From assembly GCF_034048115.1 (NCBI RefSeq), contig NZ_CP139145.1, forward strand, positions 2,108,001-2,172,000: 64,000 nt of DNA, written 5' to 3'. How positions within the stretch are numbered: position 1 is the stretch's first letter; the number at the start of each line of letters is the position of its first letter. Shown here piece after piece: positions 1-64,000 of this stretch. The stretch comes from Pseudarthrobacter sp. IC2-21 (GTDB lineage: Bacteria; Actinomycetota; Actinomycetes; Actinomycetales; Micrococcaceae). Position numbers and translations under genes: made by a program. A model generated the notes under the pieces. The model saw only the letters and a list, made by a program, of their open reading frames with translations. It made no database searches and was not told the origin of the DNA.

Positions 1-1541
1 TAACCACGCTCGATTACAGGCTTAACGGTGCGGGCTACACCCGCGATAAGCCCCGGCAGCTGTTCCTCGTGGCGGTCCCCGAACTCGGAGGAGAGCCTGA
101 CTCATCCGTGCCCGACTCCCGCAAGGTCACCTCCTTCAGCACGGATACCGGTCCAGGAACGTTTAGCGCCGACGGGTCCGCGGTCTATTTCACGGCGGCG
201 CCGCCGGCGGACACCGACGGGCTGGCCACAGCCATCTACCGGGTGCCGGTCACGGGAGGCGAGCCCGTGGCCTTTGACCTCGCGAGTCCGGCCAGGCAGA
301 CGATCGCGGAGGTCCGGGAGTCCAGGGATGGCCGATGGCTGTTTTTCATTGCCCGGGACCTTGGCGGATCCGGCATGGACTTTGTGGCGCGCAACGCCGT
401 GCTCTTCTGCGTGCCGACTGGAGGCGGCGTTCCGGTTCCGTTGACGGACCCGGAAATGATGGATGTCCTCCCGCCGGGCAGCGGGATTGAACTCCGCGGT
501 CCGGACCGCGCCCTGGTGCTAAACAGTGCGGAAGGCACCGTGGAACTCCTGGAGTTGGGTGCCACCGGCGAGCATGCGCTCCTGGTGCACGGTGACAGGG
601 CAGTGACCGCGGCGGCCTGGGCCGGCGGCTCCCTGTTCGTGTCGTTCGCCGATCCCTCCAGCAGCGGTGACCTCGCAGCTCTGGACGATGGACAGTTGAG
701 GATCCTGACGGACTTCTCGGCCACTCTGCGGAACAGCACGGACATTACCGTGCCGCAGGAGGTCACCTTTGACGCGCCGGACGGCTATCCCGTGCACGGC
801 TGGGTGCTGAGGCCGGCAGGCCAGGGGCCGCACCCTGTCCTGCTCAACATCCACGGGGGCCCGTTTACCCAGTTCACCGTTGCCCTGTTCGATGAGGCCC
901 AGGTGTATGTGGATGCCGGGTATGCAGTGCTGATGTGCAATCCGCGGGGTTCCGCAGGTTATGGACGGGATCACGGGCTGGCCATCAAGGGCAGGTTCGG
1001 AACGGTGGACATGCAGGATGTGCTGGCGTTCCTGGACGGCGCCCTGGCGAAATATGCCGCCCTTGATGCCGGGCGGCTGGGCATCATGGGCGGCTCGTAC
1101 GGCGGTTACCTTACCGCCTGGACCATCGCACACCATCACCGGTTCGCGGCCGCCATCGTTGAGCGGGGATTCCTTGACCCGGTGAGCTTTGAGGGCTCGG
1201 CCGACATTGGCTGGTACTTCGGAGCCGGATATCTGGGGAGCTCTGACGATGCACTGGCTAACCGGAGTCCGCTCAAACTTGCCGCCAGGGTGCAGACACC
1301 CACCCTGGTAATCCACAGCGAAAATGATCTCCGCTGCCCGTTGGAACAGGGACAGCGCTACTACGCGGCCTTGAAGCGGCAGGGGACGGAGGCCGAGCTC
1401 TTGATATTCCCCGGCGAAGACCATGAGCTCTCCAGGTCAGGGCGTCCGCGGCACCGGCGGCAGCGGTTCGAGCACATCCTGCGTTGGTGGGCCCGCTTCC
1501 TCCCGACACCGGCGAATCCCGGCGAAGCTTCGAGCGGGTAG
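1..1541 (+). CDS. S9 family (prolyl oligopeptidase-type) peptidase, 5' end missing
   Basis: The reading frame is already open at base 3, so the start lies outside the window and about 512 residues are visible. The visible part is the end of a beta-propeller followed by an alpha/beta-hydrolase domain. The nucleophile motif GGSYGGYLTAW lies near residue 365 of the visible part. The downstream HSENDLRCPLEQ segment supplies the acid region, and GEDHELSR supplies the catalytic His. This pattern is typical of acylaminoacyl-peptidase-like S9C enzymes, which release residues from short or N-acylated peptides, normally in the cytoplasm. The gene converges on def with only 12 bases between them and no obvious terminator. 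The family call is firm; the substrate is unknown. Confidence 0.9.
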   Translation, partial: TTLDYRLNGAGYTRDKPRQLFLVAVPELGGEPDSSVPDSRKVTSFSTDTGPGTFSADGSAVYFTAAPPADTDGLATAIYRVPVTGGEPVAFDLASPARQTIAEVRESRDGRWLFFIARDLGGSGMDFVARNAVLFCVPTGGGVPVPLTDPEMMDVLPPGSGIELRGPDRALVLNSAEGTVELLELGATGEHALLVHGDRAVTAAAWAGGSLFVSFADPSSSGDLAALDDGQLRILTDFSATLRNSTDITVPQEVTFDAPDGYPVHGWVLRPAGQGPHPVLLNIHGGPFTQFTVALFDEAQVYVDAGYAVLMCNPRGSAGYGRDHGLAIKGRFGTVDMQDVLAFLDGALAKYAALDAGRLGIMGGSYGGYLTAWTIAHHHRFAAAIVERGFLDPVSFEGSADIGWYFGAGYLGSSDDALANRSPLKLAARVQTPTLVIHSENDLRCPLEQGQRYYAALKRQGTEAELLIFPGEDHELSRSGRPRHRRQRFEHILRWWARFLPTPANPGEASSG

Positions 1542-1553
1542 GCGGTTCATCGT

Positions 1554-2219
1554 TCAGTGAAGTTCGGGCAGGAATCCCAGCCCGGCGCGGGCCTTGGCGA
1601 TGCCCGGCTCAGCCCAGTTGGCGGCGTACTCGGCGTTGCTGCTCAAGGACCTCAGTTCCGCGCGGTCCACATAGAGGGTGCCCTGCAGGTGATCGGTTTC
1701 GTGCTGGACAATCCGCGCCTGCCAGCCGGCGAACTCCCGTTCCATGTCCCTGCCGTCAGGAGCGACAAACCGGAGCAGCACCCGTTCATGGCGCACCACC
1801 ACGGCCTGCAGCCCGCTGAGCGACAGGCAACCTTCGAAGAAGGCCGCCGTTTCCGTGCCCACCGGCGCATACCGCGGGTTGAGGATGGCCAGGAATTCCA
1901 GCGGCATGCGGTGCCGGATGGCGGCGGACTCCGGGTCGACGTCGAACTGGTCCTCCACGACCGCCAACTGCAGCGGAATCCCAATCTGCGGGGCCGCCAG
2001 TCCCACGCCGGGTGCCTCATGCATGACATTGCGCATCAGCACAATGAGCTGCTCGAGCTCGGTATCACTGATTTGGCCGGCAAAGGCCGCCGCCTGCTGC
2101 CGGAGCACGGGATGGCCGGCCTGCACGATGGGCGGCAGGACGCCGGCAGCGAGGATCTGCTGGACCCGCTCGCGGAGCTGCGCGGGCGTGAAAGGAGTGG
2201 GCGGCGAAACGGCAATCAT
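1554..2219 (-). CDS. def: Peptide deformylase
   Basis: This 221-residue protein removes the N-formyl group from new polypeptides. All three family motifs are visible: GVGLAAPQIG (motif 1), EGCLSLSG (motif 2, with the metal-binding Cys) and QHETDHLQG (motif 3, the HExxH metal site). Thr replaces the usual Ile/Leu in motif 3, which is conservative for function. The N terminus is about 35 residues longer than in minimal deformylases, as is common in actinobacteria. The ATG at 2219 is supported by a -10-like TAGGCT placed 6 nt upstream, which suggests a leaderless mRNA. The divergent NTF2-like gene begins 61 bases away. Confidence 0.95.
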   Translation of the reverse strand: MIAVSPPTPFTPAQLRERVQQILAAGVLPPIVQAGHPVLRQQAAAFAGQISDTELEQLIVLMRNVMHEAPGVGLAAPQIGIPLQLAVVEDQFDVDPESAAIRHRMPLEFLAILNPRYAPVGTETAAFFEGCLSLSGLQAVVVRHERVLLRFVAPDGRDMEREFAGWQARIVQHETDHLQGTLYVDRAELRSLSSNAEYAANWAEPGIAKARAGLGFLPELH

Positions 2220-2225
2220 GGGGAA

Positions 2226-2231
2226 AGCCTA
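2226..2231 (-). promoter_or_regulatory. Candidate -10 box of def (leaderless)
   Basis: On the minus strand TAGGCT is followed by six bases and then the def ATG. This is where transcription starting on the A of ATG would be expected. No Shine-Dalgarno sequence is visible. The -35 region is not convincing by eye. Confidence 0.5.
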
Positions 2232-2266
2232 ACCGGCTGCAGACCTGTGGCGGCGGCCCGGTGGGC

Positions 2267-2272
2267 TAGTGT
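2267..2272 (+). promoter_or_regulatory. Candidate -10 box of the NTF2-like gene (leaderless)
   Basis: TAGTGT lies 7 nt before the ATG at 2280. The same hexamer and spacing occur before the PemK-like gene at 51355. The position predicts an mRNA without a 5' UTR. Confidence 0.5.
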
Positions 2273-2279
2273 CGGAGCC

Positions 2280-2699
2280 ATGGCAGAACTGACTTCGTCC
2301 GAATCCGCCGCCCTGGGATGCGTCCTGGATTTTATCCGGACCCTTGAGGCGGGAGGCGGCGGCCAGGCGATCCGGCGCTTCCTCTCGGAAGACTTTCGCC
2401 TCGACGAGGCGCCACATCTGCTCGCTCCCGAAGGATCCACCCGGACGCGGGCGCAGGTCCTTGCGGGCGCGGACCAGAGCGGCGAGGTGGTGGCCAACCA
2501 GAAGTTCGAAGTCCGGCGGACAACCTGCGAAGGTGGCCGCGTTGTCCTGGAAGCGGATTGGTCCGCAACTGTCCTGATGAACTTGAAATACTGGGATGCC
2601 GGCGAGACGATTCGGGCCAGGACGTCATCGGTGTTTGAGGTTCGCCAGGGCTTGATCGTGAGCCAGGACAGTTACGACTGCTACTACCTGAATTCCTGA
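2280..2699 (+). CDS. NTF2-like / SnoaL-type family protein
   Basis: This small 139-residue protein has the fold signature of the nuclear transport factor 2 superfamily: an N-terminal helix (LGCVLDFIRTLEAGG), a conserved FL.EDF segment, and a C-terminal beta sheet ending in SVFEVRQGLIVSQDSYDCYY. Such proteins are often small cyclases, isomerases, hydrolases or plain ligand binders, so no specific reaction can be assigned. The frame stays open well upstream of 2280. I chose the ATG at 2280 because the homology pattern begins there and a -10-like TAGTGT sits 7 nt before it. Confidence 0.75.
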   Translation: MAELTSSESAALGCVLDFIRTLEAGGGGQAIRRFLSEDFRLDEAPHLLAPEGSTRTRAQVLAGADQSGEVVANQKFEVRRTTCEGGRVVLEADWSATVLMNLKYWDAGETIRARTSSVFEVRQGLIVSQDSYDCYYLNS

Positions 2700-2738
2700 C
2701 CCGCCGGCTGCCGACCACACGTTGGTCCTGTCATCCGG

Positions 2739-3881
2739 TTATTGCATGGTGAACCGCCGGGCCACCAGCCTGTTGGCCGGCGGAAGGCCCGCCACCGTGC
2801 CAAGCGCCGCGTTCCGCAGGCCCAGCAGTGGCGGGGCCAGGGGGCGTCCCAAGGCCATGTTGGCCCCCGCCTGCCATCGTGCGCGGCGGGCTGCTTTGCC
2901 CCGCCGTGAAGCATAGGCACGCAGAGCACTGCCTACCGGGCGGCCGGCCAGGGCAGCGCAGATAATGGGTGCCAACTCTGCCGCATCCAGCCAGCCCAGG
3001 TTCATGCCCTGGCCGCCTATGGGGCTGATTTCATGTGCCGCGTCACCGACGAGCACCGCACGGCCCGCCACCAGCCGGCACGCCAGGGACGAGCGCGGGC
3101 TGAAGCTGCTGAGCATGGTGTTGGTTTCCGGGTCAGGCCGCACCCCGGTGCGCTGGTGAACCAGCCGGGACAGCCCGGCGGCGTCCATACCGGGATCCGG
3201 GCGCTCGGTGCGGACCACCCACCGCCGAAGGCCGCCGGGAAGGGGAAAGGACTCCACTATCCCTCCGGTTTCGAGGTACAGGACGGCCTGCTGCCCGTGG
3301 TCACCGCCTGCCGCGAAATCCCCCATGATGTAGTGGTCCGGGTAGGTCTTTGTGATCACCGGGATATTCAGCAGGCTCCGCACCGGTGACCGGGCACCGT
3401 CCGCGGCGATGAGGAGGCGTGCGGTGACCCGGCTGCCCGCGCCGCCCTCCACCGGCGCTGCAATCGCCGCGGTGACCAGGCCGCCGTCGTGCATCACTTC
3501 CGACACCCGGGCTCCCCGCACGAGGGCGGAGGCATCGAGTTCCTGGACACGCTGTTCCAGTATGGATTCGGTCGCGAACTGGGGGAGGGACAGCACAAAC
3601 GGAAAACGGTCTGACACGGTGGCGAAGGACATGGACCCCACGGTCCGTCCCCGGCTCAGCGCGGTTCCGCTGCGGATCGGCACGCCGGCACGCACCAGGG
3701 CGCCGGCCACACCCACTTTGTCCAGGGCCGCAAGGGCCGGCGGGTGGATGCCGATGGCGCGGGAATGCCGTTCACGCCGGAGCCGCTGTTCGAGCACACG
3801 TACCTCCACCCCTGCCTGAAGCAGCAGACCGGCGAGGTACAGGCCTACCGGACCTCCGCCCACAATGATGACCTCAGTCAT
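2739..3881 (-). CDS. FAD-dependent monooxygenase of the type III PKS cluster
   Basis: This 380-residue flavoprotein has the dinucleotide-binding motif IIVGGGPVGLYLAGLLL at residues 5-21 and the second FAD-binding motif VGDAAHEISPIGGQG near residue 280. Both are characteristic of class A aromatic-ring hydroxylases related to PHBH. It is the third gene of a minus-strand operon. Its ATG overlaps the end of the methyltransferase gene by 8 bases, suggesting translational coupling. The likely role, by inference from context, is hydroxylation of the resorcinol or pyrone product of the upstream synthase, analogous to SrsC of Streptomyces griseus. The actual substrate is not shown by the sequence. Confidence 0.85.
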   Translation of the reverse strand: MTEVIIVGGGPVGLYLAGLLLQAGVEVRVLEQRLRRERHSRAIGIHPPALAALDKVGVAGALVRAGVPIRSGTALSRGRTVGSMSFATVSDRFPFVLSLPQFATESILEQRVQELDASALVRGARVSEVMHDGGLVTAAIAAPVEGGAGSRVTARLLIAADGARSPVRSLLNIPVITKTYPDHYIMGDFAAGGDHGQQAVLYLETGGIVESFPLPGGLRRWVVRTERPDPGMDAAGLSRLVHQRTGVRPDPETNTMLSSFSPRSSLACRLVAGRAVLVGDAAHEISPIGGQGMNLGWLDAAELAPIICAALAGRPVGSALRAYASRRGKAARRARWQAGANMALGRPLAPPLLGLRNAALGTVAGLPPANRLVARRFTMQ

Positions 3882-4572
3882 CGGGATGGGCCGGACGATG
3901 AATGAGGACCTGATGGAAGGGCGCGTGGCGCTGGACGTGCCAGCCCGGGGGAGCGGCGGCGGTCAGTTCAACGGGCGTGTAGCTGCGCCGGATCGATACC
4001 AGGCCGTCGGCGCGGATGAAGGACCCGCGGAAGGGAAGGGCGGCAAGGGCGAACAATGCGTACGCTGCCGTGCTTCGGCGCAAGTCGTTGTGCAGACATA
4101 GCCGGCGTGCCAGAGCCTGCGAATCGCTGAGGAACCGGGCCAGCTCGGCCGGCTGCAGGTGATGAATGACATGGTTGGAAATCACGACGTCGAATTGTTG
4201 CCCTTCGCGGACCAACCCGGCGCTTCCCGCCTGCACGAACCGTACGTTGGGGCTGTGGGCGGTTGCGGCTGCGAAGGTGTGGGCTCGTCTGTCCGGGTCT
4301 ATGCCGGTGACATCGATTTTCAGCTTGTCCCGCCGGGACCACCGGGTGAGGAGGCGGGCCAAATCACCTCCGCCGCTGCCGATATCCAGGACGGTGGTGA
4401 CGGTGTCGGGGGAGAGAAACGGCCTCAGTTCCTTGACATAGAGCAGCCTCCAGCCGGCAAAAAGACGGTTGACCAGTGCGAACTGCCGGTAGGTCCGTTC
4501 CAGTTTCGCGGGATCGCAGTCGGGCGCGTCCATGAGTTCCACCGCATCCCCAGCCCGCCGCCGCATCGGCAT
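3874..4572 (-). CDS. Class I SAM-dependent methyltransferase of the PKS cluster
   Basis: A Rossmann-fold methyltransferase of about 232 residues. The SAM-binding motif VLDIGSGGGDLARLL is followed by the acidic strand-2 end IDVTGIDPD and by DVVISNHVIHHL, a typical motif IV/post-motif. It probably methylates a hydroxyl or carbon of the polyketide made by the upstream synthase. The start is uncertain: ATGs at 4572, 4566 and 4533 are all possible. The first lies 7 bases after the synthase stop codon. The frame remains open into the synthase gene, but that extension is low-complexity Arg/Pro/Ser and is probably not translated. It is translationally coupled to the downstream monooxygenase gene. Confidence 0.82.
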   Translation of the reverse strand: MPMRRRAGDAVELMDAPDCDPAKLERTYRQFALVNRLFAGWRLLYVKELRPFLSPDTVTTVLDIGSGGGDLARLLTRWSRRDKLKIDVTGIDPDRRAHTFAAATAHSPNVRFVQAGSAGLVREGQQFDVVISNHVIHHLQPAELARFLSDSQALARRLCLHNDLRRSTAAYALFALAALPFRGSFIRADGLVSIRRSYTPVELTAAAPPGWHVQRHAPFHQVLIHRPAHPDD

Positions 4573-4579
4573 TGCCGGC

Positions 4580-5797
4580 TCAAGCCCGAGAAGCAGCCGA
4601 CGCCCGGGCCTGGCTCCGGTACCCGGGACGGGCTTGGCTCTGCCCGGCCTGCGGGAGCGGCGCGCCGGCCTGGCGAAGCTTGGTGAAGAGCCCTGTTTCG
4701 ACGGTGAGTCCGGGCCCGAAGGCCATCGAGCAGATGCGGTCATCGCCGTCCTCCGCCGGCAGTTCCAGGATGTGCTTGAGCACAAACAGAACGGTGGCGC
4801 TGCTCATGTTGCCGAACCTCCGCAGCGTCTCCCGGGCAGGGACCAGTTGCTCGTCCGAAAGCTCCAGGCGCGATTGCACTTTGTCCAGGATGCTGCGTCC
4901 ACCGGGATGAATGGCCCAGTGGCGGATGTCACGGTAGGGGAGTCCGAGCAGCGACTGATCGCGGGACAGGAGCGGTTCGAGGGCGCCGATGATGTGGTCG
5001 TCAATAATGTGCGGCACGTAGTTGCCCAGGACCATCTCGAAGCCGTGATCGCCGATGTTCCAGGCCATGGACTCTTCACCCACGGGAGTCAGGACGGTCT
5101 CGAAGTGGTCCAGCCGGAGCAGGGCGGGTGATTCCGGAGCGTTTTGTGCGGTGACGATGGCGGCGGCCGCGCCGTCGGCGAACAGTGCGGAGCCCATGAT
5201 GGTGTCCGGATCGTTGGAGGTCCGTACGTGCAGGGAGCACAGCTCGGCGCAGACCACCAGCACCACGGCCTGCGGATCTGCCTCGCAGAACGACTTGGCG
5301 GCCCGCAGCGCCGGGAAGGCTGCATAGCAGCCCATAAAACCAAGGTGGTACCGCTGGACAGCGGGGTCCAAACCAAGCGCACGGACAATCTTGTAGTCGG
5401 GACCGGGGTTGAAGAAGCCGGTGCACGAGACCGTGATGACGTGAGTTATGTCAAGCAAGGTCAGGTCCGGACAGGCGTCTACGGCGGCCTGGGCGGCCTC
5501 AATAAATAGGGCAGTGGCCTGTTCGGCGAAGATCCCGTTGCGCACCTTGGTGGATGGATTCAGCAGGAGGCCCGTGGCGGGATCAAAGAACTGCGGATCA
5601 TCCGACCGGAACGCCATGGTCATTTCCTCGACTGCCGTATGCCGGGTTTCAATGGCTGCTGAGTCAAAGCACGTAGTCACCAGGCGCGAACCGAGCCTGG
5701 TCAGGCCGGGTTGAGCTGCGAAGACGTCCCGCGCCTCGGTCTGGATCAGCACGGTGGGCGGAACAGCAGTTTCCAGTGAGCGCAAGTAGACCGTCAT
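4580..5797 (-). CDS. Type III polyketide synthase (chalcone/stilbene synthase family)
   Basis: This 405-residue enzyme condenses acyl-CoA starters with malonyl-CoA on a single active site. The Cys-His-Asn triad is visible: Cys about 125 in VSCTGFFNPG, His about 297 in IHPGGRSIL, and Asn about 330 in FGNMSSATV. The C terminus carries about 30 residues of Arg/Ala/Gln-rich tail beyond the usual core. The ATG at 5797 opens the conserved sequence MTVYLRSLETAVPP; an in-frame GTG at 5818 would add seven residues. It is the first gene of an operon with a methyltransferase and an FAD monooxygenase, so alkylresorcinol- or alkylpyrone-type phenolic lipids are the most likely product class. Chain length and starter cannot be read from the sequence. 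Confidence 0.93.
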   Translation of the reverse strand: MTVYLRSLETAVPPTVLIQTEARDVFAAQPGLTRLGSRLVTTCFDSAAIETRHTAVEEMTMAFRSDDPQFFDPATGLLLNPSTKVRNGIFAEQATALFIEAAQAAVDACPDLTLLDITHVITVSCTGFFNPGPDYKIVRALGLDPAVQRYHLGFMGCYAAFPALRAAKSFCEADPQAVVLVVCAELCSLHVRTSNDPDTIMGSALFADGAAAAIVTAQNAPESPALLRLDHFETVLTPVGEESMAWNIGDHGFEMVLGNYVPHIIDDHIIGALEPLLSRDQSLLGLPYRDIRHWAIHPGGRSILDKVQSRLELSDEQLVPARETLRRFGNMSSATVLFVLKHILELPAEDGDDRICSMAFGPGLTVETGLFTKLRQAGAPLPQAGQSQARPGYRSQARASAASRA

Positions 5798-5894
5798 TGG
5801 TTCATTCTTGGTGAGCACCGGGCATATGACAATGGCAGGGGCTGGCTGGGCAGCCCACGGGAATTTGTCCTTCGCCGGTCCCGGCCCACGAAAA

Positions 5895-5924
5895 CGGGGG
5901 CCGGCGAAAATTCGCCGACCCCCG
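5895..5924 (-). terminator. Hairpin terminator after the secreted protein gene
   Basis: A 13-bp inverted repeat with one mismatch (CGGGGG...GGCGAA / TTCGCC...CCCCCG) lies between the stop at 5957 and the start of the polyketide synthase. It probably separates the two minus-strand transcripts. The T-run is short, so strength is uncertain. Confidence 0.6.
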
Positions 5925-5956
5925 AATGGCCTCCGGTTGTGTCCGGCGCCTGGTTG

Positions 5957-6904
5957 TTACTGCTTTACAAGAGCGTTGCCATAGCCGGCATCGCAGATGC
6001 CGTCGTGAATCACGCCTGCCCCCGGAGCCACGGCATAGTTGCTCGCGGGATCGAAGACAGCGGTGTTGACGTCCGTGACCTTGGCAGCGCAGTTGTCGGC
6101 GCCGCTCGCGCTCATGCTGGCGCCGCCGATCCACATGTCGATCCAGATGGTGGAGTTGGTTCCGTTGGCGTTGACGCCCTGGTGGCAGGGGCCGCCCTGG
6201 GGATCGTTGCCGTCGCCGCAGGTGTCTTCGACGATAAAGTAGCGGCGCACGCTGGGCAGGTAGATCCGGGTGCCGGCGGGGAAGTCCAGCACGGACTGGC
6301 CAGTGGCCTTGGAGTGGCCCACGGCGATGGTGATCGGATCAGCGTAGGTGCCGGTTCCGCCGGCAGTCTTGTGCAGGATCGGGTGGCTGATGGTGGCGGA
6401 GCCGGCCGGAGTGTTGTCGTGCCACGTGTACGCCGTTGTGTACGCGGTGGTGACAATGCGCTCGGAGGTCGAGGCCGGGAGGACAGGCGCCGGAGCGGGC
6501 TTCGACGCCGGCGCTCCACCGGCAGGCGCAGCAGCAGGTGCGGGAACGGCCATCGGCGTGCCGGACGGCTTGGGTTCAGCAGCCTTCTTTTCAGCTGCCG
6601 CCGCGGCGGCTGCCTCGGCTTCCTTAGCCTTGTCCGCCGCCTGGGTTTTCTCGGCTTCCTGAGCTTTCTCAGCTGCCTGGGCCTTCTCGGCAGCGGCAGC
6701 TGCTTCGGCCTTTTCGGCGGCGGCGCGCTGGGTGGTACCCACCGCATCAGCCGATTTGTCGTGTGTGGAGCTCGCTTCAACCCCGGTGTTGGCCGAGACG
6801 GAAGATGGTGCGGATGAGTTGGGGACGCCGGTCACGGAACCACAAGCCGAGGTGGCGAGTAGGACCGAGAGCATGCCGGCGGCCAGCAGATTGTTTCTGC
6901 GCAT
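5957..6904 (-). CDS. Secreted protein with Ala/Glu/Lys-rich linker and 3D/double-psi-barrel-like domain
   Basis: This 315-residue exported protein has a signal peptide (MRRNNLLAAGMLSVLLATSAC), possibly an imperfect lipobox with Thr at -3. Residues 50-100 are an Ala/Glu/Lys-rich low-complexity stretch, probably a coiled coil or wall spacer, followed by a Pro/Ala linker. The C-terminal 150 residues contain YFIVEDTCGDG, WIDMWIGG and GAGVIHDGICDAGYGN, resembling the Asp-rich 3D/RlpA-like double-psi barrel of wall-active proteins. The same domain forms nearly all of the protein at 13059-13652. The ATG at 6904 is preceded by GAAGAGG about 11 nt away. The enzymatic role, perhaps polysaccharide or peptidoglycan binding or cleavage, is not established. 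Confidence 0.8.
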   Translation of the reverse strand: MRRNNLLAAGMLSVLLATSACGSVTGVPNSSAPSSVSANTGVEASSTHDKSADAVGTTQRAAAEKAEAAAAAEKAQAAEKAQEAEKTQAADKAKEAEAAAAAAAEKKAAEPKPSGTPMAVPAPAAAPAGGAPASKPAPAPVLPASTSERIVTTAYTTAYTWHDNTPAGSATISHPILHKTAGGTGTYADPITIAVGHSKATGQSVLDFPAGTRIYLPSVRRYFIVEDTCGDGNDPQGGPCHQGVNANGTNSTIWIDMWIGGASMSASGADNCAAKVTDVNTAVFDPASNYAVAPGAGVIHDGICDAGYGNALVKQ

Positions 6905-7933
6905 GGAAAACAAAGCCTCTTCATGGGAGTGCGGAAACGGGCGGTCCCTGGGGACGTATCCTGCCCGGAAAGGTCACGGTCTGCGAACGCAAGGACGCTG
7001 CCACCTGGGGTGATAGCACACGCAGAAGCATTGAGGGCGCTGCGCGAGGCGTGTGCGCGGACCGGTTACCCAAACGTTACCTTGGCTGGCCCGCGTGAAG
7101 CCAATCGTCGGCGCGCCGCGAAAGCCCCGGATATCCGGGGCGAACGGCCATTCCCGGCTGACCTCGCAAAACAGTGAAGGAACGACCAAAAGCTCCCGGC
7201 TCACCGTTTGCCACGACCTCGCTGGAAACCATGGGCGACATTTCGTAAGGGACCGGGGTTGCCGTTTTGTCATCGCTCACCGGGAACTTACGGCTGCGAG
7301 AAGTGCCTCCGAATGCGCAGTTAGAGGGCGTTCCCGCAGCTTCTTCTAAGCCTGCCGCCATAACGCCGATAATCTACATTATGTAAAGTAACGGCTTTTG
7401 GGCACCCCCGAAACTGATTGCAGCCGAACGCCACTACCGCCGCTTCCTGGCTCCGCGAGGCGTCCTGGTGCGCTGTCCCGTGATGCAGGTGGCCGGCGAA
7501 TGCGCCATTGTCGGAACAATCCGGAGCCATATCGCGGCCCGCTCCCGCCGGGCGGCAACGCGCAATCTCAACCTGCTCGTTTACCCCGAGACCGTCAAAA
7601 TGGCGCGGCTCATCACCAACCTAGGATTCAATGACAGAATGCCCAGCCTTGATCGGAGCCGATGTGAAATCCACACCCTGATAGTCCACGAGATCGGGTG
7701 CCTTCTCCCGCCCGCTGAAGACAGCGAACAGTGGCGGGCAGACATAGGATTGCCGCCATGCTCGACACGTCCCACCCGCGAAATTGCCAAGCACCGACCC
7801 AACGCACACACCACTTCGAACGCCGCAGCGCCGCCGGACCGTGGATGGGCCATCTGGGGCGTATAGCGCTTCCTCATCCACGCCACTAGGCCCGCGCTCA
7901 AACAGTATTGGCATGTGATGGCACGCGGTTTGA
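6905..7933. other. Gene-poor region upstream of the secreted protein gene
   Basis: About 1 kb without a convincing gene. It holds the upstream region of the secreted protein gene, including a GTAAC direct repeat at 7065-7080, and a short perfect palindrome TACAT-T-ATGTA near 7375-7385. A plus-strand frame from about 7387 to 7866 stays open for 160 codons, with no recognisable family and no good start or ribosome site. Its first half has coding-like third positions, so it may be a decayed gene. Confidence 0.5.
7065..7080 (-). promoter_or_regulatory. Direct repeat of GTAAC at 11-bp spacing
   Basis: Read on the minus strand, GTAAC occurs twice exactly 11 bp apart, about 160 bp upstream of the secreted protein start. 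Response regulators of the OmpR family, such as actinobacterial MtrA, bind repeats of this type in front of cell-wall genes. Assignment to MtrA is inference. Confidence 0.4.
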
Positions 7934-8371
7934 TCATTGGGTTAGGCGACCGGGATCCCATGGTCTTTGGGGAGGCTTCCGTAAGACAACCCACAGAGGC
8001 CAGATCATGATTCCCAGGATGAGCAGCGTCCCCCACCCCAACCCGACAACGGACGTGTGGTTGACCAGCACGCCGGTCAAGAGAATAAGTACGCACCAGG
8101 CTGTGTAGAAGGTACGTCTTGCTCTCCGCTTCCACCATGCAAAGCCGCCCGAGACGTCCGAGGGCGCCTTTCGGTCGGGCGTAGCGAAAAGGCCAACCAT
8201 GAATCCCGCGACCAGCGGCCCCACAAAGAAGGGCGGCAGGAGTCCCAGAGCAACACCACCAGAAACCACGAGGACGGCCGCGAACACGAGCACGCGCACG
8301 GCGCGACGAACCGCTGGGCGGAGCCTGGTCCCACCTGGTTCGTCGTTCACAGCAACCGCATCCCATCCCAT
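7934..8371 (-). CDS. Small predicted membrane protein, unknown function
   Basis: About 145 residues with four hydrophobic stretches. One is near residues 25-45 (VRVLVFAAVLVVSGGVALGL), one near 48-66, and two lie in the C-terminal half (FYTAWCVLILLTGVLV and GTLLILGIMIWPLWVVL). A positively charged loop (WWKRRARRTF) separates the halves. I do not recognise the family. The ATG at 8371 is chosen because the frame upstream of it reads unlike protein; no clear ribosome site is visible. An operator-like inverted repeat lies about 130 bp upstream at 8498-8526. Confidence 0.5.
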   Translation of the reverse strand: MGWDAVAVNDEPGGTRLRPAVRRAVRVLVFAAVLVVSGGVALGLLPPFFVGPLVAGFMVGLFATPDRKAPSDVSGGFAWWKRRARRTFYTAWCVLILLTGVLVNHTSVVGLGWGTLLILGIMIWPLWVVLRKPPQRPWDPGRLTQ

Positions 8372-8497
8372 CGGGGCGTCATGAACGAATACTACTGCCG
8401 ACGACCTGATCAAAAGCCGCACCGACGACACCACAACGTGGTCGTCGCCAGACGCCCCTCGGGATCTACCTGCCGCGCCAGATTTTTCTCAGTTAAC

Positions 8498-8526
8498 TTG
8501 GCAAAATGACACGTCATTGTTGCCAA
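8498..8526. promoter_or_regulatory. Operator-like inverted repeat
   Basis: TTGGCAAAATGAC and GTCATTGTTGCCAA are arranged head to head around a 2-bp centre, differing by one inserted base. The size and symmetry resemble a dimeric repressor site. It lies upstream of the minus-strand membrane protein gene. The binding protein is unknown. Confidence 0.45.
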
Positions 8527-8838
8527 CTATGTTGAGACCGGACACCCCTGGAGTCCCGCTCCCCCAGCAATGAAAAGCCCTTTGGCGCCCGGCGCAGCCG
8601 GGCACCGGACGACCGGATGGCAACCTTCGCAACCTAGCGCCCGAACAAAACGTAAGCGCAGAGCGATAACCCGGGTGCCCGGCGTCGGCCGTTCAGCGGC
8701 CCGCAGTCCCAGCGCAAGCTCACCGACGGAACCATGACGCTCTCCCCCGCCCCGGGGCCCATCAGGCGGGCAGAGAAGCGCCGGCGCAGCTCCGCCGTCG
8801 GACCTCCGGATGGGACCGCTCAAACAAGTAGTGTGCCC

Positions 8839-8865
8839 CAAAAAGTCGGGTACAGCGTACGCATG
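8839..8865 (+). repeat. 27-bp imperfect direct repeat, copy 1
   Basis: This matches the segment at 9270-9296 at about 22-23 of 27 positions. Shared blocks are AAAAA, TCG, GTACAG and TACGCATG. Both copies end with ATG. It may be a promoter module or a dispersed repeat. Confidence 0.6.
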
Positions 8866-9013
8866 CCCGGAACCCTCCGGCATCCTAATGTCGTTGCATG
8901 GCGGCACGCTGGGTAAGTCTGCCTTCCACCTCACTGGGCAGATGATTGTTGATCTTTCCGCCTCAAGGAGACAGCGGCATTCGTCGGTTCAGTTCCTGGC
9001 CCTAGGACGTCCC

Positions 9014-9241
9014 ATGCTGCAATCCCTCATCCGCCCCACCCGGGAAGAAGCGCTGCAGGAGGCACCGGGCAAGCCGGTGGTCATGATCAGGCCTGCTCCG
9101 GTCAGAGTGCGTTCAGTCCTCGGCACTGCCATCGCCTACACGGTCACGCACGTGCTGGTCGAGTGGGATGCGGAGGACCGCCACCACCTCCGGTGGGAGG
9201 CCAGCTGGCTGGTACACCGGGTTCCCCAGGACGCTGATTGA
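9014..9241 (+). CDS. Small conserved-looking hypothetical protein
   Basis: A 75-residue ORF beginning MLQSLIRPTREEALQEAPGK and ending in VEWDAEDRHHLRWEASWLVHRV. The composition (alternating beta-like residues, Trp/His/Arg-rich end) and third-position GC bias look like real coding sequence, but I do not recognise a family. There is no signal peptide or membrane segment. The frame is open upstream; the ATG at 9014 is the first start in the coding-like part. It lies between the two copies of the 27-bp repeat. Confidence 0.5.
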   Translation: MLQSLIRPTREEALQEAPGKPVVMIRPAPVRVRSVLGTAIAYTVTHVLVEWDAEDRHHLRWEASWLVHRVPQDAD

Positions 9242-9269
9242 GCCCGGTTTTCCGGCAAGTAGCGGGCTG

Positions 9270-9296
9270 GAAAAACTCGAGTACAGGCTACGCATG
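9270..9296 (+). repeat. 27-bp imperfect direct repeat, copy 2
   Basis: Second copy of the motif at 8839-8865. Here the terminal ATG is followed at once by TGA, so this copy cannot serve as a gene start. It lies about 170 bp upstream of the deacetylase/glycosyltransferase gene. Confidence 0.6.
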
Positions 9297-9464
9297 TGAA
9301 CCTTCGTGCCCGCAACTAGTGTCCTAGGCAAGGTGACACTTCAAAGTGGCTGGCTTTGAGGCACCGGGCTGGGGAAGAATTACCCTTTCTCCTCCGTCCC
9401 GGCCGTCCCTTACCTGGCTCTGTCAGGTTTGCCCCCGAACGTACAGCTACCTCGCGAGGTACGC

Positions 9465-11828
9465 ATGAGAAAACCGGCCCCTTCCCGCTCAACCGCCCCG
9501 GCACCAGTCTTCTTCGACGCCAGCGGAAACCGTTGGCGCAGAATAGTAAGCTGCCTGATCGCCGGGGTTCTTCTGATGCTGCTTTCCCTTGTCTACATCC
9601 TCCCGGCGGCCACCGCCCCTGTGCATCAGGGCCTCCAGAACCAGGCGGCAGATTACCCACGCCGCCTCTTGGCGACCCAGGACCTGGAGAGCATCCCGAA
9701 GATCGGATTCCGCGAAGGCACCGCAATCTTTCACCGGATCGTCCTCGTGGAACCCAAGGATGGCGAGCTGCTGCTGAAGGATCCCTTCAGCGACAAGGTC
9801 TGGCGGGAAGCCACCGCTGGTGAGAAGGCTGTCATTGGCAACAGCCGCTACGCTGTGGAGGCCTACGGACGTCCGAAGGATCACACGATCATGCTGACGT
9901 TGGACGACGGTCCCGATCCCCGGTTCACGCCGGAGATCCTGGATCTGCTGTCCAAGGAAGGGGTGCCTGCCACCTTCTTCCCGGTCGGTGAAAACATCGT
10001 CAAGTATCCGGACATCTTCCGCCGCGTCATCCGGGAAGGGCACATGGTGGGCAACCACACCGTGTCCCACATCGATTTCTGGGCTCACGACGACGCGACC
10101 AACCGTCAGCAGATCATCGGAGCCGACAGGCTCATGCTCGCCGCGGACAACTACCAGACCCGACTCTTCAGGATCCCCACCGGCAACCCTGAAAACAACA
10201 CGTTGGCTCTGCTGCAGGCGCAGCAACTCGGCTACATCCACGTTGACATGGACCTCGACACCAGGGACTGGGAATTCGCACCCGGCGTCCCCATTCCGGT
10301 TCCTTCGCTGGACGGCCAGGGCCACGTTCTCCTGGTCCATGACGCGGGCGGGGACCGGAGTGCCACCGTCAAGATGCTGGAAGCCTTCATCCCGATGGCC
10401 AAGGCACAGGGGTACACCTTCGAAACCATGCAGTCCATGCTTCCCGACGAGTTCATTCCGCAGCACAACGTGGCCGCCAAGGTCGAGGACACCGCGACGC
10501 TGGCTGCGATGACAACCTACCTGGTGACGCCCAACATTCTGCTGACCTGGCTGTTCTGGTTCGGCATCGGATCCCTGACCATCCTGACGTTCCTCTTCGT
10601 GGTGCTTGCCCTGATCAATAACGGGCGCCAGAAGCGCCGCCGCTGGGATGACGTGGCCGAGAAGGACTGGCCGTTCGTCAGCGTGGTCCTGCCCGTCTTC
10701 AACGAAGAACTCGTGGTGACCAAAACCCTGGACGCCCTCAGGGCGAGCGACTATCCCCGCATGGAAGTCGTCGCGATCAATGACGGGTCTACTGATGGCA
10801 CCCTCGCAGTACTCAGGGATTACGCCAAGACGTGGCCGGCACTTCGCGTCATCGACCAGCCCAACGGCGGCAAATCGGCTGCCAGCAACCAAGGGATCGC
10901 GCAGTCACGCGGCGAGGTCATCGTGACGCTCGACGGCGACACGCTGTTCGAGCCGCAGACCGTGAAAATGTTCGCCCGCCACTTCCTCGCTCCCCGGCAC
11001 GGCAAGGAAGTCGGGGCAGTGGCCGGCCACGTCAAGGTCGGAAACCGCCGCAACCTCATTACCGCCTGGCAAAGCCTGGAATACCTGTCCGGTATCTGCG
11101 TTACCCGCATGGCAGAGGGCCTGATGGGCGCGATTTCCATCGTTCCGGGCGCCTGCGCCGCCTGGCGCCGGGAAGCCCTTGTCAGGGCTGGCGGCTACTC
11201 CCATGACACGCTTGCCGAAGATGCTGACCTGACGCTCTCGCTGCAACTCCTTGGCTACAGCATCGTCCAGGAAAACGAGGCCATCGCCTGGACTGAGGCG
11301 CCCCTGACGGTCAAAGGGTTGTTCAAGCAACGGCTCCGCTGGACCTACGGCAACATCCAGACCCTGTACAAGCACCGCAAGATGCTCTTCAATCCCAAGT
11401 ACGGGGCCCTCGGAATGCTCACCATGCCCTACGCCCTGATTTCCGTCCTTGTCCCGCTCATTTTCATGCCCCTGACGGTCATGGTCGCGATCGGCAGCCT
11501 GATTCACGGCGAATGGGAGGCCATCGCCATCTTCTCCGCGTTCGTTGCCGCAACCCACATGCTGATCTCCATCGTTGCGATCCTGATGGTCCGCGAGAAG
11601 GCCCTCCACCTGCTCATCGTGCCGATCTACCGGCTCATCTATGAGCCACTCCGCGCCTATGTGGTGTTCGGTTCTGCTCTGCTGGCTCTGCGGGGCACCG
11701 CAGTGGGGTGGTACAAACCCGAGCGCACCAACAGCGTCACCCTGCCAACCCCGACCGGGCTGACGGTCCCCGCCGCCCTGCCGCCCCTGGCAAGGGCGGA
11801 CTCCCTGACCCTCCAGGACTCCCTATAG
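9465..11828 (+). CDS. Bifunctional NodB polysaccharide deacetylase / family 2 glycosyltransferase
   Basis: This 787-residue membrane protein fuses two enzymes of aminosugar polymer synthesis. An N-terminal membrane anchor covers residues 27-50. An extracellular NodB deacetylase domain follows, with the metal site LTLDDGPDP (Asp 147/148) and NHTVSH (His 198 and 202). After a hydrophobic hairpin at about 355-385 comes a GT2 synthase domain: PFVSVVLPVFNEE at about 403, the nucleotide-sugar Asp in DGDTLFEP near 490, EDADL near 585, and the processive QRLRW motif near 622. C-terminal membrane segments follow. The architecture suggests making and partly deacetylating a beta-linked GlcNAc polymer (chitin- or PNAG-like). 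The ATG at 9465 has GAGGT 5 nt upstream. A GH18-like gene follows. Confidence 0.92.
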   Translation: MRKPAPSRSTAPAPVFFDASGNRWRRIVSCLIAGVLLMLLSLVYILPAATAPVHQGLQNQAADYPRRLLATQDLESIPKIGFREGTAIFHRIVLVEPKDGELLLKDPFSDKVWREATAGEKAVIGNSRYAVEAYGRPKDHTIMLTLDDGPDPRFTPEILDLLSKEGVPATFFPVGENIVKYPDIFRRVIREGHMVGNHTVSHIDFWAHDDATNRQQIIGADRLMLAADNYQTRLFRIPTGNPENNTLALLQAQQLGYIHVDMDLDTRDWEFAPGVPIPVPSLDGQGHVLLVHDAGGDRSATVKMLEAFIPMAKAQGYTFETMQSMLPDEFIPQHNVAAKVEDTATLAAMTTYLVTPNILLTWLFWFGIGSLTILTFLFVVLALINNGRQKRRRWDDVAEKDWPFVSVVLPVFNEELVVTKTLDALRASDYPRMEVVAINDGSTDGTLAVLRDYAKTWPALRVIDQPNGGKSAASNQGIAQSRGEVIVTLDGDTLFEPQTVKMFARHFLAPRHGKEVGAVAGHVKVGNRRNLITAWQSLEYLSGICVTRMAEGLMGAISIVPGACAAWRREALVRAGGYSHDTLAEDADLTLSLQLLGYSIVQENEAIAWTEAPLTVKGLFKQRLRWTYGNIQTLYKHRKMLFNPKYGALGMLTMPYALISVLVPLIFMPLTVMVAIGSLIHGEWEAIAIFSAFVAATHMLISIVAILMVREKALHLLIVPIYRLIYEPLRAYVVFGSALLALRGTAVGWYKPERTNSVTLPTPTGLTVPAALPPLARADSLTLQDSL

Positions 11829-11902
11829 CTCACTAAACCTCGTAATGCTGATCGACCCAACGAACTATGCGCCATACGAGTGCAGTTAGGTGGCATCAGT
11901 AC

Positions 11903-12991
11903 ATGCTCAAATTCCCACGACAGGGCTGGCCCCTGATAGCACTCATGGCAGTTACAGCCTTGGCGGGCTGCAGTTCGACGGCCCCTGATGGACCCGGCAG
12001 GGAGGAAGAAACAACGAAAAACGACACGACCCCGGCCGGATGGTTCGGCGGATATCTGGATGTCACGATTCTCCCGGGCCTGCGCCTGGAAGACTCGCCG
12101 CCCCCCGGAACCGTGACCACGCTCCTCGCCTTCGTCACCTCGGATCCTGCCCAGCCCTGTGAACCGTCCTGGGGCGGCTTCTACAGTCTGGACCGGGCCG
12201 GCGAGAAGCTGGCACTCGATGCCCAAGTGGAGTCCTTCCGCAAAAGCGGCCATGACGTCGCAGTATCGTTTGGCGGCCAGCGCGGCCCCGAACTGGCCGC
12301 CGCCTGCACTGACCCCGATGCCCTGGTTCGTGCTTACACAACGGTCATCACCCGCTACGGCATCAACACCGTGGATCTGGACATCGAAGGCCCAAGCGCA
12401 TCGGACCATGATGCGGCCGCAAGACGCGCCGCAGCAGTCGCACGCCTTCAGGCCGAGCGTCCCGCGGGCTCGCCATTGAAGGTCTGGCTTACTCTTCCCG
12501 TCTCAGGGAACGGGCTGACGGCGGCAGCTGTCACCTCGGTTGAAACCATGCTGGAGGCCGGGGTGGAACTCGCCGGCATCAACATCATGACCATGAACTT
12601 CGGCCACCTTGCCCCCGGGACCAGCATGGGCGCGACCGCTGTGGGCGCAGCCGAAGCCACGCACCGGATGCTGTCGGCGCTGTACTCGAAGGCCAACCGG
12701 CCGATCGACGACGCTGACCTCTGGAACAGGATCGGGCTGACCCCGATGGTGGGGGTCAACGACGTTGAGGGCAACGTCTTCACTTTGGACGATGCCAGGG
12801 AACTGAGCAGTTTCGCCTTGGAACGTGGCGTCGGCCGGATGTCCATGTGGTCACTCAACCGGGACACCCCCTGCACGCCCGGCACCCAGGGGCAGGCGCA
12901 CAGCAGCGTGGCCAGTGACTGCAGCGGCGTTGCACAGGAACCGGGCATGTTTGCGAAAGTGCTGGGAACCGCACTGGCGCACCGACCCTAA
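11903..12991 (+). CDS. GH18-like (chitinase-type) secreted lipoprotein
   Basis: A 362-residue exported protein with a lipoprotein signal peptide (MLKFPRQGWPLIALM ... LAGC). The TIM-barrel signature of family 18 is visible: VAVSFGGQRG (the SxGG strand) and NTVDLDIEG, which corresponds to DxxDxDxE with the catalytic Glu kept and the first Asp replaced by Asn. It should act outside the membrane on a beta-linked GlcNAc polymer, possibly the one made by the preceding synthase. That link rests on adjacency. The ATG at 11903 has AGGTGG 9 nt upstream and opens directly into the signal peptide; an upstream ATG at 11867 is less likely. Confidence 0.82.
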   Translation: MLKFPRQGWPLIALMAVTALAGCSSTAPDGPGREEETTKNDTTPAGWFGGYLDVTILPGLRLEDSPPPGTVTTLLAFVTSDPAQPCEPSWGGFYSLDRAGEKLALDAQVESFRKSGHDVAVSFGGQRGPELAAACTDPDALVRAYTTVITRYGINTVDLDIEGPSASDHDAAARRAAAVARLQAERPAGSPLKVWLTLPVSGNGLTAAAVTSVETMLEAGVELAGINIMTMNFGHLAPGTSMGATAVGAAEATHRMLSALYSKANRPIDDADLWNRIGLTPMVGVNDVEGNVFTLDDARELSSFALERGVGRMSMWSLNRDTPCTPGTQGQAHSSVASDCSGVAQEPGMFAKVLGTALAHRP

Positions 12992-13058
12992 GCACGGACC
13001 GGCATCCGCAAGGGACATTGGGCGCCGGCACAACCCAGAGAAATTAAAGGAGGCAAGC

Positions 13059-13652
13059 ATGCGACGAGCGATTTTTCCGGCCGCTGGATTACTGGCGGCC
13101 ATCCTGGTGGCCGTTGCCACTATCGGCACATCTTCGCGGGCGGCAGGCGAAACCCTCGTCGGAAATGCCTACATCACTGCCTACTCGTGGCAGGACAACA
13201 CACCCCCGGGATCCCCCACCATCAGCAACCCCGTGCTGCACAAGCAGGCGGGCGGCACCGGAACGTACCAGGACCCGGTGACCATCGCCGTCGGACATTC
13301 CACGGCGACAGGCCGGGACGTCCTGGACTTCCCTGCAGGGACCCGGATCTACCTGCCCGATGTCAGGCGATACTTTATCGTTGAAGACACTTGCGGAGAC
13401 GGCCCTAATCCCCAGGACGGACCTTGCCATACAGGAGCTCATGCCCTGTACAACGCGTCGACGTGGATTGACATGTGGATCGGCGGCGGCGGCCAGGATG
13501 ATTCGTTCGTGAGCGACTGCACCCGTAAAGTCACGGGGGTACGATTCGCAGTGCTGAACCCGGCCTCTAATTTTCTCGTAGCGCCCGGAGCAGGAGTCAT
13601 CCACGACGGCATTTGCGACTCAGGCTATGGCAACGGGATCTTTGTCAGGTGA
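13059..13652 (+). CDS. Secreted 3D/double-psi-barrel-like protein
   Basis: A 197-residue exported protein: signal peptide (MRRAIFPAAGLLAAILVAVA) followed directly by the domain seen at the C terminus of the protein at 5957-6904. Shared blocks are GGTGTYxDPxTIAVGHS, LDFPAGTRIYLP, VRRYFIVEDTCGDG, WIDMWIGG and GAGVIHDGICD. Four or more conserved Cys suggest disulfides. It lacks the long Ala/Glu/Lys spacer of its relative. The ATG at 13059 has a near-perfect AAAGGAGG ribosome site. It follows the GH18-like gene by 67 bases and probably belongs to the same envelope function. Molecular activity is not known. Confidence 0.8.
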   Translation: MRRAIFPAAGLLAAILVAVATIGTSSRAAGETLVGNAYITAYSWQDNTPPGSPTISNPVLHKQAGGTGTYQDPVTIAVGHSTATGRDVLDFPAGTRIYLPDVRRYFIVEDTCGDGPNPQDGPCHTGAHALYNASTWIDMWIGGGGQDDSFVSDCTRKVTGVRFAVLNPASNFLVAPGAGVIHDGICDSGYGNGIFVR

Positions 13653-13661
13653 ACCCCGCGC

Positions 13662-13667
13662 TAGGCT
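13662..13667 (+). promoter_or_regulatory. Candidate -10 box of the DUF3054 gene (leaderless)
   Basis: TAGGCT lies 7 nt before the ATG at 13675, with no Shine-Dalgarno sequence between. This suggests a leaderless start just after the end of the preceding gene. Confidence 0.5.
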
Positions 13668-13674
13668 CGAACGT

Positions 13675-14073
13675 ATGACTTCTTCCACCCGGCAGCAATC
13701 CGTCCGCCACAGCACGAGCGCCATCGTGGGTGCGGCTGTGTCGGACGTCCTCCTGATCCTCGTATTCGCCGCAATTGGCAGGGACGCGCACGTGCGTCCC
13801 GACGTCATCAGCGGAGTTTTCCTCACCGCCTGGCCATTCCTGGCGGGCGCCGCCCTCGGCTGGCTGGCGGCGAGGGCGTGGCGGCGTCCCCTGTCACTCC
13901 CCGCCGGCGTGGGAATCTGGCTGGGAGCCGTTGCCGGCGGCATGGCCCTGCGGGCACTAACGGGCCAAGTAGTTGTGCTCCCCTTCGTCATCGTGGCGCT
14001 CCTCAGCCTGGGCCTGTTCCTGGTGGGCTACCGCGCGCTGCTGGCACTCGTCCGCAGGCTTCGGAAGCGCTGA
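13675..14073 (+). CDS. DUF3054 family membrane protein
   Basis: A 132-residue protein with four predicted transmembrane helices: SDVLLILVFAAIGR, GVFLTAWPFLAGAALGWLAA, GVGIWLGAVAGGMALRAL and VVLPFVIVALLSLGLFLVGY. The conserved AWPFLAGAALGWLAARAWRRP block matches the DUF3054 family, which is common in actinobacteria and has no established role. It starts 22 bases after the secreted protein gene. The ATG at 13675 fits a leaderless promoter. Confidence 0.8.
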   Translation: MTSSTRQQSVRHSTSAIVGAAVSDVLLILVFAAIGRDAHVRPDVISGVFLTAWPFLAGAALGWLAARAWRRPLSLPAGVGIWLGAVAGGMALRALTGQVVVLPFVIVALLSLGLFLVGYRALLALVRRLRKR

Positions 14074-14195
14074 CGCGGCAACGGACGCGCGCCGCTCCCG
14101 GGGGCTCCGACGCACGGCCATGTAATAGGCTGGCAGGACCACAGAGACTCGCCGGGGCAACGCTACGGCCGACAAATCCGGAAGGATTGAACCCA

Positions 14196-14477
14196 GTGAT
14201 CACCGCATTCGTTCTGATCAAGACCGACGCCGCACGCATCCCGGAGACCGCCGAGGAGATTTCCGCCATCCCTGGCATCAGTGAGGTCTACTCCGTCACC
14301 GGAGAGTGGGATCTGATTGCCGTTGCCCGCGTGGCCCGCCACGAAGACCTTGCCGATGTGATCGCCGACAAACTCTCGAAGGTACCGGCCGTTGTGCACA
14401 CCACCACGCACATCGCGTTCCGCGCCTATTCGCAGCACGATCTCGACGCCGCCTTTGCGTTGGGCTTCGAACAGTAG
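14196..14477 (+). CDS. Stand-alone Lrp/AsnC ligand-binding (RAM) domain protein
   Basis: A 93-residue protein equal to the C-terminal effector domain of Lrp/AsnC regulators: ITAFVLIKTDAARIPETAEE, then ISEVYSVTGEWDLIAVARV, then a C-terminal sheet. There is no helix-turn-helix, so it cannot bind DNA alone. Such stand-alone RAM proteins form dimers or octamers and may sense amino acids. It starts at GTG 14196 with GGAAGG about 9 nt upstream. It converges with trpD, from which it is separated by a terminator. A functional link to tryptophan genes is only suggested by position. Confidence 0.85.
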   Translation: MITAFVLIKTDAARIPETAEEISAIPGISEVYSVTGEWDLIAVARVARHEDLADVIADKLSKVPAVVHTTTHIAFRAYSQHDLDAAFALGFEQ

Positions 14478-14499
14478 CGCCTCGCCTGCAAACAACGAA

Positions 14500-14523
14500 G
14501 GGCCCGGCTATGCAGCCGGGCCC
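14500..14523. terminator. Bidirectional terminator between the RAM protein gene and trpD
   Basis: GGGCCCGGCT-ATGC-AGCCGGGCCC is a perfect 10-bp stem with a 4-nt loop between two convergent genes. A T-containing tail (CGTTCTTG) follows on the plus strand. Confidence 0.8.
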
Positions 14524-14542
14524 GGCATCGTTCTTGTGAAAG

Positions 14543-15601
14543 CTAAGGCCGGGTGAGGGCGACCCACTTGTCCAGGACGGCGGCCGCGGCGCCCGAGTCG
14601 ATTGACTCAGCGGCACGGACCAGCGCCGACCGCATGCGCTCCACGAACGGGCCTTCGGCAGTGGCATCAAATGACACCAGGCCGGCTGCCGCGTTGACCA
14701 AAACGGCGTCCCGCGCCGCCCCCGGCTTGCCTGCCAGGACATCACGCACGACGGCGGCATTGGCATGGGCGTCTCCGCCACGGAGTTCTTCCACAGTCGC
14801 CGGACGGATGCCGAGATCGGCAGGTGAAAAGGTCAACTCGGTGACCGTACCCTCCCGGATCTCCCAGACAGTGGACGGCCCCGTGGTGGTCAGTTCATCC
14901 AGGCCGTCGTTGCCCCGGAACACCAGGCCTCGGCTCCCCCGCCGCGCCAGCACGCCCGCGACGAGGGGCGCCATCCGGGCGTTGGCAACGCCAACAGCCG
15001 AGGCCTGTACCTGGGCGGGATTGGTCAGGGGGCCCAGAAAATTGAAGGCAGTGGGGATGGCCAGCTCCCGGCGGGGCACGGCGGTGTGGCGGAAGGACGG
15101 GTGGAAGACCTGCGCGAAGCAGAACGTTATGCCCGCCTCCGTCGCATTGCGTGCCACGTGGGTCACCGGGAGATCAAGCCTGACCCCCAGCGCCTCCAGT
15201 ACGTCGGCTGATCCCGACGACGACGAGGCTGCCCGGTTCCCATGTTTGACAACTTTGGCGCCCGCGCCCGCCGCTACCAATGCGGCCATCGTGGAAATGT
15301 TGACGGTATTGAGCTGGTCACCGCCCGTGCCCACAATGTCCAGCTTCTCGCCTGAAATGCTGATGGGCGTGGCATGCCGCAGCATCGCCTCGACCAGACC
15401 TGAGATCTCGTCAACGGTCTCACCCTTGGCGCTGAGGGCAACAAGGAACCCTGCTATCTGGGACGGCGACGCCTCGCCGGACATGATCCTGTCCATGGCC
15501 CACGCGGTGCTGTCCGCGGTGAGGTCGGTGCCGGCGATGAGCGCTGAGATGAGCCGGGGCCAGGTGTTGCTGTCCGCCGGGGAAGTTGCCTGAGAAGTCA
15601 C
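14543..15601 (-). CDS. trpD: Anthranilate phosphoribosyltransferase
   Basis: This 352-residue enzyme transfers phosphoribose from PRPP to anthranilate, the second step of tryptophan synthesis. The PRPP-binding segment [18 protein letters not shown] and the anthranilate-site segment [22 protein letters not shown] are intact. Length is normal. It starts at GTG 15601. AGGAG abuts the GTG too closely for a ribosome site, while TAGCAT sits exactly 6 nt upstream, so translation probably begins on a leaderless mRNA. It is divergent from ctaE, an arrangement I recall from other actinobacteria. The other trp genes are not in the window. Confidence 0.96.
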
Positions 15602-15607
15602 CTCCTG

Positions 15608-15637
15608 ATGCTATCGAGCCACCATAGCCATGACCAA
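15608..15637 (-). promoter_or_regulatory. Candidate trpD promoter (leaderless)
   Basis: On the minus strand TTGGTC (15637-15632), an 18-bp spacer and TAGCAT (15613-15608) precede the GTG start by 6 nt. Both hexamers and the spacing fit a housekeeping sigma factor. Confidence 0.55.
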
Positions 15638-15712
15638 TGTGAACGCCGCCGGGAACTTTTCCGAGCAATTTCGCGTCTTTGTAGAAAAAGTCCCCCGAAA
15701 AGGCGGTTCGCG

Positions 15713-15742
15713 TTGGGCAGTACGGACTTTTATAGACATAAT
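15713..15742 (+). promoter_or_regulatory. Candidate ctaE promoter (leaderless)
   Basis: TTGGGC (15713-15718), an 18-bp spacer and CATAAT (15737-15742) are followed after six bases by the GTG at 15749. This fits a leaderless oxidase transcript. Confidence 0.55.
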
Positions 15743-15748
15743 GTCTAT
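15732..15748. promoter_or_regulatory. Perfect palindrome over the ctaE -10 box
   Basis: ATAGACAT-A-ATGTCTAT has perfect 8-bp arms around one base. It spans the -10 hexamer and ends immediately before the GTG start codon. A protein bound here would block RNA polymerase, so a repressor operator is likely. The regulator is unknown. Confidence 0.6.
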
Positions 15749-16387
15749 GTGACATCTGCGACCCATGCCCCCAGTACCCCGGCGCACCCGACGCTGAACC
15801 GCCCCAACATGGTTTCTGTAGGAACCGTTGTTTGGCTCTCCAGCGAGTTGATGTTCTTCGCCGGTCTCTTTGCCATGTACTTCACACTGCGCTCCACGAG
15901 CGGACAGATGTGGGCGGAAGAGACAGCAAAGCTCAACTTCCCTTTTGCGCTCGTTAACACCATCGTCCTCGTGGCAAGTTCCTTTACTTGCCAGATGGGC
16001 GTCTTCGCCGCCGAACGGCTGCAGCCCCGCAAGACGGGCGGGCCGTTCCAGTTCGCCCGCTGGGGCATGAACGAATGGTTCACCCTGACCTTCATCATGG
16101 GTGCGATCTTCGTCGCAGGCCAGAGCACGGAATACGCGATGCTCGTCTCAGAGCACGTATCGCTGTCTTCCAATGCTTACGGCTCAGCGTTCTACATCAC
16201 CACAGGCTTCCACGGCCTGCACGTCATCGGCGGCCTCGTAGCTTTCCTCTTCATCATCGGACGCTCGTTCGCGGCGAAGAAGTTTGGCCACTTTGAAGCA
16301 ACCTCAGCAATTGTCACGTCCTACTACTGGCACTTTGTGGATGTTGTCTGGATCGGCCTCTTCCTGGTCATCTACGTACTGAAGTAG
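15749..16387 (+). CDS. ctaE: Cytochrome c oxidase subunit III
   Basis: This 212-residue membrane subunit of the aa3 oxidase has five or more helices. Recognisable segments are [58 protein letters not shown] and [18 protein letters not shown], matching actinobacterial CtaE. The start is GTG 15749, giving the usual short N terminus ([14 protein letters not shown]); the frame is open further upstream but does not resemble the family there. It leads the respiratory operon ctaE-qcrC-qcrA-qcrB. A palindrome overlaps its promoter, so expression may be controlled. Confidence 0.95.
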
Positions 16388-16474
16388 TCAAGCTTTGATT
16401 CCTTTTCTACAAGAGGCAGAATTTCAAGAAGCGGCTCGCGGAGCCGGCGCAGGATCGAATAAAGGAACCACCAC

Positions 16475-17263
16475 GTGAAGGCTCTCTCGCAAAAGCGACG
16501 TCACCCACTCGCAGCAATAGCGCTGCTACTGATGGGACTACTCGTCACCGGGGGGCTCTACGCCGTTGCCACTACCGTCAACCAGGCGAAGGCTTCCACC
16601 ACCAGTTACAGCGCAAGTGACACCGCCGAGGGCCAAAAGCTCTTTGAAGCGAACTGCGCCACCTGCCACGGCATGGGCGCCAGCGGCACGCAGGCCGGCC
16701 CCTCCTTGGTAGGCGTCGGCGCAGCGGCTGTCGATTTCCAGGTCGGCACCGGACGCATGCCGATGCAGATGAACGGACCCCAGGCCTACAAGAAGCCTGC
16801 GCAGTTCAACGACACCCAGACCCACCAGCTTTCAGGTTATGTTGCTTCGCTGGGTGCAGGCCCGGCAATTCCTGAAGAACACCTGTTAGACGAAAAGGGT
16901 GACGCAGCCGCAGGTGGCGAGCTCTTCCGCGTGAACTGCGCCATGTGCCACAACGCAGCTGCTGCCGGCGGCGCCCTGACCCGAGGCAAGTTCGCCCCGG
17001 CCCTCGCGGACGTTTCCGGCAAGCACATCTACGAAGCCATGGTTTCCGGCCCGCAGAACATGCCCGTCTTCAACGACGCCAACGTGTCCCCTGAAGGCAA
17101 GCGCGACATCATCACCTTCCTCAAGCAGATCGAATCCAACGGCTCCCCCGGCGGCGCTGATCTGGGCTCCCTTGGCCCGGTCGCCGAAGGCCTCTTCGTC
17201 TGGATCGCAGGACTCGGCGTCATCATCGCGTTCACGATCTGGCTGACATCCCGGACGTCCTAG
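16475..17263 (+). CDS. qcrC: bc1 complex diheme cytochrome c subunit
   Basis: This 262-residue subunit has an N-terminal membrane anchor (residues 9-33), two heme-c sites CATCHG and CAMCHN in consecutive cytochrome domains, and a C-terminal helix (VWIAGLGVIIAFTIWL). In actinobacteria it passes electrons from the Rieske protein directly to the CuA centre of the aa3 oxidase, replacing soluble cytochrome c. It starts at GTG 16475 with AAAGGAA 8 nt upstream. It sits 87 bases after ctaE and 96 bases before qcrA, in one operon. Confidence 0.96.
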   Translation: MKALSQKRRHPLAAIALLLMGLLVTGGLYAVATTVNQAKASTTSYSASDTAEGQKLFEANCATCHGMGASGTQAGPSLVGVGAAAVDFQVGTGRMPMQMNGPQAYKKPAQFNDTQTHQLSGYVASLGAGPAIPEEHLLDEKGDAAAGGELFRVNCAMCHNAAAAGGALTRGKFAPALADVSGKHIYEAMVSGPQNMPVFNDANVSPEGKRDIITFLKQIESNGSPGGADLGSLGPVAEGLFVWIAGLGVIIAFTIWLTSRTS

Positions 17264-17359
17264 GGCGCCGGGACACCAAAACTTCTGCTGCCCAGTCAGC
17301 AGTTTGACATTGAAAACTAACCCGGCAGACGCCGGGACGAGAGAAGGATGAGGCGAATT

Positions 17360-18436
17360 ATGGGCAACCATAGTGACGGCAGTCCGAACCACTCGGGCAC
17401 CGTAGCTACGGCTGGTCAGAATGAGGTGGAGAAATTCCAGGATCCTGGACTTCCCCCGCATCGTTTGCGCCTGGCTGACACGGACCCGAAGGCCGCCAAA
17501 CGGGCAGAACGGCAGGTCGCAATACTTTTCGGCGCCTCCGTTGTTGGCACCCTGATCTTCCTGGTGGCGTACTTTGCCATCGATTTGGGCGCAGGATCCG
17601 GGGCAAGCATTGCCACGATCCGCTTGCAGAACGCCCTTCTGGGCCTTGGTACCGCCTTTGCCATGCTTGGCATTGGCACCGGAATCGTGCATTGGGCCAA
17701 GGCCCTCATGCCCGATCACGAGGTTTCAGAGGAACGCCACGCAATCCGTACCGAAGAGGACCGCCTGGCGGCCGTTCGCATTGTGGACGACATCGTGGAA
17801 GAGACCGGCATCAAGCGCCGCCCGCTCATCCGCAACACCCTGCTCGGCGCCGTAGCGCTGGCACCCCTGCCGGCAATTGCCGTCTTCGGTGACCTCGGTC
17901 CCCGTCCGGACAAAAAACTGGCGCACACCATGTGGGCCCCGCAGGAAGGCAAGCTCAAGCGGCTTACCCGCGATCCAGACGGTACGCCCATCAAGGCCTC
18001 CGACGTCACCCTTGGTTCGGCATTCCACGTCATTCCTGAGGGACTCAACGAACTTCATGAGGGCAAGCTCAACGAAAAAGCCAAGGCTGTTGTGCTCCTC
18101 ATGCGTCTTGATCCTGATTCCTTGAAGCCTTCAGCAGGACGCGAAAACTGGAGCTACAACGGTATTGTTGCCTACTCCAAGATCTGCACCCACGTGGGTT
18201 GCCCTGTTGCCCTTTACGAGCAGCAGACGCACCATCTGCTGTGCCCGTGCCATCAGTCCACCTTCGACCTCACACAAGAGTGCAAGGTAATCTTTGGCCC
18301 GGCCAGCCGGCCTCTCCCCCAGCTACCCATTGCGGTGGATAACGAGGGCTACCTGGTCGCTACCAGCGACTTCAAAGAACCTGTAGGACCGAGTTACTGG
18401 GAGCGTGATGAGCATGAGCGCAGCATCAACAGCTGA
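17360..18436 (+). CDS. qcrA: bc1 complex Rieske iron-sulfur subunit
   Basis: A 358-residue Rieske protein of the actinobacterial type with three N-terminal membrane helices (about residues 52-75, 90-115 and 155-175) and a C-terminal [2Fe-2S] domain. The cluster ligands are in CTHVGCPVALYEQQ and CPCHQSTFDL. It takes electrons from menaquinol and passes them to QcrC. I prefer ATG 17360 because GAGG lies 7 nt upstream; ATG 17348 has no proper spacing. Its end overlaps the qcrB start by 29 bases. Confidence 0.95.
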   Translation: MGNHSDGSPNHSGTVATAGQNEVEKFQDPGLPPHRLRLADTDPKAAKRAERQVAILFGASVVGTLIFLVAYFAIDLGAGSGASIATIRLQNALLGLGTAFAMLGIGTGIVHWAKALMPDHEVSEERHAIRTEEDRLAAVRIVDDIVEETGIKRRPLIRNTLLGAVALAPLPAIAVFGDLGPRPDKKLAHTMWAPQEGKLKRLTRDPDGTPIKASDVTLGSAFHVIPEGLNELHEGKLNEKAKAVVLLMRLDPDSLKPSAGRENWSYNGIVAYSKICTHVGCPVALYEQQTHHLLCPCHQSTFDLTQECKVIFGPASRPLPQLPIAVDNEGYLVATSDFKEPVGPSYWERDEHERSINS

Positions 18437-20087
18437 AGCCCCCGCCTTCGTAGCCAAGACCAAGACCGGGCGCATCACCGACTTCGTTGATTCCCGCGTC
18501 GGTGGTTCCGGCATCCTCCGTGAGTTCGGGCGGAAAGTCTTCCCCGACCACTGGTCGTTTATGTTTGGAGAAGTGGCGCTCTATTCGTTCGTCATCCTGC
18601 TCCTGTCAGGCACCTTCCTGACCTTTTTCTTCGACCCCTCCATGGCCGAAACCCGCTACGTGGGCTCCTATGTCCCGCTGAAGAACGTCGAAATGTCAGT
18701 AGCGTACAGCTCCTCGCTGAACATCTCGTTCGACGTCCGCGGCGGCCTCTTCATGCGTCAGGTGCACCACTGGGCCGCGCTGCTGTTCGTCGCGTCCATT
18801 GCGGTGCATATGTTGCGCGTCTTCTTCACCGGAGCTTTCCGCAAACCTCGTGAAATGAACTGGGTGGTGGGCAGCGTCCTGCTCATCCTGGCCATGGCGG
18901 CCGGCTTCACCGGCTACTCGCTCCCCGATGACCTGCTCTCCGGCAACGGCCTGCGCATCATTGACGGCGTCATCAAGTCCATCCCGGTGATCGGCACGTA
19001 CATCTCCTTCTTCCTGTTTGGCGGAGAGTTCCCCGGCACTGCAGTCATCGGCCGCCTCTACATGCTGCACATCCTGCTGGTGCCCGCACTGATCCTGCTG
19101 ATGATCGTGCTCCACCTGTTCATGGTGGTCGTTCACAAGCACACCCAGTACCCCGGCCCCGGCCGCAACGACGGCAACGTCGTGGGCTACCCGCTCGGTC
19201 CGGTCTACGCAGCAAAGGCCGGCGGCTTCTTCTTCATCGTCTTCGGCGTCATTGCGCTGATGGCAGCCTTCTTCACGATCAACCCGATCTGGAACTACGG
19301 CCCGTATGACCCCTCCCCCGTCTCCGCCGGTACCCAGCCTGACTGGTACATCGGCTTTGTTGACGGCGCCCTGCGCCTGATGCCGGGTGTCATCGGTAAT
19401 TTCCACTTCGAATACGTCATCTTCGGGTACACCCTGACGCTGAACGTTCTCCTCCCGGCCCTGGTGCCGGCAGGCATCCTGTTCACCGTGATGTTCATGT
19501 ACCCCTGGATTGAACGGTGGATCACCAAGGACGATCGTGAGCACCACGTGCTGGACCGTCCGCGGAATGCCCCGACCCGCACCGCCATCGGCGTGGCAGG
19601 CTTCGTTTGGTACTGCGTTATGTGGGCTGCCGCCGGATCTGACCTCATCGCCACGCACTTCCACGTCTCGCTAAACGATGTGACGTACTGGCTCCGGGCC
19701 CTGTTCTTCGTCGGCCCGATCATTGCCTACATCGTCACCAAGCGCGTAGCCCTCGCGCTCCAGCGCAAGGACCGCGAGATCGCCCTGCACGGCCGGGAGA
19801 CCGGCCGCATCGTGCGCCTTCCGCACGGTGAGTTCATTGAGGTCCACGCACCCTTGGATGAGTACAAGCGCTACAAGCTGGTCGGCTTCGAGTCACCGGC
19901 ACCGCTGCCCGCAGTTCCCAACGAGCACGGTGTTGTCACGCGCAAGGAAAAGCGGCGGGCCTTCCTGTCCAAGTGGTTCTTCGAGGACCGCGTGGCCCCG
20001 GCTACGCCGTCGGAGCTGGAAGCCGCGCACGGCCACCATGCCCCGGCCGTGGAATCGGCCCAGGAAAGCAAGAGCCTCAGCCACTGA
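18408..20087 (+). CDS. qcrB: bc1 complex cytochrome b subunit
   Basis: A 559-residue multi-spanning subunit carrying two b hemes and the quinol sites. The paired His motifs are visible in RQVHHWAALLFVASIAVHMLR and LLMIVLHLFMVVVHKH; PEWY-like DWYIGFVDGALR also fits the family. The C-terminal 80 residues form a hydrophilic extension typical of actinobacteria. Starts at 18405, 18408 and 18414 are all possible; 18408 has GGGAG just upstream. It is the last gene of the ctaE-qcrCAB operon and is followed by a strong terminator. Confidence 0.95.
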   Translation: MSMSAASTAEAPAFVAKTKTGRITDFVDSRVGGSGILREFGRKVFPDHWSFMFGEVALYSFVILLLSGTFLTFFFDPSMAETRYVGSYVPLKNVEMSVAYSSSLNISFDVRGGLFMRQVHHWAALLFVASIAVHMLRVFFTGAFRKPREMNWVVGSVLLILAMAAGFTGYSLPDDLLSGNGLRIIDGVIKSIPVIGTYISFFLFGGEFPGTAVIGRLYMLHILLVPALILLMIVLHLFMVVVHKHTQYPGPGRNDGNVVGYPLGPVYAAKAGGFFFIVFGVIALMAAFFTINPIWNYGPYDPSPVSAGTQPDWYIGFVDGALRLMPGVIGNFHFEYVIFGYTLTLNVLLPALVPAGILFTVMFMYPWIERWITKDDREHHVLDRPRNAPTRTAIGVAGFVWYCVMWAAAGSDLIATHFHVSLNDVTYWLRALFFVGPIIAYIVTKRVALALQRKDREIALHGRETGRIVRLPHGEFIEVHAPLDEYKRYKLVGFESPAPLPAVPNEHGVVTRKEKRRAFLSKWFFEDRVAPATPSELEAAHGHHAPAVESAQESKSLSH

Positions 20088-20125
20088 TTCAAGCTAGCGC
20101 CAAGAGATAGATAAGCAAGATCAGG

Positions 20126-20155
20126 AAAGGCCCGGTCCATTTGGACCGGGCCTTT
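20126..20155. terminator. Bidirectional terminator between qcrB and the GntR gene
   Basis: AAAGGCCCGGTCC-ATTT-GGACCGGGCCTTT gives a 13-bp stem with a T-rich tail on both strands. It ends the convergent qcrB and GntR-regulator transcripts. Confidence 0.9.
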
Positions 20156-20164
20156 TCCTTTGCT

Positions 20165-20953
20165 CTAGTGGCTGCGGTATCCAGACTGGCTCCGGGCAGT
20201 ACGTGCCCCGGGCCGTTGGAGCGGCACCCATAGCTTGTAGCGGTCCGCCCTGTAATAGGAAACGGAGTAGTCCACCATGGCACGCGCTACAAACGCGTGC
20301 CGCTGGATTTTAAGGAGCGGAGTGCCGACGTCCACGTTCAGCAGCCGTGCCGTGGAGGGTGAGGCGGCTGTCGCTTCAATCATGTCCTCGCCCCATTCCA
20401 TGACAAGGCCGAACTGCTCGCTCAGGACGTTGTAGAGGGACGTGGGCGGCTCGCTGTCGAGCAACCCGGGTACGCGCTGCGCCGGGATGAAGTTCTCGTC
20501 CACGCTCATGGGCTCGCCGTCAGCAAGCAACAGCCTGCGGAACCGGACCAAGGGTGTCCCCTCCTCCACCTGCAGTTCCCTGGCGAGGAAAGCACTGGCG
20601 CCGATCTGCTCGAAGCTGAGGACCTTCGCCGCCGGGACCATTCCACGGCGCTGCATTTCCTCGCTGTACGAGGTCAGCTTGACTTGGAGATCGAGCTTCG
20701 GCTTGCGGACAAAGGTTCCCAGGCCCACCACACGCTCGATCACCTCCTCACCGACGAGGGCATCAATCGCCTGCCGGACTGTCATTCGTGCCAGTCCGAA
20801 CCGCAAGGCAAGATCCCGTTCGGAGGGTAAGGCCGATCCTGGCGGACAGGATTCACTGATGTAAGCGCGCAGGATTTCCCGGAGCTGTATGTAGATGGCG
20901 ACGCCGCTGCTGCGGTCGATCTCACCCCGGATGCTCTCGGCCTTAGCGGCCAT
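20165..20953 (-). CDS. GntR/HutC family regulator, DasR-like
   Basis: This 262-residue repressor has an N-terminal winged helix (LPSERDLALRFGLARMTVRQ at about 42-61, then GEEVIERVVGLGTFVRKPK) and a C-terminal UTRA effector domain beginning near residue 90. The LTSYSEEMQRRG, GEPMSVDENF and SLYNVLSEQFGL segments resemble DasR/NagR, which respond to aminosugar phosphates. A near-consensus DasR site lies in the divergent region shared with the HPr gene, making self-control and control of ptsH plausible. Ligand and regulon are inferred. The start is ATG 20953, with TATTGA 6 nt before it. Confidence 0.88.
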   Translation of the reverse strand: MAAKAESIRGEIDRSSGVAIYIQLREILRAYISESCPPGSALPSERDLALRFGLARMTVRQAIDALVGEEVIERVVGLGTFVRKPKLDLQVKLTSYSEEMQRRGMVPAAKVLSFEQIGASAFLARELQVEEGTPLVRFRRLLLADGEPMSVDENFIPAQRVPGLLDSEPPTSLYNVLSEQFGLVMEWGEDMIEATAASPSTARLLNVDVGTPLLKIQRHAFVARAMVDYSVSYYRADRYKLWVPLQRPGARTARSQSGYRSH

Positions 20954-21005
20954 GGCTGCTCAATACTGCTGCGATCTTCACCCTCCAATCTTAATCGAAG
21001 CAGCC

Positions 21006-21021
21006 GGAGGTCTAGACCACT
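21006..21021. promoter_or_regulatory. DasR-type operator (dre-like site)
   Basis: The perfect 10-bp palindrome GGTCTAGACC followed by ACT matches the DasR consensus ACTGGTCTAGACCACT at 13 of 16 positions. It lies about 55 bp upstream of the GntR start and 85-110 bp before the HPr start. Confidence 0.7.
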
Positions 21022-21099
21022 CCCCCATCACTGGCCGCCACTTTAGATGGGACCAGCACTGGAGCGCTATATTGGATTGGAAATTTCAGCAGGAGGCGG

Positions 21100-21420
21100 A
21101 TGAGCCGCCGGGACAGAGGAGACGCTTTGCCAGTTCACAAGGCTGTGGTTTCGGCTGCGATCGGATTGCATGCCCGCCCGGCGGCAGAATTTGTCCGGGC
21201 CGTAACAGCCACAGGCCTGCCCGTCACCATCCGGAAGGCCGGAATCCAGGGTGTGGACGCGAGGTCGCTGCTCGAGGTAATGACCGCTGATTTTGCCTTC
21301 GGCTGTGAAGTGGAGCTTTCCGTCGCCGACGATGCCCTCATAGGCCTCAAATCAATCGAGGACACCGAGGAGGCCCTGTTGATGCTGGTAACGCTCCTGG
21401 AGTCCCAGGGCGCCGCGTAG
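21100..21420 (+). CDS. ptsH: HPr-family phosphocarrier protein
   Basis: A small PTS phosphocarrier of 106 residues from ATG 21100, or 97 from TTG 21127. It relays phosphate from enzyme I to sugar-specific EII proteins. The active-site motif GLHARPAAEFVRAV contains the phospho-His. DARSLLEVM aligns with the KSIMGVM region that holds the regulatory Ser. Both starts have ribosome-site candidates: AGGAGG 3 nt before ATG 21100 and GAGGAG 5 nt before TTG 21127. The TTG start better fits the usual N terminus (MPVHKAVV). No other PTS gene is nearby. It is divergent from the DasR-like regulator. Confidence 0.9.
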   Translation: MSRRDRGDALPVHKAVVSAAIGLHARPAAEFVRAVTATGLPVTIRKAGIQGVDARSLLEVMTADFAFGCEVELSVADDALIGLKSIEDTEEALLMLVTLLESQGAA

Positions 21421-21500
21421 GCGCTCCCAGGGCACGGTGGTTGCCGGACGCACTGTGACTGATGCAGCAGCGGTCCGGCGTGCTGCCATAAATGCAAAGA

Positions 21501-21539
21501 ATGCTGGGCCCCACCGTTCGGTGGGGCCCAGCATTTTTG
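21501..21539. terminator. Bidirectional terminator between ptsH and ctaF
   Basis: ATGCTGGGCCCCACCG-TT-CGGTGGGGCCCAGCAT is a perfect 16-bp stem followed by TTTTTG on the plus strand. It lies between convergent genes. Confidence 0.92.
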
Positions 21540-21573
21540 TTCTTGATTGGTCCGAAGACCTCTCAGCGAGATT

Positions 21574-21975
21574 TTAGTGTGCGTGATCCCCACGGCTGTA
21601 CTCGAAGACCCAGCCGACCAGGGCAACCATGGCAAGGCCGGCGGCGATGAACATAACCCACCATCCAACTGCCAGGCCGAGGAAGCCACCGGCGCATGCC
21701 AGACCCAGAACCAGCGGCCACCAGCTCCACGGGCTGAAGTGGCCCTGCTCGCCGGCACCCTCATGGATCTCAGCGTCGCTGCGGTCCTCAGGCCGGAGGC
21801 CGACACGGCGCCCGGTGAAGCCGAGGTACGCACCGATCATGCCAGCCAGGCCGGCAATGAGCAGGACTCCGAGGAGCCCGACCGGCTCAGTCCAGTTCGT
21901 CAGGAAACCGTAAACCAGGGCGACCGGAACGAAGAAGAAAACGCCGCCTCCAAAAATCCAAGACTCGATTTTCAC
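21574..21975 (-). CDS. ctaF: Cytochrome c oxidase subunit IV, actinobacterial type
   Basis: A 133-residue membrane subunit with four helices: [58 protein letters not shown] and [18 protein letters not shown]. It has a charged middle loop ([20 protein letters not shown]). This matches the actinobacterial CtaF subunit of the aa3 oxidase. Its ATG overlaps the ctaD stop by 4 bases, so it is translationally coupled and last in the ctaC-ctaD-ctaF operon. Confidence 0.93.
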
Positions 21976-23699
21976 TGGGCTGTGTCCTTCTGGTCGGCGT
22001 TACCGAGCACAGCTGCTGCGGGAGCAGGCGACTCGACGGTGTGTACCTGTGAGAGCTCCGGGTGGTGCAGGTCCAAGGCGGGACGCTCTGACCGGATGCG
22101 GGGCAGGGACGTGAAGTTGTGGCGCGGCGGCGGGCACGAGGTGGCCCACTCCAGCGAGGCACCGAAGCCCCACGGGTCATCCACTTCAACCTTTTCATTG
22201 CTGCGCCAGGTGATGTAGACGTTCCAGAAGAACGGAATCAGCGAAGCGCCGAGGACGAACGACGCGATGGTGGAGAACTGGTTCATCCAGGTGAAGTTAT
22301 CCTCCACCAGGTAGTCGGCGTAGCGGCGGGGCATACCCTCGACGCCCAGCCAGTGCTGGATGAGGAACGTGCCGTGGAAGCCCAGGAAGAGCAGCCAGAA
22401 GTGGATCTTGCCGAGACGCTCGTTGAGCATCTTGCCTGTCCACTTAGGCCACCAGAAGTAGAACCCGGCGAACATCGCGAACACGACGGTGCCGAACACC
22501 ACGTAGTGGAAGTGCGCCACAACGAAGTACGAGTCCGAGACGTGGAAGTCCAGCGGCGGCGAGGCCAGGATGATGCCGGTCAGCCCGCCGAAGAGGAACG
22601 TGACCAGGAAGCCGATGCTCCACAGCATCGGAGTTTCGAACGTCAGCGACCCCCGCCACATGGTGCCGATCCAGTTGAAGAACTTCACACCGGTGGGCAC
22701 CGCGATCAGCATGGTCATGAACGCGAAGAACGGCAGCAGCACCGAACCGGTGACGTACATGTGGTGCGCCCAGACGGTCACGGAGAGAGCGGCGATGGCA
22801 ATTGTTGCGTAGACCAGGCCCTTGTAGCCAAAGATCGGCTTGCGGCTGAACACCGGGAAGATTTCCGAAACGATGCCGAAGAACGGCAGCGCAATGATGT
22901 ACACCTCCGGGTGGCCGAAGAACCAGAACAGGTGCTGCCAGAGGACCGCACCGCCGTTCTCCGGGTCGAAGATGTGGGCACCAAACCTGCGATCAGCGCC
23001 GAGCGCGAACAGGGCAGCGGCCAGCGGCGGGAACGCCATCAGGACAAGGATGGAGGTGATGAGGGCGTTCCAGGTGAAGATCGGCATCCGCCACATGGTC
23101 ATGCCCGGAGCCCGCATGCAGATGATGGTGGTGATGAAGTTGACCGCACCAAGGATGGTGCCGAACCCGGACAACGCCAGGCCGAAGACCCACAGGTCAC
23201 CGCCAATGCCGGGGCTGAAGGTGGTGTTGGAGAGCGGTGCGTAAGCGAACCAGCCGAAGGAAGCAGCACCCTGAGGGGTGATGAATCCGGACACCGCAAT
23301 GGTCGAACCGAAGAGGAAGAACCAGAACGCCAGCGCATTCAATCGCGGGAAAGCAACATCCGGGGCACCGATCTGCAGGGGCATGATCACGTTGGTGAAC
23401 CCGGCAAACAGGGGTGTTGCAAACATCAGCAGCATCACGGTGCCGTGCATGGTGAACAGCTGGTTGTACTGTTCCTTGGTCTGCAGGATCTGCATGCCGG
23501 GTTCGAACAGTTCAGCACGAATCAGCAGTGCCATGACGCCGCCGAAGCAGAAGAACACAAACGACGCGATCAGGTACATGTACCCGATGGTCTTGTGGTC
23601 AGTGGAGGTGATCCAGTTGACGACGATGCGTCCCTTGGATTTCGGTACTACGGGAGCCTCTAGGGTCCCTACAGGTGCGGATTGGGTATAAGTAGCCAC
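21972..23699 (-). CDS. ctaD: Cytochrome c oxidase subunit I
   Basis: This 575-residue catalytic subunit of the aa3 oxidase has twelve predicted helices. Heme a and a3/CuB ligands are visible in [34 protein letters not shown] (the His-Pro-Glu-Val-Tyr crosslink motif), AHHMYVTG and [15 protein letters not shown]. It reduces oxygen and pumps protons. It lies 9 bases after ctaC and overlaps ctaF by 4 bases. The C-terminal 60-residue hydrophilic tail is usual in this phylum. Confidence 0.97.
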
Positions 23700-23708
23700 G
23701 TCGCTCCC

Positions 23709-24581
23709 CTACTTCGTTTCGTTCAGGTTCGGGTTGCGGTCATACTCTGCCCCGAGGAGGCCCGTGTTACCGGCCGCCTTGAGCTTGTCCATGTGGGACT
23801 GGAATTCGGTTTCAGAGACAACCTTGACGCGGAACAGCATTTCCGAGTGGTACTCGCCGCAGAGTTCTGCGCACTTGCCGTCATAGGTTCCCTCTTTAGT
23901 GGGAGTGAACCGGATGTAGTTGGTCTTCCCGGGGATCATGTCGCGCTTCTGAAGGAAGGCGGGAACCCAGAAGGAGTGAATGACGTCGCGGGCGTTCAGT
24001 TCAAGATCAACTGACTTGTTCACCGGCAAGTAGAGCGTCGGAAGAGCTTCCTTGTCGATGGTGTTGCCCGTCAGGTGTGCCTGGACGCCGGCCTCGTAGA
24101 GGTCTTCCTGGATGACGGTGCCGGACTTGTAGTTGAAGTCCCACGCCCACTGCTTTCCACGGACGTCCACAACGACATCGGCCGGCTGTGAGCGGTCATC
24201 GATGGCCTGCTGGTCACGGTCAGTGAAGTAGAAGAACACCAGGACCATGAAGATCGGGATGGTCAGGTAGAACACCTCAAGCGGGAGGTTAAAGCTGATT
24301 TGCTTCGGGAACCCGACGGTTCCCTTGCGGCGGCGGTAGGCAACAAGGCACCAGACGATCAAGCCCCAGGTAATGATGCCCACAACGAGGGCGGCAATCC
24401 ATGAGTTGACCCAGAGGTCCATGATCCGGTCAGTGTGATTGGTGGTGCCGCGTTCGGTGGGCAGCCACCCCCTCGATACCTCTGGCGAACATCCAGTCAA
24501 AACCAACGCGCCGGCAACTGCCAAGCCTGAGATCGAAGTGATCGTTTTGCGTCGGCTGCCGGTTCGGTTCTGCGAACTCAC
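23709..24581 (-). CDS. ctaC: Cytochrome c oxidase subunit II
   Basis: A 290-residue subunit with a lipoprotein-type signal (VAGALVLTGC), two membrane helices (about 55-75 and 100-120) and a periplasm-facing cupredoxin domain. The CuA site is CAELCGEYHSEM, with the upstream His in VIHSFWVPAF. It accepts electrons from QcrC. It begins at GTG 24581 and heads the ctaC-ctaD-ctaF operon. A TAGTGT hexamer near 24641-24646 on the minus strand is a possible -10 box, giving a leader of about 55 nt. Confidence 0.96.
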   Translation of the reverse strand: MSSQNRTGSRRKTITSISGLAVAGALVLTGCSPEVSRGWLPTERGTTNHTDRIMDLWVNSWIAALVVGIITWGLIVWCLVAYRRRKGTVGFPKQISFNLPLEVFYLTIPIFMVLVFFYFTDRDQQAIDDRSQPADVVVDVRGKQWAWDFNYKSGTVIQEDLYEAGVQAHLTGNTIDKEALPTLYLPVNKSVDLELNARDVIHSFWVPAFLQKRDMIPGKTNYIRFTPTKEGTYDGKCAELCGEYHSEMLFRVKVVSETEFQSHMDKLKAAGNTGLLGAEYDRNPNLNETK

Positions 24582-24768
24582 AGACGGCCCTTCCTACTTG
24601 TTGCTGTTGCCCGGCGGCTCCATGGCCTGCCCGGGCACACTAAAAGTTTTACTACTCGGTGTAGAGCTTACCGCTCCGCCGGGCTTTTCGCCCACATGTC
24701 GGCGCCGTGCCTTCGTGCCGTTTCTGGCGGACGGAAAGCAGGCGCCGGCATCGGGCGAAAGGACCGGG

Positions 24769-25158
24769 TCAGTGGAACGAATCACCACATGCGCAGGAGC
24801 CTCCGGCATTGGGGTTGTCAATGGTGAAACCCTGCTTGGAGATGGTGTCTTCGAAGTCGATGCTCGCGCCACTGAGGTAGGGCACGCTCATCTTGTCCAC
24901 GACAACTTCAACGCCGTCGTAGTCACGGACGGCATCGCCGTCCAGAAGACGCTCGTCGAAGTAGAGCTGGTAGATCAGGCCCGAGCAGCCGCCGGGCTGG
25001 ACGGCAACACGGAGGCGGAGATCAGTGCGGCCTTCCTGCTCAAGCAGGCTGCGGACCTTCCCTGCAGCGACGTCGGTCAGTTTGACCTCGTGCGCGGCCA
25101 GTTCATCGCTGGCTGATGCTGCGGTTTCGGTGGTGTTCTCGTTGGTTGCGGTGCTCAT
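24769..25158 (-). CDS. erpA: Iron-sulfur cluster insertion protein, ErpA/HesB/IscA family
   Basis: A 129-residue A-type carrier that delivers Fe-S clusters to apoproteins. The three conserved Cys are in QPGGCSGLIYQLYF and GGSCACGDSFH. The N-terminal 25 residues (Ser/Thr/Glu-rich) extend beyond the core fold. The gene lies upstream of ctaC on the same strand with a 187-base gap that contains no gene, so it is probably its own unit. A 168-base gap separates it from the M20 peptidase gene. Adjacency to oxidase genes suits a role in respiratory enzyme maturation, by inference. Confidence 0.92.
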   Translation of the reverse strand: MSTATNENTTETAASASDELAAHEVKLTDVAAGKVRSLLEQEGRTDLRLRVAVQPGGCSGLIYQLYFDERLLDGDAVRDYDGVEVVVDKMSVPYLSGASIDFEDTISKQGFTIDNPNAGGSCACGDSFH

Positions 25159-25326
25159 TTGGCCTACCTTTGGACGGTCCTGGCGGCACCGCGTCAGCGG
25201 CGCCTGCCCCTACAGATACGGTATGGGCTATAGCTACATGCTACGTCGGTCAGACGCGTAGCTCTAACTCCAAACGTAACCGTTGGCGGATGGTTGTTGT
25301 TCCCGGCCTGGCCGCCCGGGAGAAGC

Positions 25327-26784
25327 TCACGCGATCCCGTCGGCGTTCAGGCGCGCCAGCAGCAACGCCTCGGCAACCACGGCGTTCTTGAAGTCGCCAA
25401 TGTGAAGCGACTCGTTGGCGCTGTGCGCGCGTGAATCCGGGTCCTCCACGCCGGTCACCAGGATCTGTACGTCGGGGTAGACGTCCACCAGATCGGCAAT
25501 GAACGGAATCGAACCTCCGATGCCCATTTCCACGGCAGGGACACCCCAGGCCTCGCCGAGCGCCCACATGGCTGTCTTCGCCGCGGCTGATGCCGTGTCG
25601 GCGAGGAACGAGTTGCCGCTCTCGCCGGGAGTGAACACGACTCTCGCGCCAAAGGGTGCATTGGCTTCCACGTGCCGCTGGACGGCGTCCATGGCCTCTT
25701 GGGGGTTTTGGCCCGGCGCCAAACGGAGGCTGAACTTGGCGCGCGCCCGCGGCAGGAGGGTATTGGATGCGACCTCAACTGCAGGCGCGTCAAATCCGAT
25801 GATGGAGAGGGCCGGCTTGGTCCAGAGGCGGGCGGCGATACTTCCCGTGCCAGCCAGCCGTACGCCGTCGAGCACGGACGAATCCGAACGGTACTCCGCC
25901 TCCGTGAGGTCCACAGCGGCATTGTCATAAGAAACCAGACCCTCGATGGCCACGTTGCCGTCCGCGTCGTGGAGGGTGGCAATCAGGCGGGAAAGCAGGG
26001 TTGGAGCGTCAAGCACCGGGCCGCCGAACATTCCTGAATGCACGGCGTGGTCAAGCACCTGGACTTCAATGGTTCCGTCCACGAGGCCGCGCAGGCTGGT
26101 GGTCAGGGCGGGAACGCCAACCTTCCAGTTGCTCGAGTCTGCAACAACAATCACGTCGGCCCGCAGCAGTTCACGGTGCGCTTCAAGGAAGGTGCGGAAC
26201 GTCGGCGAGCCCGCCTCCTCTTCGCCTTCGATGAAGAATGTGACACCGAGGCCGAACTCCTCGCCCAGAACCTCCGCCGCTGCAGTGTAGGCCGCAACGT
26301 GGGCCATGATTCCGGCCTTATCATCAGCGGCGCCCCGCCCATAGAGCCTTCCGTTGCGTTCGACGGCGGCAAAGGGCTCCGATTCCCACAGCGCGGGATC
26401 GCCGGGGGGCTGCACGTCGTGGTGGGCGTAGAGCAGAATGGTCTCCTTTCCTGCCGCGGCCGGCCGCCGTGCGACGACGGCCGGGCCGCCCGGAAGGCCG
26501 TCTGCCTTGTGGCTGCGCAGGATCTGGACATCGTCGAGTCCCGCCGCGCGCAGCAGGCCGGCCACGGCAGTTGCGCTGGCATCCAGCGGCGCCGGATCAA
26601 AACTTGGCCACGCGATGCCGGGTATGGCCACAAGATCCTTCAACCGGCTCAGGGTTGCGTCGAAGGAACGGGCTACGGCCTCGCGAAGTCCGGCCCCTTC
26701 GATGGACAGGAAGGACTGACCGGGAGTGCCGACGGCGTCGGGGGTTCTGGCGTCCGGAGGCGTATGTGCTGAATTGGGTGTCAT
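25327..26784 (-). CDS. M20 family dipeptidase
   Basis: A 485-residue di-zinc peptidase of the carnosinase/PepV-like subgroup. Metal ligands are seen in ILLYAHHDVQPPG (His, Asp), GRGAADDKAGIMAH (bridging Asp), FIEGEEEAGSP (the general base Glu and a metal Glu), DSSNW and the C-terminal ENESLHIGDF-type segment (here ANESLHIGDF). The dimerisation insert lies in the middle. It likely cleaves dipeptides in the cytoplasm. The start is ATG 26784, 7 nt after TATTGT; the upstream extension is not family-like. It is divergent from the DUF3043 gene. Confidence 0.93.
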   Translation of the reverse strand: MTPNSAHTPPDARTPDAVGTPGQSFLSIEGAGLREAVARSFDATLSRLKDLVAIPGIAWPSFDPAPLDASATAVAGLLRAAGLDDVQILRSHKADGLPGGPAVVARRPAAAGKETILLYAHHDVQPPGDPALWESEPFAAVERNGRLYGRGAADDKAGIMAHVAAYTAAAEVLGEEFGLGVTFFIEGEEEAGSPTFRTFLEAHRELLRADVIVVADSSNWKVGVPALTTSLRGLVDGTIEVQVLDHAVHSGMFGGPVLDAPTLLSRLIATLHDADGNVAIEGLVSYDNAAVDLTEAEYRSDSSVLDGVRLAGTGSIAARLWTKPALSIIGFDAPAVEVASNTLLPRARAKFSLRLAPGQNPQEAMDAVQRHVEANAPFGARVVFTPGESGNSFLADTASAAAKTAMWALGEAWGVPAVEMGIGGSIPFIADLVDVYPDVQILVTGVEDPDSRAHSANESLHIGDFKNAVVAEALLLARLNADGIA

Positions 26785-26791
26785 GGCGATC

Positions 26792-26797
26792 ACAATA
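26792..26797 (-). promoter_or_regulatory. Candidate -10 box of the M20 dipeptidase gene (leaderless)
   Basis: TATTGT on the minus strand lies 7 nt before the ATG at 26784. It forms a compact divergent promoter pair with the box at 26826-26831. Confidence 0.5.
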
Positions 26798-26825
26798 CCC
26801 GGGCGGAATGCAGGAGGCCGCAAGG

Positions 26826-26831
26826 TATTCT
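26826..26831 (+). promoter_or_regulatory. Candidate -10 box of the DUF3043 gene (leaderless)
   Basis: TATTCT lies 6 nt before the GTG at 26838, with no ribosome-binding sequence between them. The -35 region is not obvious. Confidence 0.5.
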
Positions 26832-26837
26832 GTTCAA

Positions 26838-27440
26838 GTGTTCGGACGTAAAAAGGAAGCGCCTACGGCGCAGGAATCAATAGACCAGCAGGCCGCTGAA
26901 GCGGCAGCCCGGCAGGATGCCGCGTTGGGCAAGGGTGCGCCCACCCCCAAGCGCAAGGCTCAGGAAGCGGCCCGCAAGAGGCCGCTGGTACCGGAGGATC
27001 GGAAGGCGTCGAAGGCTGCTGAGCGGCAGGCTGTACAGGACCAGCGGGCCAAAATGCGCCAGGCACTGGACACCGGCGATGAGAAGTTCCTGCCGTTGCG
27101 TGACAAGGGGCCGCAGAAGCGTTTCGCCCGCGATTACGTTGACGCCCGCTTCAGCCTCGGCGAATACCTGATGTTCGGGGCCTTGGTGTTTGTGATTATT
27201 TCCCTGATTGTTCCCGCCTCCAGCGAGCAGATGGTCTATGTTCTGGGCGGCTTCTGGGTCATGTTCCTTGCCGTTTTTGTCGACGTTTTCATTCTGTCCC
27301 GCCAGTTGCGCAAAAAGCTGGCGGCGAAGTTCGGTGAGGTGGAGCGCGGCACCGTCTGGTACGGCTCGATGCGTTCGATGCAGTTCCGCAAACTGAGGCT
27401 GCCGAAGCCGCTCGTCAAGCGTGGTCAGTACCCCTCCTGA
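26838..27440 (+). CDS. DUF3043 family membrane protein
   Basis: A 200-residue protein. The N-terminal half is charged (FGRKKEAPT, then a Lys/Arg/Ala/Gln-rich helix to about residue 90). Two membrane helices follow near 115-135 (YLMFGALVFVIISLIVP) and 140-160 (VYVLGGFWVMFLAVFVDVFIL), then a basic tail. This matches DUF3043, an actinobacterial family of unknown role. The start is GTG 26838, because the family begins with (M/V)FGRKK and a -10-like box lies 6 nt upstream. A strong terminator follows. Confidence 0.87.
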   Translation: MFGRKKEAPTAQESIDQQAAEAAARQDAALGKGAPTPKRKAQEAARKRPLVPEDRKASKAAERQAVQDQRAKMRQALDTGDEKFLPLRDKGPQKRFARDYVDARFSLGEYLMFGALVFVIISLIVPASSEQMVYVLGGFWVMFLAVFVDVFILSRQLRKKLAAKFGEVERGTVWYGSMRSMQFRKLRLPKPLVKRGQYPS

Positions 27441-27474
27441 CCGGCCAGCCCTGCACTATCAGCCCCTCGTAATG

Positions 27475-27512
27475 AAAGATCCCCGGCGGACGGACCGCCG
27501 GGGATCTTTTTG
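27475..27512. terminator. Bidirectional terminator between the DUF3043 gene and pyrD
   Basis: AAAGATCCCCGGCGG and CCGCCGGGGATCTTT form a perfect 15-bp stem with a 5-nt loop, followed by TTTTT on the plus strand. Confidence 0.92.
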
Positions 27513-27530
27513 CCCTCTTAGCGCTCAGGT

Positions 27531-28607
27531 TTAACGCTCAGCCCGGCGCATCTTGGCCAGTTCGCGGTTGATCCGTGCTGCCCAGAACGGACCTTCATAG
27601 AGGAAGGCAGTGTAGCCCTGGACCAGGGTTGCCCCGGAGTCCAGGCGCTCCTGGACATCCTGCGCCGTTTCAACCCCGCCTACGGCCACGAGGGTGACCG
27701 CTCCCCCGGTGGCGTCCCTGAGCCGGCGCAGGACCTCAAGGGACCGCCGCTTTAACGGGGCACCGGAAAGGCCTCCGGCACCGCATGCTGCCACCTTGGC
27801 CTCGGGTGACTTGAGTCCGGTGCGCCCGATGGTGGTGTTGGTGGCGATGATTCCGTCCAGCTTCAGGTCCAGCGCCAGCTTGGCGACGTCGTCGATGTCC
27901 TCGTCACTCAGGTCCGGGGCGATCTTTACCAGCAGCGGGACGTGGCGGCCGGCAGCTTTGTCCGCCTCCTGCCCCACCGCCGCGAGCAACGGACGAAGCG
28001 TCTGGACATCCTGCAGGAGGCGAAGCCCGGGGGTATTGGGGGAGCTGACATTGACCACCAGATAGTCAGCCGCCGGTGCGAGGCTGCGTGCGCTGATCAG
28101 ATAGTCGGCCACGGCGTCGTCAAGCTCCACAACCTTGCTTTTGCCAATGTTCACCCCGATCACCGGGCGAATGTTGGGGTGCTTGCGCTGGAGGGCCGCC
28201 CGTGCCGCCTTGAGGCGGGGTTCGACGGCGGCAGCGCCGTCATTGTTGAATCCCATTCTGTTGATCACGGCGCGGTCTTCAATCAGGCGGAAGAGGCGTG
28301 GCTTCTCGTTTCCGGGCTGTGCCTGACCTGTGATGGTGCCGACTTCGACATGACCGAAGCCGAGTTCAGTAAGGGCTTCGATGCCCAGTCCTTCCTTGTC
28401 GAAGCCGGCGGCAAGGCCGAACGGGGACGGGAAGGTAACGCCGAAGGCAGTGGTCTGCAGCGACGAAGCAGGTGCCGTAAACCGCTGGAGCAGCCGGCCC
28501 GCACCGGTGGTGTGGGCCAGTTTTACCCCGTTGAATCCGATCTTATGGGCGCGTTCGGCGTCCATCCATGAAAAGGCCAGCTTAAAGAAAGTCGGATATA
28601 CGCGCAT
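27531..28607 (-). CDS. pyrD: Dihydroorotate dehydrogenase (quinone), class 2
   Basis: This 358-residue flavoenzyme oxidises dihydroorotate to orotate in pyrimidine synthesis and passes electrons to menaquinone. The class-2 N-terminal helix region that docks on the membrane is present ([20 protein letters not shown]). FMN and substrate segments follow: [23 protein letters not shown] (the class-2 catalytic Ser region), [22 protein letters not shown] and [12 protein letters not shown]. Length is normal. It is divergent from the hydrolase pair, with 76 bases between start codons. Confidence 0.96.
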
Positions 28608-28671
28608 GGCTCTAGTTTTCCGTCTTGGGCGGTCCAGACCAAACCGGGCCCGTCACAGCCTGCTGCCCGGA

Positions 28672-28677
28672 TACCAT
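28672..28677 (+). promoter_or_regulatory. Candidate -10 box of the hydrolase pair (leaderless)
   Basis: TACCAT lies 6 nt before the ATG at 28684. The geometry matches the other leaderless candidates in this window. Confidence 0.45.
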
Positions 28678-28683
28678 GAAGCC

Positions 28684-29742
28684 ATGGACTGGCAGCCTGA
28701 CATCCTCGGTGCCGGCTTCGAGGCGTGCACCTTCGAAGCCGCGGGAACCGACGCCGTCCGGCGGACCGCGACACTGGTTCGGTTTCGTCCCGGCAAGGTC
28801 GAGCCCGGCGCACCCGCTGCGCGCGCCGGCAGCCCGCAGCGACTGCGGCGGGCGGTGCTGTTCCTGCACGGCTGGAGCGATTACTTCTTCAACGCTGACC
28901 TGGCCCGCTTTTGGCACCGTAGCGGCTATGACTTCTACGCGTTGGACATGCACAACCACGGCCGCAGCTTGCGCCCCGGGACGCCTGGGGGCTACGTGGC
29001 AGACCTGGCCGACTATGACGCCGAAATCGGCGAGGCTGTGACCATGATCCGGGCCGACTCGGATGCCTGGGACCAGGATCTGACGCTCATGGGTCATTCC
29101 ACCGGCGGCCTTGTGGCAGCCTTGTGGGTCAGCCGCCACCCCGCCGTGGTGTCGCATCTGATCCTGAACAGCCCGTGGCTGGAGATGCATGGCAGCTCAC
29201 TGGTGCGCCTGGCAGCCTCCACGATGGTCAGGCCAGTGGCACGTTTCCGGCCCGAGGCCGTCCTGCGGCTCCCCGAACGGGGGTTCTACTGGCGGACCAT
29301 CAGCAGTTCCGCCGATGGTGAGTGGACCCTCGACGACAGGTTTCGGCCGCCCATGGCTTTCCCGCTCCGCGCGGGCTGGCTTAGCGCCGTCTTGACCGGC
29401 CACGCCCGGGTGGCGCGGGGGCTCGGCATCGATATCCCCATCCTGGTGCTGCTCTCGCAGGGCAGCGCCAACGGCCCGTTCTGGACTGAAGAGATGAGGC
29501 GGACCGATGCGGTGCTGGACGTGGATATCATCGCTCTCCGGGCGCTCACGCTGGGCCGCACCGTCACGGTGGAGCGCATTGACGGCGCGTTGCATGACGT
29601 CTTCCTCTCCCCCGCTCCTGTGCGTGCCGACGCGTACGCGCGGCTTTCGAGATGGTTACGGGGTTACGCCACCCCTGAACCCGGGTCTGCAGGCCCCGGC
29701 ACTGTGGCCCCGGGAACTGCGGGCCCCGGAGCCGACGCGTGA
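28684..29742 (+). CDS. Alpha/beta hydrolase, first of a tandem pair
   Basis: A 352-residue serine hydrolase of the lysophospholipase / monoacylglycerol-lipase type. The oxyanion segment VLFLHGWSDYFFN, the nucleophile motif LMGHSTGGLVAALW (Ser) and the C-terminal GALHDVFLS (His) are visible. There is no signal peptide, so it is probably cytoplasmic. The last 25 residues are a Gly/Pro/Ala repeat tail with no structure. Its stop overlaps the next gene's GTG. The next gene is a clear paralogue, so this is a local duplication. Substrate unknown; lipid esters are the usual guess. Confidence 0.87.
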   Translation: MDWQPDILGAGFEACTFEAAGTDAVRRTATLVRFRPGKVEPGAPAARAGSPQRLRRAVLFLHGWSDYFFNADLARFWHRSGYDFYALDMHNHGRSLRPGTPGGYVADLADYDAEIGEAVTMIRADSDAWDQDLTLMGHSTGGLVAALWVSRHPAVVSHLILNSPWLEMHGSSLVRLAASTMVRPVARFRPEAVLRLPERGFYWRTISSSADGEWTLDDRFRPPMAFPLRAGWLSAVLTGHARVARGLGIDIPILVLLSQGSANGPFWTEEMRRTDAVLDVDIIALRALTLGRTVTVERIDGALHDVFLSPAPVRADAYARLSRWLRGYATPEPGSAGPGTVAPGTAGPGADA

Positions 29743-30857
29743 GCGCGCCCGGGCCTGACAGGGAACGGTTGCCCGCCACCGGCTCCGGTACGGCGACGGA
29801 GCCGCTTCCGGAGGGGGAAGCCTGCCCTTGGGCCGAAGATTTCCTGGGCCCCTCCTTTGAGTCCCGCCCGTTGCCTTTAAGGCCCGACGCCGAAGGTGCC
29901 GTGGTTGCCACCCTCATCCGGTCCGCAGCGCCGGCAGCGGGCGTGGCACCGGATGTGCCCCCTGCGGCGGACGGTCAGGCCAAGGTCCAGGTGGTGCTTT
30001 ACCTGCACGGCTGGGCCGACTACTTCCTCCAAACCGAACTGGCGGAGCATCTCACGTCAGCGGGCTTCCACTTTTATGCCCTGGATCTGAGGAAGTTCGG
30101 GCGGAGCCTGCGGGAATGGCAGACGGCCGGCTACGCGACAAACCTCGATATTTACGATGAGGACATCAGCGCCGCAATAGCGGCGATCCGTGCCGACTTG
30201 TCGCCCGGGACCGGACCGGACGGGCCGCTGTCCGTGCACATGCTGGCCCATTCCCTCGGGGGCCTCATCGCCGCGCTATGGGCGGACCGTCATCCCGGCC
30301 AGCTGGCCTCGCTCATCCTCAATGCCCCATGGCTGGAGCTACAGGGCAGCAGCCTCGTGCGGAACCTCGCCATGCGCCTGGTGGAGCCGGTGGCCCGTGC
30401 GGACCCGAGGCGTCCCTTCCTCTTGCCCGAGATGCCCGGCTACTGGCAAAGCGTCAGCAGCGCAGCGCACGGTGAGTGGGAGCTCAATCCGGTGTGGCGG
30501 CCAGCCGCGTCGTTTCCCATCCGGGCCGGCTGGGTGAAGGCTGTGCTGGCCGGGCACGCCGCCGTGGCCAGAAGCCTGGACATCGCGGTGCCCGTTCTGG
30601 TGATGCTTTCAGACCGGACCAGGATTCAGCCTGAATGGTCCGAGGAACTGATGCATGCTGACGCCGTGATCGACGTCGAAGAGACCGCGTCACGGGCACT
30701 GCGGCTGGGCCGTAAAGTCTCCGTGTTCCGGTATCCCGGTGCCATCCACGACGTTTTCCTCTCCCAGCAGCGGATCCGTCAGGCGGCCTACCGGGATGTT
30801 GCCTGCTGGGTGGGGTCTTATCCCTGCGGGGAGGCTGCGTCCACAGCGCCGCCGTAA
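29739..30857 (+). CDS. Alpha/beta hydrolase, second of a tandem pair
   Basis: A 372-residue paralogue of the preceding hydrolase with the same landmarks: [32 protein letters not shown] (nucleophile Ser), [17 protein letters not shown] and [10 protein letters not shown] (His). The N terminus is about 25 residues longer. It starts at GTG 29739 within the stop region of its partner (4-bp overlap), so the two are translationally coupled. Its 3' end overlaps the convergent uppS gene by 40 bases, leaving no room for a terminator. Confidence 0.87.
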
Positions 30858-31642
30858 CGCCGGTCCCGCTGGGCATAGATTTCCACCGCATCCCAGAGTG
30901 TCCGGCGGTCAACATCGGGCCACAAGGTGTCCATAAAGACGAACTCGGCGTACGCCGACTGCCACAGCAGGAAGTTGGAGAGGCGCTGCTCCCCCGAGCT
31001 GCGCAGGAACAGGTCAACGTCCGGCAGATCTGGTTCGTCCAGGAACCTTTGGATGGTCTTCTCCGTGATCGATCCCGGCTTCAGCCGGCCTGCCGCCACC
31101 TCTTCGGCGATGGCGGACACCGCATCGGTGATCTCGGCCCGGCCGCCGTAGTTAACACACATGGTTAAGGTGCATGTGCTGTTTGCCGCGGTGAACTCCT
31201 CCGCCTCTTCGAGCTCGCGGATAACCGATCCCCAGAGCCTGGGGCGGCGTCCGGACCACCGGACACGGACACCCCACTCATCGAGCTGGTTCCGCTGGCG
31301 GCGCAGCACATCCTTGTTAAATCCCATCAGGAAGCGGACCTCCTCCGGGGAGCGCCGCCAGTTTTCGGTCGAGAAAGCGTAAACACTCACATATTCAATG
31401 CCCAGCTCTATCGCTCCGGCCATCACGTCAAGCAGGGCCGGTTCTCCCGCTTTGTGACCCTCGATCCGGGGCAAACCGCGCTGGTTGGCCCAGCGGCCGT
31501 TGCCGTCCATCACAATGGCCACATGGCGCGGGATGAACTCGGCCGGGATCGCCGGCGCAACCGCGCCGGACGGGTGCGGATACGGAGCAATCACAGGGGA
31601 AGTCCGTGTCCGTGCAGGGTTCTTCTTTTTTCCCAGGGCCAC
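30818..31642 (-). CDS. uppS: Isoprenyl transferase (cis-prenyl / undecaprenyl diphosphate synthase)
   Basis: A 274-residue cis-prenyltransferase that builds the long polyprenyl diphosphate carrier for peptidoglycan and wall polymers. The FPP-binding motif [12 protein letters not shown] (key Asp) lies near residue 44, and the C-terminal signature [15 protein letters not shown] is present, with Ser in place of the usual Thr. It starts at GTG 31642, two bases after the recO stop, and is co-transcribed with recO. Actinobacteria often have two such enzymes of different chain length; which one this is cannot be told here. Confidence 0.94.
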
Positions 31643-31644
31643 TG

Positions 31645-32397
31645 TCAGCCACGCTCCACATGTTTGAGGGATTTTAGGACACGCTCAAGGTGCCATTGCA
31701 GGTAGGCAGCAACCAGCCCGGCAGCTTCGCGCCGGTGCGGTACGGCCGAACCGTCCGCGGTGGTCCAGTCACCGGTGAGAAGGGCACCGAGCAGCGAGAC
31801 GGTCTCGGCTGCAGGCGCGGGCGATCCGGGCGGCCGGCAGTCAGCGCAGACCATGCCGCCGAGCGGAGCCGAAAAAGCGTTGTGCGGTCCAGGCGCGCCG
31901 CAGCGGGCGCAGACCGTAAAGCTCGGCGCCCACCCGCCGGTTGCGAGGGCCCGCAACAGGTACGAATCCAGAATCAGCCCCGGCGCATGGTCTCCGCGGC
32001 TGAGCGACGCCAGTGCCCCCACCAACAGGTTGTATTGGGCCGTGCCGGCTTCACCGTCGACGTCAGTCAGTTTCTCGGCTGTCTCGGTCATGGCCGCAGC
32101 AACCGTATAGCGTCCGTAATCCGCGGCAATCTCGCCACCGTAAGAGCCTTTGGCAACAGCCTGCGTGACAATGTCCAGCGTTTTTCCCGAGACCAGCTGC
32201 AGGTCCGCAACCATAAACGGCTCCAGCCTGGCCCCAAACTTGCTGCTGGTCCGCCGCACGCCCTTGGCAACCGCCCGGACCTGGCCGTGGTGCTTCGTCA
32301 GGAGGGTGATGATGCGGTCAGCCTCGCCCAGCTTGTGGGTACGCAGCACCACGGCATCATCGCGGTAGGACCGCGCAGCAAAGGATTGTTGGACCAC
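31645..32397 (-). CDS. recO: DNA repair protein RecO
   Basis: A 250-residue mediator of the RecFOR pathway that loads RecA on SSB-coated DNA. The N-terminal OB fold begins [20 protein letters not shown]. The helical domain carries a zinc finger of four Cys in CARCGAPG ... CADCRPPG. The start is GTG 32397, which gives the family-like beginning [12 protein letters not shown]; a TTG further upstream would add 12 unconserved residues. It is coupled to uppS (2-base gap). Confidence 0.93.
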
Positions 32398-32440
32398 GGT
32401 TAATCTTCGCACTGTGTTCCGGAAAGCCGGCAATGCCGGT

Positions 32441-32471
32441 GCGTTGCGCGCCGAAGTTCGGCGCGCAACGC
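32441..32471. terminator. Long palindrome between leuA and recO
   Basis: GCGTTGCGCGCCGAA and TTCGGCGCGCAACGC form perfect 15-bp arms around one base, 11 bases past the leuA stop. It can act as the leuA terminator, but there is no T-run on either side, so it may instead be an operator or repeat element. Confidence 0.5.
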
Positions 32472-32481
32472 TACTTCCGGA

Positions 32482-34248
<1,767 letters not shown>

Positions 34249-34282
34249 TCAAATCTGAAAGGGTGGCCGGGCAACACAATCT

Positions 34283-34333
34283 CCGCGACGAGGGTGGGCC
34301 TTGAGCTAGATCGCGTCTGAGGCCTCGCCGCGG
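34283..34333 (-). promoter_or_regulatory. Leader RNA stem between the leuA leader peptide and leuA
   Basis: On the minus strand CCGCGGCGAGG (34333-34323) can pair with CCTCGTCGCGG (34293-34283) over 11 bp with one G-U pair. The first arm starts six bases after the last Leu codon of the leader ORF, within the footprint of a ribosome stalled there. No U-run follows, so the effect might be on translation. Confidence 0.5.
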
Positions 34334-34362
34334 CAGCTAAGAAGAAGCAGGTCTGCGCGCAC
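34306..34362 (-). CDS. leuA leader peptide
   Basis: An 18-codon ORF, MRADLLLLSCRGEASDAI, with four consecutive Leu codons (CTG CTT CTT CTT), ends 81 bases before leuA. I chose GTG 34362 because TACTCT lies exactly 6 nt upstream; ATG 34365 would add one residue. The Leu run and position are those of an attenuation sensor: ribosomes stall when charged Leu-tRNA is low. Its beginning matches the leuS leader MRAILLLS. Confidence 0.75.
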   Translation of the reverse strand: MRADLLLLSCRGEASDAI

Positions 34363-34368
34363 CATTTG

Positions 34369-34374
34369 AGAGTA
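34369..34374 (-). promoter_or_regulatory. Candidate -10 box of the leuA leader transcript
   Basis: TACTCT on the minus strand is followed by six bases and then GTG of the leader peptide, giving a leaderless start. Confidence 0.5.
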
Positions 34375-34480
34375 ACACGCGTGCGTAAGATGAAGGAGCA
34401 CCACCTCCAGCAACGTCCACCATGCAGACGCCGCAGCCGGTGCAAGCGCCAGCTGGGGCACGCCACACAAAGGAGCCTCT

Positions 34481-36433
34481 GTGCCCATCTCGGGGATCGA
34501 TCTGTCCAACATTGACCACACCGTCCGGCCGCAGGATGACCTGTACCAGCACGTCAACGGGACGTGGCTCAAAGCCACCGAAATTCCTGATGACAGGCCC
34601 CTGGAGGGAACGTTCACGGCACTGCGTGACGGCGCGGAAATCGCAGTCCGGGACATCATCGGGGAAGCAGCCGCCAAAGGGGCGGCCGCCAGCGGCATAG
34701 AGCGGAAAGTCGGCGACCTGTACAACAGTTTCATGGACGAGGCCACGGTGGAGGCCAAGGGCATGGATCCCATCCGCGCCCGGCTCGGCGACGTCTTTGC
34801 CACCACGTCCGTGGCGGGCCTCATGGCGCTGGCCGGAAGACTCTTCCGCTCCGACGTATCGGGGCTCTTCTACATCTACCCTGCGCCGGATGCCGGGAAT
34901 CCGGACCGCGTGCTGCTCTACACCGGGCAGGGCGGCCTGGGCTTGCCCGATGAGTCGTACTACCGTGAAGAGAAGTTCGCGCGCATGGTTGCGGCCTACC
35001 AGGCGTATGTCCGGAACATGTTTGCCCTGGCCGGGGTGGAAGACGCCGAACAGGCCGCGGGTCGCGTGGTTGCCCTCGAAACCAGCCTCGCTTCCCACCA
35101 CTGGGACAACGTCACGCTTCGGGACCCGCAGAAGACCTACAACCTGAAGTCCTCCGAGGAGGCAGCCGCACTGTTCCCGCTCCTGGGCACGTGGTTCGAG
35201 GCCGCCCGCATCGACGCCGACAAACGGGCCGAGATTGTGGTGAGCACTCCTGACTTCTTCAGTGGGGCGGCGGCCCTGCTGGAGTCCGAGCCGCTGCCTG
35301 TGTGGCAGGAATGGCTGGCGCTGCGCGTCATCAACGCCGCCGCACCGTACCTTTCCGCGGAGTTCGTGGACGCCAACTTTGCCTTCTACGGGACAACCAT
35401 CAGTGGTACGCCCCGTAACAAGGACCGCTGGAAGCGTGCTGTGGCCGTCGTGGAGGCCGCCCTTGGGGAAGCCGTGGGCCAGATCTATGTGTCCAAGCAT
35501 TTCCCCGAGTCGCATAAGGCACGGATGCAGACCCTCGTGGCCAATCTGATCGAGGCCTACCGGCAGAGCATCACCGGGCTGGACTGGATGGGCGAGGACA
35601 CCAAAGCCGAGGCACTCCGGAAATTGGGTGCGTTCCGGGCCAAGATCGGCTACCCGGATAAGTGGATCGATTACTCGGCAGTGGAAATCGATCCCGCCGA
35701 TCTCCTCGGCAACGTGGAGCGGGCCCATAATGCCGACGTCGACCGTCACCTTGATGAGGTCGGCAAGCCGGTGGACCACGATAAATGGCTCATGACCCCG
35801 CAAACGGTGAACGCTTACTACCACCCGATGCTCAACGAAATCGTCTTCCCCGCAGCCATCCTGCAGCCGCCGTTCTTTACGGCCGACGCTGACGACGCTG
35901 TGAACTACGGTGGGATCGGTGCAGTGATCGGTCACGAGATCGGCCACGGTTTTGATGACCAGGGCTCGCAGTTCGACGGCAGCGGGGCGTTGCGGAATTG
36001 GTGGTCCGAGGATGACCGCAAGGCATTTGAAGAGCGCACGGCGAAACTGGTGGCCCAGTTCGACGCCCTGTCCCCGTATGCCGCCCCGGGGCACAACGTC
36101 AACGGCAAACTGACGCTGGGCGAAAACATTGGCGACCTTGGCGGCCTGACCATCGGGTACAAGGCCTACCTCCTGAGCCTCGACGGCCAGGAGCCTGAGG
36201 TCCTGGACGGGCTGACCGGGCAGCAGCGCTTCTTCGCGTCCTGGGCAGCAGGCTGGCGCCAAGTCATTCGTCCCGAGGAAGCCATCCGCAGGCTCGCCAC
36301 GGATCCCCACTCCCCCAACGAGTTCCGGACCAACGCCATCGCCAAAAACCTCGATGCTTTCCATGAGGCTTTCGACGTGACCGAAGTGGACGGCATGTGG
36401 ATGGCCCCGGAAGCGCGCGTCAGCATCTGGTAG
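34481..36433 (+). CDS. M13 family metallopeptidase (neprilysin/PepO type)
   Basis: A 650-residue zinc endopeptidase. The zinc motif is in GHEIGHGFDDQGSQFDG (HExxH), the third ligand Glu is in LGENIGDLGGL, and the substrate-binding motif is NAYYHPMLNEIVFPAAI (NAY/F type). There is no signal peptide or membrane anchor, so it is probably cytoplasmic, as many bacterial M13 enzymes are, and cleaves oligopeptides. It starts at GTG 34481 with AAAGGAG 6 nt upstream. It is divergent from leuA and followed by a strong terminator. Confidence 0.95.
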   Translation: MPISGIDLSNIDHTVRPQDDLYQHVNGTWLKATEIPDDRPLEGTFTALRDGAEIAVRDIIGEAAAKGAAASGIERKVGDLYNSFMDEATVEAKGMDPIRARLGDVFATTSVAGLMALAGRLFRSDVSGLFYIYPAPDAGNPDRVLLYTGQGGLGLPDESYYREEKFARMVAAYQAYVRNMFALAGVEDAEQAAGRVVALETSLASHHWDNVTLRDPQKTYNLKSSEEAAALFPLLGTWFEAARIDADKRAEIVVSTPDFFSGAAALLESEPLPVWQEWLALRVINAAAPYLSAEFVDANFAFYGTTISGTPRNKDRWKRAVAVVEAALGEAVGQIYVSKHFPESHKARMQTLVANLIEAYRQSITGLDWMGEDTKAEALRKLGAFRAKIGYPDKWIDYSAVEIDPADLLGNVERAHNADVDRHLDEVGKPVDHDKWLMTPQTVNAYYHPMLNEIVFPAAILQPPFFTADADDAVNYGGIGAVIGHEIGHGFDDQGSQFDGSGALRNWWSEDDRKAFEERTAKLVAQFDALSPYAAPGHNVNGKLTLGENIGDLGGLTIGYKAYLLSLDGQEPEVLDGLTGQQRFFASWAAGWRQVIRPEEAIRRLATDPHSPNEFRTNAIAKNLDAFHEAFDVTEVDGMWMAPEARVSIW

Positions 36434-36477
36434 TTCCCACCGCAGCCCGATAGGCCGCCGAAGAGAACGCAGCGCAC

Positions 36478-36510
36478 AAAAGAGGCGGGGCCGGTGGCCC
36501 CGCCTCTTTT
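36478..36510. terminator. Bidirectional terminator after the M13 peptidase gene
   Basis: AAAAGAGGCGGGGCC-GGT-GGCCCCGCCTCTTTT is a perfect 15-bp stem with T/A tails on both strands. It lies between convergent genes. Confidence 0.92.
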
Positions 36511-36543
36511 ACTGCACCCGGGTCCTCTTTGAGTGCACCCGCG

Positions 36544-38106
36544 TCAGCGGACGATCAGGTAGGGATTTGCCTGTTGGCAACTCTTGTCACCGGCGGTCTG
36601 ATTGACGATGTCTTCCGGCAGGGCCACCGGGCCGCCGCCGGCCCCGTAGGTGACGCCAGTGGTGAAGTCGGTGCCGAGATAGGCCTGCACTCCGGCCACA
36701 CCGGGAGCGGACTGAACCTGGGCGGCCGGAATGCCCAGCAGGGCGGCCACATCAGCGGCAACGTCCTCAAAGCCGGTCCCGTAGTACACCGCGCTTTGCG
36801 TCACCGGCGTCGCGGCAAACTGACCTGTCTGTGTGAAGCCGCCGGCCACGAGTGCCTGCACTATTTCCTGGGCGCGGCCCGGCACGCCGCTGCCGTTGGC
36901 AACGGTGACGGGCTGGATGGCCTTGTTGTACGACGGAACGGGCGGCGCGGTTTCTGTTGGCGCCGCGGAGGGCGTGGTTGTTGCCGGCGGTGCCGTGGGG
37001 TTTGTGAGGTCCACGTCGTCCCGGAGCGCCTTGAACAGCTGGGAACCTGCCGGTTCGGCGATCTGGAGCCGGTTGGGATCTGAAACAGCCGGCGTCGTGG
37101 GTACTGCCACAAAAGCCACCTTGCTGATGTCGATGTCCTTGAGCCGGTTGCCTATGGTGAGTAGCGACGGCACGGAGGCGAGACCTTCGTCCACGGTGAG
37201 GTTCTGGGTGACGGTGTCCGCGATGGTCAGCATTTTCGCCGGGTTGGACAGGGTGCCGTCGTCTTTGATTTTCCGGGTGAGGGATGACAGGAATCCCTGT
37301 TGGGCCTTGATTCGCCCCAGGTCCCCGCCGTCGGCAAAGGCGTGCCGGGTGCGCAGGAACGCGAGTGCCATTTCCCCCTGCACGGACGAGGTTCCGGCCG
37401 GGAGCCGGAGGTGTGAGTCCGGGTCGTAGACGGCGTCGCTGATGCAGACGTCCACACCGCCCACGGTGTTGGAGAGTTCCTTGACCGCGTTGAAGTCAGC
37501 CATCATGAAATGGTCCACCTTCAGGCCGGTCAGTTTGTTGACTGTGTCCACGGCACAGCCGATGCCGGCGAGTGACATTGCCTCGTTGATCATCACGCCG
37601 CTGAGGGCGGGATAGGACAGTTTTGTCTTCTGGTCGGTGCACTGCGGAATGTCCACCAACAGGTCCCGCGGGAAACTGATGACGCTAACGCGTTTGTTAT
37701 CGGCGGAGATGTCCATCAGCATCATGACATCGGACTTGCCGTAACCCTTGGAGTCTTCCACCGAGCCATAATCGGCGTTCTTGCCGTCCCGGGTATCAGA
37801 GCCCAGGATCAGAATCTGCAACCTGCCCGTTGAATCGCTGCCCGTGCCGGCGGTGTCGTCCCCCGCACTGAGCGGTGCGGTGGTGATGTTCGACTGGAGG
37901 CGGAAGTACCAGTAACCGGCGAAGCCGAGGCCGCCGAGCAAGGCAATTGTCAGGACGGCAGTGGTCACCTTCAACCATGCGGGCATGCGCCGCTGTCCCC
38001 CGAGGTGCCGGGCTACGCCGACGGCGCTGGCGTCCGCGTGCCGGGATACCGGACCGCCGGCAGACACGTCAGCTCCGGACTCGCGATTGTCGCGGCTTTG
38101 CCCCAT
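36544..38106 (-). CDS. LytR-CpsA-Psr family wall-polymer ligase with LytR_C domain
   Basis: A 520-residue membrane-anchored protein. A cytoplasmic N terminus is followed by one helix at about 48-70 (TTAVLTIALLGGLGFAGYWYF). The extracellular LCP domain contains ILGSDTRDG, SDVMMLMDI, VISFPRDLLVDIP and AFLRTRHAFADGGDLGR, the Arg/Asp residues that bind polyprenyl phosphate. A Pro/Thr linker leads to a C-terminal LytR_C domain (VANGSGVPGRAQEIVQAL). It attaches teichoic acid-like or other polymers to peptidoglycan. It sits downstream of era on the same strand with a 96-base gap. Confidence 0.93.
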   Translation of the reverse strand: MGQSRDNRESGADVSAGGPVSRHADASAVGVARHLGGQRRMPAWLKVTTAVLTIALLGGLGFAGYWYFRLQSNITTAPLSAGDDTAGTGSDSTGRLQILILGSDTRDGKNADYGSVEDSKGYGKSDVMMLMDISADNKRVSVISFPRDLLVDIPQCTDQKTKLSYPALSGVMINEAMSLAGIGCAVDTVNKLTGLKVDHFMMADFNAVKELSNTVGGVDVCISDAVYDPDSHLRLPAGTSSVQGEMALAFLRTRHAFADGGDLGRIKAQQGFLSSLTRKIKDDGTLSNPAKMLTIADTVTQNLTVDEGLASVPSLLTIGNRLKDIDISKVAFVAVPTTPAVSDPNRLQIAEPAGSQLFKALRDDVDLTNPTAPPATTTPSAAPTETAPPVPSYNKAIQPVTVANGSGVPGRAQEIVQALVAGGFTQTGQFAATPVTQSAVYYGTGFEDVAADVAALLGIPAAQVQSAPGVAGVQAYLGTDFTTGVTYGAGGGPVALPEDIVNQTAGDKSCQQANPYLIVR

Positions 38107-38202
38107 GTGGTGTACCTTCCTCGAATATTTGAATCCGGTCTATTTTAGTTGCCATTTCTGGGAACTTCCCGTTGACCGGCCGGGGCAGGGCGCGCCGCTG
38201 GG

Positions 38203-39177
38203 TCAGAAACCCAGCTTGACCAGCTGTTTAGGGTCCCGCTGCCAGTCCTTGGCGACCTTCACGTGGAGGTCCAGGTAGATGCGGGCGCCCAGCAGCGCCT
38301 CAATGGCCTTGCGGGCATTGGTGCCCACCTCGCGGAGCCTGGCGCCGCCCTTGCCGATGATGATGGCTTTCTGGGAAGGGCGCTCCACGTAGAGATTGAC
38401 CCGGACATCCAGGAAGGGCCGATCCTCCGGCCGGCCTTCACGCGGGACTATTTCATCGACGACGACGGCCAGGGAGTGCGGCAACTCGTCGCGGACGCCT
38501 TCCAAGGCCGCCTCCCGGATGAGTTCGGCGATCATCACGGCTTCCGGTTCGTCCGTCAGGTGCCCGTCGGGGTATAGCGGAGGCGACGGCGGCATATGGC
38601 TGATGAGTACATCCGTGAGGGTGCTCACTTGGAAGCCGTCGGCAGCGGAGACCGGAACGATGTCCTTCCAGCCGTCTTCGCCCAGAACCTCCCGGCCCAA
38701 CGCGGCTACGGCGAGCAGCTGCTCGGTGAGGGCCTGCCGGTCCACCAGGTCTGCCTTGGTCACAATGGCAATGAGGGGCTTGCTGCCGAGCTGTGCCAGC
38801 TGGGCAGCGATGTATTTGTCGCCGGGGCCGATTTTCTCGTTGGCGGGGAGGCAGAAGCCGATCGCGTCGACTTCCGCCAGGGTGTCAGCCACCAGGTCGT
38901 TGAGCCGCTTGCCCAGCAGGGTGCGGGGACGGTGCAGCCCCGGAGTGTCGACGAGGACCAGTTGGGCGTCCTCCCGGTGGACGATGCCCCTGATGGTATG
39001 CCGCGTGGTTTGCGGCTTCGCGGAGGTGATGGCGACCTTTTGCCCCACCAGGGCGTTCGTCAGGGTGGATTTCCCCGCGTTGGGCCGTCCTACCAGGACC
39101 GAAAACCCGGCCCGGTAACCGCCGTAGTCCGGTGTGTCAGAGCCGTGGCCGGCCGGCCGGTTATTTTTCTTGCTCAC
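38203..39177 (-). CDS. era: GTPase Era
   Basis: A 324-residue GTPase that binds 16S rRNA during 30S assembly. The G motifs are clear: G1 GRPNAGKST, G2 Thr in TTRHTIRG, G3 DTPGLHRP, G4 TKAD, and the C-terminal KH domain with IGKGGARLREVGTNARKAIE. It begins at GTG 39177, overlapping the end of the CBS-domain gene by 17 bases; AGGGAG lies about 7 nt upstream. It is the last gene of the phoH-ybeY-corC-era run. Confidence 0.95.
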   Translation of the reverse strand: MSKKNNRPAGHGSDTPDYGGYRAGFSVLVGRPNAGKSTLTNALVGQKVAITSAKPQTTRHTIRGIVHREDAQLVLVDTPGLHRPRTLLGKRLNDLVADTLAEVDAIGFCLPANEKIGPGDKYIAAQLAQLGSKPLIAIVTKADLVDRQALTEQLLAVAALGREVLGEDGWKDIVPVSAADGFQVSTLTDVLISHMPPSPPLYPDGHLTDEPEAVMIAELIREAALEGVRDELPHSLAVVVDEIVPREGRPEDRPFLDVRVNLYVERPSQKAIIIGKGGARLREVGTNARKAIEALLGARIYLDLHVKVAKDWQRDPKQLVKLGF

Positions 39178-40492
39178 GTGGAACTCCCTGCTGGGTTGCG
39201 TTCGCCTCGTCAAAGAGGTCTTCAAGGTCAGTGTCTATCTTTGGAACAGCAGCTGCAATGATGTGGCTGACCCGGTTGCGCCGGCCTTCCAGCCGTTCTG
39301 CGCGCAGCGAGATGCCGTCCACCTCCACGTGGCTGCCAACGATCGGCACCCGGCCCAGGGCCTTGGCCAGGAGGCCGCCCACGGTGTCCACTTCGTCATC
39401 ATCGAGCTCGATGTCGAACAGTTCACCGAGGTCGTCAATGCTCATGCGTGCGCTGACGCGGTAGGCGCCGCCGCCGAGGGCCACGGCTTCAGCGCTTTCG
39501 GTGTCGTATTCGTCCACAATTTCCCCGACGATTTCCTCGATGAGGTCCTCGAGTGTCACCAGGCCGGCCGTGCCACCGTATTCGTCGATGACGATGGCCA
39601 CGTGGGTGGATTCCTTCTGCAGCTCCCGCAGCAGCTCGCTCACCGGTTTGGACTCCGGGACGTACCTGACTTCACGGGCCAGCGCTTCAACCGGCGGCGG
39701 TTCGTCATCAGGTCCCAGCTCGTGCAGCGTGGCGGCCACGTCCTTGAGGTAGACGATTCCGAGGATATGGTCGGTGTCGTCGCTGATGACGGGGATGCGC
39801 GAGTAGCCGGACCGCAGGAACAGCGACATTGCCCGGCGAAGGCTCGAACCGGCGTCGATGCTGAGGATGTCTGTCCTGGGGACCATAACGGCGCGCACCA
39901 GCGTATCGCCGAAATCAAAGACGGACTGGATCATTTCCGCTTCGTTGTCTTCGATCATGTCCGACTCGGAAGCCCGGTCCACAAGTTCGCGGAACTCCTG
40001 CTCACTGAAGAACGCATCGTCTCCCGCCGGCGCACCCGGTGCCGCAGCGCTGCCGATCGCCACGAGCCACCTCGGGATCGGGCCGAGGATCCAGGTGAGG
40101 AACCGGATCAGGGGCGCCGTGTACCGGACCACGGCGCCCGAATGCAGCCTGCCGATCTGGCGCGGCGAGACCCCGACGATGACAAACCCCAGCAGCGCCA
40201 TGATGCCCGTGGCGGCCAGGCCTGCCAGCCAGACGTTGTCCAGGAGGCTGTGCAGGAGCACGGCGACGGCCACGGCGGACGCCATCTCGAACCAGATCCG
40301 CCAAAACCGCAAAGCCCTGATATGCGCCACCGGCTGGGCCAGGATGCGCCGCATGGCGTTGCCCTTGCTCTTGACGAGCGCCTCCTCGGCGTCATGCCGG
40401 GGAAGGAAAGTGAACGCGGCGTCGGCAGCAGTAAGTAAGGCGGCGGTGCTAAGAAAAACCAGGGCCATGCCAACAAGGAGCAGGGGCGTCAC
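39161..40492 (-). CDS. HlyC/CorC family protein (CNNM domain, CBS pair, CorC domain)
   Basis: A 443-residue membrane protein. The N-terminal DUF21/CNNM domain has helices near 1-25, 58-80 and 88-110 and covers residues 1-150. The CBS pair spans about 205-325 (VPRTDILSIDAGSSLRRAM, VAIVIDEYGGTAGLVTLEDL), followed by a CorC/HlyC C-terminal domain. These proteins are implicated in magnesium or cobalt efflux and in ribosome-linked functions. It overlaps ybeY by 4 bases and era by 17, so the run is tightly coupled. Confidence 0.92.
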   Translation of the reverse strand: MTPLLLVGMALVFLSTAALLTAADAAFTFLPRHDAEEALVKSKGNAMRRILAQPVAHIRALRFWRIWFEMASAVAVAVLLHSLLDNVWLAGLAATGIMALLGFVIVGVSPRQIGRLHSGAVVRYTAPLIRFLTWILGPIPRWLVAIGSAAAPGAPAGDDAFFSEQEFRELVDRASESDMIEDNEAEMIQSVFDFGDTLVRAVMVPRTDILSIDAGSSLRRAMSLFLRSGYSRIPVISDDTDHILGIVYLKDVAATLHELGPDDEPPPVEALAREVRYVPESKPVSELLRELQKESTHVAIVIDEYGGTAGLVTLEDLIEEIVGEIVDEYDTESAEAVALGGGAYRVSARMSIDDLGELFDIELDDDEVDTVGGLLAKALGRVPIVGSHVEVDGISLRAERLEGRRNRVSHIIAAAVPKIDTDLEDLFDEANATQQGVPREQEK

Positions 40493-40962
40493 TGCGTGGT
40501 CTCGGCGGGTGCGTCTTTGCCCGTGAACCCGGAGAGCAGCTGGCGCTGGAGGCCAAACATTTCCTCCTTCTCCTCCGGCTCGGCGTGGTCATAGCCCAGC
40601 AGGTGGAGAATGCCATGCGTGGTCAGGAGCAGCATCTCGTCCTGCAGTCCGTGCCCGGCGTTGGCGGCCTGCACCTGCGCTACCTGGGGGCATACGGCAA
40701 TGTCGCCGAGCATCCCCTGCGGGGTGGGCCGGTCCGGGGTACCTGGCGTGAGCTCGTCCATGGGTACCGAGAGAACGTCCGTCGAGCCGGGCTCGTCCAT
40801 GAGTTCGATGTGCAGTTTTTCCATGGCCGGTTCATCCACCAGCAGGATGGACAGTTCCGCCTGGGGGTGAATGTACAGCTGTTCAAAAACGTACCGGGAC
40901 AGGGCCACGAGCTCCGCTTCGTCAACTTCGATGCCGGATTCGTTATTCACTTCGATGCTCAT
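40489..40962 (-). CDS. ybeY: Endoribonuclease YbeY
   Basis: A 157-residue zinc-dependent RNase for 16S rRNA 3'-end maturation and ribosome quality control. The metal motif HGILHLLGYDHAEPEE (H3xH5xH) and the conserved TDVLSVPMDE segment (normally TDVLSFPM) are present. It overlaps phoH by 4 bases upstream and corC by 4 bases downstream. Confidence 0.95.
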   Translation of the reverse strand: MSIEVNNESGIEVDEAELVALSRYVFEQLYIHPQAELSILLVDEPAMEKLHIELMDEPGSTDVLSVPMDELTPGTPDRPTPQGMLGDIAVCPQVAQVQAANAGHGLQDEMLLLTTHGILHLLGYDHAEPEEKEEMFGLQRQLLSGFTGKDAPAETTQ

Positions 40963-42044
40963 GCGCGTTCCGTCCGCTTCTCACGGCTTACCGAGTGTTT
41001 GACTTTGTTCCGCTGGACATTGTCCCAGATGCTGTAGGCCCGAACGATGTCCCCCACCAGGCGGTGACGGACCACGTCAGTGGAATCCAGCACGGAGAAG
41101 TTGACGTCCTCAATGCCCTGCAGGATTTCCTCCACGATGCGCAGCCCCGAACGCGTCCCGAACGGAAGGTCCACCTGGGTGACGTCGCCGGTGACGACCA
41201 TCTTTGAGCCGAAGCCCAGCCGGGTCAGGAACATCTTCATCTGTTCCGGGGTGGTGTTTTGTGCCTCGTCAAGGATGATGAACGCGTCGTTCAGGGTCCG
41301 CCCGCGCATATAGGCAAGCGGGGCAACTTCGATGGTCCCGGCGGCCATGAGGCGCGGAATCGATTCGGGGTCCATCATGTCGTGGAGCGCATCATAAAGC
41401 GGACGCAGGTAGGGATCGATCTTGTCACTGAGGGTGCCGGGCAGGAACCCCAGACGTTCACCGGCTTCGACCGCCGGCCTCGTCAGGATGATGCGGCTGA
41501 CTTCCTTCTGCTGCAGCGCCTGGACCGCCTTCGCCATGGCCAGGAAGGTTTTTCCTGTCCCGGCGGGGCCGATGCCGAAGATCACGGTGTTGGCATCGAT
41601 GGCGTCAACATAGTTCTTCTGGTTCAGCGTCTTGGGCCGGATGGTCTTTCCCCGGCTGGACAGGATGTCATGGGTGAGGACGTCAACAGGGTTCTGCAGG
41701 GACTGGCTGCGGAGCAACGCCACGAGCTGCTGCAGTACTGCGGGGCTGATAACGGTTCCCCGGGCCACAAGGCCGCGCACTTCATGGAGCAGGCGCATGA
41801 TGCGGGGAACCTCGTCCGCCGGACCGCTGATGGAAAGTTCGTTTCCGCGGACGTGGAAGTTTACCGCCGGGAACTTTTCTTCGATGTACCGCAGGGCCTC
41901 ATCATGACTGCCGAGAGACTGGACCATCTGATCGGAGTTGTCAAAGAGCACCACCTCCGTCCGGACACCGGGAAGTGAATGGGGAAATTCCCCGGCGGCG
42001 CGCTCAGTGTTCAGCCTGCGCTTTCCGTTCGTTGATTCAGTCAT
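40959..42044 (-). CDS. phoH: PhoH family ATPase
   Basis: A 361-residue cytoplasmic ATPase. The Walker A motif is FGIGPAGTGKTFLAMAKAV and Walker B is DAFIILDEAQNTTPEQMKMF. SRIILTRPAVEAGERLGFLPG and VVTGDVTQVDLP are family signatures. An N-terminal KH-like segment precedes the ATPase. PhoH proteins are thought to act as RNA helicases or RNases working with YbeY, and here phoH overlaps ybeY by 4 bases, in line with that link. Confidence 0.94.
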   Translation of the reverse strand: MTESTNGKRRLNTERAAGEFPHSLPGVRTEVVLFDNSDQMVQSLGSHDEALRYIEEKFPAVNFHVRGNELSISGPADEVPRIMRLLHEVRGLVARGTVISPAVLQQLVALLRSQSLQNPVDVLTHDILSSRGKTIRPKTLNQKNYVDAIDANTVIFGIGPAGTGKTFLAMAKAVQALQQKEVSRIILTRPAVEAGERLGFLPGTLSDKIDPYLRPLYDALHDMMDPESIPRLMAAGTIEVAPLAYMRGRTLNDAFIILDEAQNTTPEQMKMFLTRLGFGSKMVVTGDVTQVDLPFGTRSGLRIVEEILQGIEDVNFSVLDSTDVVRHRLVGDIVRAYSIWDNVQRNKVKHSVSREKRTERA

Positions 42045-42415
42045 GGTGCTGGCCCGCGGGCCCGTGATCTCCTCCGGTTCGGACTTGGTACCGCCGGTTG
42101 CTGCGTGAGCGGCCTGTTGCCGAGCACGCCGGAGCCAGCGTTTCCTTCCATCTTACGCCAGCAGGGCACTGGCGGCGGCGACCCGGGACGCCATGTAACA
42201 GGCGTTTCCAGGGACCCGGCTGCCCGATCGCCGGCGGTGTTAGATATCAACTTCATATCAGCCGCATATCGTTCCCGTTGCAGTTGGGACAGGGAGGAGT
42301 TTTGGGCCCTTTCCGGCGGCCTCGCTATGCCATGCTTGAAGTCCAGCCGTCCGGGGACCGGCTTACCGGGGCCCTGCCCCATCATTCGCAGCCAGGAAGG
42401 ACACGGGCTATCAGA
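42045..42415. other. Intergenic region between phoH and the GerMN lipoprotein gene
   Basis: About 370 bases holding the divergent upstream regions of phoH (minus) and the GerMN gene (plus). The notable content is a triple ATATC repeat at 11-bp spacing (42244-42270). No RNA gene or further protein gene was recognised. Confidence 0.55.
42244..42270 (+). promoter_or_regulatory. Three ATATC repeats at 11-bp spacing
   Basis: ATATC begins at 42244, 42255 and 42266, exactly one helical turn apart (the first two are ATATCA). Such phased direct repeats are typical of OmpR/PhoB-family response regulators. It lies about 150 bp upstream of the GerMN lipoprotein gene and 200 bp upstream of phoH. Confidence 0.5.
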
Positions 42416-43369
42416 GTGCCGGAAACACCCGACACCCGCACGGCGGAGCATGCCGTGCGGCCGTTGCGCACGCGGGCTGTCCTGGTCCTTTTTCCGGCCC
42501 TCCTTCTCCTGACCGGCTGTATTGCAGATCCCGGCCCCCAGCCCACCCTGACGGCGAACTCCACCGCGGCCGCCACCGGCTCACCTGGAGCGGCCTCTAC
42601 GAGCGCACCCCTGGAAACCACCCAGTCGTCCAACAAAGCGCCCGTGTATTGGATTGGCCGCAGTAACGGCAGCGTCTATCTTTACCGGGAGTTCCGGGAT
42701 GTCCCGGAGCAGGAAAACCCGGTCACCCGTGCACTGCGCGCCATGATGTCCGAAAAGCCCCTCGACCCGGATTACTTCACTCCCTGGCAGAGCCCCACTG
42801 AGCTGGCAACGTCAATCTCGGGAAAGAATGTCATTACCGTTGATGTCTCGGCGGATGCCTTCAACAGCAATCTCGACGCCGACATGGCAGTTCGTGCCAT
42901 CCAGCAGTTGATCTTCACCGCAACTGCGGCTGCGGCCAGTTCCGGGCTCATCGATTCGGGTCAGCAGATTCAGGTGCGGGTCCTGGTAGACAGCCATACT
43001 GATTATGTGGCCTTCAACCATGTCAGGTTGGGTGCCCCGATGTCCCGGGCGGCCGGCATGGTGGCGCCCGTGTGGATCATCGATCCCCAGGAAGGCACCG
43101 AAGTTCCTACCGGCAGTGTGAAGATTACGGGCCGCAGCACGGTGCCGGGGGGCAAGCTGAGGTGGCAGATCCTGCGGTCCGCGGGGAACGCCGACAAGTC
43201 GGCGTACCTGACCGGTGAGACAACAGCCGGGGCTGATTCGGCGCAGTCCGGGCTCTTCACGCTTTCGCTCAGTCTCCCGCCGGGAACCTACGAGCTCCGC
43301 GTGTGGCAGGCGGATGGCAGCAGCGGCCAGGAACTGAACGTGGACACACGAAAGTTCAACGTCAAGTAG
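42416..43369 (+). CDS. GerMN-domain lipoprotein with Gmad2 domain
   Basis: A 317-residue exported lipoprotein with a signal ending LLLLTGC. A low-complexity Thr/Ala/Ser linker to about residue 80 is followed by a GerMN domain (VYLYREFRDV, NVITVDVSADAFNS, AIQQLIFTATAAA) and an immunoglobulin-like Gmad2 domain (VWIIDPQEGTEVPTGSVKI, LPPGTYELRVWQADGS). The same pairing is known from LpqB-like and sporulation proteins; in non-spore-formers its role is unclear. Start is uncertain: GTG 42416 or GTG 42455 (the latter with GGCGGAG 7 nt upstream). It runs against an otherwise minus-strand housekeeping block. Confidence 0.82.
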   Translation: MPETPDTRTAEHAVRPLRTRAVLVLFPALLLLTGCIADPGPQPTLTANSTAAATGSPGAASTSAPLETTQSSNKAPVYWIGRSNGSVYLYREFRDVPEQENPVTRALRAMMSEKPLDPDYFTPWQSPTELATSISGKNVITVDVSADAFNSNLDADMAVRAIQQLIFTATAAAASSGLIDSGQQIQVRVLVDSHTDYVAFNHVRLGAPMSRAAGMVAPVWIIDPQEGTEVPTGSVKITGRSTVPGGKLRWQILRSAGNADKSAYLTGETTAGADSAQSGLFTLSLSLPPGTYELRVWQADGSSGQELNVDTRKFNVK

Positions 43370-43395
43370 CGGTTGGTTCAGGCGGGCCAGTCAGT

Positions 43396-44181
43396 TCAGG
43401 ACGTCGGGGCATTCAGGCGGCCCAGCACGTCGCTCGCAAGCACAACCGCGGCGGGTCCGGCCGTGGAGGATCTCAGGACGTGGTTGCCCAGGAGCGCCGT
43501 CACGGCACCCACATCGCAGAGCCTGGTGACTTCCCGGGGACTGATCCCACCCTCCGGACCAACGATGAGCAGAATTTCCCGGGGACCCTGGCCCGCGGGC
43601 AGTCCTGCCTGCCAGGCCTCCAGCACCGATCGCAGCGGACGGACGGCGTCTTCGTGCAGGATCACGGCAAGGTCCGCTGCGGCCACGGCGGCAACCAGGC
43701 CCGGGGTCTCGACGACGGCGCGCACCTCCGGGATCCAGGCCCGGCGGGCCTGTTTGGCGGCGGCCGTGACGACAGACTGCCATTTGGCGTGGGCTTTCGC
43801 CGCGCGCTCACCCTTCCAACGGACAATTGAACGTTCCGACTGCCAGGGAACAACGGCGTCGATGCCCAGTTCAGTGGCCGTTTCGATGGCGAGTTCATCG
43901 CGGTCACCTTTGGCCAGTGCCTGGACCAGGACCAGCCGGATGCCCGGCAGGTCCTCCATGGCCAGCTTGGTGCATTCAACGGTGAGTTCCGACGGCGAGG
44001 TGGAAACAACCGTTCCAGTAAGTCGCCTGCCTGCACCGTCGGCAATGTCCACGGACTCCCCCGGCGCCAGTCGCTTGACTGTAACCGCATGGCGCGCTTC
44101 AGGGCCTTGAAGGGTGAACCGGGCCCCCGGCACCAGCTGGTCCAGCGACCCGGCGCCGCTGAAGAAGACTGGGTTACTCAC
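43396..44181 (-). CDS. rsmE: 16S rRNA (uracil-1498-N3)-methyltransferase
   Basis: A 261-residue SPOUT methyltransferase that modifies U1498 of 16S rRNA. An N-terminal PUA-like domain is followed by the knotted SPOUT domain with ELGIDAVVPWQSERS, LLIVGPEGGISPREV and LGNHVLRSSTAGPAAV, which form the SAM-binding knot. It begins at GTG 44181, two bases after the dnaJ stop, and is co-transcribed with hrcA-dnaJ. It converges with the GerMN gene. Confidence 0.94.
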   Translation of the reverse strand: MSNPVFFSGAGSLDQLVPGARFTLQGPEARHAVTVKRLAPGESVDIADGAGRRLTGTVVSTSPSELTVECTKLAMEDLPGIRLVLVQALAKGDRDELAIETATELGIDAVVPWQSERSIVRWKGERAAKAHAKWQSVVTAAAKQARRAWIPEVRAVVETPGLVAAVAAADLAVILHEDAVRPLRSVLEAWQAGLPAGQGPREILLIVGPEGGISPREVTRLCDVGAVTALLGNHVLRSSTAGPAAVVLASDVLGRLNAPTS

Positions 44182-44183
44182 TG

Positions 44184-45311
44184 CTAGAGGTTACCGAACC
44201 GGTCCCGCAGCTTGGCGAAGACTCCGCCGCTGGCCGTCAGCTTGCCTTCAGTGAACTGCTCACCCCGCAGCTTGGCGAGCTGACGCAGCAGGTCCTCCTG
44301 CGCCTGGTCGAGCTTCGAAGGCGTCTCCACCTGCAGGTGGACCAACAGGTCACCGCGGCCGTAGCCACGAAGATGCGTTACGCCCAGTCCGCGCAGCGTG
44401 ATGACCTCACCGGACTGGGTGCCGGCTTTGACGTCGATTTCCTGCAGCCCGTCGAAGGTTTCCAGGGACACTTCCGTGCCCAGGGCGGCCGCGGTCATGG
44501 GGATGTGCAAAGTCGCGTGCAGGTCATCGCCGTCGCGGACAAAGGTGGGATCGTTGTTGACCCGGATTTCAACGTAGAGGTCACCGGCAGGTCCGCCGGC
44601 AGGTCCGGCCTCGCCCTGACCGGAAAGCTGGATCCGGGTGCCTGTTGCCACGCCGGCAGGCACTTTGATGGTGAGTGACCGGCGGCTGCGGATGCGGCCC
44701 TGGCCGTTGCACTCATTGCAGGGGTCCTTAATGACGGTTCCGAAGCCCTCGCAGGTGCCGCAGGGGGCGGCCGTCATGACCTGGCCCAGGATGGAGCGCA
44801 CGGCCCGCTGGACCTGGCCGCTGCCACCGCAGATATCGCAGCGTTCAGGGTGGCTGCCCTCACGGCAGCACGAACCGTTACAGGTGGGGCAGGTGACGGC
44901 GGTATCCACTTCGAGCTTGCGGTTGACGCCGAAAACGGCGTCGCGCAGTTCGATCCGGACACTGATCAGCGCGTCCTGGCCGCGGCGGACCCGGGAGGCG
45001 GGACCCGAGGACCCGCCCGCACCGAAGAACGTATCGAAGATGTCCTGGAACGCGAACCCCTGGCCGGCGTAGGACCCGCCGCCGAAGCCGTTGTCAGTAC
45101 CGTTTTCGTTGCCGGTGGTGTCATATACACGGCGCTTCTGGGGGTCCGAAAGGACCTCGTAGGCGTGGGTGACGGCCTTGAAGCGGTCCGACGCATCGTC
45201 CCCGGGGTTAACGTCCGGGTGAAGGGTGCGGGCCAGCTTGCGGTAGGCCTTCTTGATCTCTTCTCCGGTGGCTTCCGGCGAGACCCCGAGGACGTCGTAG
45301 TGGCTGCTCAA
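44184..45311 (-). CDS. dnaJ: Chaperone DnaJ
   Basis: A 375-residue type I J-protein. Domains in order: the J domain (MSSHYDVLGVSPEATGEEIK, HPD motif in LHPDVNPG), a Gly-rich region at 75-105, a zinc domain with four CxxCxGxG-type repeats (CPTCNGSC, CDICGGSG, CGTCEGFG, CNECNGQG), and a C-terminal substrate domain. The first zinc repeat deviates from the consensus. It directly follows hrcA and is probably controlled through the upstream CIRCE element. Confidence 0.96.
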   Translation of the reverse strand: MSSHYDVLGVSPEATGEEIKKAYRKLARTLHPDVNPGDDASDRFKAVTHAYEVLSDPQKRRVYDTTGNENGTDNGFGGGSYAGQGFAFQDIFDTFFGAGGSSGPASRVRRGQDALISVRIELRDAVFGVNRKLEVDTAVTCPTCNGSCCREGSHPERCDICGGSGQVQRAVRSILGQVMTAAPCGTCEGFGTVIKDPCNECNGQGRIRSRRSLTIKVPAGVATGTRIQLSGQGEAGPAGGPAGDLYVEIRVNNDPTFVRDGDDLHATLHIPMTAAALGTEVSLETFDGLQEIDVKAGTQSGEVITLRGLGVTHLRGYGRGDLLVHLQVETPSKLDQAQEDLLRQLAKLRGEQFTEGKLTASGGVFAKLRDRFGNL

Positions 45312-45384
45312 AGTTCGTATCTCTTCCCTGTTGTACTGCCGGCGGCGGTGCTGCCGGCACTGCTCTTCGTGCCTGGGCCGGCTG

Positions 45385-46398
45385 TTAAGGGCCCAGAATT
45401 CTTGACAGATAACGGGCTACTGCCCGCACTGCGGCCATGGTGGTGGGATAGTCCATCCGGGTGGGCCCCAGGACACCAACCTTGGCGGTGCTGTCCGGTC
45501 CGTAGGCGGTGGCCACCACGGAAGCTTCGGCGAGCCCGTCGTACGGGTTTTCCCGGCCTATGCTCACGGTCACGCCGCGCGGGTCCTGCGCCATGTCGCT
45601 GAGCAGGCGGAGCAGGACTACCTGTTCCTCCAGTGCTTCCAGGACAGGACCGATGCTGAGCGGAAAATCCACATTGGACCGGGCAAGGTTCGCGGTGCCG
45701 GCCATCACCATGCGGTCCTCCCTGCTGCTGTGGGCGAGCGTCTCCAGTCCATGGGCCAGCGCCTGGGCAGCTGCCCGCTGGCCCGGGGCGACGGAGGACA
45801 CCACGCCAGGCAGGGACTGGGCCAGCCGGCTCAGCGGTGTTCCGGCCAGCGAACCGAGGAAGTGTGTCCGCAAAGCGGCGATGGCATCCTCGCCGAGGTC
45901 CTGGCCGACGTCGATTACACGCTGTTCCACCTTGCCGGTGGTGGCGATCAGCACCAGGAGGACCTGGCGTGGTGCCAGAAGGACAAATTCGATGTGGCGG
46001 ATGGTGGCCCGGCTCAGGTGCGGGTACTGCACCACTGCCACCTGGTTGGTCAGCTGGGAAAGCAGCCTGACTGTCCTGTCCAGGACGTCATCCAAGTCAT
46101 CCGCACCCTCCAGCAGCGACTGGATGGCCTTCTTCTCCGCCGGGGACAGAGGTTTGACGGCCGAGATCTGGTCCACAAACAGCCGGTAGCCCTTGTCCGT
46201 GGGGATCCGGCCCGCACTGGTGTGCGGAGCGGTAATCAGGCCCTCATCTTCCAGGGCGGCCATGTCGTTCCGGATGGTGGCGCTGGACACGCCGAGGTGG
46301 TGGCGCTCAACCAGGGCCTTGGAACCAACAGGCTCCCGGGAGTGCACGTAGTCCTCCACGATGGCCCGCAGTACTTCCAGTTTGCGCGGCTCGCTCAC
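45385..46398 (-). CDS. hrcA: Heat-inducible transcription repressor HrcA
   Basis: A 337-residue repressor that binds CIRCE. The N-terminal winged helix contains [19 protein letters not shown] and [17 protein letters not shown]; a GAF-like domain and an insert follow. It starts at GTG 46398 with GGAGGTGGAG just upstream. An inverted repeat matching CIRCE lies 55-80 bp upstream, so the hrcA-dnaJ-rsmE operon is self-regulated in heat shock. Confidence 0.95.
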
Positions 46399-46452
46399 AC
46401 TCCACCTCCATCCAGGATTGCCGTTCACTGCTTAGGTATTGGTCGCGGTTCG

Positions 46453-46479
46453 TTAGCACTCGACATGCCTAAGTGCTAA
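46453..46479. promoter_or_regulatory. CIRCE operator
   Basis: TTAGCACTC-N9-AAGTGCTAA matches the CIRCE consensus TTAGCACTC-N9-GAGTGCTAA except for one base. It lies upstream of hrcA, as expected for HrcA autoregulation. Confidence 0.95.
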
Positions 46480-46569
46480 CAGTCTAATATGACTCGCCCC
46501 GTTGTTAGCATTGGTACCGCTCCGGGCGAACATTCGGCGGCACGATCTAGCGCAAGGTGGAATGAATCC

Positions 46570-47418
46570 ATGCAGTACCAGAACTGGGGTCCTCAGGAGA
46601 TTGCCGCGCCGGTCCGGAGCGAACTCCCCGAAGTGCCAGTGGAGCGCGGCATGGTCATCGAAGACGCCCAGTCCGGCTGGGTCGGAGCGGTGACCCGGGT
46701 GGAGAAGTCCGGCGGCATGCACGTGGTTGCCCTTGAAGACCGGCGCGGCAAATCGCGGTCCTTCAAGCTGGGCTTCGGCTTCCTCCTCGAAGGCCAGCCC
46801 ATCAGGCTGATGCCCCCGGCGCCCAGGCAGAACGCGGCCGTGCCGGCTGGACGCACGGCGTCCGGCTCGGTCAGCGTGGCGGGCCAGCGTGCCCAGGTGG
46901 CCAAGGCAAGCAGGATCTGGGTGGAGGGAAAGCACGACGCCGAACTCGTGGAAAAAGTGTGGGGTGACGATCTGCGGGTGGAGGGCATCGTCGTCGAGCC
47001 TTTGCACGGCATCGATGACCTCGCGGGGGCGGTGGCCGAATTCGGTCCCGGGCCCAACCGGCGGCTGGGGATCCTGGTGGATCACCTGGTACCGGACTCC
47101 AAAGAGTGGCGTATCGCCGCCGGGGTGATGGCGTCGAAGGGTGCCGCCGGGAACGTGCTGATTGTCGGGCACCCCTACGTTGACGTGTGGCAGGCGATCC
47201 GCCCTGCGGTGCTGGGCATTGAACAGTGGCCGGTGGTACCCCGCGGTCAGGATTGGAAAACCGGCATCCTTGCGGCATTTGGCTGGCCGCACGCCACGAA
47301 GGAAGACATCGGCCTGGGCTGGCAAAAACTGCTGGGCGCGGTCCGCAGTTACGCGGACTTGGAAGCGTCGCTGCTCGGGCGGGTGGAGGAGGTCATCGAC
47401 TTCCTGACGGCGCCGTGA
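46570..47418 (+). CDS. DUF3097 family protein
   Basis: A 282-residue protein matching DUF3097, an actinobacterial family of unknown role. Visible landmarks: an N-terminal small beta domain (MVIEDAQSGWVGAVTRVEKS), then a Toprim-like segment with IWVEGKHDAELVEKVWGDDL and LGILVDHLVPDSKEW, whose Glu and Asp residues fit a metal site. This may point to a nuclease- or primase-like activity, an inference only. The ATG at 46570 has AAGGTGG about 9 nt upstream. It is divergent from hrcA. Confidence 0.82.
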   Translation: MQYQNWGPQEIAAPVRSELPEVPVERGMVIEDAQSGWVGAVTRVEKSGGMHVVALEDRRGKSRSFKLGFGFLLEGQPIRLMPPAPRQNAAVPAGRTASGSVSVAGQRAQVAKASRIWVEGKHDAELVEKVWGDDLRVEGIVVEPLHGIDDLAGAVAEFGPGPNRRLGILVDHLVPDSKEWRIAAGVMASKGAAGNVLIVGHPYVDVWQAIRPAVLGIEQWPVVPRGQDWKTGILAAFGWPHATKEDIGLGWQKLLGAVRSYADLEASLLGRVEEVIDFLTAP

Positions 47419-47580
47419 CCCCTGGCGCCTCGCCCGCTGCCGGGCTGTTCCGGCCCTGGCCCCTGCGGACGACGGCAGCATTTGGCGGCACAACAAGTAT
47501 TCTTGGTAGTGCGGAGGCTGTTCCTGCATCAGCCCGGCATTCTCCACATCAGCACGATTGCACTTTCGAAGGATGAAACC

Positions 47581-47991
47581 GTGGCACAAAACGCACGCGA
47601 GCACCGGGACGACCAAGGCCGTTCCGAGTACCAGGGCGTCCCCGCAAACGCGTTGCCCCTCACTGCCAGCGAGGACCGGCAATGGGCCACACTGGCACAC
47701 TTTGGCGGGATCCTCGGTTGTGTACCGTCCCTGCTGATCTACCTGATCTTCCGTGAACGCGGACCGTTCACCGCACAGGAATCCAAGGAAGCGCTGAACT
47801 TCAGCCTGCCGCCCACCATCGCGGCGCTGGTGGCCAATCTTTTGGTCTTTATTCCGGTGGTGGGCAACATTTTTGCCGTCATCGCCACCCTCATCTGGAT
47901 TGCACTGACCTGCTTCTCGGTGTCCGCCGGCATCCATGTCAACAAGGGCCAGCCGCACCGTTACCAGTACAACCTGCGCTGGATCAAGTAA
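47581..47991 (+). CDS. DUF4870 family membrane protein
   Basis: A 136-residue protein with a hydrophilic N terminus of about 45 residues and two to three helices: WATLAHFGGILGCVPSLLIYLIF, ALVANLLVFIPVVGNIFAVIATL and WIALTCFSVSAGI. The FTAQESKEALNFSL motif between the helices is diagnostic of DUF4870 (Tic20-like fold). Role unknown. It starts at GTG 47581 with GAAGGA about 7 nt upstream. Confidence 0.85.
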   Translation: MAQNAREHRDDQGRSEYQGVPANALPLTASEDRQWATLAHFGGILGCVPSLLIYLIFRERGPFTAQESKEALNFSLPPTIAALVANLLVFIPVVGNIFAVIATLIWIALTCFSVSAGIHVNKGQPHRYQYNLRWIK

Positions 47992-47995
47992 CTGC

Positions 47996-48051
47996 AACGC
48001 GAGGTCACTTCGCGCCCGATAATCGCATCGGGCCGGAAGTGACCCCGCGTT
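47996..48051. repeat. Long inverted repeat between the DUF4870 gene and hemW
   Basis: AACGCGAGGTCACTTC (47996-48011) and GAAGTGACCCCGCGTT (48036-48051) pair over 16 positions with one mismatch. The loop contains a second hairpin, CCCGAT/ATCGGG. It can terminate both convergent genes. Its composite form also resembles an extragenic palindromic repeat. Confidence 0.75.
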
Positions 48052-48063
48052 GATTTGGCCAGG

Positions 48064-49293
48064 CTAGTCGGGCAGGATCCTGCGGACCACTGCGTCCGCC
48101 AGGAGGCGGCCCTTCAGGGTCAGCACGAGCGTTCCCCTGATGGCGGCCGGCGCGTCAACGAGGCCCTCGGCCATGAGCCCGGCCACGGCGCGGCGTCCCG
48201 ACTCCCCCAACGTTGCGATGGCGAGCCCCGAAACGAGCCGCGCCTCCAGCATGACGCGCTCCATTTCCCGCGTTTCGGCGTCGAGCGTTTCCCTGCCCGC
48301 CGCCGGCGAGAGCCCCTGGGCAAGCCGCCCGGCGTAGGCGGTGGGGTGCTTGACGTTCCACCAGCGCACGCCGCCCACATGCGAGTGCGCTCCCGGGCCG
48401 ATGCCCCACCAGTCATCTCCGCGCCAATAGGCGAGATTGTGGCGGCAGGCCTGCTCCGGCGTCCGCGACCAGTTGCTGACCTCATACCAGCTGAGGCCTG
48501 CTTCGCCGATGAGTTGATCAGCGAGTTCGTACTTGTCGGCGTGGTCGTCGTCGTCGATGCCCGGGACGTCGCCCCGGCGGATCTGGGCGGCCAGTTTGGT
48601 GCCGTCCTCCACGATCAGCGCGTAGGCACTGATGTGGTCCGGCTCGTAGGACAGGGCCGTCTCCAGGGAGAAACGCCAGTCGTCCAGGGATTCGCCCGGC
48701 GTTCCGTAGATCAGGTCCAGGCTTACGGCCAATCCGGCCTCGCGGGCCCACTGCACCACCTGGGGCACCCTACTGGGAGTGTGCGTGCGGTCCAGGACCT
48801 TAAGAACGTGCGGGACGGCTGACTGCATGCCGAAGGAGACCCGGGTGAAGCCTGCGTTTTTCAGGACCGCCAGGGATTCCGGGGTGACGGAATCGGGGTT
48901 CGCTTCGGTGGTGACTTCAGCACCGTCCTCCAGACCCCATTCTTCGACGGCGGCGCCCAGGATCCGCGCGAGGTCATCGGCCGGGAGCAGGGTGGGGGTT
49001 CCGCCGCCGAAGAACACTGTGCTCATGGGGCGGGCCGGGAGGCCGGATTCGGTGAGGACCCGTGCTCCAAGCCGGACTTCGGAGATCGCCGTGTCCGCAT
49101 AGGCGTCCTGCGAGGCTCCGCCGCCCAGTTCGGTGGCGGTGTAGGTGTTGAAATCGCAGTACCCGCACCGGACAGCGCAGAACGGGATGTGCACATACAG
49201 TCCGAAAGCCCGCCGCCCTGCACCGTCTGCTGCCTGGTCAGGCAGCAGACCGTCCGACGGCGCCGGGTCACCAAGGGGAAGAACGCTAGGCAT
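48064..49293 (-). CDS. hemW: Radical SAM protein HemW (coproporphyrinogen III oxidase-like)
   Basis: A 409-residue radical-SAM protein now viewed as a heme-trafficking chaperone rather than a true HemN. The iron-sulfur motif CAVRCGYC (CxxxCxxC) lies near residue 43, followed by STVFFGGGTPTLLPADDL. The HemN C-terminal domain is present. It may insert heme into respiratory enzymes such as the bc1/aa3 genes in this window. The start is ATG 49293 with GGGGGA upstream; GTG 49308 is an alternative. It follows lepA by 25 bases. Confidence 0.93.
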   Translation of the reverse strand: MPSVLPLGDPAPSDGLLPDQAADGAGRRAFGLYVHIPFCAVRCGYCDFNTYTATELGGGASQDAYADTAISEVRLGARVLTESGLPARPMSTVFFGGGTPTLLPADDLARILGAAVEEWGLEDGAEVTTEANPDSVTPESLAVLKNAGFTRVSFGMQSAVPHVLKVLDRTHTPSRVPQVVQWAREAGLAVSLDLIYGTPGESLDDWRFSLETALSYEPDHISAYALIVEDGTKLAAQIRRGDVPGIDDDDHADKYELADQLIGEAGLSWYEVSNWSRTPEQACRHNLAYWRGDDWWGIGPGAHSHVGGVRWWNVKHPTAYAGRLAQGLSPAAGRETLDAETREMERVMLEARLVSGLAIATLGESGRRAVAGLMAEGLVDAPAAIRGTLVLTLKGRLLADAVVRRILPD

Positions 49294-49318
49294 CAGCGGG
49301 TCCCCCACTGAGCGGTGG

Positions 49319-51175
49319 TCACTTCTTTTTGGCCTTGTCCTTTGATTCGTCGGTGGTGAGTGCAGCGATGAACGCTTCCTGCGGCACCTCCACCGTACCC
49401 ACCATCTTCATCCGTTTCTTACCTTCTTTTTGCTTCTCCAGCAGCTTGCGCTTACGTGAAATATCGCCGCCGTAGCACTTGGCGAGCACATCCTTGCGGA
49501 TGGCGCGGATGCTTTCACGGGCGATGATCCGTGAGCCGATTGCGGCCTGGATGGGCACCTCGAACTGCTGGCGGGGAATGAGTTCGCGCAGCTTGGTGGT
49601 CATCATCACGCCGTAGGCGTATGCCTTGTCGCGGTGCGTAATCGCGGAGAACGCATCCACCTGTTCCCCTTGGAGCATGATGTCAACCTTGACCAGATCG
49701 GCCACTTGGTCGCCGTCGGCCTTCCAGTCCAGCGAGCCGTAGCCGCGGGTCTTGGATTTGAGGATGTCGAAGAAGTCAAAGACAATTTCGGCCAGGGGCA
49801 GGCGATATCGGATTTCCACCCGGTCCTCGGAGAGGTAGTCCATGCCGCCCATCACACCGCGCCGGCTCTGGCAAAGTTCCATGATGGCGCCCACGAATTC
49901 GTTGGGCGCCAGGATGGTGGCGGACACCATCGGCTCGCGGACCTCCGCGATCTTGCCGGAAGGGTACTCGCTGGGGTTGGTCACGTGGACCACTTTCTTG
50001 TCCTCCAGCGTGACCTCGTACTCCACGTTGGGAGCGGTGGAGATGAGGTCCAGGTTGTACTCGCGTTCGAGCCGCTCACGCGTGATTTCCAGGTGGAGCA
50101 GGCCCAGGAAACCGACACGGAAGCCAAAGCCCAGCGCGGCCGACGTCTCGGGCTCGTACACCAGTGCGGCGTCGTTGAGCATCAGCTTCTCGAGCGCGTC
50201 GCGGAGCACCGGGTAGTCAGTGCCGTCCAGCGGGTACAGGCCGGAGAACACCATGGGCTTGGCGTCGGCGTAGCCGGGGAGGGAGTCAGCGGCCGGCTTG
50301 GCAAGGTTGGTGACGGTATCGCCAACCTTGGACAGGCGCACATCCTTAACCCCGGTGATGAGGTAACCGACCTCGCCGACGCCCAGGCCCTTGGACGGGG
50401 TGGGTTCCGGCGAGCTCACGCCGATCTCGAGGAGTTCGTGCGTGGCCCGGGTGGACATCATCTGGATGCGCTCACGGGGATGCAGCATGCCGTCCACCAC
50501 GCGGACGTAGGTAACAACGCCGCGGTACGTGTCGTAGACCGAATCGAAAATCATGGCCCGCGCAGGAGCGTTGGGGTCGCCCACGGGCGCCGGCAGGTCG
50601 CGGACAATCTTGTCCAGCAGCACCTCGACGCCCATGCCGGTCTTTCCCGACACACGGAGGACGTCTTGAGGCTCGCCACCGATCAGGCTGGCGAGCTCCG
50701 CCGCGTACTTCTCTGGCTGGGCGGCCGGCAGGTCGATCTTGTTCAGCACCGGAATGATGGTGAGGTTGTTCTCCATCGCCAAGTACAGGTTGGCGAGCGT
50801 CTGCGCTTCAATGCCCTGGGCCGCATCCACGAGCAGGACTGCGCCTTCGCAGGCTGCCAGCGAGCGGGAGACCTCATACGTGAAGTCCACGTGGCCGGGA
50901 GTGTCGATCATGTTCAGGGCATAGCTCTTGCCATCGAGTTCCCAGGGCATACGAACGGCCTGGGATTTGATGGTGATGCCGCGTTCACGTTCGATGTCCA
51001 TGCGATCCAGGTACTGGGCCTTCATATCGCGCGGCTGAACCACCCCGGTCAACTGCAGCATCCGGTCGGCCAGGGTGGACTTACCGTGGTCAATGTGCGC
51101 GATGATGCAGAAATTCCGAATGATGGCCGGATCTGTCGCGGCGGGCACCGGGGCGGTGCGGGCCATGGGAGACAC
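49319..51175 (-). CDS. lepA: Elongation factor 4 (LepA)
   Basis: A 618-residue ribosomal back-translocase/initiation GTPase. G motifs: [15 protein letters not shown] (G1), [18 protein letters not shown] (G3) and NKIDLPAA (G4). EF-G-like domains II, III and V follow, and then the LepA-specific C-terminal domain ([40 protein letters not shown]). It starts at GTG 51175 with AAGGA 6 nt upstream; an in-frame ATG at 51166 is also possible. It is transcribed together with hemW. Confidence 0.97.
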
Positions 51176-51341
51176 GCAGGGTCCTTACTGTTGGCATTCA
51201 CTGATGGCTTTTCGGCGATCCGGCAGGACGCACCAAGGGCACCCTGCGGCCTGACCGCATATTTTGAACCTCCAGTGTCCCACGTCCGGACGCCGCGCAT
51301 TGCATTGTTCGGCAAACTGCGGCCGCTCCACGGGGCAACGA

Positions 51342-51347
51342 TAGTGT
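51342..51347 (+). promoter_or_regulatory. Candidate -10 box of the PemK-like gene (leaderless)
   Basis: TAGTGT lies 7 nt before the ATG at 51355, the same hexamer and spacing as at 2267. No ribosome site is visible. Confidence 0.5.
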
Positions 51348-51354
51348 TTTCCCC

Positions 51355-51891
51355 ATGCCTATAAACTTCCGCTCTCTGGCCAACGCCGTCCGGGCCTCCG
51401 TCAGGGTGCTGCAGAAACTGGGGTCCGGCGCTGCCGGGCCTGCGGTAAAAACTGAACCGAAGGCCGGCCGTAAGACGGCGCCGGCGGTTGCCGGCTACCC
51501 GGGGGACTTCACCGGCGCCGCAACCATCCGCTACGCTCCCCGCCCCGACGGCAGCCCCGATCCGGGCGAGATTGTCTGGTCCTGGGTGCCCTTCGAGGAG
51601 GACCACTCGCGGGGGAAGGACCGCCCGGTGCTGCTGGTCGGGAAGAGCGGCCGGTACCTGCTCGGCGTCATGCTCACCAGCAAGGACCACGACCAGGACA
51701 GTCGCCGCGCCGACGACTATGTGGACATCGGCGCCGGCGCCTGGGACCGGCAGCGGCGGCCCAGTGAAGCGAACCTCGGGCGGATCCTGCAGTTGGCCCC
51801 GGACAGCATCCGGCGCGAGGGTGCCGTGCTCGGGCGCAAGCCCTTCGATGAGGTGGCTGCAGGCCTGCGCCGGCGACACGGCTGGAACTAG
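51355..51891 (+). CDS. PemK/MazF-like protein without adjacent antitoxin
   Basis: A 178-residue protein. The N-terminal 60 residues are basic and low-complexity. The C-terminal part resembles the PemK/MazF fold: DPGEIVWSWVPFEED, KDRPVLLVGKSGRYLLGVMLTSKDH and SEANLGRILQL. Classical MazF toxins are about 110 residues and lie beside a small antitoxin gene. Here the flanking genes are lepA and rpsT and no antitoxin ORF is visible. It may be a domesticated member with another role. Nuclease activity is not proven by sequence. Confidence 0.75.
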   Translation: MPINFRSLANAVRASVRVLQKLGSGAAGPAVKTEPKAGRKTAPAVAGYPGDFTGAATIRYAPRPDGSPDPGEIVWSWVPFEEDHSRGKDRPVLLVGKSGRYLLGVMLTSKDHDQDSRRADDYVDIGAGAWDRQRRPSEANLGRILQLAPDSIRREGAVLGRKPFDEVAAGLRRRHGWN

Positions 51892-52061
51892 CGCGACGGA
51901 ATAGTCAGCCTTCCGGTGCGTCTGCTATTCTTTATAGCTGTGTGTCCGTGCAGGTCGACGGCCACTGATGGTTGGCCGCCATAGGTATCCCCACGCCGCT
52001 CAGTCAATGGCCAATCTGAAAGCCCTCTAGACCATTTCCGCATTAAAAAGAGAGTTCACAC
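51892..52061 (+). promoter_or_regulatory. rpsT promoter and leader region
   Basis: 170 bases upstream of rpsT. A TATTCT/TATAG-rich segment near 51927-51940 is the most likely -10 region, giving a leader of about 110 nt. The leader contains a CGGCCA/TGGCCG hairpin near 51958-51978. Autogenous control by S20 is possible but not shown. Confidence 0.4.
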
Positions 52062-52322
52062 GTGGCTAATATCAAGTCCCAGAAGAAGCGCATCCTCACC
52101 AACGAGAAGGCACGCCTGCGCAACAACGCAGTCAAGTCTGAGCTGAAGACGGCCATCCGCGCTGTCAACACCGCCGTTGAGTCCACCGACAAGGATGCAG
52201 CTGCTGCTGCCCTGGTTGCTGCCAGCCGCAAGCTGGACAAGGCTGTCAGCAAGGGTGTTCTGCACAAGAACAACGCAGCGAACCGCAAGTCGGCGATCTC
52301 CAAGAAGGTCAACGCACTGTAA
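52062..52322 (+). CDS. rpsT: 30S ribosomal protein S20
   Basis: An 86-residue primary rRNA-binding protein. The sequence [18 protein letters not shown] and the Lys/Ala-rich three-helix composition, ending [15 protein letters not shown], are diagnostic. It starts at GTG 52062, with an AAAAAGAGAG purine run upstream serving as ribosome site. It is monocistronic, followed by a strong terminator and convergent with holA. Confidence 0.98.
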
Positions 52323-52348
52323 GGTTTCCAGTTCGTCAGAACTGATGA

Positions 52349-52381
52349 TTGAGGCCGGCCCCCATTGGGGGCCGGCCTCAA
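52349..52381. terminator. Terminator after rpsT
   Basis: TTGAGGCCGGCCCCC and GGGGGCCGGCCTCAA form a perfect 15-bp stem with a 3-nt loop, followed by CTCTTT. It ends rpsT and may also serve holA. Confidence 0.9.
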
Positions 52382-52401
52382 CTCTTTAAGGGGTCGCCGG
52401 G

Positions 52402-52442
52402 CCTGACATCGCTCCAGGAACACCTGACATCGCTCCGGAACA
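52402..52442. repeat. Tandem duplication of a 20-21-bp unit
   Basis: A unit beginning CCTGACATCGCTCC occurs twice in direct succession (52402-52422 and 52423-52442), differing by a single-base deletion. It lies between rpsT and holA. No function is apparent. Confidence 0.7.
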
Positions 52443-52505
52443 TGAGCCGGTGACAGCATCGGGCAGCAACAGCGCGGGTAGTGCCGGCACGTGTCAGTCT
52501 CCGCC

Positions 52506-52550
52506 GTATCAGTGACGCTCGTATCAGTGACCCGGGTATCAGTGCCGCTG
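52506..52550. repeat. 15-bp tandem repeat, three copies, at the holA 3' end
   Basis: Copies of GTATCAGTGAC plus four variable bases begin at 52506, 52521 and 52536, exactly 15 bp apart. The third copy contains the holA stop codon. Because the period is a multiple of three, each extra copy carries an in-frame stop on the minus strand. Confidence 0.75.
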
Positions 52551-53555
52551 CGCTGACGTGGCGATGACGGTCACCGCGTGTTCAACCGCATAGACCGGAT
52601 CCCGGGACAGGCCTTTCACCTGCGCGTCGGCCTCTGCCGTCGCCTGGATGGCGCGGACCAGCCCCTCCGGGGTCCAGCGGCGGACATCCCGCTGGGCCTG
52701 CTCCACCAGCCAGGGCTGCATGCCCAGCTCCCTGGCTATCTGAGCGGACGAGCCCTGGGCCCCGGCCACTTTGGCCAGTGTCCGCAGCTTGGCTGCCAGC
52801 GCGGCAACCAGCGGCACGGGATCAGCCCCGGTGGCCAGGGCGTGCCGCAGGGTGGACAGGGCGAGCGGGCCGTTACCCGCCATCGCGGCGTCGGCCACTT
52901 TGAAGGCCGTGGCTTCGATCCTGCCGCCGTAATAGCGGTCCACCAGCTCCGGAGTCACCGCACCCGTGGCATCTGCGATCAGCTGGCTGCAGGCTGCGGC
53001 CAGCTCCGACAGGTTGGCTCCCACGGCATTGACCAGGGTCTGCACTGCATCGGAGGTAATCTTCCGTCCCGCAGCCCGGAATTCTGCGGCTACGAAGGCT
53101 GCCTTGTCCGCATCCTTCTTCAGTGGCTGGCAGTCAACCACCGGCCAGCCGCCGGCCTTGACGGCGTCAAGGAGTTTCTTGCCGCGGACTCCCCCGGCGT
53201 GCCTGAGCACGAGAACCGCGTCAGGTTCAGGACGGGACAGGTATGCCAGGGCATCAGCGAGGAAGGCGTCGTTCATGCCCTCAACACCCTCCACCTCGAT
53301 GAGTTTGTGTTCGCCAAAGAGCGACGGGCTCACGTTCATGGCGAGGGTGCCCGCCTCATAGCTGCCGGCAGCCAGGCGGCTGACCTCAACATCGGGAAAC
53401 GCGGTCCGTACCTGTGCCCGGATGTGGTCCATGGCGCGGATCCCGAGATATTCTTCGGGCCCACCCACCAGGACGACTCCAGCGGGGCTTACGTCCCGCC
53501 AGGAGGCCACATTGGACGGCGCTGATTTGGTTCGGGCGGCTTGGGCTGCGGCCAT
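52539..53555 (-). CDS. holA: DNA polymerase III subunit delta
   Basis: A 338-residue clamp-loader subunit that opens the beta clamp. Domain I carries VVLVGGPEEYLGIRAMDHI. SPSLFGEHKLIEVEGVEG, DAVLVLRHAGGVRGKKLLDA and the C-terminal collar helices match the HolA family. Its ATG at 53555 lies inside the end of comEC (67-base overlap); GGAGG lies 7-8 nt upstream. The gene ends within a 15-bp tandem repeat. Confidence 0.92.
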   Translation of the reverse strand: MAAAQAARTKSAPSNVASWRDVSPAGVVLVGGPEEYLGIRAMDHIRAQVRTAFPDVEVSRLAAGSYEAGTLAMNVSPSLFGEHKLIEVEGVEGMNDAFLADALAYLSRPEPDAVLVLRHAGGVRGKKLLDAVKAGGWPVVDCQPLKKDADKAAFVAAEFRAAGRKITSDAVQTLVNAVGANLSELAAACSQLIADATGAVTPELVDRYYGGRIEATAFKVADAAMAGNGPLALSTLRHALATGADPVPLVAALAAKLRTLAKVAGAQGSSAQIARELGMQPWLVEQAQRDVRRWTPEGLVRAIQATAEADAQVKGLSRDPVYAVEHAVTVIATSAQRH

Positions 53556-55519
53556 GGTGGATTCCTCCCGGAAATTCTGGTGCAGTGTCTAAGCCTGCCA
53601 CGGCCAACCCGCGCCTCCAAGCCGCCACCTCCGAACCGGCTCCTGTTCCTCAGGGAGCCGGATGGACGCCAGTAAAGCACGCTGAGGGCTTGAAACCGGT
53701 TGTCCGCCGCGTTCAGCATGCCGACCGTCCGGGCATGGAGCCCCAGGACCATGCGCAATGCCTCACGCGGGCGGGCAGCTCCCCAAAGTGCGGCGAGGGT
53801 CAAAACGGAGAACAGCACCATCGTCAGGAGACCGAACCCGCCTTCCGGCCAAGGAAGGACTGATCCGGGCAGGCCCGCGGCCGTCCGGGCGGTGCCGGCC
53901 ACACCGGCACTGAATGTGCCGGCGACTGCGATCAGCGCTGTAGCCAGCCAAGGTGCCCAAGCCACCAATGGCACAGCGGCCGTTCCCAGCAGCGTCACCG
54001 GCGCCACCAACGGCGCGGCCACCATGTTCGCCGGCAGGGCGTACGTCGAAAACTGTGGCTGCAGCAGGACGATGACCGGGCCGCACAGCAGCTGCGCTGA
54101 CAGCGGCACCGCAAGGGCCGCCGCTGCCCAACGGGGAACCACCGCCGGAGTCCAGTCCATGATCCGTAGTCCGAGGACAATGATCCCCAGCGTCGCGAGC
54201 ACCGAAAGCAGAAAGCCGAAGCTGGTGGCCAGGCCGGGATCGGCCAGCAGCAGGCCCATCACAGCCAGGCAGAGGTAGCTGAGTCCCCGCCCCACACGCC
54301 CACCGGCAAGTGAGGCCAACGCGATGGAACCCATCAGGGCCGCCCGCAGGACGCTGGCGTCAGGGCCAACGAGCACAACAAACATACCCAGGCCAGCCAG
54401 CGCGAGGCCGGCCGCAGGGACCCTGGGTACCCTCAGGCTCCGGGCCGCCATCAGGAGGGCGCCCAGGACGAGGCTGCAGTTCGCCCCGCTTACTGCCGTC
54501 AGATGGGTCATGCCCACCGTCTTCATGGCCGCGCTGAGCCCTTCGTCCAAGGCCGAGGTGTCACCGGTGACCATGCCGGGCAGAAGTCCGCGGGCATCGG
54601 CGGCCAGGAACGAGGACGCGGCGACGTACCTACCCCTCAACTGCTTGGCCAGCACCTCCCCGGCCAGGGCGGCATCGGCGCCGACAGCTCCCGAAGCCGC
54701 GGGCGCCATCGACGCGGAGAGGATGGCTGCTTCCTGCTGGCCCGGCTCCGGTGGCCTCAGCTTTCCGGCGGCACGGACCAGTTGGCCCGGGACGACGTTG
54801 TCCCACCCGCGGGCGCCCATCACCAGGAGCTCCGCCCGGGTACGAATGACAGTGCCGCCGACCGTGACCTCCTCGGTCCGGGCGGCCACCGACCACCGTT
54901 CCGGTGTACCCGCCTGTCCCGGGAGCGTCAGGGCCCGCGCGGGACCGGCAATTTCCAGAACGGCCACCACGGACTTCCCGGCGGCCGCCGCTTCCGCGAA
55001 GGGTCCGTCGTGCCGCTGCGAGGACGAGACGGCGGAATGCGCCGCCGCGGCCGCGGCCAGGACCAACGCCACGGACGTCGTGGTGAGGAAGCTCCTGCGG
55101 GTGGCCCGCGGCTTCCCGCCGCGAAATGACCGGGCCAGCAGAGCGGTTGCCAGGACCAGCAAGCCGCTGCACAACAATGCCAGCAGCACAGGGCTCAGCC
55201 AGGCACCCGCTACCGCGGCACCCCAAACAAGCAGCGCCGGCAGTCCCAGCCTGACGTCCGTGCGCCGGCGGGGCTTCTGGGCCGGCGTGGTCTCCTGTTC
55301 CCGGCCCTGCAGTTTCTTCCGGAGGTGGGCGGCCAACGCCGCACTCCCCCGCCGCATCACAGGCGGTTGCACCGAGCGCTTTCGCCCTGAAGGTCCCTGT
55401 GATGGTGGCTGACTACCGGCGCGGTTCAGACGGGTACTGGTCGGTCCGGCACTGTTCCTGCCGGCGCTGTTCTGCACTGCAGAGTCGACAAAACGGCTCC
55501 AGGGGCTGCGTTGAACCAT
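53489..55519 (-). CDS. comEC: ComEC/Rec2-type DNA uptake channel, lacking the C-terminal metallo-beta-lactamase domain
   Basis: A 676-residue membrane protein. A basic N-terminal region of about 90 residues is followed by helices, the OB-like domain, and the competence domain (GMVTGDTSALDEGLSAAMKT, MTHLTAVSGANCSLVLGALL) with about ten helices. It should carry single-stranded DNA across the membrane with ComEA. After the last helix the protein ends in an Arg/Pro/Gly-rich tail, and no metallo-beta-lactamase-like domain (HxHxDH type) is present. The start at ATG 55519 lies 1-2 bases from the comEA stop. It overlaps holA by 67 bases. Confidence 0.9.
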   Translation of the reverse strand: MVQRSPWSRFVDSAVQNSAGRNSAGPTSTRLNRAGSQPPSQGPSGRKRSVQPPVMRRGSAALAAHLRKKLQGREQETTPAQKPRRRTDVRLGLPALLVWGAAVAGAWLSPVLLALLCSGLLVLATALLARSFRGGKPRATRRSFLTTTSVALVLAAAAAAHSAVSSSQRHDGPFAEAAAAGKSVVAVLEIAGPARALTLPGQAGTPERWSVAARTEEVTVGGTVIRTRAELLVMGARGWDNVVPGQLVRAAGKLRPPEPGQQEAAILSASMAPAASGAVGADAALAGEVLAKQLRGRYVAASSFLAADARGLLPGMVTGDTSALDEGLSAAMKTVGMTHLTAVSGANCSLVLGALLMAARSLRVPRVPAAGLALAGLGMFVVLVGPDASVLRAALMGSIALASLAGGRVGRGLSYLCLAVMGLLLADPGLATSFGFLLSVLATLGIIVLGLRIMDWTPAVVPRWAAAALAVPLSAQLLCGPVIVLLQPQFSTYALPANMVAAPLVAPVTLLGTAAVPLVAWAPWLATALIAVAGTFSAGVAGTARTAAGLPGSVLPWPEGGFGLLTMVLFSVLTLAALWGAARPREALRMVLGLHARTVGMLNAADNRFQALSVLYWRPSGSLRNRSRFGGGGLEARVGRGRLRHCTRISGRNPPWPQPKPPEPNQRRPMWPPGGT

Positions 55520-55520
55520 C

Positions 55521-56459
55521 TCAAACCACCACCAGGGGGAGGAGGGTCTCCAACATTTTGGGCCCCACGCCGTCCACGGCGTCGAGCTCCTCGACCGACT
55601 TGAAGGGCCCGTGTTCTTTACGCCAGTCCACAATCCGTTGAGCCAGCACGGGACCTACCTTCGGCAGGGCGTCCAGTTCTTCCACGCCGGCCGTGTTGAG
55701 GTTCACCTTCCCTGCACCTGCCGCGCTCCCGGAACCATCGGAGGCACCGGAGCCGGAGCCGGGGTTCCCGCCCGCCACGGCGTTCCCGGAGATCTCTGCG
55801 GGGATGCTCTCACCCGGCACGGGCACATACAGCTTTTGTCCGTCCGCCAGGACGGCGGCGAGGTTGAGCCGGTTGAGGTCCGCCGCGGCGGTGGGGCCGC
55901 CCGCAGCAGCGATGGCCTGGTGAATGCGGCTCCCTGCCGGCAAGTGCACCACCCCGGGCACAGCCACCGCACCGGCCACATGGATGACCAGCGTCCCGCC
56001 CTGGGGATCGGCTGATGGTCCCGCCGCCCGCCCTGCCGGGTCTGTTCCCTGCCCGGCGGGGCCTGTTTCCTGCCCTGCCGGCTCCTCGGGGCGGTCCCCA
56101 CCGGCCCCGGACGAGGTACCCTCCTGGGACAGGACATCGCTCAGCGGCACCACCTGCGGCTGTCCGGTGGCAACCTGTACCCAAAACCAGGCGCCGGCCA
56201 GCACCGCAAGGGCAGCGAGCAGCAGGGCTACAGGAAGACCTAGCCGCCACCTGAGCGCCGGTCCAGCCGTGCCGCTCCCTGCCAGGTCTTCGGCAACCGC
56301 TCCGGCACGCGCGTCCCCATGGGCGGGGACCTCGGCGCCGTACTCGAAAGCCTGCCCGGCGTCGTCAGTCAGCAGACCACCGGCGCCGCCCAGCGTTGCC
56401 TGCAGCCGCTCCCGGGCATGCCGCGCCGCGTGGCTGGTTCCAGCGTCGCGGCGTGACAT
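55521..56459 (-). CDS. comEA: ComEA family DNA-binding protein
   Basis: A 312-residue membrane-anchored DNA receptor. The cytoplasmic N terminus of about 70 residues is followed by one helix (LGLPVALLLAALAVLAGAWF), a Gly/Pro/Ala-rich spacer with GPAGQGTDPAG-type repeats, an SLBB domain (VIHVAGAVAVPGVVHLPAGS), and a C-terminal helix-hairpin-helix pair (VNLNTAGVEELDALPKVGPV, AVDGVGPKMLETLLPL) that binds DNA. It is coupled to comEC. Confidence 0.93.
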   Translation of the reverse strand: MSRRDAGTSHAARHARERLQATLGGAGGLLTDDAGQAFEYGAEVPAHGDARAGAVAEDLAGSGTAGPALRWRLGLPVALLLAALAVLAGAWFWVQVATGQPQVVPLSDVLSQEGTSSGAGGDRPEEPAGQETGPAGQGTDPAGRAAGPSADPQGGTLVIHVAGAVAVPGVVHLPAGSRIHQAIAAAGGPTAAADLNRLNLAAVLADGQKLYVPVPGESIPAEISGNAVAGGNPGSGSGASDGSGSAAGAGKVNLNTAGVEELDALPKVGPVLAQRIVDWRKEHGPFKSVEELDAVDGVGPKMLETLLPLVVV

Positions 56460-56507
56460 GCTCCCACGCTAGGGATCAGACACTGCAGGTGACAGCCCGG
56501 GCCGGGC

Positions 56508-57506
56508 CTATGTGGAAAGCGGGGACTCCATGAGCGGCGGAGCACTTTCTCCGACAATGACGGCCAGCACACCAAGCCCGGCGTGGGCAGCCAGGACGGC
56601 GGGCAGGGAGCTGATCTGGGCTGGCGGGCAGCCGGGCAGTGCTGCTGCCAGCCGGGCCGCCAGCCCTTCGGCCTCCGCCGGGTTCCCAAAATGATGGACG
56701 GCAAGCCGGGCCCTTCCTGCCGGACGGGAGGCGGCGTCCGAGGCGGCAATCTCCTCAAGCCGGGCGATGGCTCTGGCGGCAGACCTGACCTTTTCCAACG
56801 GAACGATCTTCCCGCCGTCCACGGCCAGAATGGGTTTAATGGCGAACATTGTCCCCAGGAGCGAGGCGGCGGCGCCCATCCGCCCGCCCCGGCGCAGCTG
56901 CTCGAGGCTGGGAACGTAAAAATAGACCCTGGTGCGTGCCATTTGATCTGTTGCCGCCGCGCTGACGGCGGCGGACTCCAAGCCGGCCGCGGCGGCGGTC
57001 ACCGCACTTTGGACACCCATCCCCAGGGCCATGCCCACGGTGCCGGAGTCCACAACCTCCACCGGAATGTTCACCCGCGCGGCGGCAAGCCGGGCGGCAT
57101 CCGCGGTGCCGGACAGGCCGCCGGAGATGTGGATGCTGACAACAGACTCATACCCGCCACGTTCGGCCGCGAGAAATGCCTGCTCAAACTGCCCCGGTGA
57201 CGGGCGCGAGGTCTTGACTGATTTCCCGGCCGCCAGCGCCAGGGCGATCGTCTCGGTGATGTCGTCTTCGCCCTCACCGTAGATTTCCTCGCCCACCATC
57301 ACAGGCATCGGTATCACGGTCAGGAGGCCGGCTTCAGCGCAGGCGGAGACCCAGTCGGCCGGCAGCGCGGACGCTGAATCCGTGACAACAGCGGTACGGA
57401 CGACGGCGGCGGCCCCCTCACTGGGCGCGGCCGGACGCGCCGCCGGGCGGAGGGCGGCCAGCCGCTCCCGGAGCCAGAGCCAAGCTGCCGCTTCACGGTC
57501 GGGCAA
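56508..57506 (-). CDS. DegV family fatty-acid-binding protein
   Basis: A 332-residue protein of the DegV/FakB family that binds a fatty acid in a two-domain fold. The signatures are RTAVVTDSASALPADW, SVVSIHISGGLSGTADAARLAA (normally SS.LSGT), DSGTVGMALGMGVQSAV and RGGRMGAAASLLGTMFAIKPIL. The first 35 residues are an Ala/Arg-rich extension. The usual partner kinase FakA is not in the window. It lies downstream of leuS, separated by a hairpin. Confidence 0.9.
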   Translation of the reverse strand: MPDREAAAWLWLRERLAALRPAARPAAPSEGAAAVVRTAVVTDSASALPADWVSACAEAGLLTVIPMPVMVGEEIYGEGEDDITETIALALAAGKSVKTSRPSPGQFEQAFLAAERGGYESVVSIHISGGLSGTADAARLAAARVNIPVEVVDSGTVGMALGMGVQSAVTAAAAGLESAAVSAAATDQMARTRVYFYVPSLEQLRRGGRMGAAASLLGTMFAIKPILAVDGGKIVPLEKVRSAARAIARLEEIAASDAASRPAGRARLAVHHFGNPAEAEGLAARLAAALPGCPPAQISSLPAVLAAHAGLGVLAVIVGESAPPLMESPLST

Positions 57507-57525
57507 GAGGCCTCCTGGTTTGAAG

Positions 57526-57553
57526 CCGGCCGCCGGATGGCCCCGGCGGCCGG
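57526..57553 (-). terminator. Hairpin between leuS and the degV gene
   Basis: CCGGCCGCCGG and CCGGCGGCCGG form an 11-bp stem with a 6-nt loop, about 10 bases past the leuS stop. The T-run is poor, so it may attenuate rather than fully stop transcription. Confidence 0.55.
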
Positions 57554-57563
57554 ATTTGTCCGG

Positions 57564-60089
57564 CTAGGCCGGAACGATGTTCACCAGCTTAGGCGCCCGG
57601 ACGATCACCGTGCGGATGCCGCGGCCGTCCATGGCACGCTGCACATTTTCGCTGGCCAGGGCCAGTTCGCGCAGTTCGTCCTCGCTGATGTCCGGGGAAA
57701 CTTCGAGCCGGTCGCGGACCTTGCCCTGAACCTGGACCACAGCGGTGACGGTCTCCTGCACCAGGAGTGCATCATCATGGGCGGGCCAGCCCGCGTTCGC
57801 CACGGAGGCGGGGTGGCCGAGGACGTTCCACATGTCCTCTGCGGTGTAGGGCGCAAAGAGGCTCAGGATGACAGCGACGGCCTCCGCGGCTTCCCGGACG
57901 GCGGGGTCAGCTCCGCCGGCTCCCGCGTCTATGGTTTTGCGGGTGGCATTGACGAGTTCCATGAGCTTGGCCACCACCACATTGAACTTGTTGCTGTCCA
58001 GCAGGGCGGCGGCGTCCACGATGGTCCGGTGCGTTACGGACCGCAGTGCGCGGTCACCGGCCCCGGCGTCAGTGCCTGGTTCGCTGCTGACATCCTGCGC
58101 CAGCCGCCAGGCACGGGCGAGGAACTTGGCGGAACCGGACGGCGAAACGTCCGCCCAGTCGACGTCGTCCTCCGGCGGGGAGGCAAAGATCATGGTGAGG
58201 CGGACAGCATCCACACCGTACTTGTCCAACTGCTCGCCGAGGTCAACGCCGTTGCCGAGGGATTTGCTCATGGCTTTGCCGCCGTTGAGGACCTGGCCCT
58301 GGTTCAGGAGCGCACTGAACGGCTCATCGGCGTCGAGCATGCCGAGGTCATGGATGACCTTGGTGAAGAAGCGCGCATACAGCAGGTGCAGGATGGCGTG
58401 CTCCACACCGCCCACATACTGGCCTACCGGCATCCATTCGTTGATCTTCTCGGGGTCGAAGGGGCCCTCGGTGTAATGCGGTGAGACGAAGCGCAGGAAG
58501 TACCAGGACGAATCCACGAAGGTGTCCATGGTGTCCGTATCGCGTTTCGCCGGTCCGTGGCAGTTGGGGCATTCCACGTTGACCCAGGCCTCGGCAGCTG
58601 CCAGCGGCGACGTGCCCTTGGGTGACAGGTCCTCGCCGCGCAGGTCGGCGGGCAGCGTCACGGGCAGCTGCTCGTCCGGAACGGGTACCTCGCCGCAGGA
58701 GGGGCAGTGGATGATCGGGATGGGCGTGCCCCAGAACCGCTGGCGGCTCAGGAGCCAGTCACGGAGCCGGAAGTTGACGAACTTCTCGCCTGTACCCTGC
58801 TTCTCCAGCATGGCGATGGCGGCAGGGATGGCTTCCGTTTTCGGCATGCCGTCCAGGACTCCCGAATTGATCAGGGTCCCCTCCCCTGCCGTGGCTTTGC
58901 CGGACACTGCGGGATCCTCTTCGCCGGTGTCCAGCACCGCACGGACAGGCAGGTCGAAGGTCTTGGCGAAGTCGAGGTCACGCTGATCGTGCGCGGGGAC
59001 GGCCATGATGGCACCGGTGCCGTAATCGGCCAGCACATAGTCCGCGGCCCAGACCGGCAGCTTTTCCCCGTTCAGCGGGTTGATCGCGTAGCGTCCGGTG
59101 AAGACGCCCGTCTTTTCGCGTTCGGTGGACTGGCGTTCGATTTCGCTCAGGGCCTTGACCTGCTCGCGGTACGCGTCCAGGGCGGCGGCGTGCTCGTCCG
59201 TGACGAGCTCGACGGCGATCGGCGCGTCTGCCGCGACCACAAAGAATGTTGCCCCGTACAGGGTGTCCGGGCGGGTGGTGAAGACGGTGACGTCCTTGGC
59301 AGGTTTGCCGCCGGTGGCTTCGATCACAAAGTTGACGTGCGCACCTTCGGAGCGTCCAATCCAGTTCTTCTGCATGGCCAGGACCCGCTCGGGCCAGTGG
59401 CCGCGCAGTTCGTCCATGTCCTCGAGCAGCCGGTCAGCATACTCGGTGATTTTGAAGTACCACTGGTTCAGCGACTTCTTGGTCACCGGGGTGCCGCACC
59501 GTTCGCAGGCGCCGTTGACCACTTGCTCGTTAGCCAGCACGGTCTGGTCCTTCGGGCACCAGTTGACCGGCGAGTCCTTACGGTAGGCCAGCCCGCGCTC
59601 ATAGAAGCGCTTGAACAGCCACTGGGTCCAGCGGTAGTACTCGGGGTCGGAGGTGTGCACCCGCCGCGACCAGTCGGCGGAGATCGCGTAGCGCTTGAAG
59701 GACGCCGCCTGCGTCTCGATGTTGGCGTAGGTCCACTCGCTGGGGTGGGCGTTGCGTTTGATGGCCGCGTTCTCGGCCGGCAGGCCGAAGGAGTCCCAGC
59801 CGATCGGGTGCAGGACGTCAAAGCCCTGCTGCCGCAGGTACCGCGCCACAACATCGCCCATGGCAAACGCCTCGGCGTGGCCCATGTGCAGGTCGCCCGA
59901 GGGGTACGGGAACATGTCAAGGACGTAGCGGCGCTCACGGGAACCATCATCGACGGGGGTGAAGACCTTGAGGTCTTCCCACACCTGCGGCCATTTGGCC
60001 TCCATGGCCGCGAAGCTGTACGCACCCTCTTCGGGTGTCTCCGCCGCTGCTGCCTTTGTTCCGGTCTCTGTCTCCGGCTGAACGCTCAC
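57564..60089 (-). CDS. leuS: Leucyl-tRNA synthetase
   Basis: An 841-residue class I synthetase. The HIGH-type motif is in [15 protein letters not shown], the KMSKS motif in [10 protein letters not shown], and the CP1 editing domain contains [16 protein letters not shown] and [15 protein letters not shown] zinc-type CERCGTP segment is also visible. It starts at GTG 60089 with GAGGG 6 nt upstream; the frame extends upstream through the leader RNA but not into family-like sequence. It is preceded by a leucine leader peptide and an intrinsic terminator, so expression probably responds to Leu-tRNA charging. Confidence 0.97.
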
Positions 60090-60181
60090 TGCTGCCCTCT
60101 TCTGTTCTGTTGCGGCTTCCGTGCTGCCCCAACGGTCTGATCCCTTCCTGCTGCCGGCCCGGCAATCGTGCCCGGACACAC

Positions 60182-60205
60182 AAAAGCCCCTCTAAAGGGA
60201 GGGGC
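60182..60205 (-). terminator. Attenuator terminator upstream of leuS
   Basis: On the minus strand GCCCCTC-CCTTTA-GAGGGGC is followed by TTTTG. A 7-bp GC stem plus U-run inside the leuS leader and after a Leu-rich ORF is the classic form of a transcription attenuator. It is not needed to end glpK, which has its own hairpin. Confidence 0.75.
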
Positions 60206-60245
60206 GGCCGCTCGGCTGTCCGGTTTGTTTCCGGAGACCGGGCGG

Positions 60246-60272
60246 CTAGCTAAGCAGAAGGATCGCACGCAT
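60246..60272 (-). CDS. leuS leader peptide
   Basis: An 8-codon ORF, MRAILLLS followed by TAG, with three consecutive Leu codons (CTT CTG CTT). TAAAGT lies exactly 6 nt before its ATG, implying a leaderless start. The stop is followed by stem-loops and an intrinsic terminator before leuS. Together these support leucine-responsive attenuation. Its opening resembles the leuA leader MRADLLLLS. Confidence 0.75.
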   Translation of the reverse strand: MRAILLLS

Positions 60273-60278
60273 ACGACT

Positions 60279-60284
60279 ACTTTA
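60279..60284 (-). promoter_or_regulatory. Candidate -10 box of the leuS leader transcript
   Basis: TAAAGT on the minus strand, six bases before the leader peptide ATG. The -35 region is not clear. Confidence 0.5.
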
Positions 60285-60351
60285 GCGCACCCATCCTCCC
60301 ACCTCAGCGCAGGTCGCCACGAGCGGAATGAAGGACCGGACCCGACGCGAA

Positions 60352-60421
60352 AGAGGGGCCGGTGACTCCCCGCCATGGTGTGGTGGGCACCGCGAAGCGG
60401 GCGGGAGTCACCGGCCCCTCT
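60352..60421 (-). terminator. Long hairpin after glpK
   Basis: AGAGGGGCCGGTGACTCCC and GGGAGTCACCGGCCCCTCT are perfect 19-bp arms separated by 32 bases, starting 14 bases past the glpK stop. A short TT-TCG tail follows on the minus strand. This is probably the end of the glp operon transcript. Confidence 0.8.
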
Positions 60422-60435
60422 GCCGGGGCCTCTGG

Positions 60436-61950
60436 CTACTTCACGTCCTCGTCGACCCAGTCCATGGATTTCGTGACGGCCTTCTTCCACAGCCGCATCT
60501 GGCGGTCCTGCTCGGCCTGGTCCATCTGCGGTTCCCAGCGCTTGTCTTCAGACCAGTTGGCCGAAAGTTCGCCGAGGTCCTTCCAGAAGCCGACGGCGAG
60601 GCCAGCCGCGTAGGCTGCACCCAGGGCAGTGGTTTCAATCACCTTGGGCCGGATGACCGGGACGCCCAGGATGTCCGCCTGGAACTGCATCAGCGCATCG
60701 TTGGCCACCATGCCGCCGTCGACCTTCAGCTCCGTCAGCGGAACACCGGAGTCCGCGTTGACGGCGTCCAGCACCTCGCGGGTCTGGAATGCCGTTGATT
60801 CAAGCGCGGCGCGGGCGATGTGGCTCTTGTTGACGAACCGCGTGAGCCCAACAATGGCGCCACGGGCATCGGAGCGCCAGTACGGGGCGAACAGGCCGGA
60901 GAAGGCCGGCACAATGTAGACGCCGCCGTTGTCCTTGACCGAGGCGGCCAGGGTCTCCACTTCCGGCGCGCTGCTGATCATGCCGAGGTTGTCGCGCAGC
61001 CACTGGATCAGGGACCCGGTCACCGCGATGGATCCTTCCAGGGCGTAGTGGGTGGGGGCATCGCCGAGCTTGTATCCCACCGTGGTGAGCAGGCCGTTCT
61101 TCGAGTGGATGATCTCCTCGCCGGTGTTGAAGATGAGGAAGCAGCCGGTGCCGTACGTGTTCTTGGCTTCGCCGGCGTCGAATGCCGCCTGGCCGAACGT
61201 GGCCGCCTGCTGGTCACCGAGGATGCCCGCCACGGGGACTTCGCGCAGCAGTTGGGAGGTATGCACGGTGCCGTAGACCTCGGAGGAGGATTTGATCGCG
61301 GGCATCATGCTCAGCGGAACACCGAAAACACCCAGGATTTCCTCATCCCATGTGAGCGTCTCCAAGTCCATGAACAGGGTGCGGGAGGCGTTGGTGACGT
61401 CGGTGACGTGCACCCCGCCGTCCACCCCGCCGGTCAGGTTCCACAGAACCCACGAGTCGGTGTTGCCGAAGACAAGGTCCCCTGCCTCCGCCTTTGCCCG
61501 GGCGCCATCAACGTTGTCCAGGATCCACTTGATCTTGGTGCCGGAGAAGTAGGTGGCCAGCGGCAGGCCCACCTTCTGTTTGAACCGTTCCGGTCCGCCA
61601 TCCTTCGCCAGTTCATCGACGATGTTCTGGGTGCGGGTGTCCTGCCACACAATCGCGTTGTAGACCGGTTTGCCCGTGGTCTTGTCCCATACCACCGCGG
61701 TCTCGCGCTGGTTGGTGATGCCGACGGCGGCAATATCGTGCCGCGTCAGGTTCGCCTTCGAAAGGGCTGAACCGATCACCTCGCGGGTGTTGTTCCAAAT
61801 CTCCGAGGCGTCATGCTCCACCCAGCCTGCCTGCGGGAAGATCTGTTCGTGCTCCATCTGCCCGGATGAAACGATGTTGCCGCTGTGGTCGAAAATGATG
61901 GCGCGGGAACTGGTGGTGCCCTGGTCGATGGCGATTACGTACTGGTTCAT
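60436..61950 (-). CDS. glpK: Glycerol kinase
   Basis: A 504-residue FGGY-family kinase that makes glycerol-3-phosphate from glycerol taken up by GlpF. Landmarks: the N-terminal phosphate loop [55 protein letters not shown] and [19 protein letters not shown]. It starts at ATG 61950; the open frame continues upstream only as antisense-like sequence within glpF. It is the last gene of glpD-glpF-glpK and lies 43 bases after glpF. Confidence 0.97.
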
Positions 61951-61993
61951 GGTGACGTCCTTGTCTGTGTACAGGGGTTTGGTGGCTGGTCGA

Positions 61994-62746
61994 TCAGGAT
62001 GCTGCGGTGACGATGATGGGAACAACCCTGGCCATGATTCCGCCCAGGGCTCCACCCACCAGCGGTCCAACGACGGGAATCCACGAGTAGGCCCAGTCGC
62101 TGCTTCCTTTGCCCTTGATGGGCAGCAGGGCATGGGCGATGCGCGGACCGAGGTCACGGGCGGGGTTGATGGCGTAGCCGGTGGGACCGCCCAGGGAAAC
62201 GCCGATGCCAACCACCAGCAGGGCTACTGCCAGGGGGCCCAGCCCTGAGGGGGTGCCGCCCAGGGTCAGGATGACGAAGACCAGGACGAAGGTGCCGATG
62301 ATCTCGGTGATCAGGTTCCACGGGTTGGAGCGGATGGCCGGGCCGGTGGAGAATACGCCGAGTTTGGAGGCCTGGGCAGGCTCGTCATCGAAGTGCTGCT
62401 TGTAGGCGAGCCAGCAGACAACTGCGCCGAGGAAGGCGCCCAGCAGTTCGGCGCCGAAGTAGGTCAGGGTGGATGCCACATCCACCTTGACGCCGGGGGC
62501 GTATTCGGCTTTGCCGTTCACCAGCAGGCCCAGTGTTACGGCGGGATTGAGGTGGGCACCGGACTTTGCGGCAACAAATACGCCCGAGAAGACGGCGATG
62601 CCCCACCCCCACGTGACCATCAGGAACCCGCCGCTGTTACCTTTCGTGCCCCTCAGGGCCACGTTGGCCACGACACCGCAACCGAGCAGGGTGAGCATCG
62701 CGGTTCCGAAGACTTCGGAGAGAAAAACTATTCCAAGAGACATCAT
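61994..62746 (-). CDS. glpF: Glycerol uptake facilitator (aquaglyceroporin)
   Basis: A 250-residue MIP channel with six helices and two half-helices. The NPA motifs are in [13 protein letters not shown] and [12 protein letters not shown]. The Asp after the second NPAR is typical of glycerol facilitators rather than strict aquaporins. It starts at ATG 62746 or 62743, with AAGGAG upstream. It sits between glpD and glpK, so glycerol uptake and phosphorylation are co-transcribed. Confidence 0.95.
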
Positions 62747-62833
62747 TGACTCCTTATTTTTGTTATCGGTCCTCGCGGGTTGAGGGACCGTGGAGCCGGA
62801 GCGCGTTTGACGCTCCGGCTGCAGCGTGGCCGG

Positions 62834-64000
62834 CTAGGCGACCAGGCTGTGGACCTGCACGCGGTGCAACCGCCCCAGTACCTCCTCGGCGTCGTGGATC
62901 TCTTGGGCCTGTGCTGCGGCGTCCCAGCCCAGCGGACCGGCAAGCACCTCAGTCACCTCGTTGAGCAGCTCGCCCGTGACCAGACCCCGGAAAGCGAGGG
63001 AGGTCCGGCGGATGAGCACATCGGCGAGGTGTCCAACCTGTTCATGGCGGGCCATGTATTCAAGCTCGCGGACACTGAGCTCACGGGTGGAGCGCAACAA
63101 CTGATCCGGGCCGTCGTCGAGGAAGCTGATGACTTCCTCGGCCCTGGTGCCGTAGCGGGTGAGGAGGAGGGCCGTCCGGTCGGCGCCACGGTCCGCTGAT
63201 ACGTGGGCCTTGATCCAGGACTGCACGCCGGCCTCGTTCGCCGGGAAACCGGCGCCACCGCCAATGGCCATTGTTGCCGTGGAGACCTTGCGCTCCATGC
63301 CCAGTTCGGAGAGGACATCATTGGCCAGGTGTTCGGCCAGCGCCCGGAATGTTGTCCACTTGCCGCCCACCAGGCTGAAGACCACGGAGCCGGTGCCGCC
63401 AGCCCGGCGTTCAATCCGGTAGTCGCGGGAAACGAATCCCGGCTGGGTTTCGTCGTGGCGGGGCAAAGGCCGTACGCCGGAGAACGTATAGACGATCTGC
63501 CCGCGGTCCACGGGGATGTCAGGGAAGACATGCCCGATCAGCTCCAGGAAGTAATCGATCTCTCCGTCCGTGCACACCGCGTCCTGGCTGATATCGGCGT
63601 CGACGTCGGTGGTGCCCACCAGCACCCTGTCCCCCATGGGGTAGATCAGGACGATCCGGCCGTCGGTGTGTTCGAAGAAGATTTCGCGGCCGTTGCAGGC
63701 CTCGAGCAGCTGCGGGTGGTCAAGGACGATGTGCGATCCCTTGGTGCCGCCCATAAAGCGGGACGCCGCGCCCATTGCCTCGTTGGTCAGGTCAACCCAG
63801 GCCCCCGTGGTGTTCACAATGATGTCGGCGGTGAAGTCAAAAAGCTCCCCGGTCAGTTCGTCGCGCAACTGAACAGTGCTGCCGGACGAGTTGCGGTTCC
63901 CGGCCGGCGCCGCGGGTCCCATCGACTGGAGCGAGACGTAGTTGCTGGCCCTGGCCGTGCTTCCTGCCGTTCCCGCGTTCACTTGCCCGGCCTTTTCACC
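62834..64000 (-). CDS. glpD: Glycerol-3-phosphate dehydrogenase, 5' end missing
   Basis: The frame is open to the right edge, so only the C-terminal 388 residues are visible. The FAD-enzyme features present are VNTTGAWVDLTNEAMG, GGTKGSHIVLDHP, LIYPMGDRVLVGTTDVDAD and VFSLVGGKWTTFRALAEHLA, followed by the helical C-terminal domain. It oxidises glycerol-3-phosphate to dihydroxyacetone phosphate and feeds menaquinone. It is upstream of glpF (87-base gap) on the same strand. Confidence 0.95.
   Translation of the reverse strand, partial: GEKAGQVNAGTAGSTARASNYVSLQSMGPAAPAGNRNSSGSTVQLRDELTGELFDFTADIIVNTTGAWVDLTNEAMGAASRFMGGTKGSHIVLDHPQLLEACNGREIFFEHTDGRIVLIYPMGDRVLVGTTDVDADISQDAVCTDGEIDYFLELIGHVFPDIPVDRGQIVYTFSGVRPLPRHDETQPGFVSRDYRIERRAGGTGSVVFSLVGGKWTTFRALAEHLANDVLSELGMERKVSTATMAIGGGAGFPANEAGVQSWIKAHVSADRGADRTALLLTRYGTRAEEVISFLDDGPDQLLRSTRELSVRELEYMARHEQVGHLADVLIRRTSLAFRGLVTGELLNEVTEVLAGPLGWDAAAQAQEIHDAEEVLGRLHRVQVHSLVA

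What the first reader, a model, noticed from the sequence alone, without database searches (positions are those of the whole stretch)
60182..60284. leuS is preceded by a leucine attenuator with a leaderless 8-codon leader peptide
Seen on the minus strand in order: TAAAGT, six bases, the ORF MRAILLLS with three consecutive Leu codons and a stop, a GC-rich stem-loop built around TCCGG/CCGGA, and then a 7-bp GC stem with TTTT, still 92 bases before the leuS start. This is the arrangement of ribosome-mediated attenuation. It is unusual because the target is a tRNA synthetase, where T-boxes are better known, and because the sensor ORF appears to start at the first base of the RNA. A clear antiterminator pairing was not found by eye.
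Basis: partly seen in the sequence, partly recalled or inferred. Interest (0 to 1): 0.75.

Follow-up and report, generated by a model that had tools for sequence, protein, structure and literature searches.

The report
Leucine-sensing leader before leuS gene
Just before the gene that loads leucine onto its tRNA, this soil bacterium carries a tiny leucine-rich leader gene and two hairpins that probably switch the main gene on when leucine runs short; the arrangement is known from Streptomyces, but its two hairpins touch without sharing a strand, so the usual on/off pairing is missing.

Summary
On the minus strand: TAAAGT, 6 nt, the ORF MRAILLLS*, a hairpin (P1), a terminator (T) and leuS. It is no chance ORF: all 40 sampled genus loci have it (one with a Leu replaced), as do 35 of 60 loci from other genera of the family; a covariance model matches 96 of 296 class genomes (at least six are ilvB-type). 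In 139 of 139 leaders with a three-Leu run the start codon lies 6-7 nt after TANNNT, so the transcript is very probably leaderless.

The kind is known: leuS attenuators were predicted in Streptomyces in 2005, and S. lividans leuL2 (MRAVRLLLSEPR) was reported leaderless in 2021.

What stands out: P1 sits 0-2 nt upstream of T in 155 of 158 leaders. Unlike E. coli thr/leu/trp and Streptomyces trp-type leaders folded the same way, a ribosome stalled at the first Leu codon leaves the terminator's 5' arm free (medians 0.000-0.002). I find no overlapping antiterminator. Best reading: Leu-stalled ribosomes allow P1, which, flush against T, hinders its completion. That last step is inferred, not shown.

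The parts
60279..60284 (-). -10 hexamer TAAAGT, 6 nt before the ORF start
   Evidence: TANNNT at 6 or 7 nt before the start in 139 of 139 leaders with a three-Leu run
60246..60272 (-). leader ORF MRAILLLS*, Leu codons CTT CTG CTT; start codon is the inferred first base of the RNA
   Evidence: leaderless start reported for the S. lividans counterpart (PMC8079986)
60207..60246 (-). P1 hairpin; its 5' arm begins 14 nt after the first base of the first Leu codon, just beyond the expected edge of a ribosome stalled there
   Evidence: fold; changes on both sides in 6 of 7 counted P1 pairs in A1 and 5 of 7 in A3; register
60206..60206 (-). single-base spacer between P1 and the terminator
   Evidence: spacer 0-1 nt in 140 of 158 and 0-2 nt in 155 of 158 leaders
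60186..60205 (-). terminator hairpin T, GCCCCTC...GAGGGGC
   Evidence: five of six counted pairs invariant in 61 family sequences
60177..60185 (-). U-tract TTTTGTGTG
   Evidence: conserved in A1
57564..60089 (-). leuS, leucine--tRNA ligase (target gene)
   Evidence: TIGR00396, E 1.6e-291

Best explanation
It is a leucine-responsive leader-peptide attenuator of leuS. RNA polymerase starts at the ATG of an 8-codon ORF (reported for the S. lividans counterpart, inferred here from the -10 spacing). With enough Leu-tRNA the ribosome runs to the stop codon and covers the 5' arm of P1, so P1 cannot form; T forms and transcription stops before leuS. When Leu-tRNA is short the ribosome halts at the Leu codons, its front edge ends just before P1, and P1 folds. 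P1 then lets polymerase pass T, so leuS is made. P1 does not pair with T. The inferred step is that a stable P1 lying 0-2 nt from the base of T stops T from closing fully inside the polymerase exit channel. My odds: sensing of Leu by translation of the ORF with control at T about 0.8; P1 acting by abutment rather than pairing about 0.4.
For: Conservation of ORF, Leu run, -10 spacing, P1 and T. Covariation in P1 against shuffles and slid controls. Leu1-to-P1 distance 13-14 nt in 130 of 158 leaders (20 of the other 28 had no Leu run by the rule), while the P1 region ranges from 20 to 64 nt. P1-T spacer 0-2 nt in 155 of 158; at most 1 nt in 90.6% of 138 real against 39.1% of shuffled segments. 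T's 5' arm not sequestered in the stalled state (138 of 138 at or below 0.145), against 0.60-0.82 in four E. coli leaders and 0.63-0.87 in five of six Streptomyces trp-type leaders (the sixth was misread). Rare CTT codons in the Leu run (CTT is 22 of 291 Leu codons in six window genes). leuS recognised downstream at 28 of 29 loci. Published leaderless start of S. lividans leuL2.
Against: No experiment in this genus. Equilibrium folding gives T near 1 in nearly all leaders in both ribosome states, and also in the E. coli controls, so folding does not prove the switch. With the ribosome at the stop codon T's 5' arm is more occupied (medians 0.33 and 0.26; above 0.5 in 21 of 65 and 9 of 73) than in the stalled state, the wrong direction for a pairing switch. 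Codon changes in the S. coelicolor ilvB leader had no effect, as cited in PMC1262725, and ilvB leaders have a related layout. T's near-invariant sequence in the family is not explained by a plain terminator. 16 of 60 sampled loci from other family genera show neither ORF nor terminator motif by my rules, and 200 of 296 class genomes gave no hit.
Confidence: 0.6

Rival explanations
1. Classical attenuation: a P1-like antiterminator overlaps the terminator's 5' arm and the two exclude each other by base pairing, as in trp or thr operons.
For: PMC1262725 calls the Streptomyces leuS leaders classical, with antiterminator and terminator hairpins (its Figure 4 is not held, so I could not see the pairs).
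Against: In 138 leaders folded up to the terminator loop with a ribosome at Leu1, the terminator 5' arm is paired upstream with probability at most 0.145; four E. coli leaders give 0.60-0.82 and five Streptomyces trp-type leaders 0.63-0.87. P1 and T share no base.
Confidence: 0.12
2. The leader ORF is conserved, but the Leu codons are not the sensor; a protein or another factor acts on P1/T, or the codons tune translation only.
For: Codon mutations in the S. coelicolor ilvB leader had no effect, as cited in PMC1262725; ilvB-type leaders of other lineages have a related P1-T layout. T is nearly invariant in sequence in the family.
Against: The residue in the run matches the target: Leu for leuS and leuA, Ile/Val/Leu for ilvB; the Leu1-P1 register is nearly fixed while P1 changes size.
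Confidence: 0.12
3. Control is at translation: the pyrimidine-rich Leu run pairs with the leuS ribosome-binding site, as proposed for the leuA LEU element.
For: Such pairing is described for leuA (PMC1262725); the leuS and leuA leaders of this window resemble each other. I did not test this pairing for leuS.
Against: A conserved U-tract terminator lies between them; the related idea that T's GAGGGG is the ribosome site of an in-frame leuS start fails, because the frame to leuS varies.
Confidence: 0.1
4. Reverse logic: P1 stacks on T and helps it, so stalling lowers leuS.
For: T's 5' arm is freest in the stalled state; hairpins with a 0-1 nt gap could stack.
Against: It would reduce the synthetase just when charging fails; the competing pairing in the stop state is only partial.
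Confidence: 0.05
5. Chance ORF beside an ordinary terminator.
For: Eight codons are few.
Against: 40 of 40 genus loci and covariation.
Confidence: 0.01

Closest known systems
leuL2-leuS leader of Streptomyces lividans (PMC8079986) and the predicted leuS attenuators of S. avermitilis and S. coelicolor (PMC1262725)
   Same: Leaderless Leu-rich leader ORF before leuS followed by a hairpin and a U-tract; the model built from the window's family finds leaders in Streptomyces genomes, many encoding exactly MRAVRLLLSEPR.
   Different: Here the ORF is 8 codons and stops at TAG just before P1; in Streptomyces it runs on 4 codons past the Leu run into P1's 5' arm and stops at TGA.
Classical trp/thr/leu/his operon attenuators
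   Same: Short ORF rich in the regulated amino acid, terminator, ribosome position as signal.
   Different: No antiterminator found that shares the terminator's 5' arm; leaderless start; target is a tRNA synthetase.
LEU element before leuA in Actinobacteria (PMC1262725)
   Same: Leu run in a short leader ORF; the leuA leader of this window has LLLLS and CTT codons too.
   Different: leuA leaders are described without an obvious terminator and as forming a pseudoknot.
Actinobacterial ilvB leaders
   Same: Short ORF just after a -10-like site, P1 close to T.
   Different: Ile/Val/Leu codons; longer T; target acetolactate synthase; in three of six, P1 reaches slightly into T's 5' arm (0.27-0.28).
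T-box leaders
   Same: Regulate tRNA synthetase genes by tRNA charging (recalled and PMC1262725).
   Different: No Rfam T-box match; sensing here is through a translated ORF.

Membership tests
Actinobacterial leuS leader (leuL2 type) | Leu-run leader ORF upstream of leuS | tested here: met
   40 of 40 genus loci (one with Leu-Val-Leu) and 35 of 60 other family loci
Actinobacterial leuS leader (leuL2 type) | leaderless transcription | tested here: inconclusive
   -10 spacing of 6-7 nt in 139 of 139 fits; no 5'-end map for this genus
Actinobacterial leuS leader (leuL2 type) | hairpin and U-tract terminator before leuS | tested here: met
Classical ribosome-mediated transcription attenuator | leader ORF with a run of the cognate amino acid | tested here: met
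Classical ribosome-mediated transcription attenuator | antiterminator overlapping the terminator's 5' arm | tested here: not met
   at most 0.145 sequestered in 138 of 138 leaders when stalled; four E. coli and five Streptomyces trp-type controls 0.60-0.87
Classical ribosome-mediated transcription attenuator | response to amino acid limitation | not testable with these tools
   needs expression data
T-box leader | T-box covariance model match | tested here: not met
   no match at gathering threshold in the window nor among matches at E<=5 in 58000-62500
LEU element | pseudoknot and Leu run pairing with the target's SD | not tested
   only the sequence resemblance of the two leaders was seen

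The most novel reading that the evidence does not exclude
A phylum-wide class of leaderless attenuators (leuS, and in part ilvB in some lineages) in which a ribosome-gated hairpin prevents termination not by pairing with the terminator but by lying flush against its base, so that the two helices cannot both fit in the polymerase exit channel.
Probability: 0.35. Interest if true: 0.75.

Novelty: new variant of a known kind. Interest (0 to 1): 0.48.

Why it matters
Attenuation is a textbook case of switching by mutually exclusive base pairing. If hairpin abutment can do the same job, terminators with a gated hairpin directly upstream would need re-reading in many high-GC genomes, and searches for attenuators that demand overlapping stems would miss them. 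The element is also a compact RNA family with no match in the Rfam scans done here, and it offers a one-change test (lengthen the spacer).

Tried and rejected
Equilibrium folding of the whole leader as a test for the switch was dropped, because it gave terminator probability near 1 in nearly all leaders in each state, also for the four E. coli controls; it was replaced by folding only up to the terminator loop. In that test E. coli his did not change between states (0.81 stalled, 0.80 at stop), and the terminator of one of six Streptomyces trp-type leaders (L330) was picked wrongly and is not counted. Those six were found by a WWW pattern like S. lividans trpL1; the gene downstream was not checked.

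The idea that T's GAGGGG is a Shine-Dalgarno sequence for a start in the U-tract, in frame with leuS, was rejected. The script counted 45 of 75 with an open in-frame start (the window's own row was computed wrongly there, though one search shows an in-frame GTG at 60179), but the tail usually offers starts in all three frames, and which one is in frame varies between relatives. In many class loci leuS has its own start further on. Pairing of Leu codons with T's 3' arm was considered on paper only; it has the wrong sign and must beat a local hairpin.

A generic terminator sequence was rejected. Rfam hits mir-4891, snoZ206, mir-557 and P10 lie below their gathering scores and are taken as chance.

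Six class hits of the model (L272, L289, L295, L315, L318, L319) carry ilvB-type leaders. For larger stretches of the same six genomes, five of six long downstream ORFs look like acetolactate synthase by eye; for L337 the printed frame did not. In that script one leader ORF (L335) was misplaced and three terminators (L336-L338) were only partly recognised, so the ilvB comparison is rough. These six were left out of A3 and, but are included's 86 class rows; one (L318) is in the 138.

My rule for the third Leu codon excluded CTG, so its CTT counts are biased; read from A1 without that rule CTT stands there in 54 of 61. The codon usage read glpK out of frame; one search corrects it (CTT 22 of 291).

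Full report
WHAT IS THERE. One search shows on the minus strand TAAAGT (60284-60279), six bases, the ORF ATG CGT GCG ATC CTT CTG CTT AGC TAG (60272-60246), and then two hairpins. One base later comes the terminator T (60205-60186) with TTTTGTGTG. The fold has -42.4 kcal/mol against a shuffled mean of -33.9. leuS begins at GTG 60089 and matches TIGR00396 far above its cutoff. Upstream on the same strand lies glpK, followed by a very long hairpin, so read-through from glpK is unlikely (inference).

IS IT MORE THAN CHANCE. A scan for the same arrangement finds two cases in the window and a mean of 0.1 per shuffled window over 40 shuffles. I searched LeuS in 150 genomes of the genus and 197 of the family, and fetched the upstream regions of 100 of the listed matches: 40 of the genus and 60 from other genera of the family; genera whose matches were not listed are not sampled. 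By a rule that knows only ORF length and Leu content, 39 of 40 genus loci carry MRAILLLS or a near variant; the fortieth (L021) has MRAILVLS* 6 nt after TAGAGT. Of the 60 others, 35 have the ORF by that rule, all with a terminator motif (some have only two adjacent Leu codons, and L089 has no P1). Nine more have a GGGG[CT]TTT terminator motif without an ORF that passes the rule, and 16 have neither (L079 is cut short). The genus contains Arthrobacter: a contig of G051 has the length of an Arthrobacter bambusae contig found by pattern; this is an inference from equal lengths.

HOW WIDE. A covariance model (R1) from 61 family leaders (A1) matches 96 of 296 genomes of the class, 39 of 114 genera. 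I held 90 of the 97 matches: 30 as loci and 60. Six of these are ilvB-type. leuS was recognised downstream at 28 of the 29 loci examined (two of the 29 are of the window's genus); the exception, L140, is a short stretch. For the 60 the downstream gene was not examined, except that larger stretches of the six ilvB-type ones were read. Many hits are Streptomyces (names by equal contig length), and most of these ORFs read MRAVRLLLSEPR. A second model (R2, 80 leaders) found 20 of 346 genomes drawn over the phylum, 5 of them outside the class. All five have a LLL leader, and in 4 of 5 leuS was recognised downstream. Rfam has no match at gathering threshold in the window and none at E<=1 in six relatives; four weak chance-like matches near leuS lie below threshold.

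LEADERLESS START. For 139 leaders with a three-codon Leu run (67 family, window included, and 72 others; 17 leaders without such a run and the six ilvB-type ones were left out of 162) the start codon lies 6 nt (114) or 7 nt (25) after TANNNT. For the family rows the -10 was not part of the selection, though the script prefers a start that has one; the class rows were found with a model that includes the -10 region. Start codons are ATG (109) or GTG (30). PMC8079986 (passages read) reports the S. lividans leuL2 leader as leaderless.

TWO FORMS, ONE REGISTER. In the family the ORF mostly stops one codon after the Leu run (60 of 67); in most other leaders it stops four codons after it (56 of 72), inside P1's 5' arm. 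In both forms P1's 5' arm begins 13-14 nt after the first base of the first Leu codon in most leaders (63 of 72 family and 67 of 86 class rows; in 20 rows no run was found). From established knowledge of ribosome footprints (recalled) this is about the front edge of a ribosome waiting at that codon. A ribosome at the stop would cover P1's 5' arm in both forms. P1 itself ranges widely: 20 to 64 nt from that point to T, median 39.

P1 IS A REAL HELIX. In A1 six of seven counted P1 pairs show changes on both sides, and cells paired are 97.8% against 94.1% in shuffles and 42-53% when slid. In A3, five of seven P1 pairs and four of six T pairs do; A2 agrees. A2 and A3 were fitted to the model structure and lean towards it; A1 was not. 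In the family T hardly varies: five of six pairs are invariant in 61 sequences.

NO OVERLAPPING ANTITERMINATOR FOUND. I folded each leader from the ribosome edge to the terminator loop, before the 3' arm exists, and asked how much of T's 5' arm is paired upstream. With the ribosome at the first codon of the run: E. coli thr 0.82, leu 0.60, trp 0.71, his 0.81; with it at the stop 0.00, 0.01, 0.01 and 0.80 (his does not switch in this test). Five of six Streptomyces trp-type leaders give 0.63-0.87 stalled and 0.08-0.37 at stop (the terminator of the sixth was misread). The leuS-type leaders give medians 0.000 (65 family) and 0.002 (73 class), maximum 0.145, when stalled, and 0.33 and 0.26 at stop, with 21 of 65 and 9 of 73 above 0.5 at stop. 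So the classical pairing is absent, and what competition exists has the opposite sign. Full-length equilibrium folding cannot decide.

THE HELICES ABUT. The gap between P1 and T is 0-1 nt in 140 of 158 and 0-2 nt in 155 of 158 leaders (four of 162 had no T or no P1 by the rule; six of the 158 are ilvB-type). The base in one-nt gaps varies (43 C, 33 G, 3 T, 1 A). On 138 leaders, at most 1 nt occurs in 90.6% against 39.1% after shuffling the segment. A nearly fixed gap with a free base speaks for geometry rather than pairing. In the ilvB-type leaders the picture is mixed: three of six show 0.27-0.28 of T's 5' arm paired, three 0.004 or less. PMC6624301 (passages) describes a phage protein that blocks termination by keeping the terminator hairpin out of the exit channel; this makes a steric block of T plausible, but it is an analogy.

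HOW IT MOST LIKELY WORKS. Shown: the parts, their conservation, the register, the abutment, and the lack of a classical antiterminator in these folds. Inferred: leaderless start in this genus, Leu sensing, termination at T, and P1 as the element that lets polymerase pass. The direction (more leuS when Leu-tRNA is short) is assumed from the role of LeuS.

WHAT IS KNOWN. PMC1262725 (text parts 1 and 2 of 3 read, figures not held) predicts classical leuS attenuators in S. avermitilis and S. coelicolor, and cites that codon changes in the S. coelicolor ilvB leader had no effect. PMC8079986 (passages) gives leuL2. PMC5784534, PMC3896937 and PMC4046766 (passages) treat leuA, ilvB, trp or his leaders in corynebacteria; no leuS leader appeared in the passages seen. 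My searches list no study of this leader in Arthrobacter or of abutting hairpins; the library lacks most subscription journals.

VERDICT. A real, conserved leader of a kind known from Streptomyces, in a genus where I found no description, with a feature of the family that classical attenuation does not explain.

Noticed in passing
window 34306-34374, minus strand: A second leaderless-looking Leu leader: TACTCT, 6 nt, GTG ORF VRADLLLLSCRGEASDAI*, upstream of leuA (32482-34224, 2-isopropylmalate synthase). It resembles the published leuL1 leader MRFGLLLLSCRGEGL; its CTT CTT CTT AGC TGCCGC resembles the leuS leader's CTT CTG CTT AGC TAGCCGC, perhaps common descent.
   Followed up: partly
window 60177-60190 and relatives: The U-tract ends in a conserved TG about 9 nt after GGGG in many leaders, which fits the elemental pause signal G-10, Y-1 G+1 (PMC12288461 passages); a (T/C)CCG often follows beyond the termination point.
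   Followed up: no
leader Leu run, relatives: The third Leu codon is CTT in 54 of 61 rows of A1 although CTT is 22 of 291 Leu codons in six window genes; rare-codon sensing or a pairing constraint.
   Followed up: partly
L335-L340: ilvB-type leaders in other lineages with P1 also close to T, found by the leuS model.
   Followed up: partly
L087, L088, L090: Some relatives keep an ORF-like stretch and T but with a single Leu (for example MYSQRDLA*), apparently decaying leaders.
   Followed up: no
L345: Leader MSQNLLLT* with P1 and T outside the class; no LeuS match within about 1 kb.
   Followed up: no
window 60335-60440, minus strand: Very long hairpin after glpK (-67.4 kcal/mol for 110 nt), likely its terminator; Rfam's weak mir-4891 hit lies on it.
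   Followed up: no
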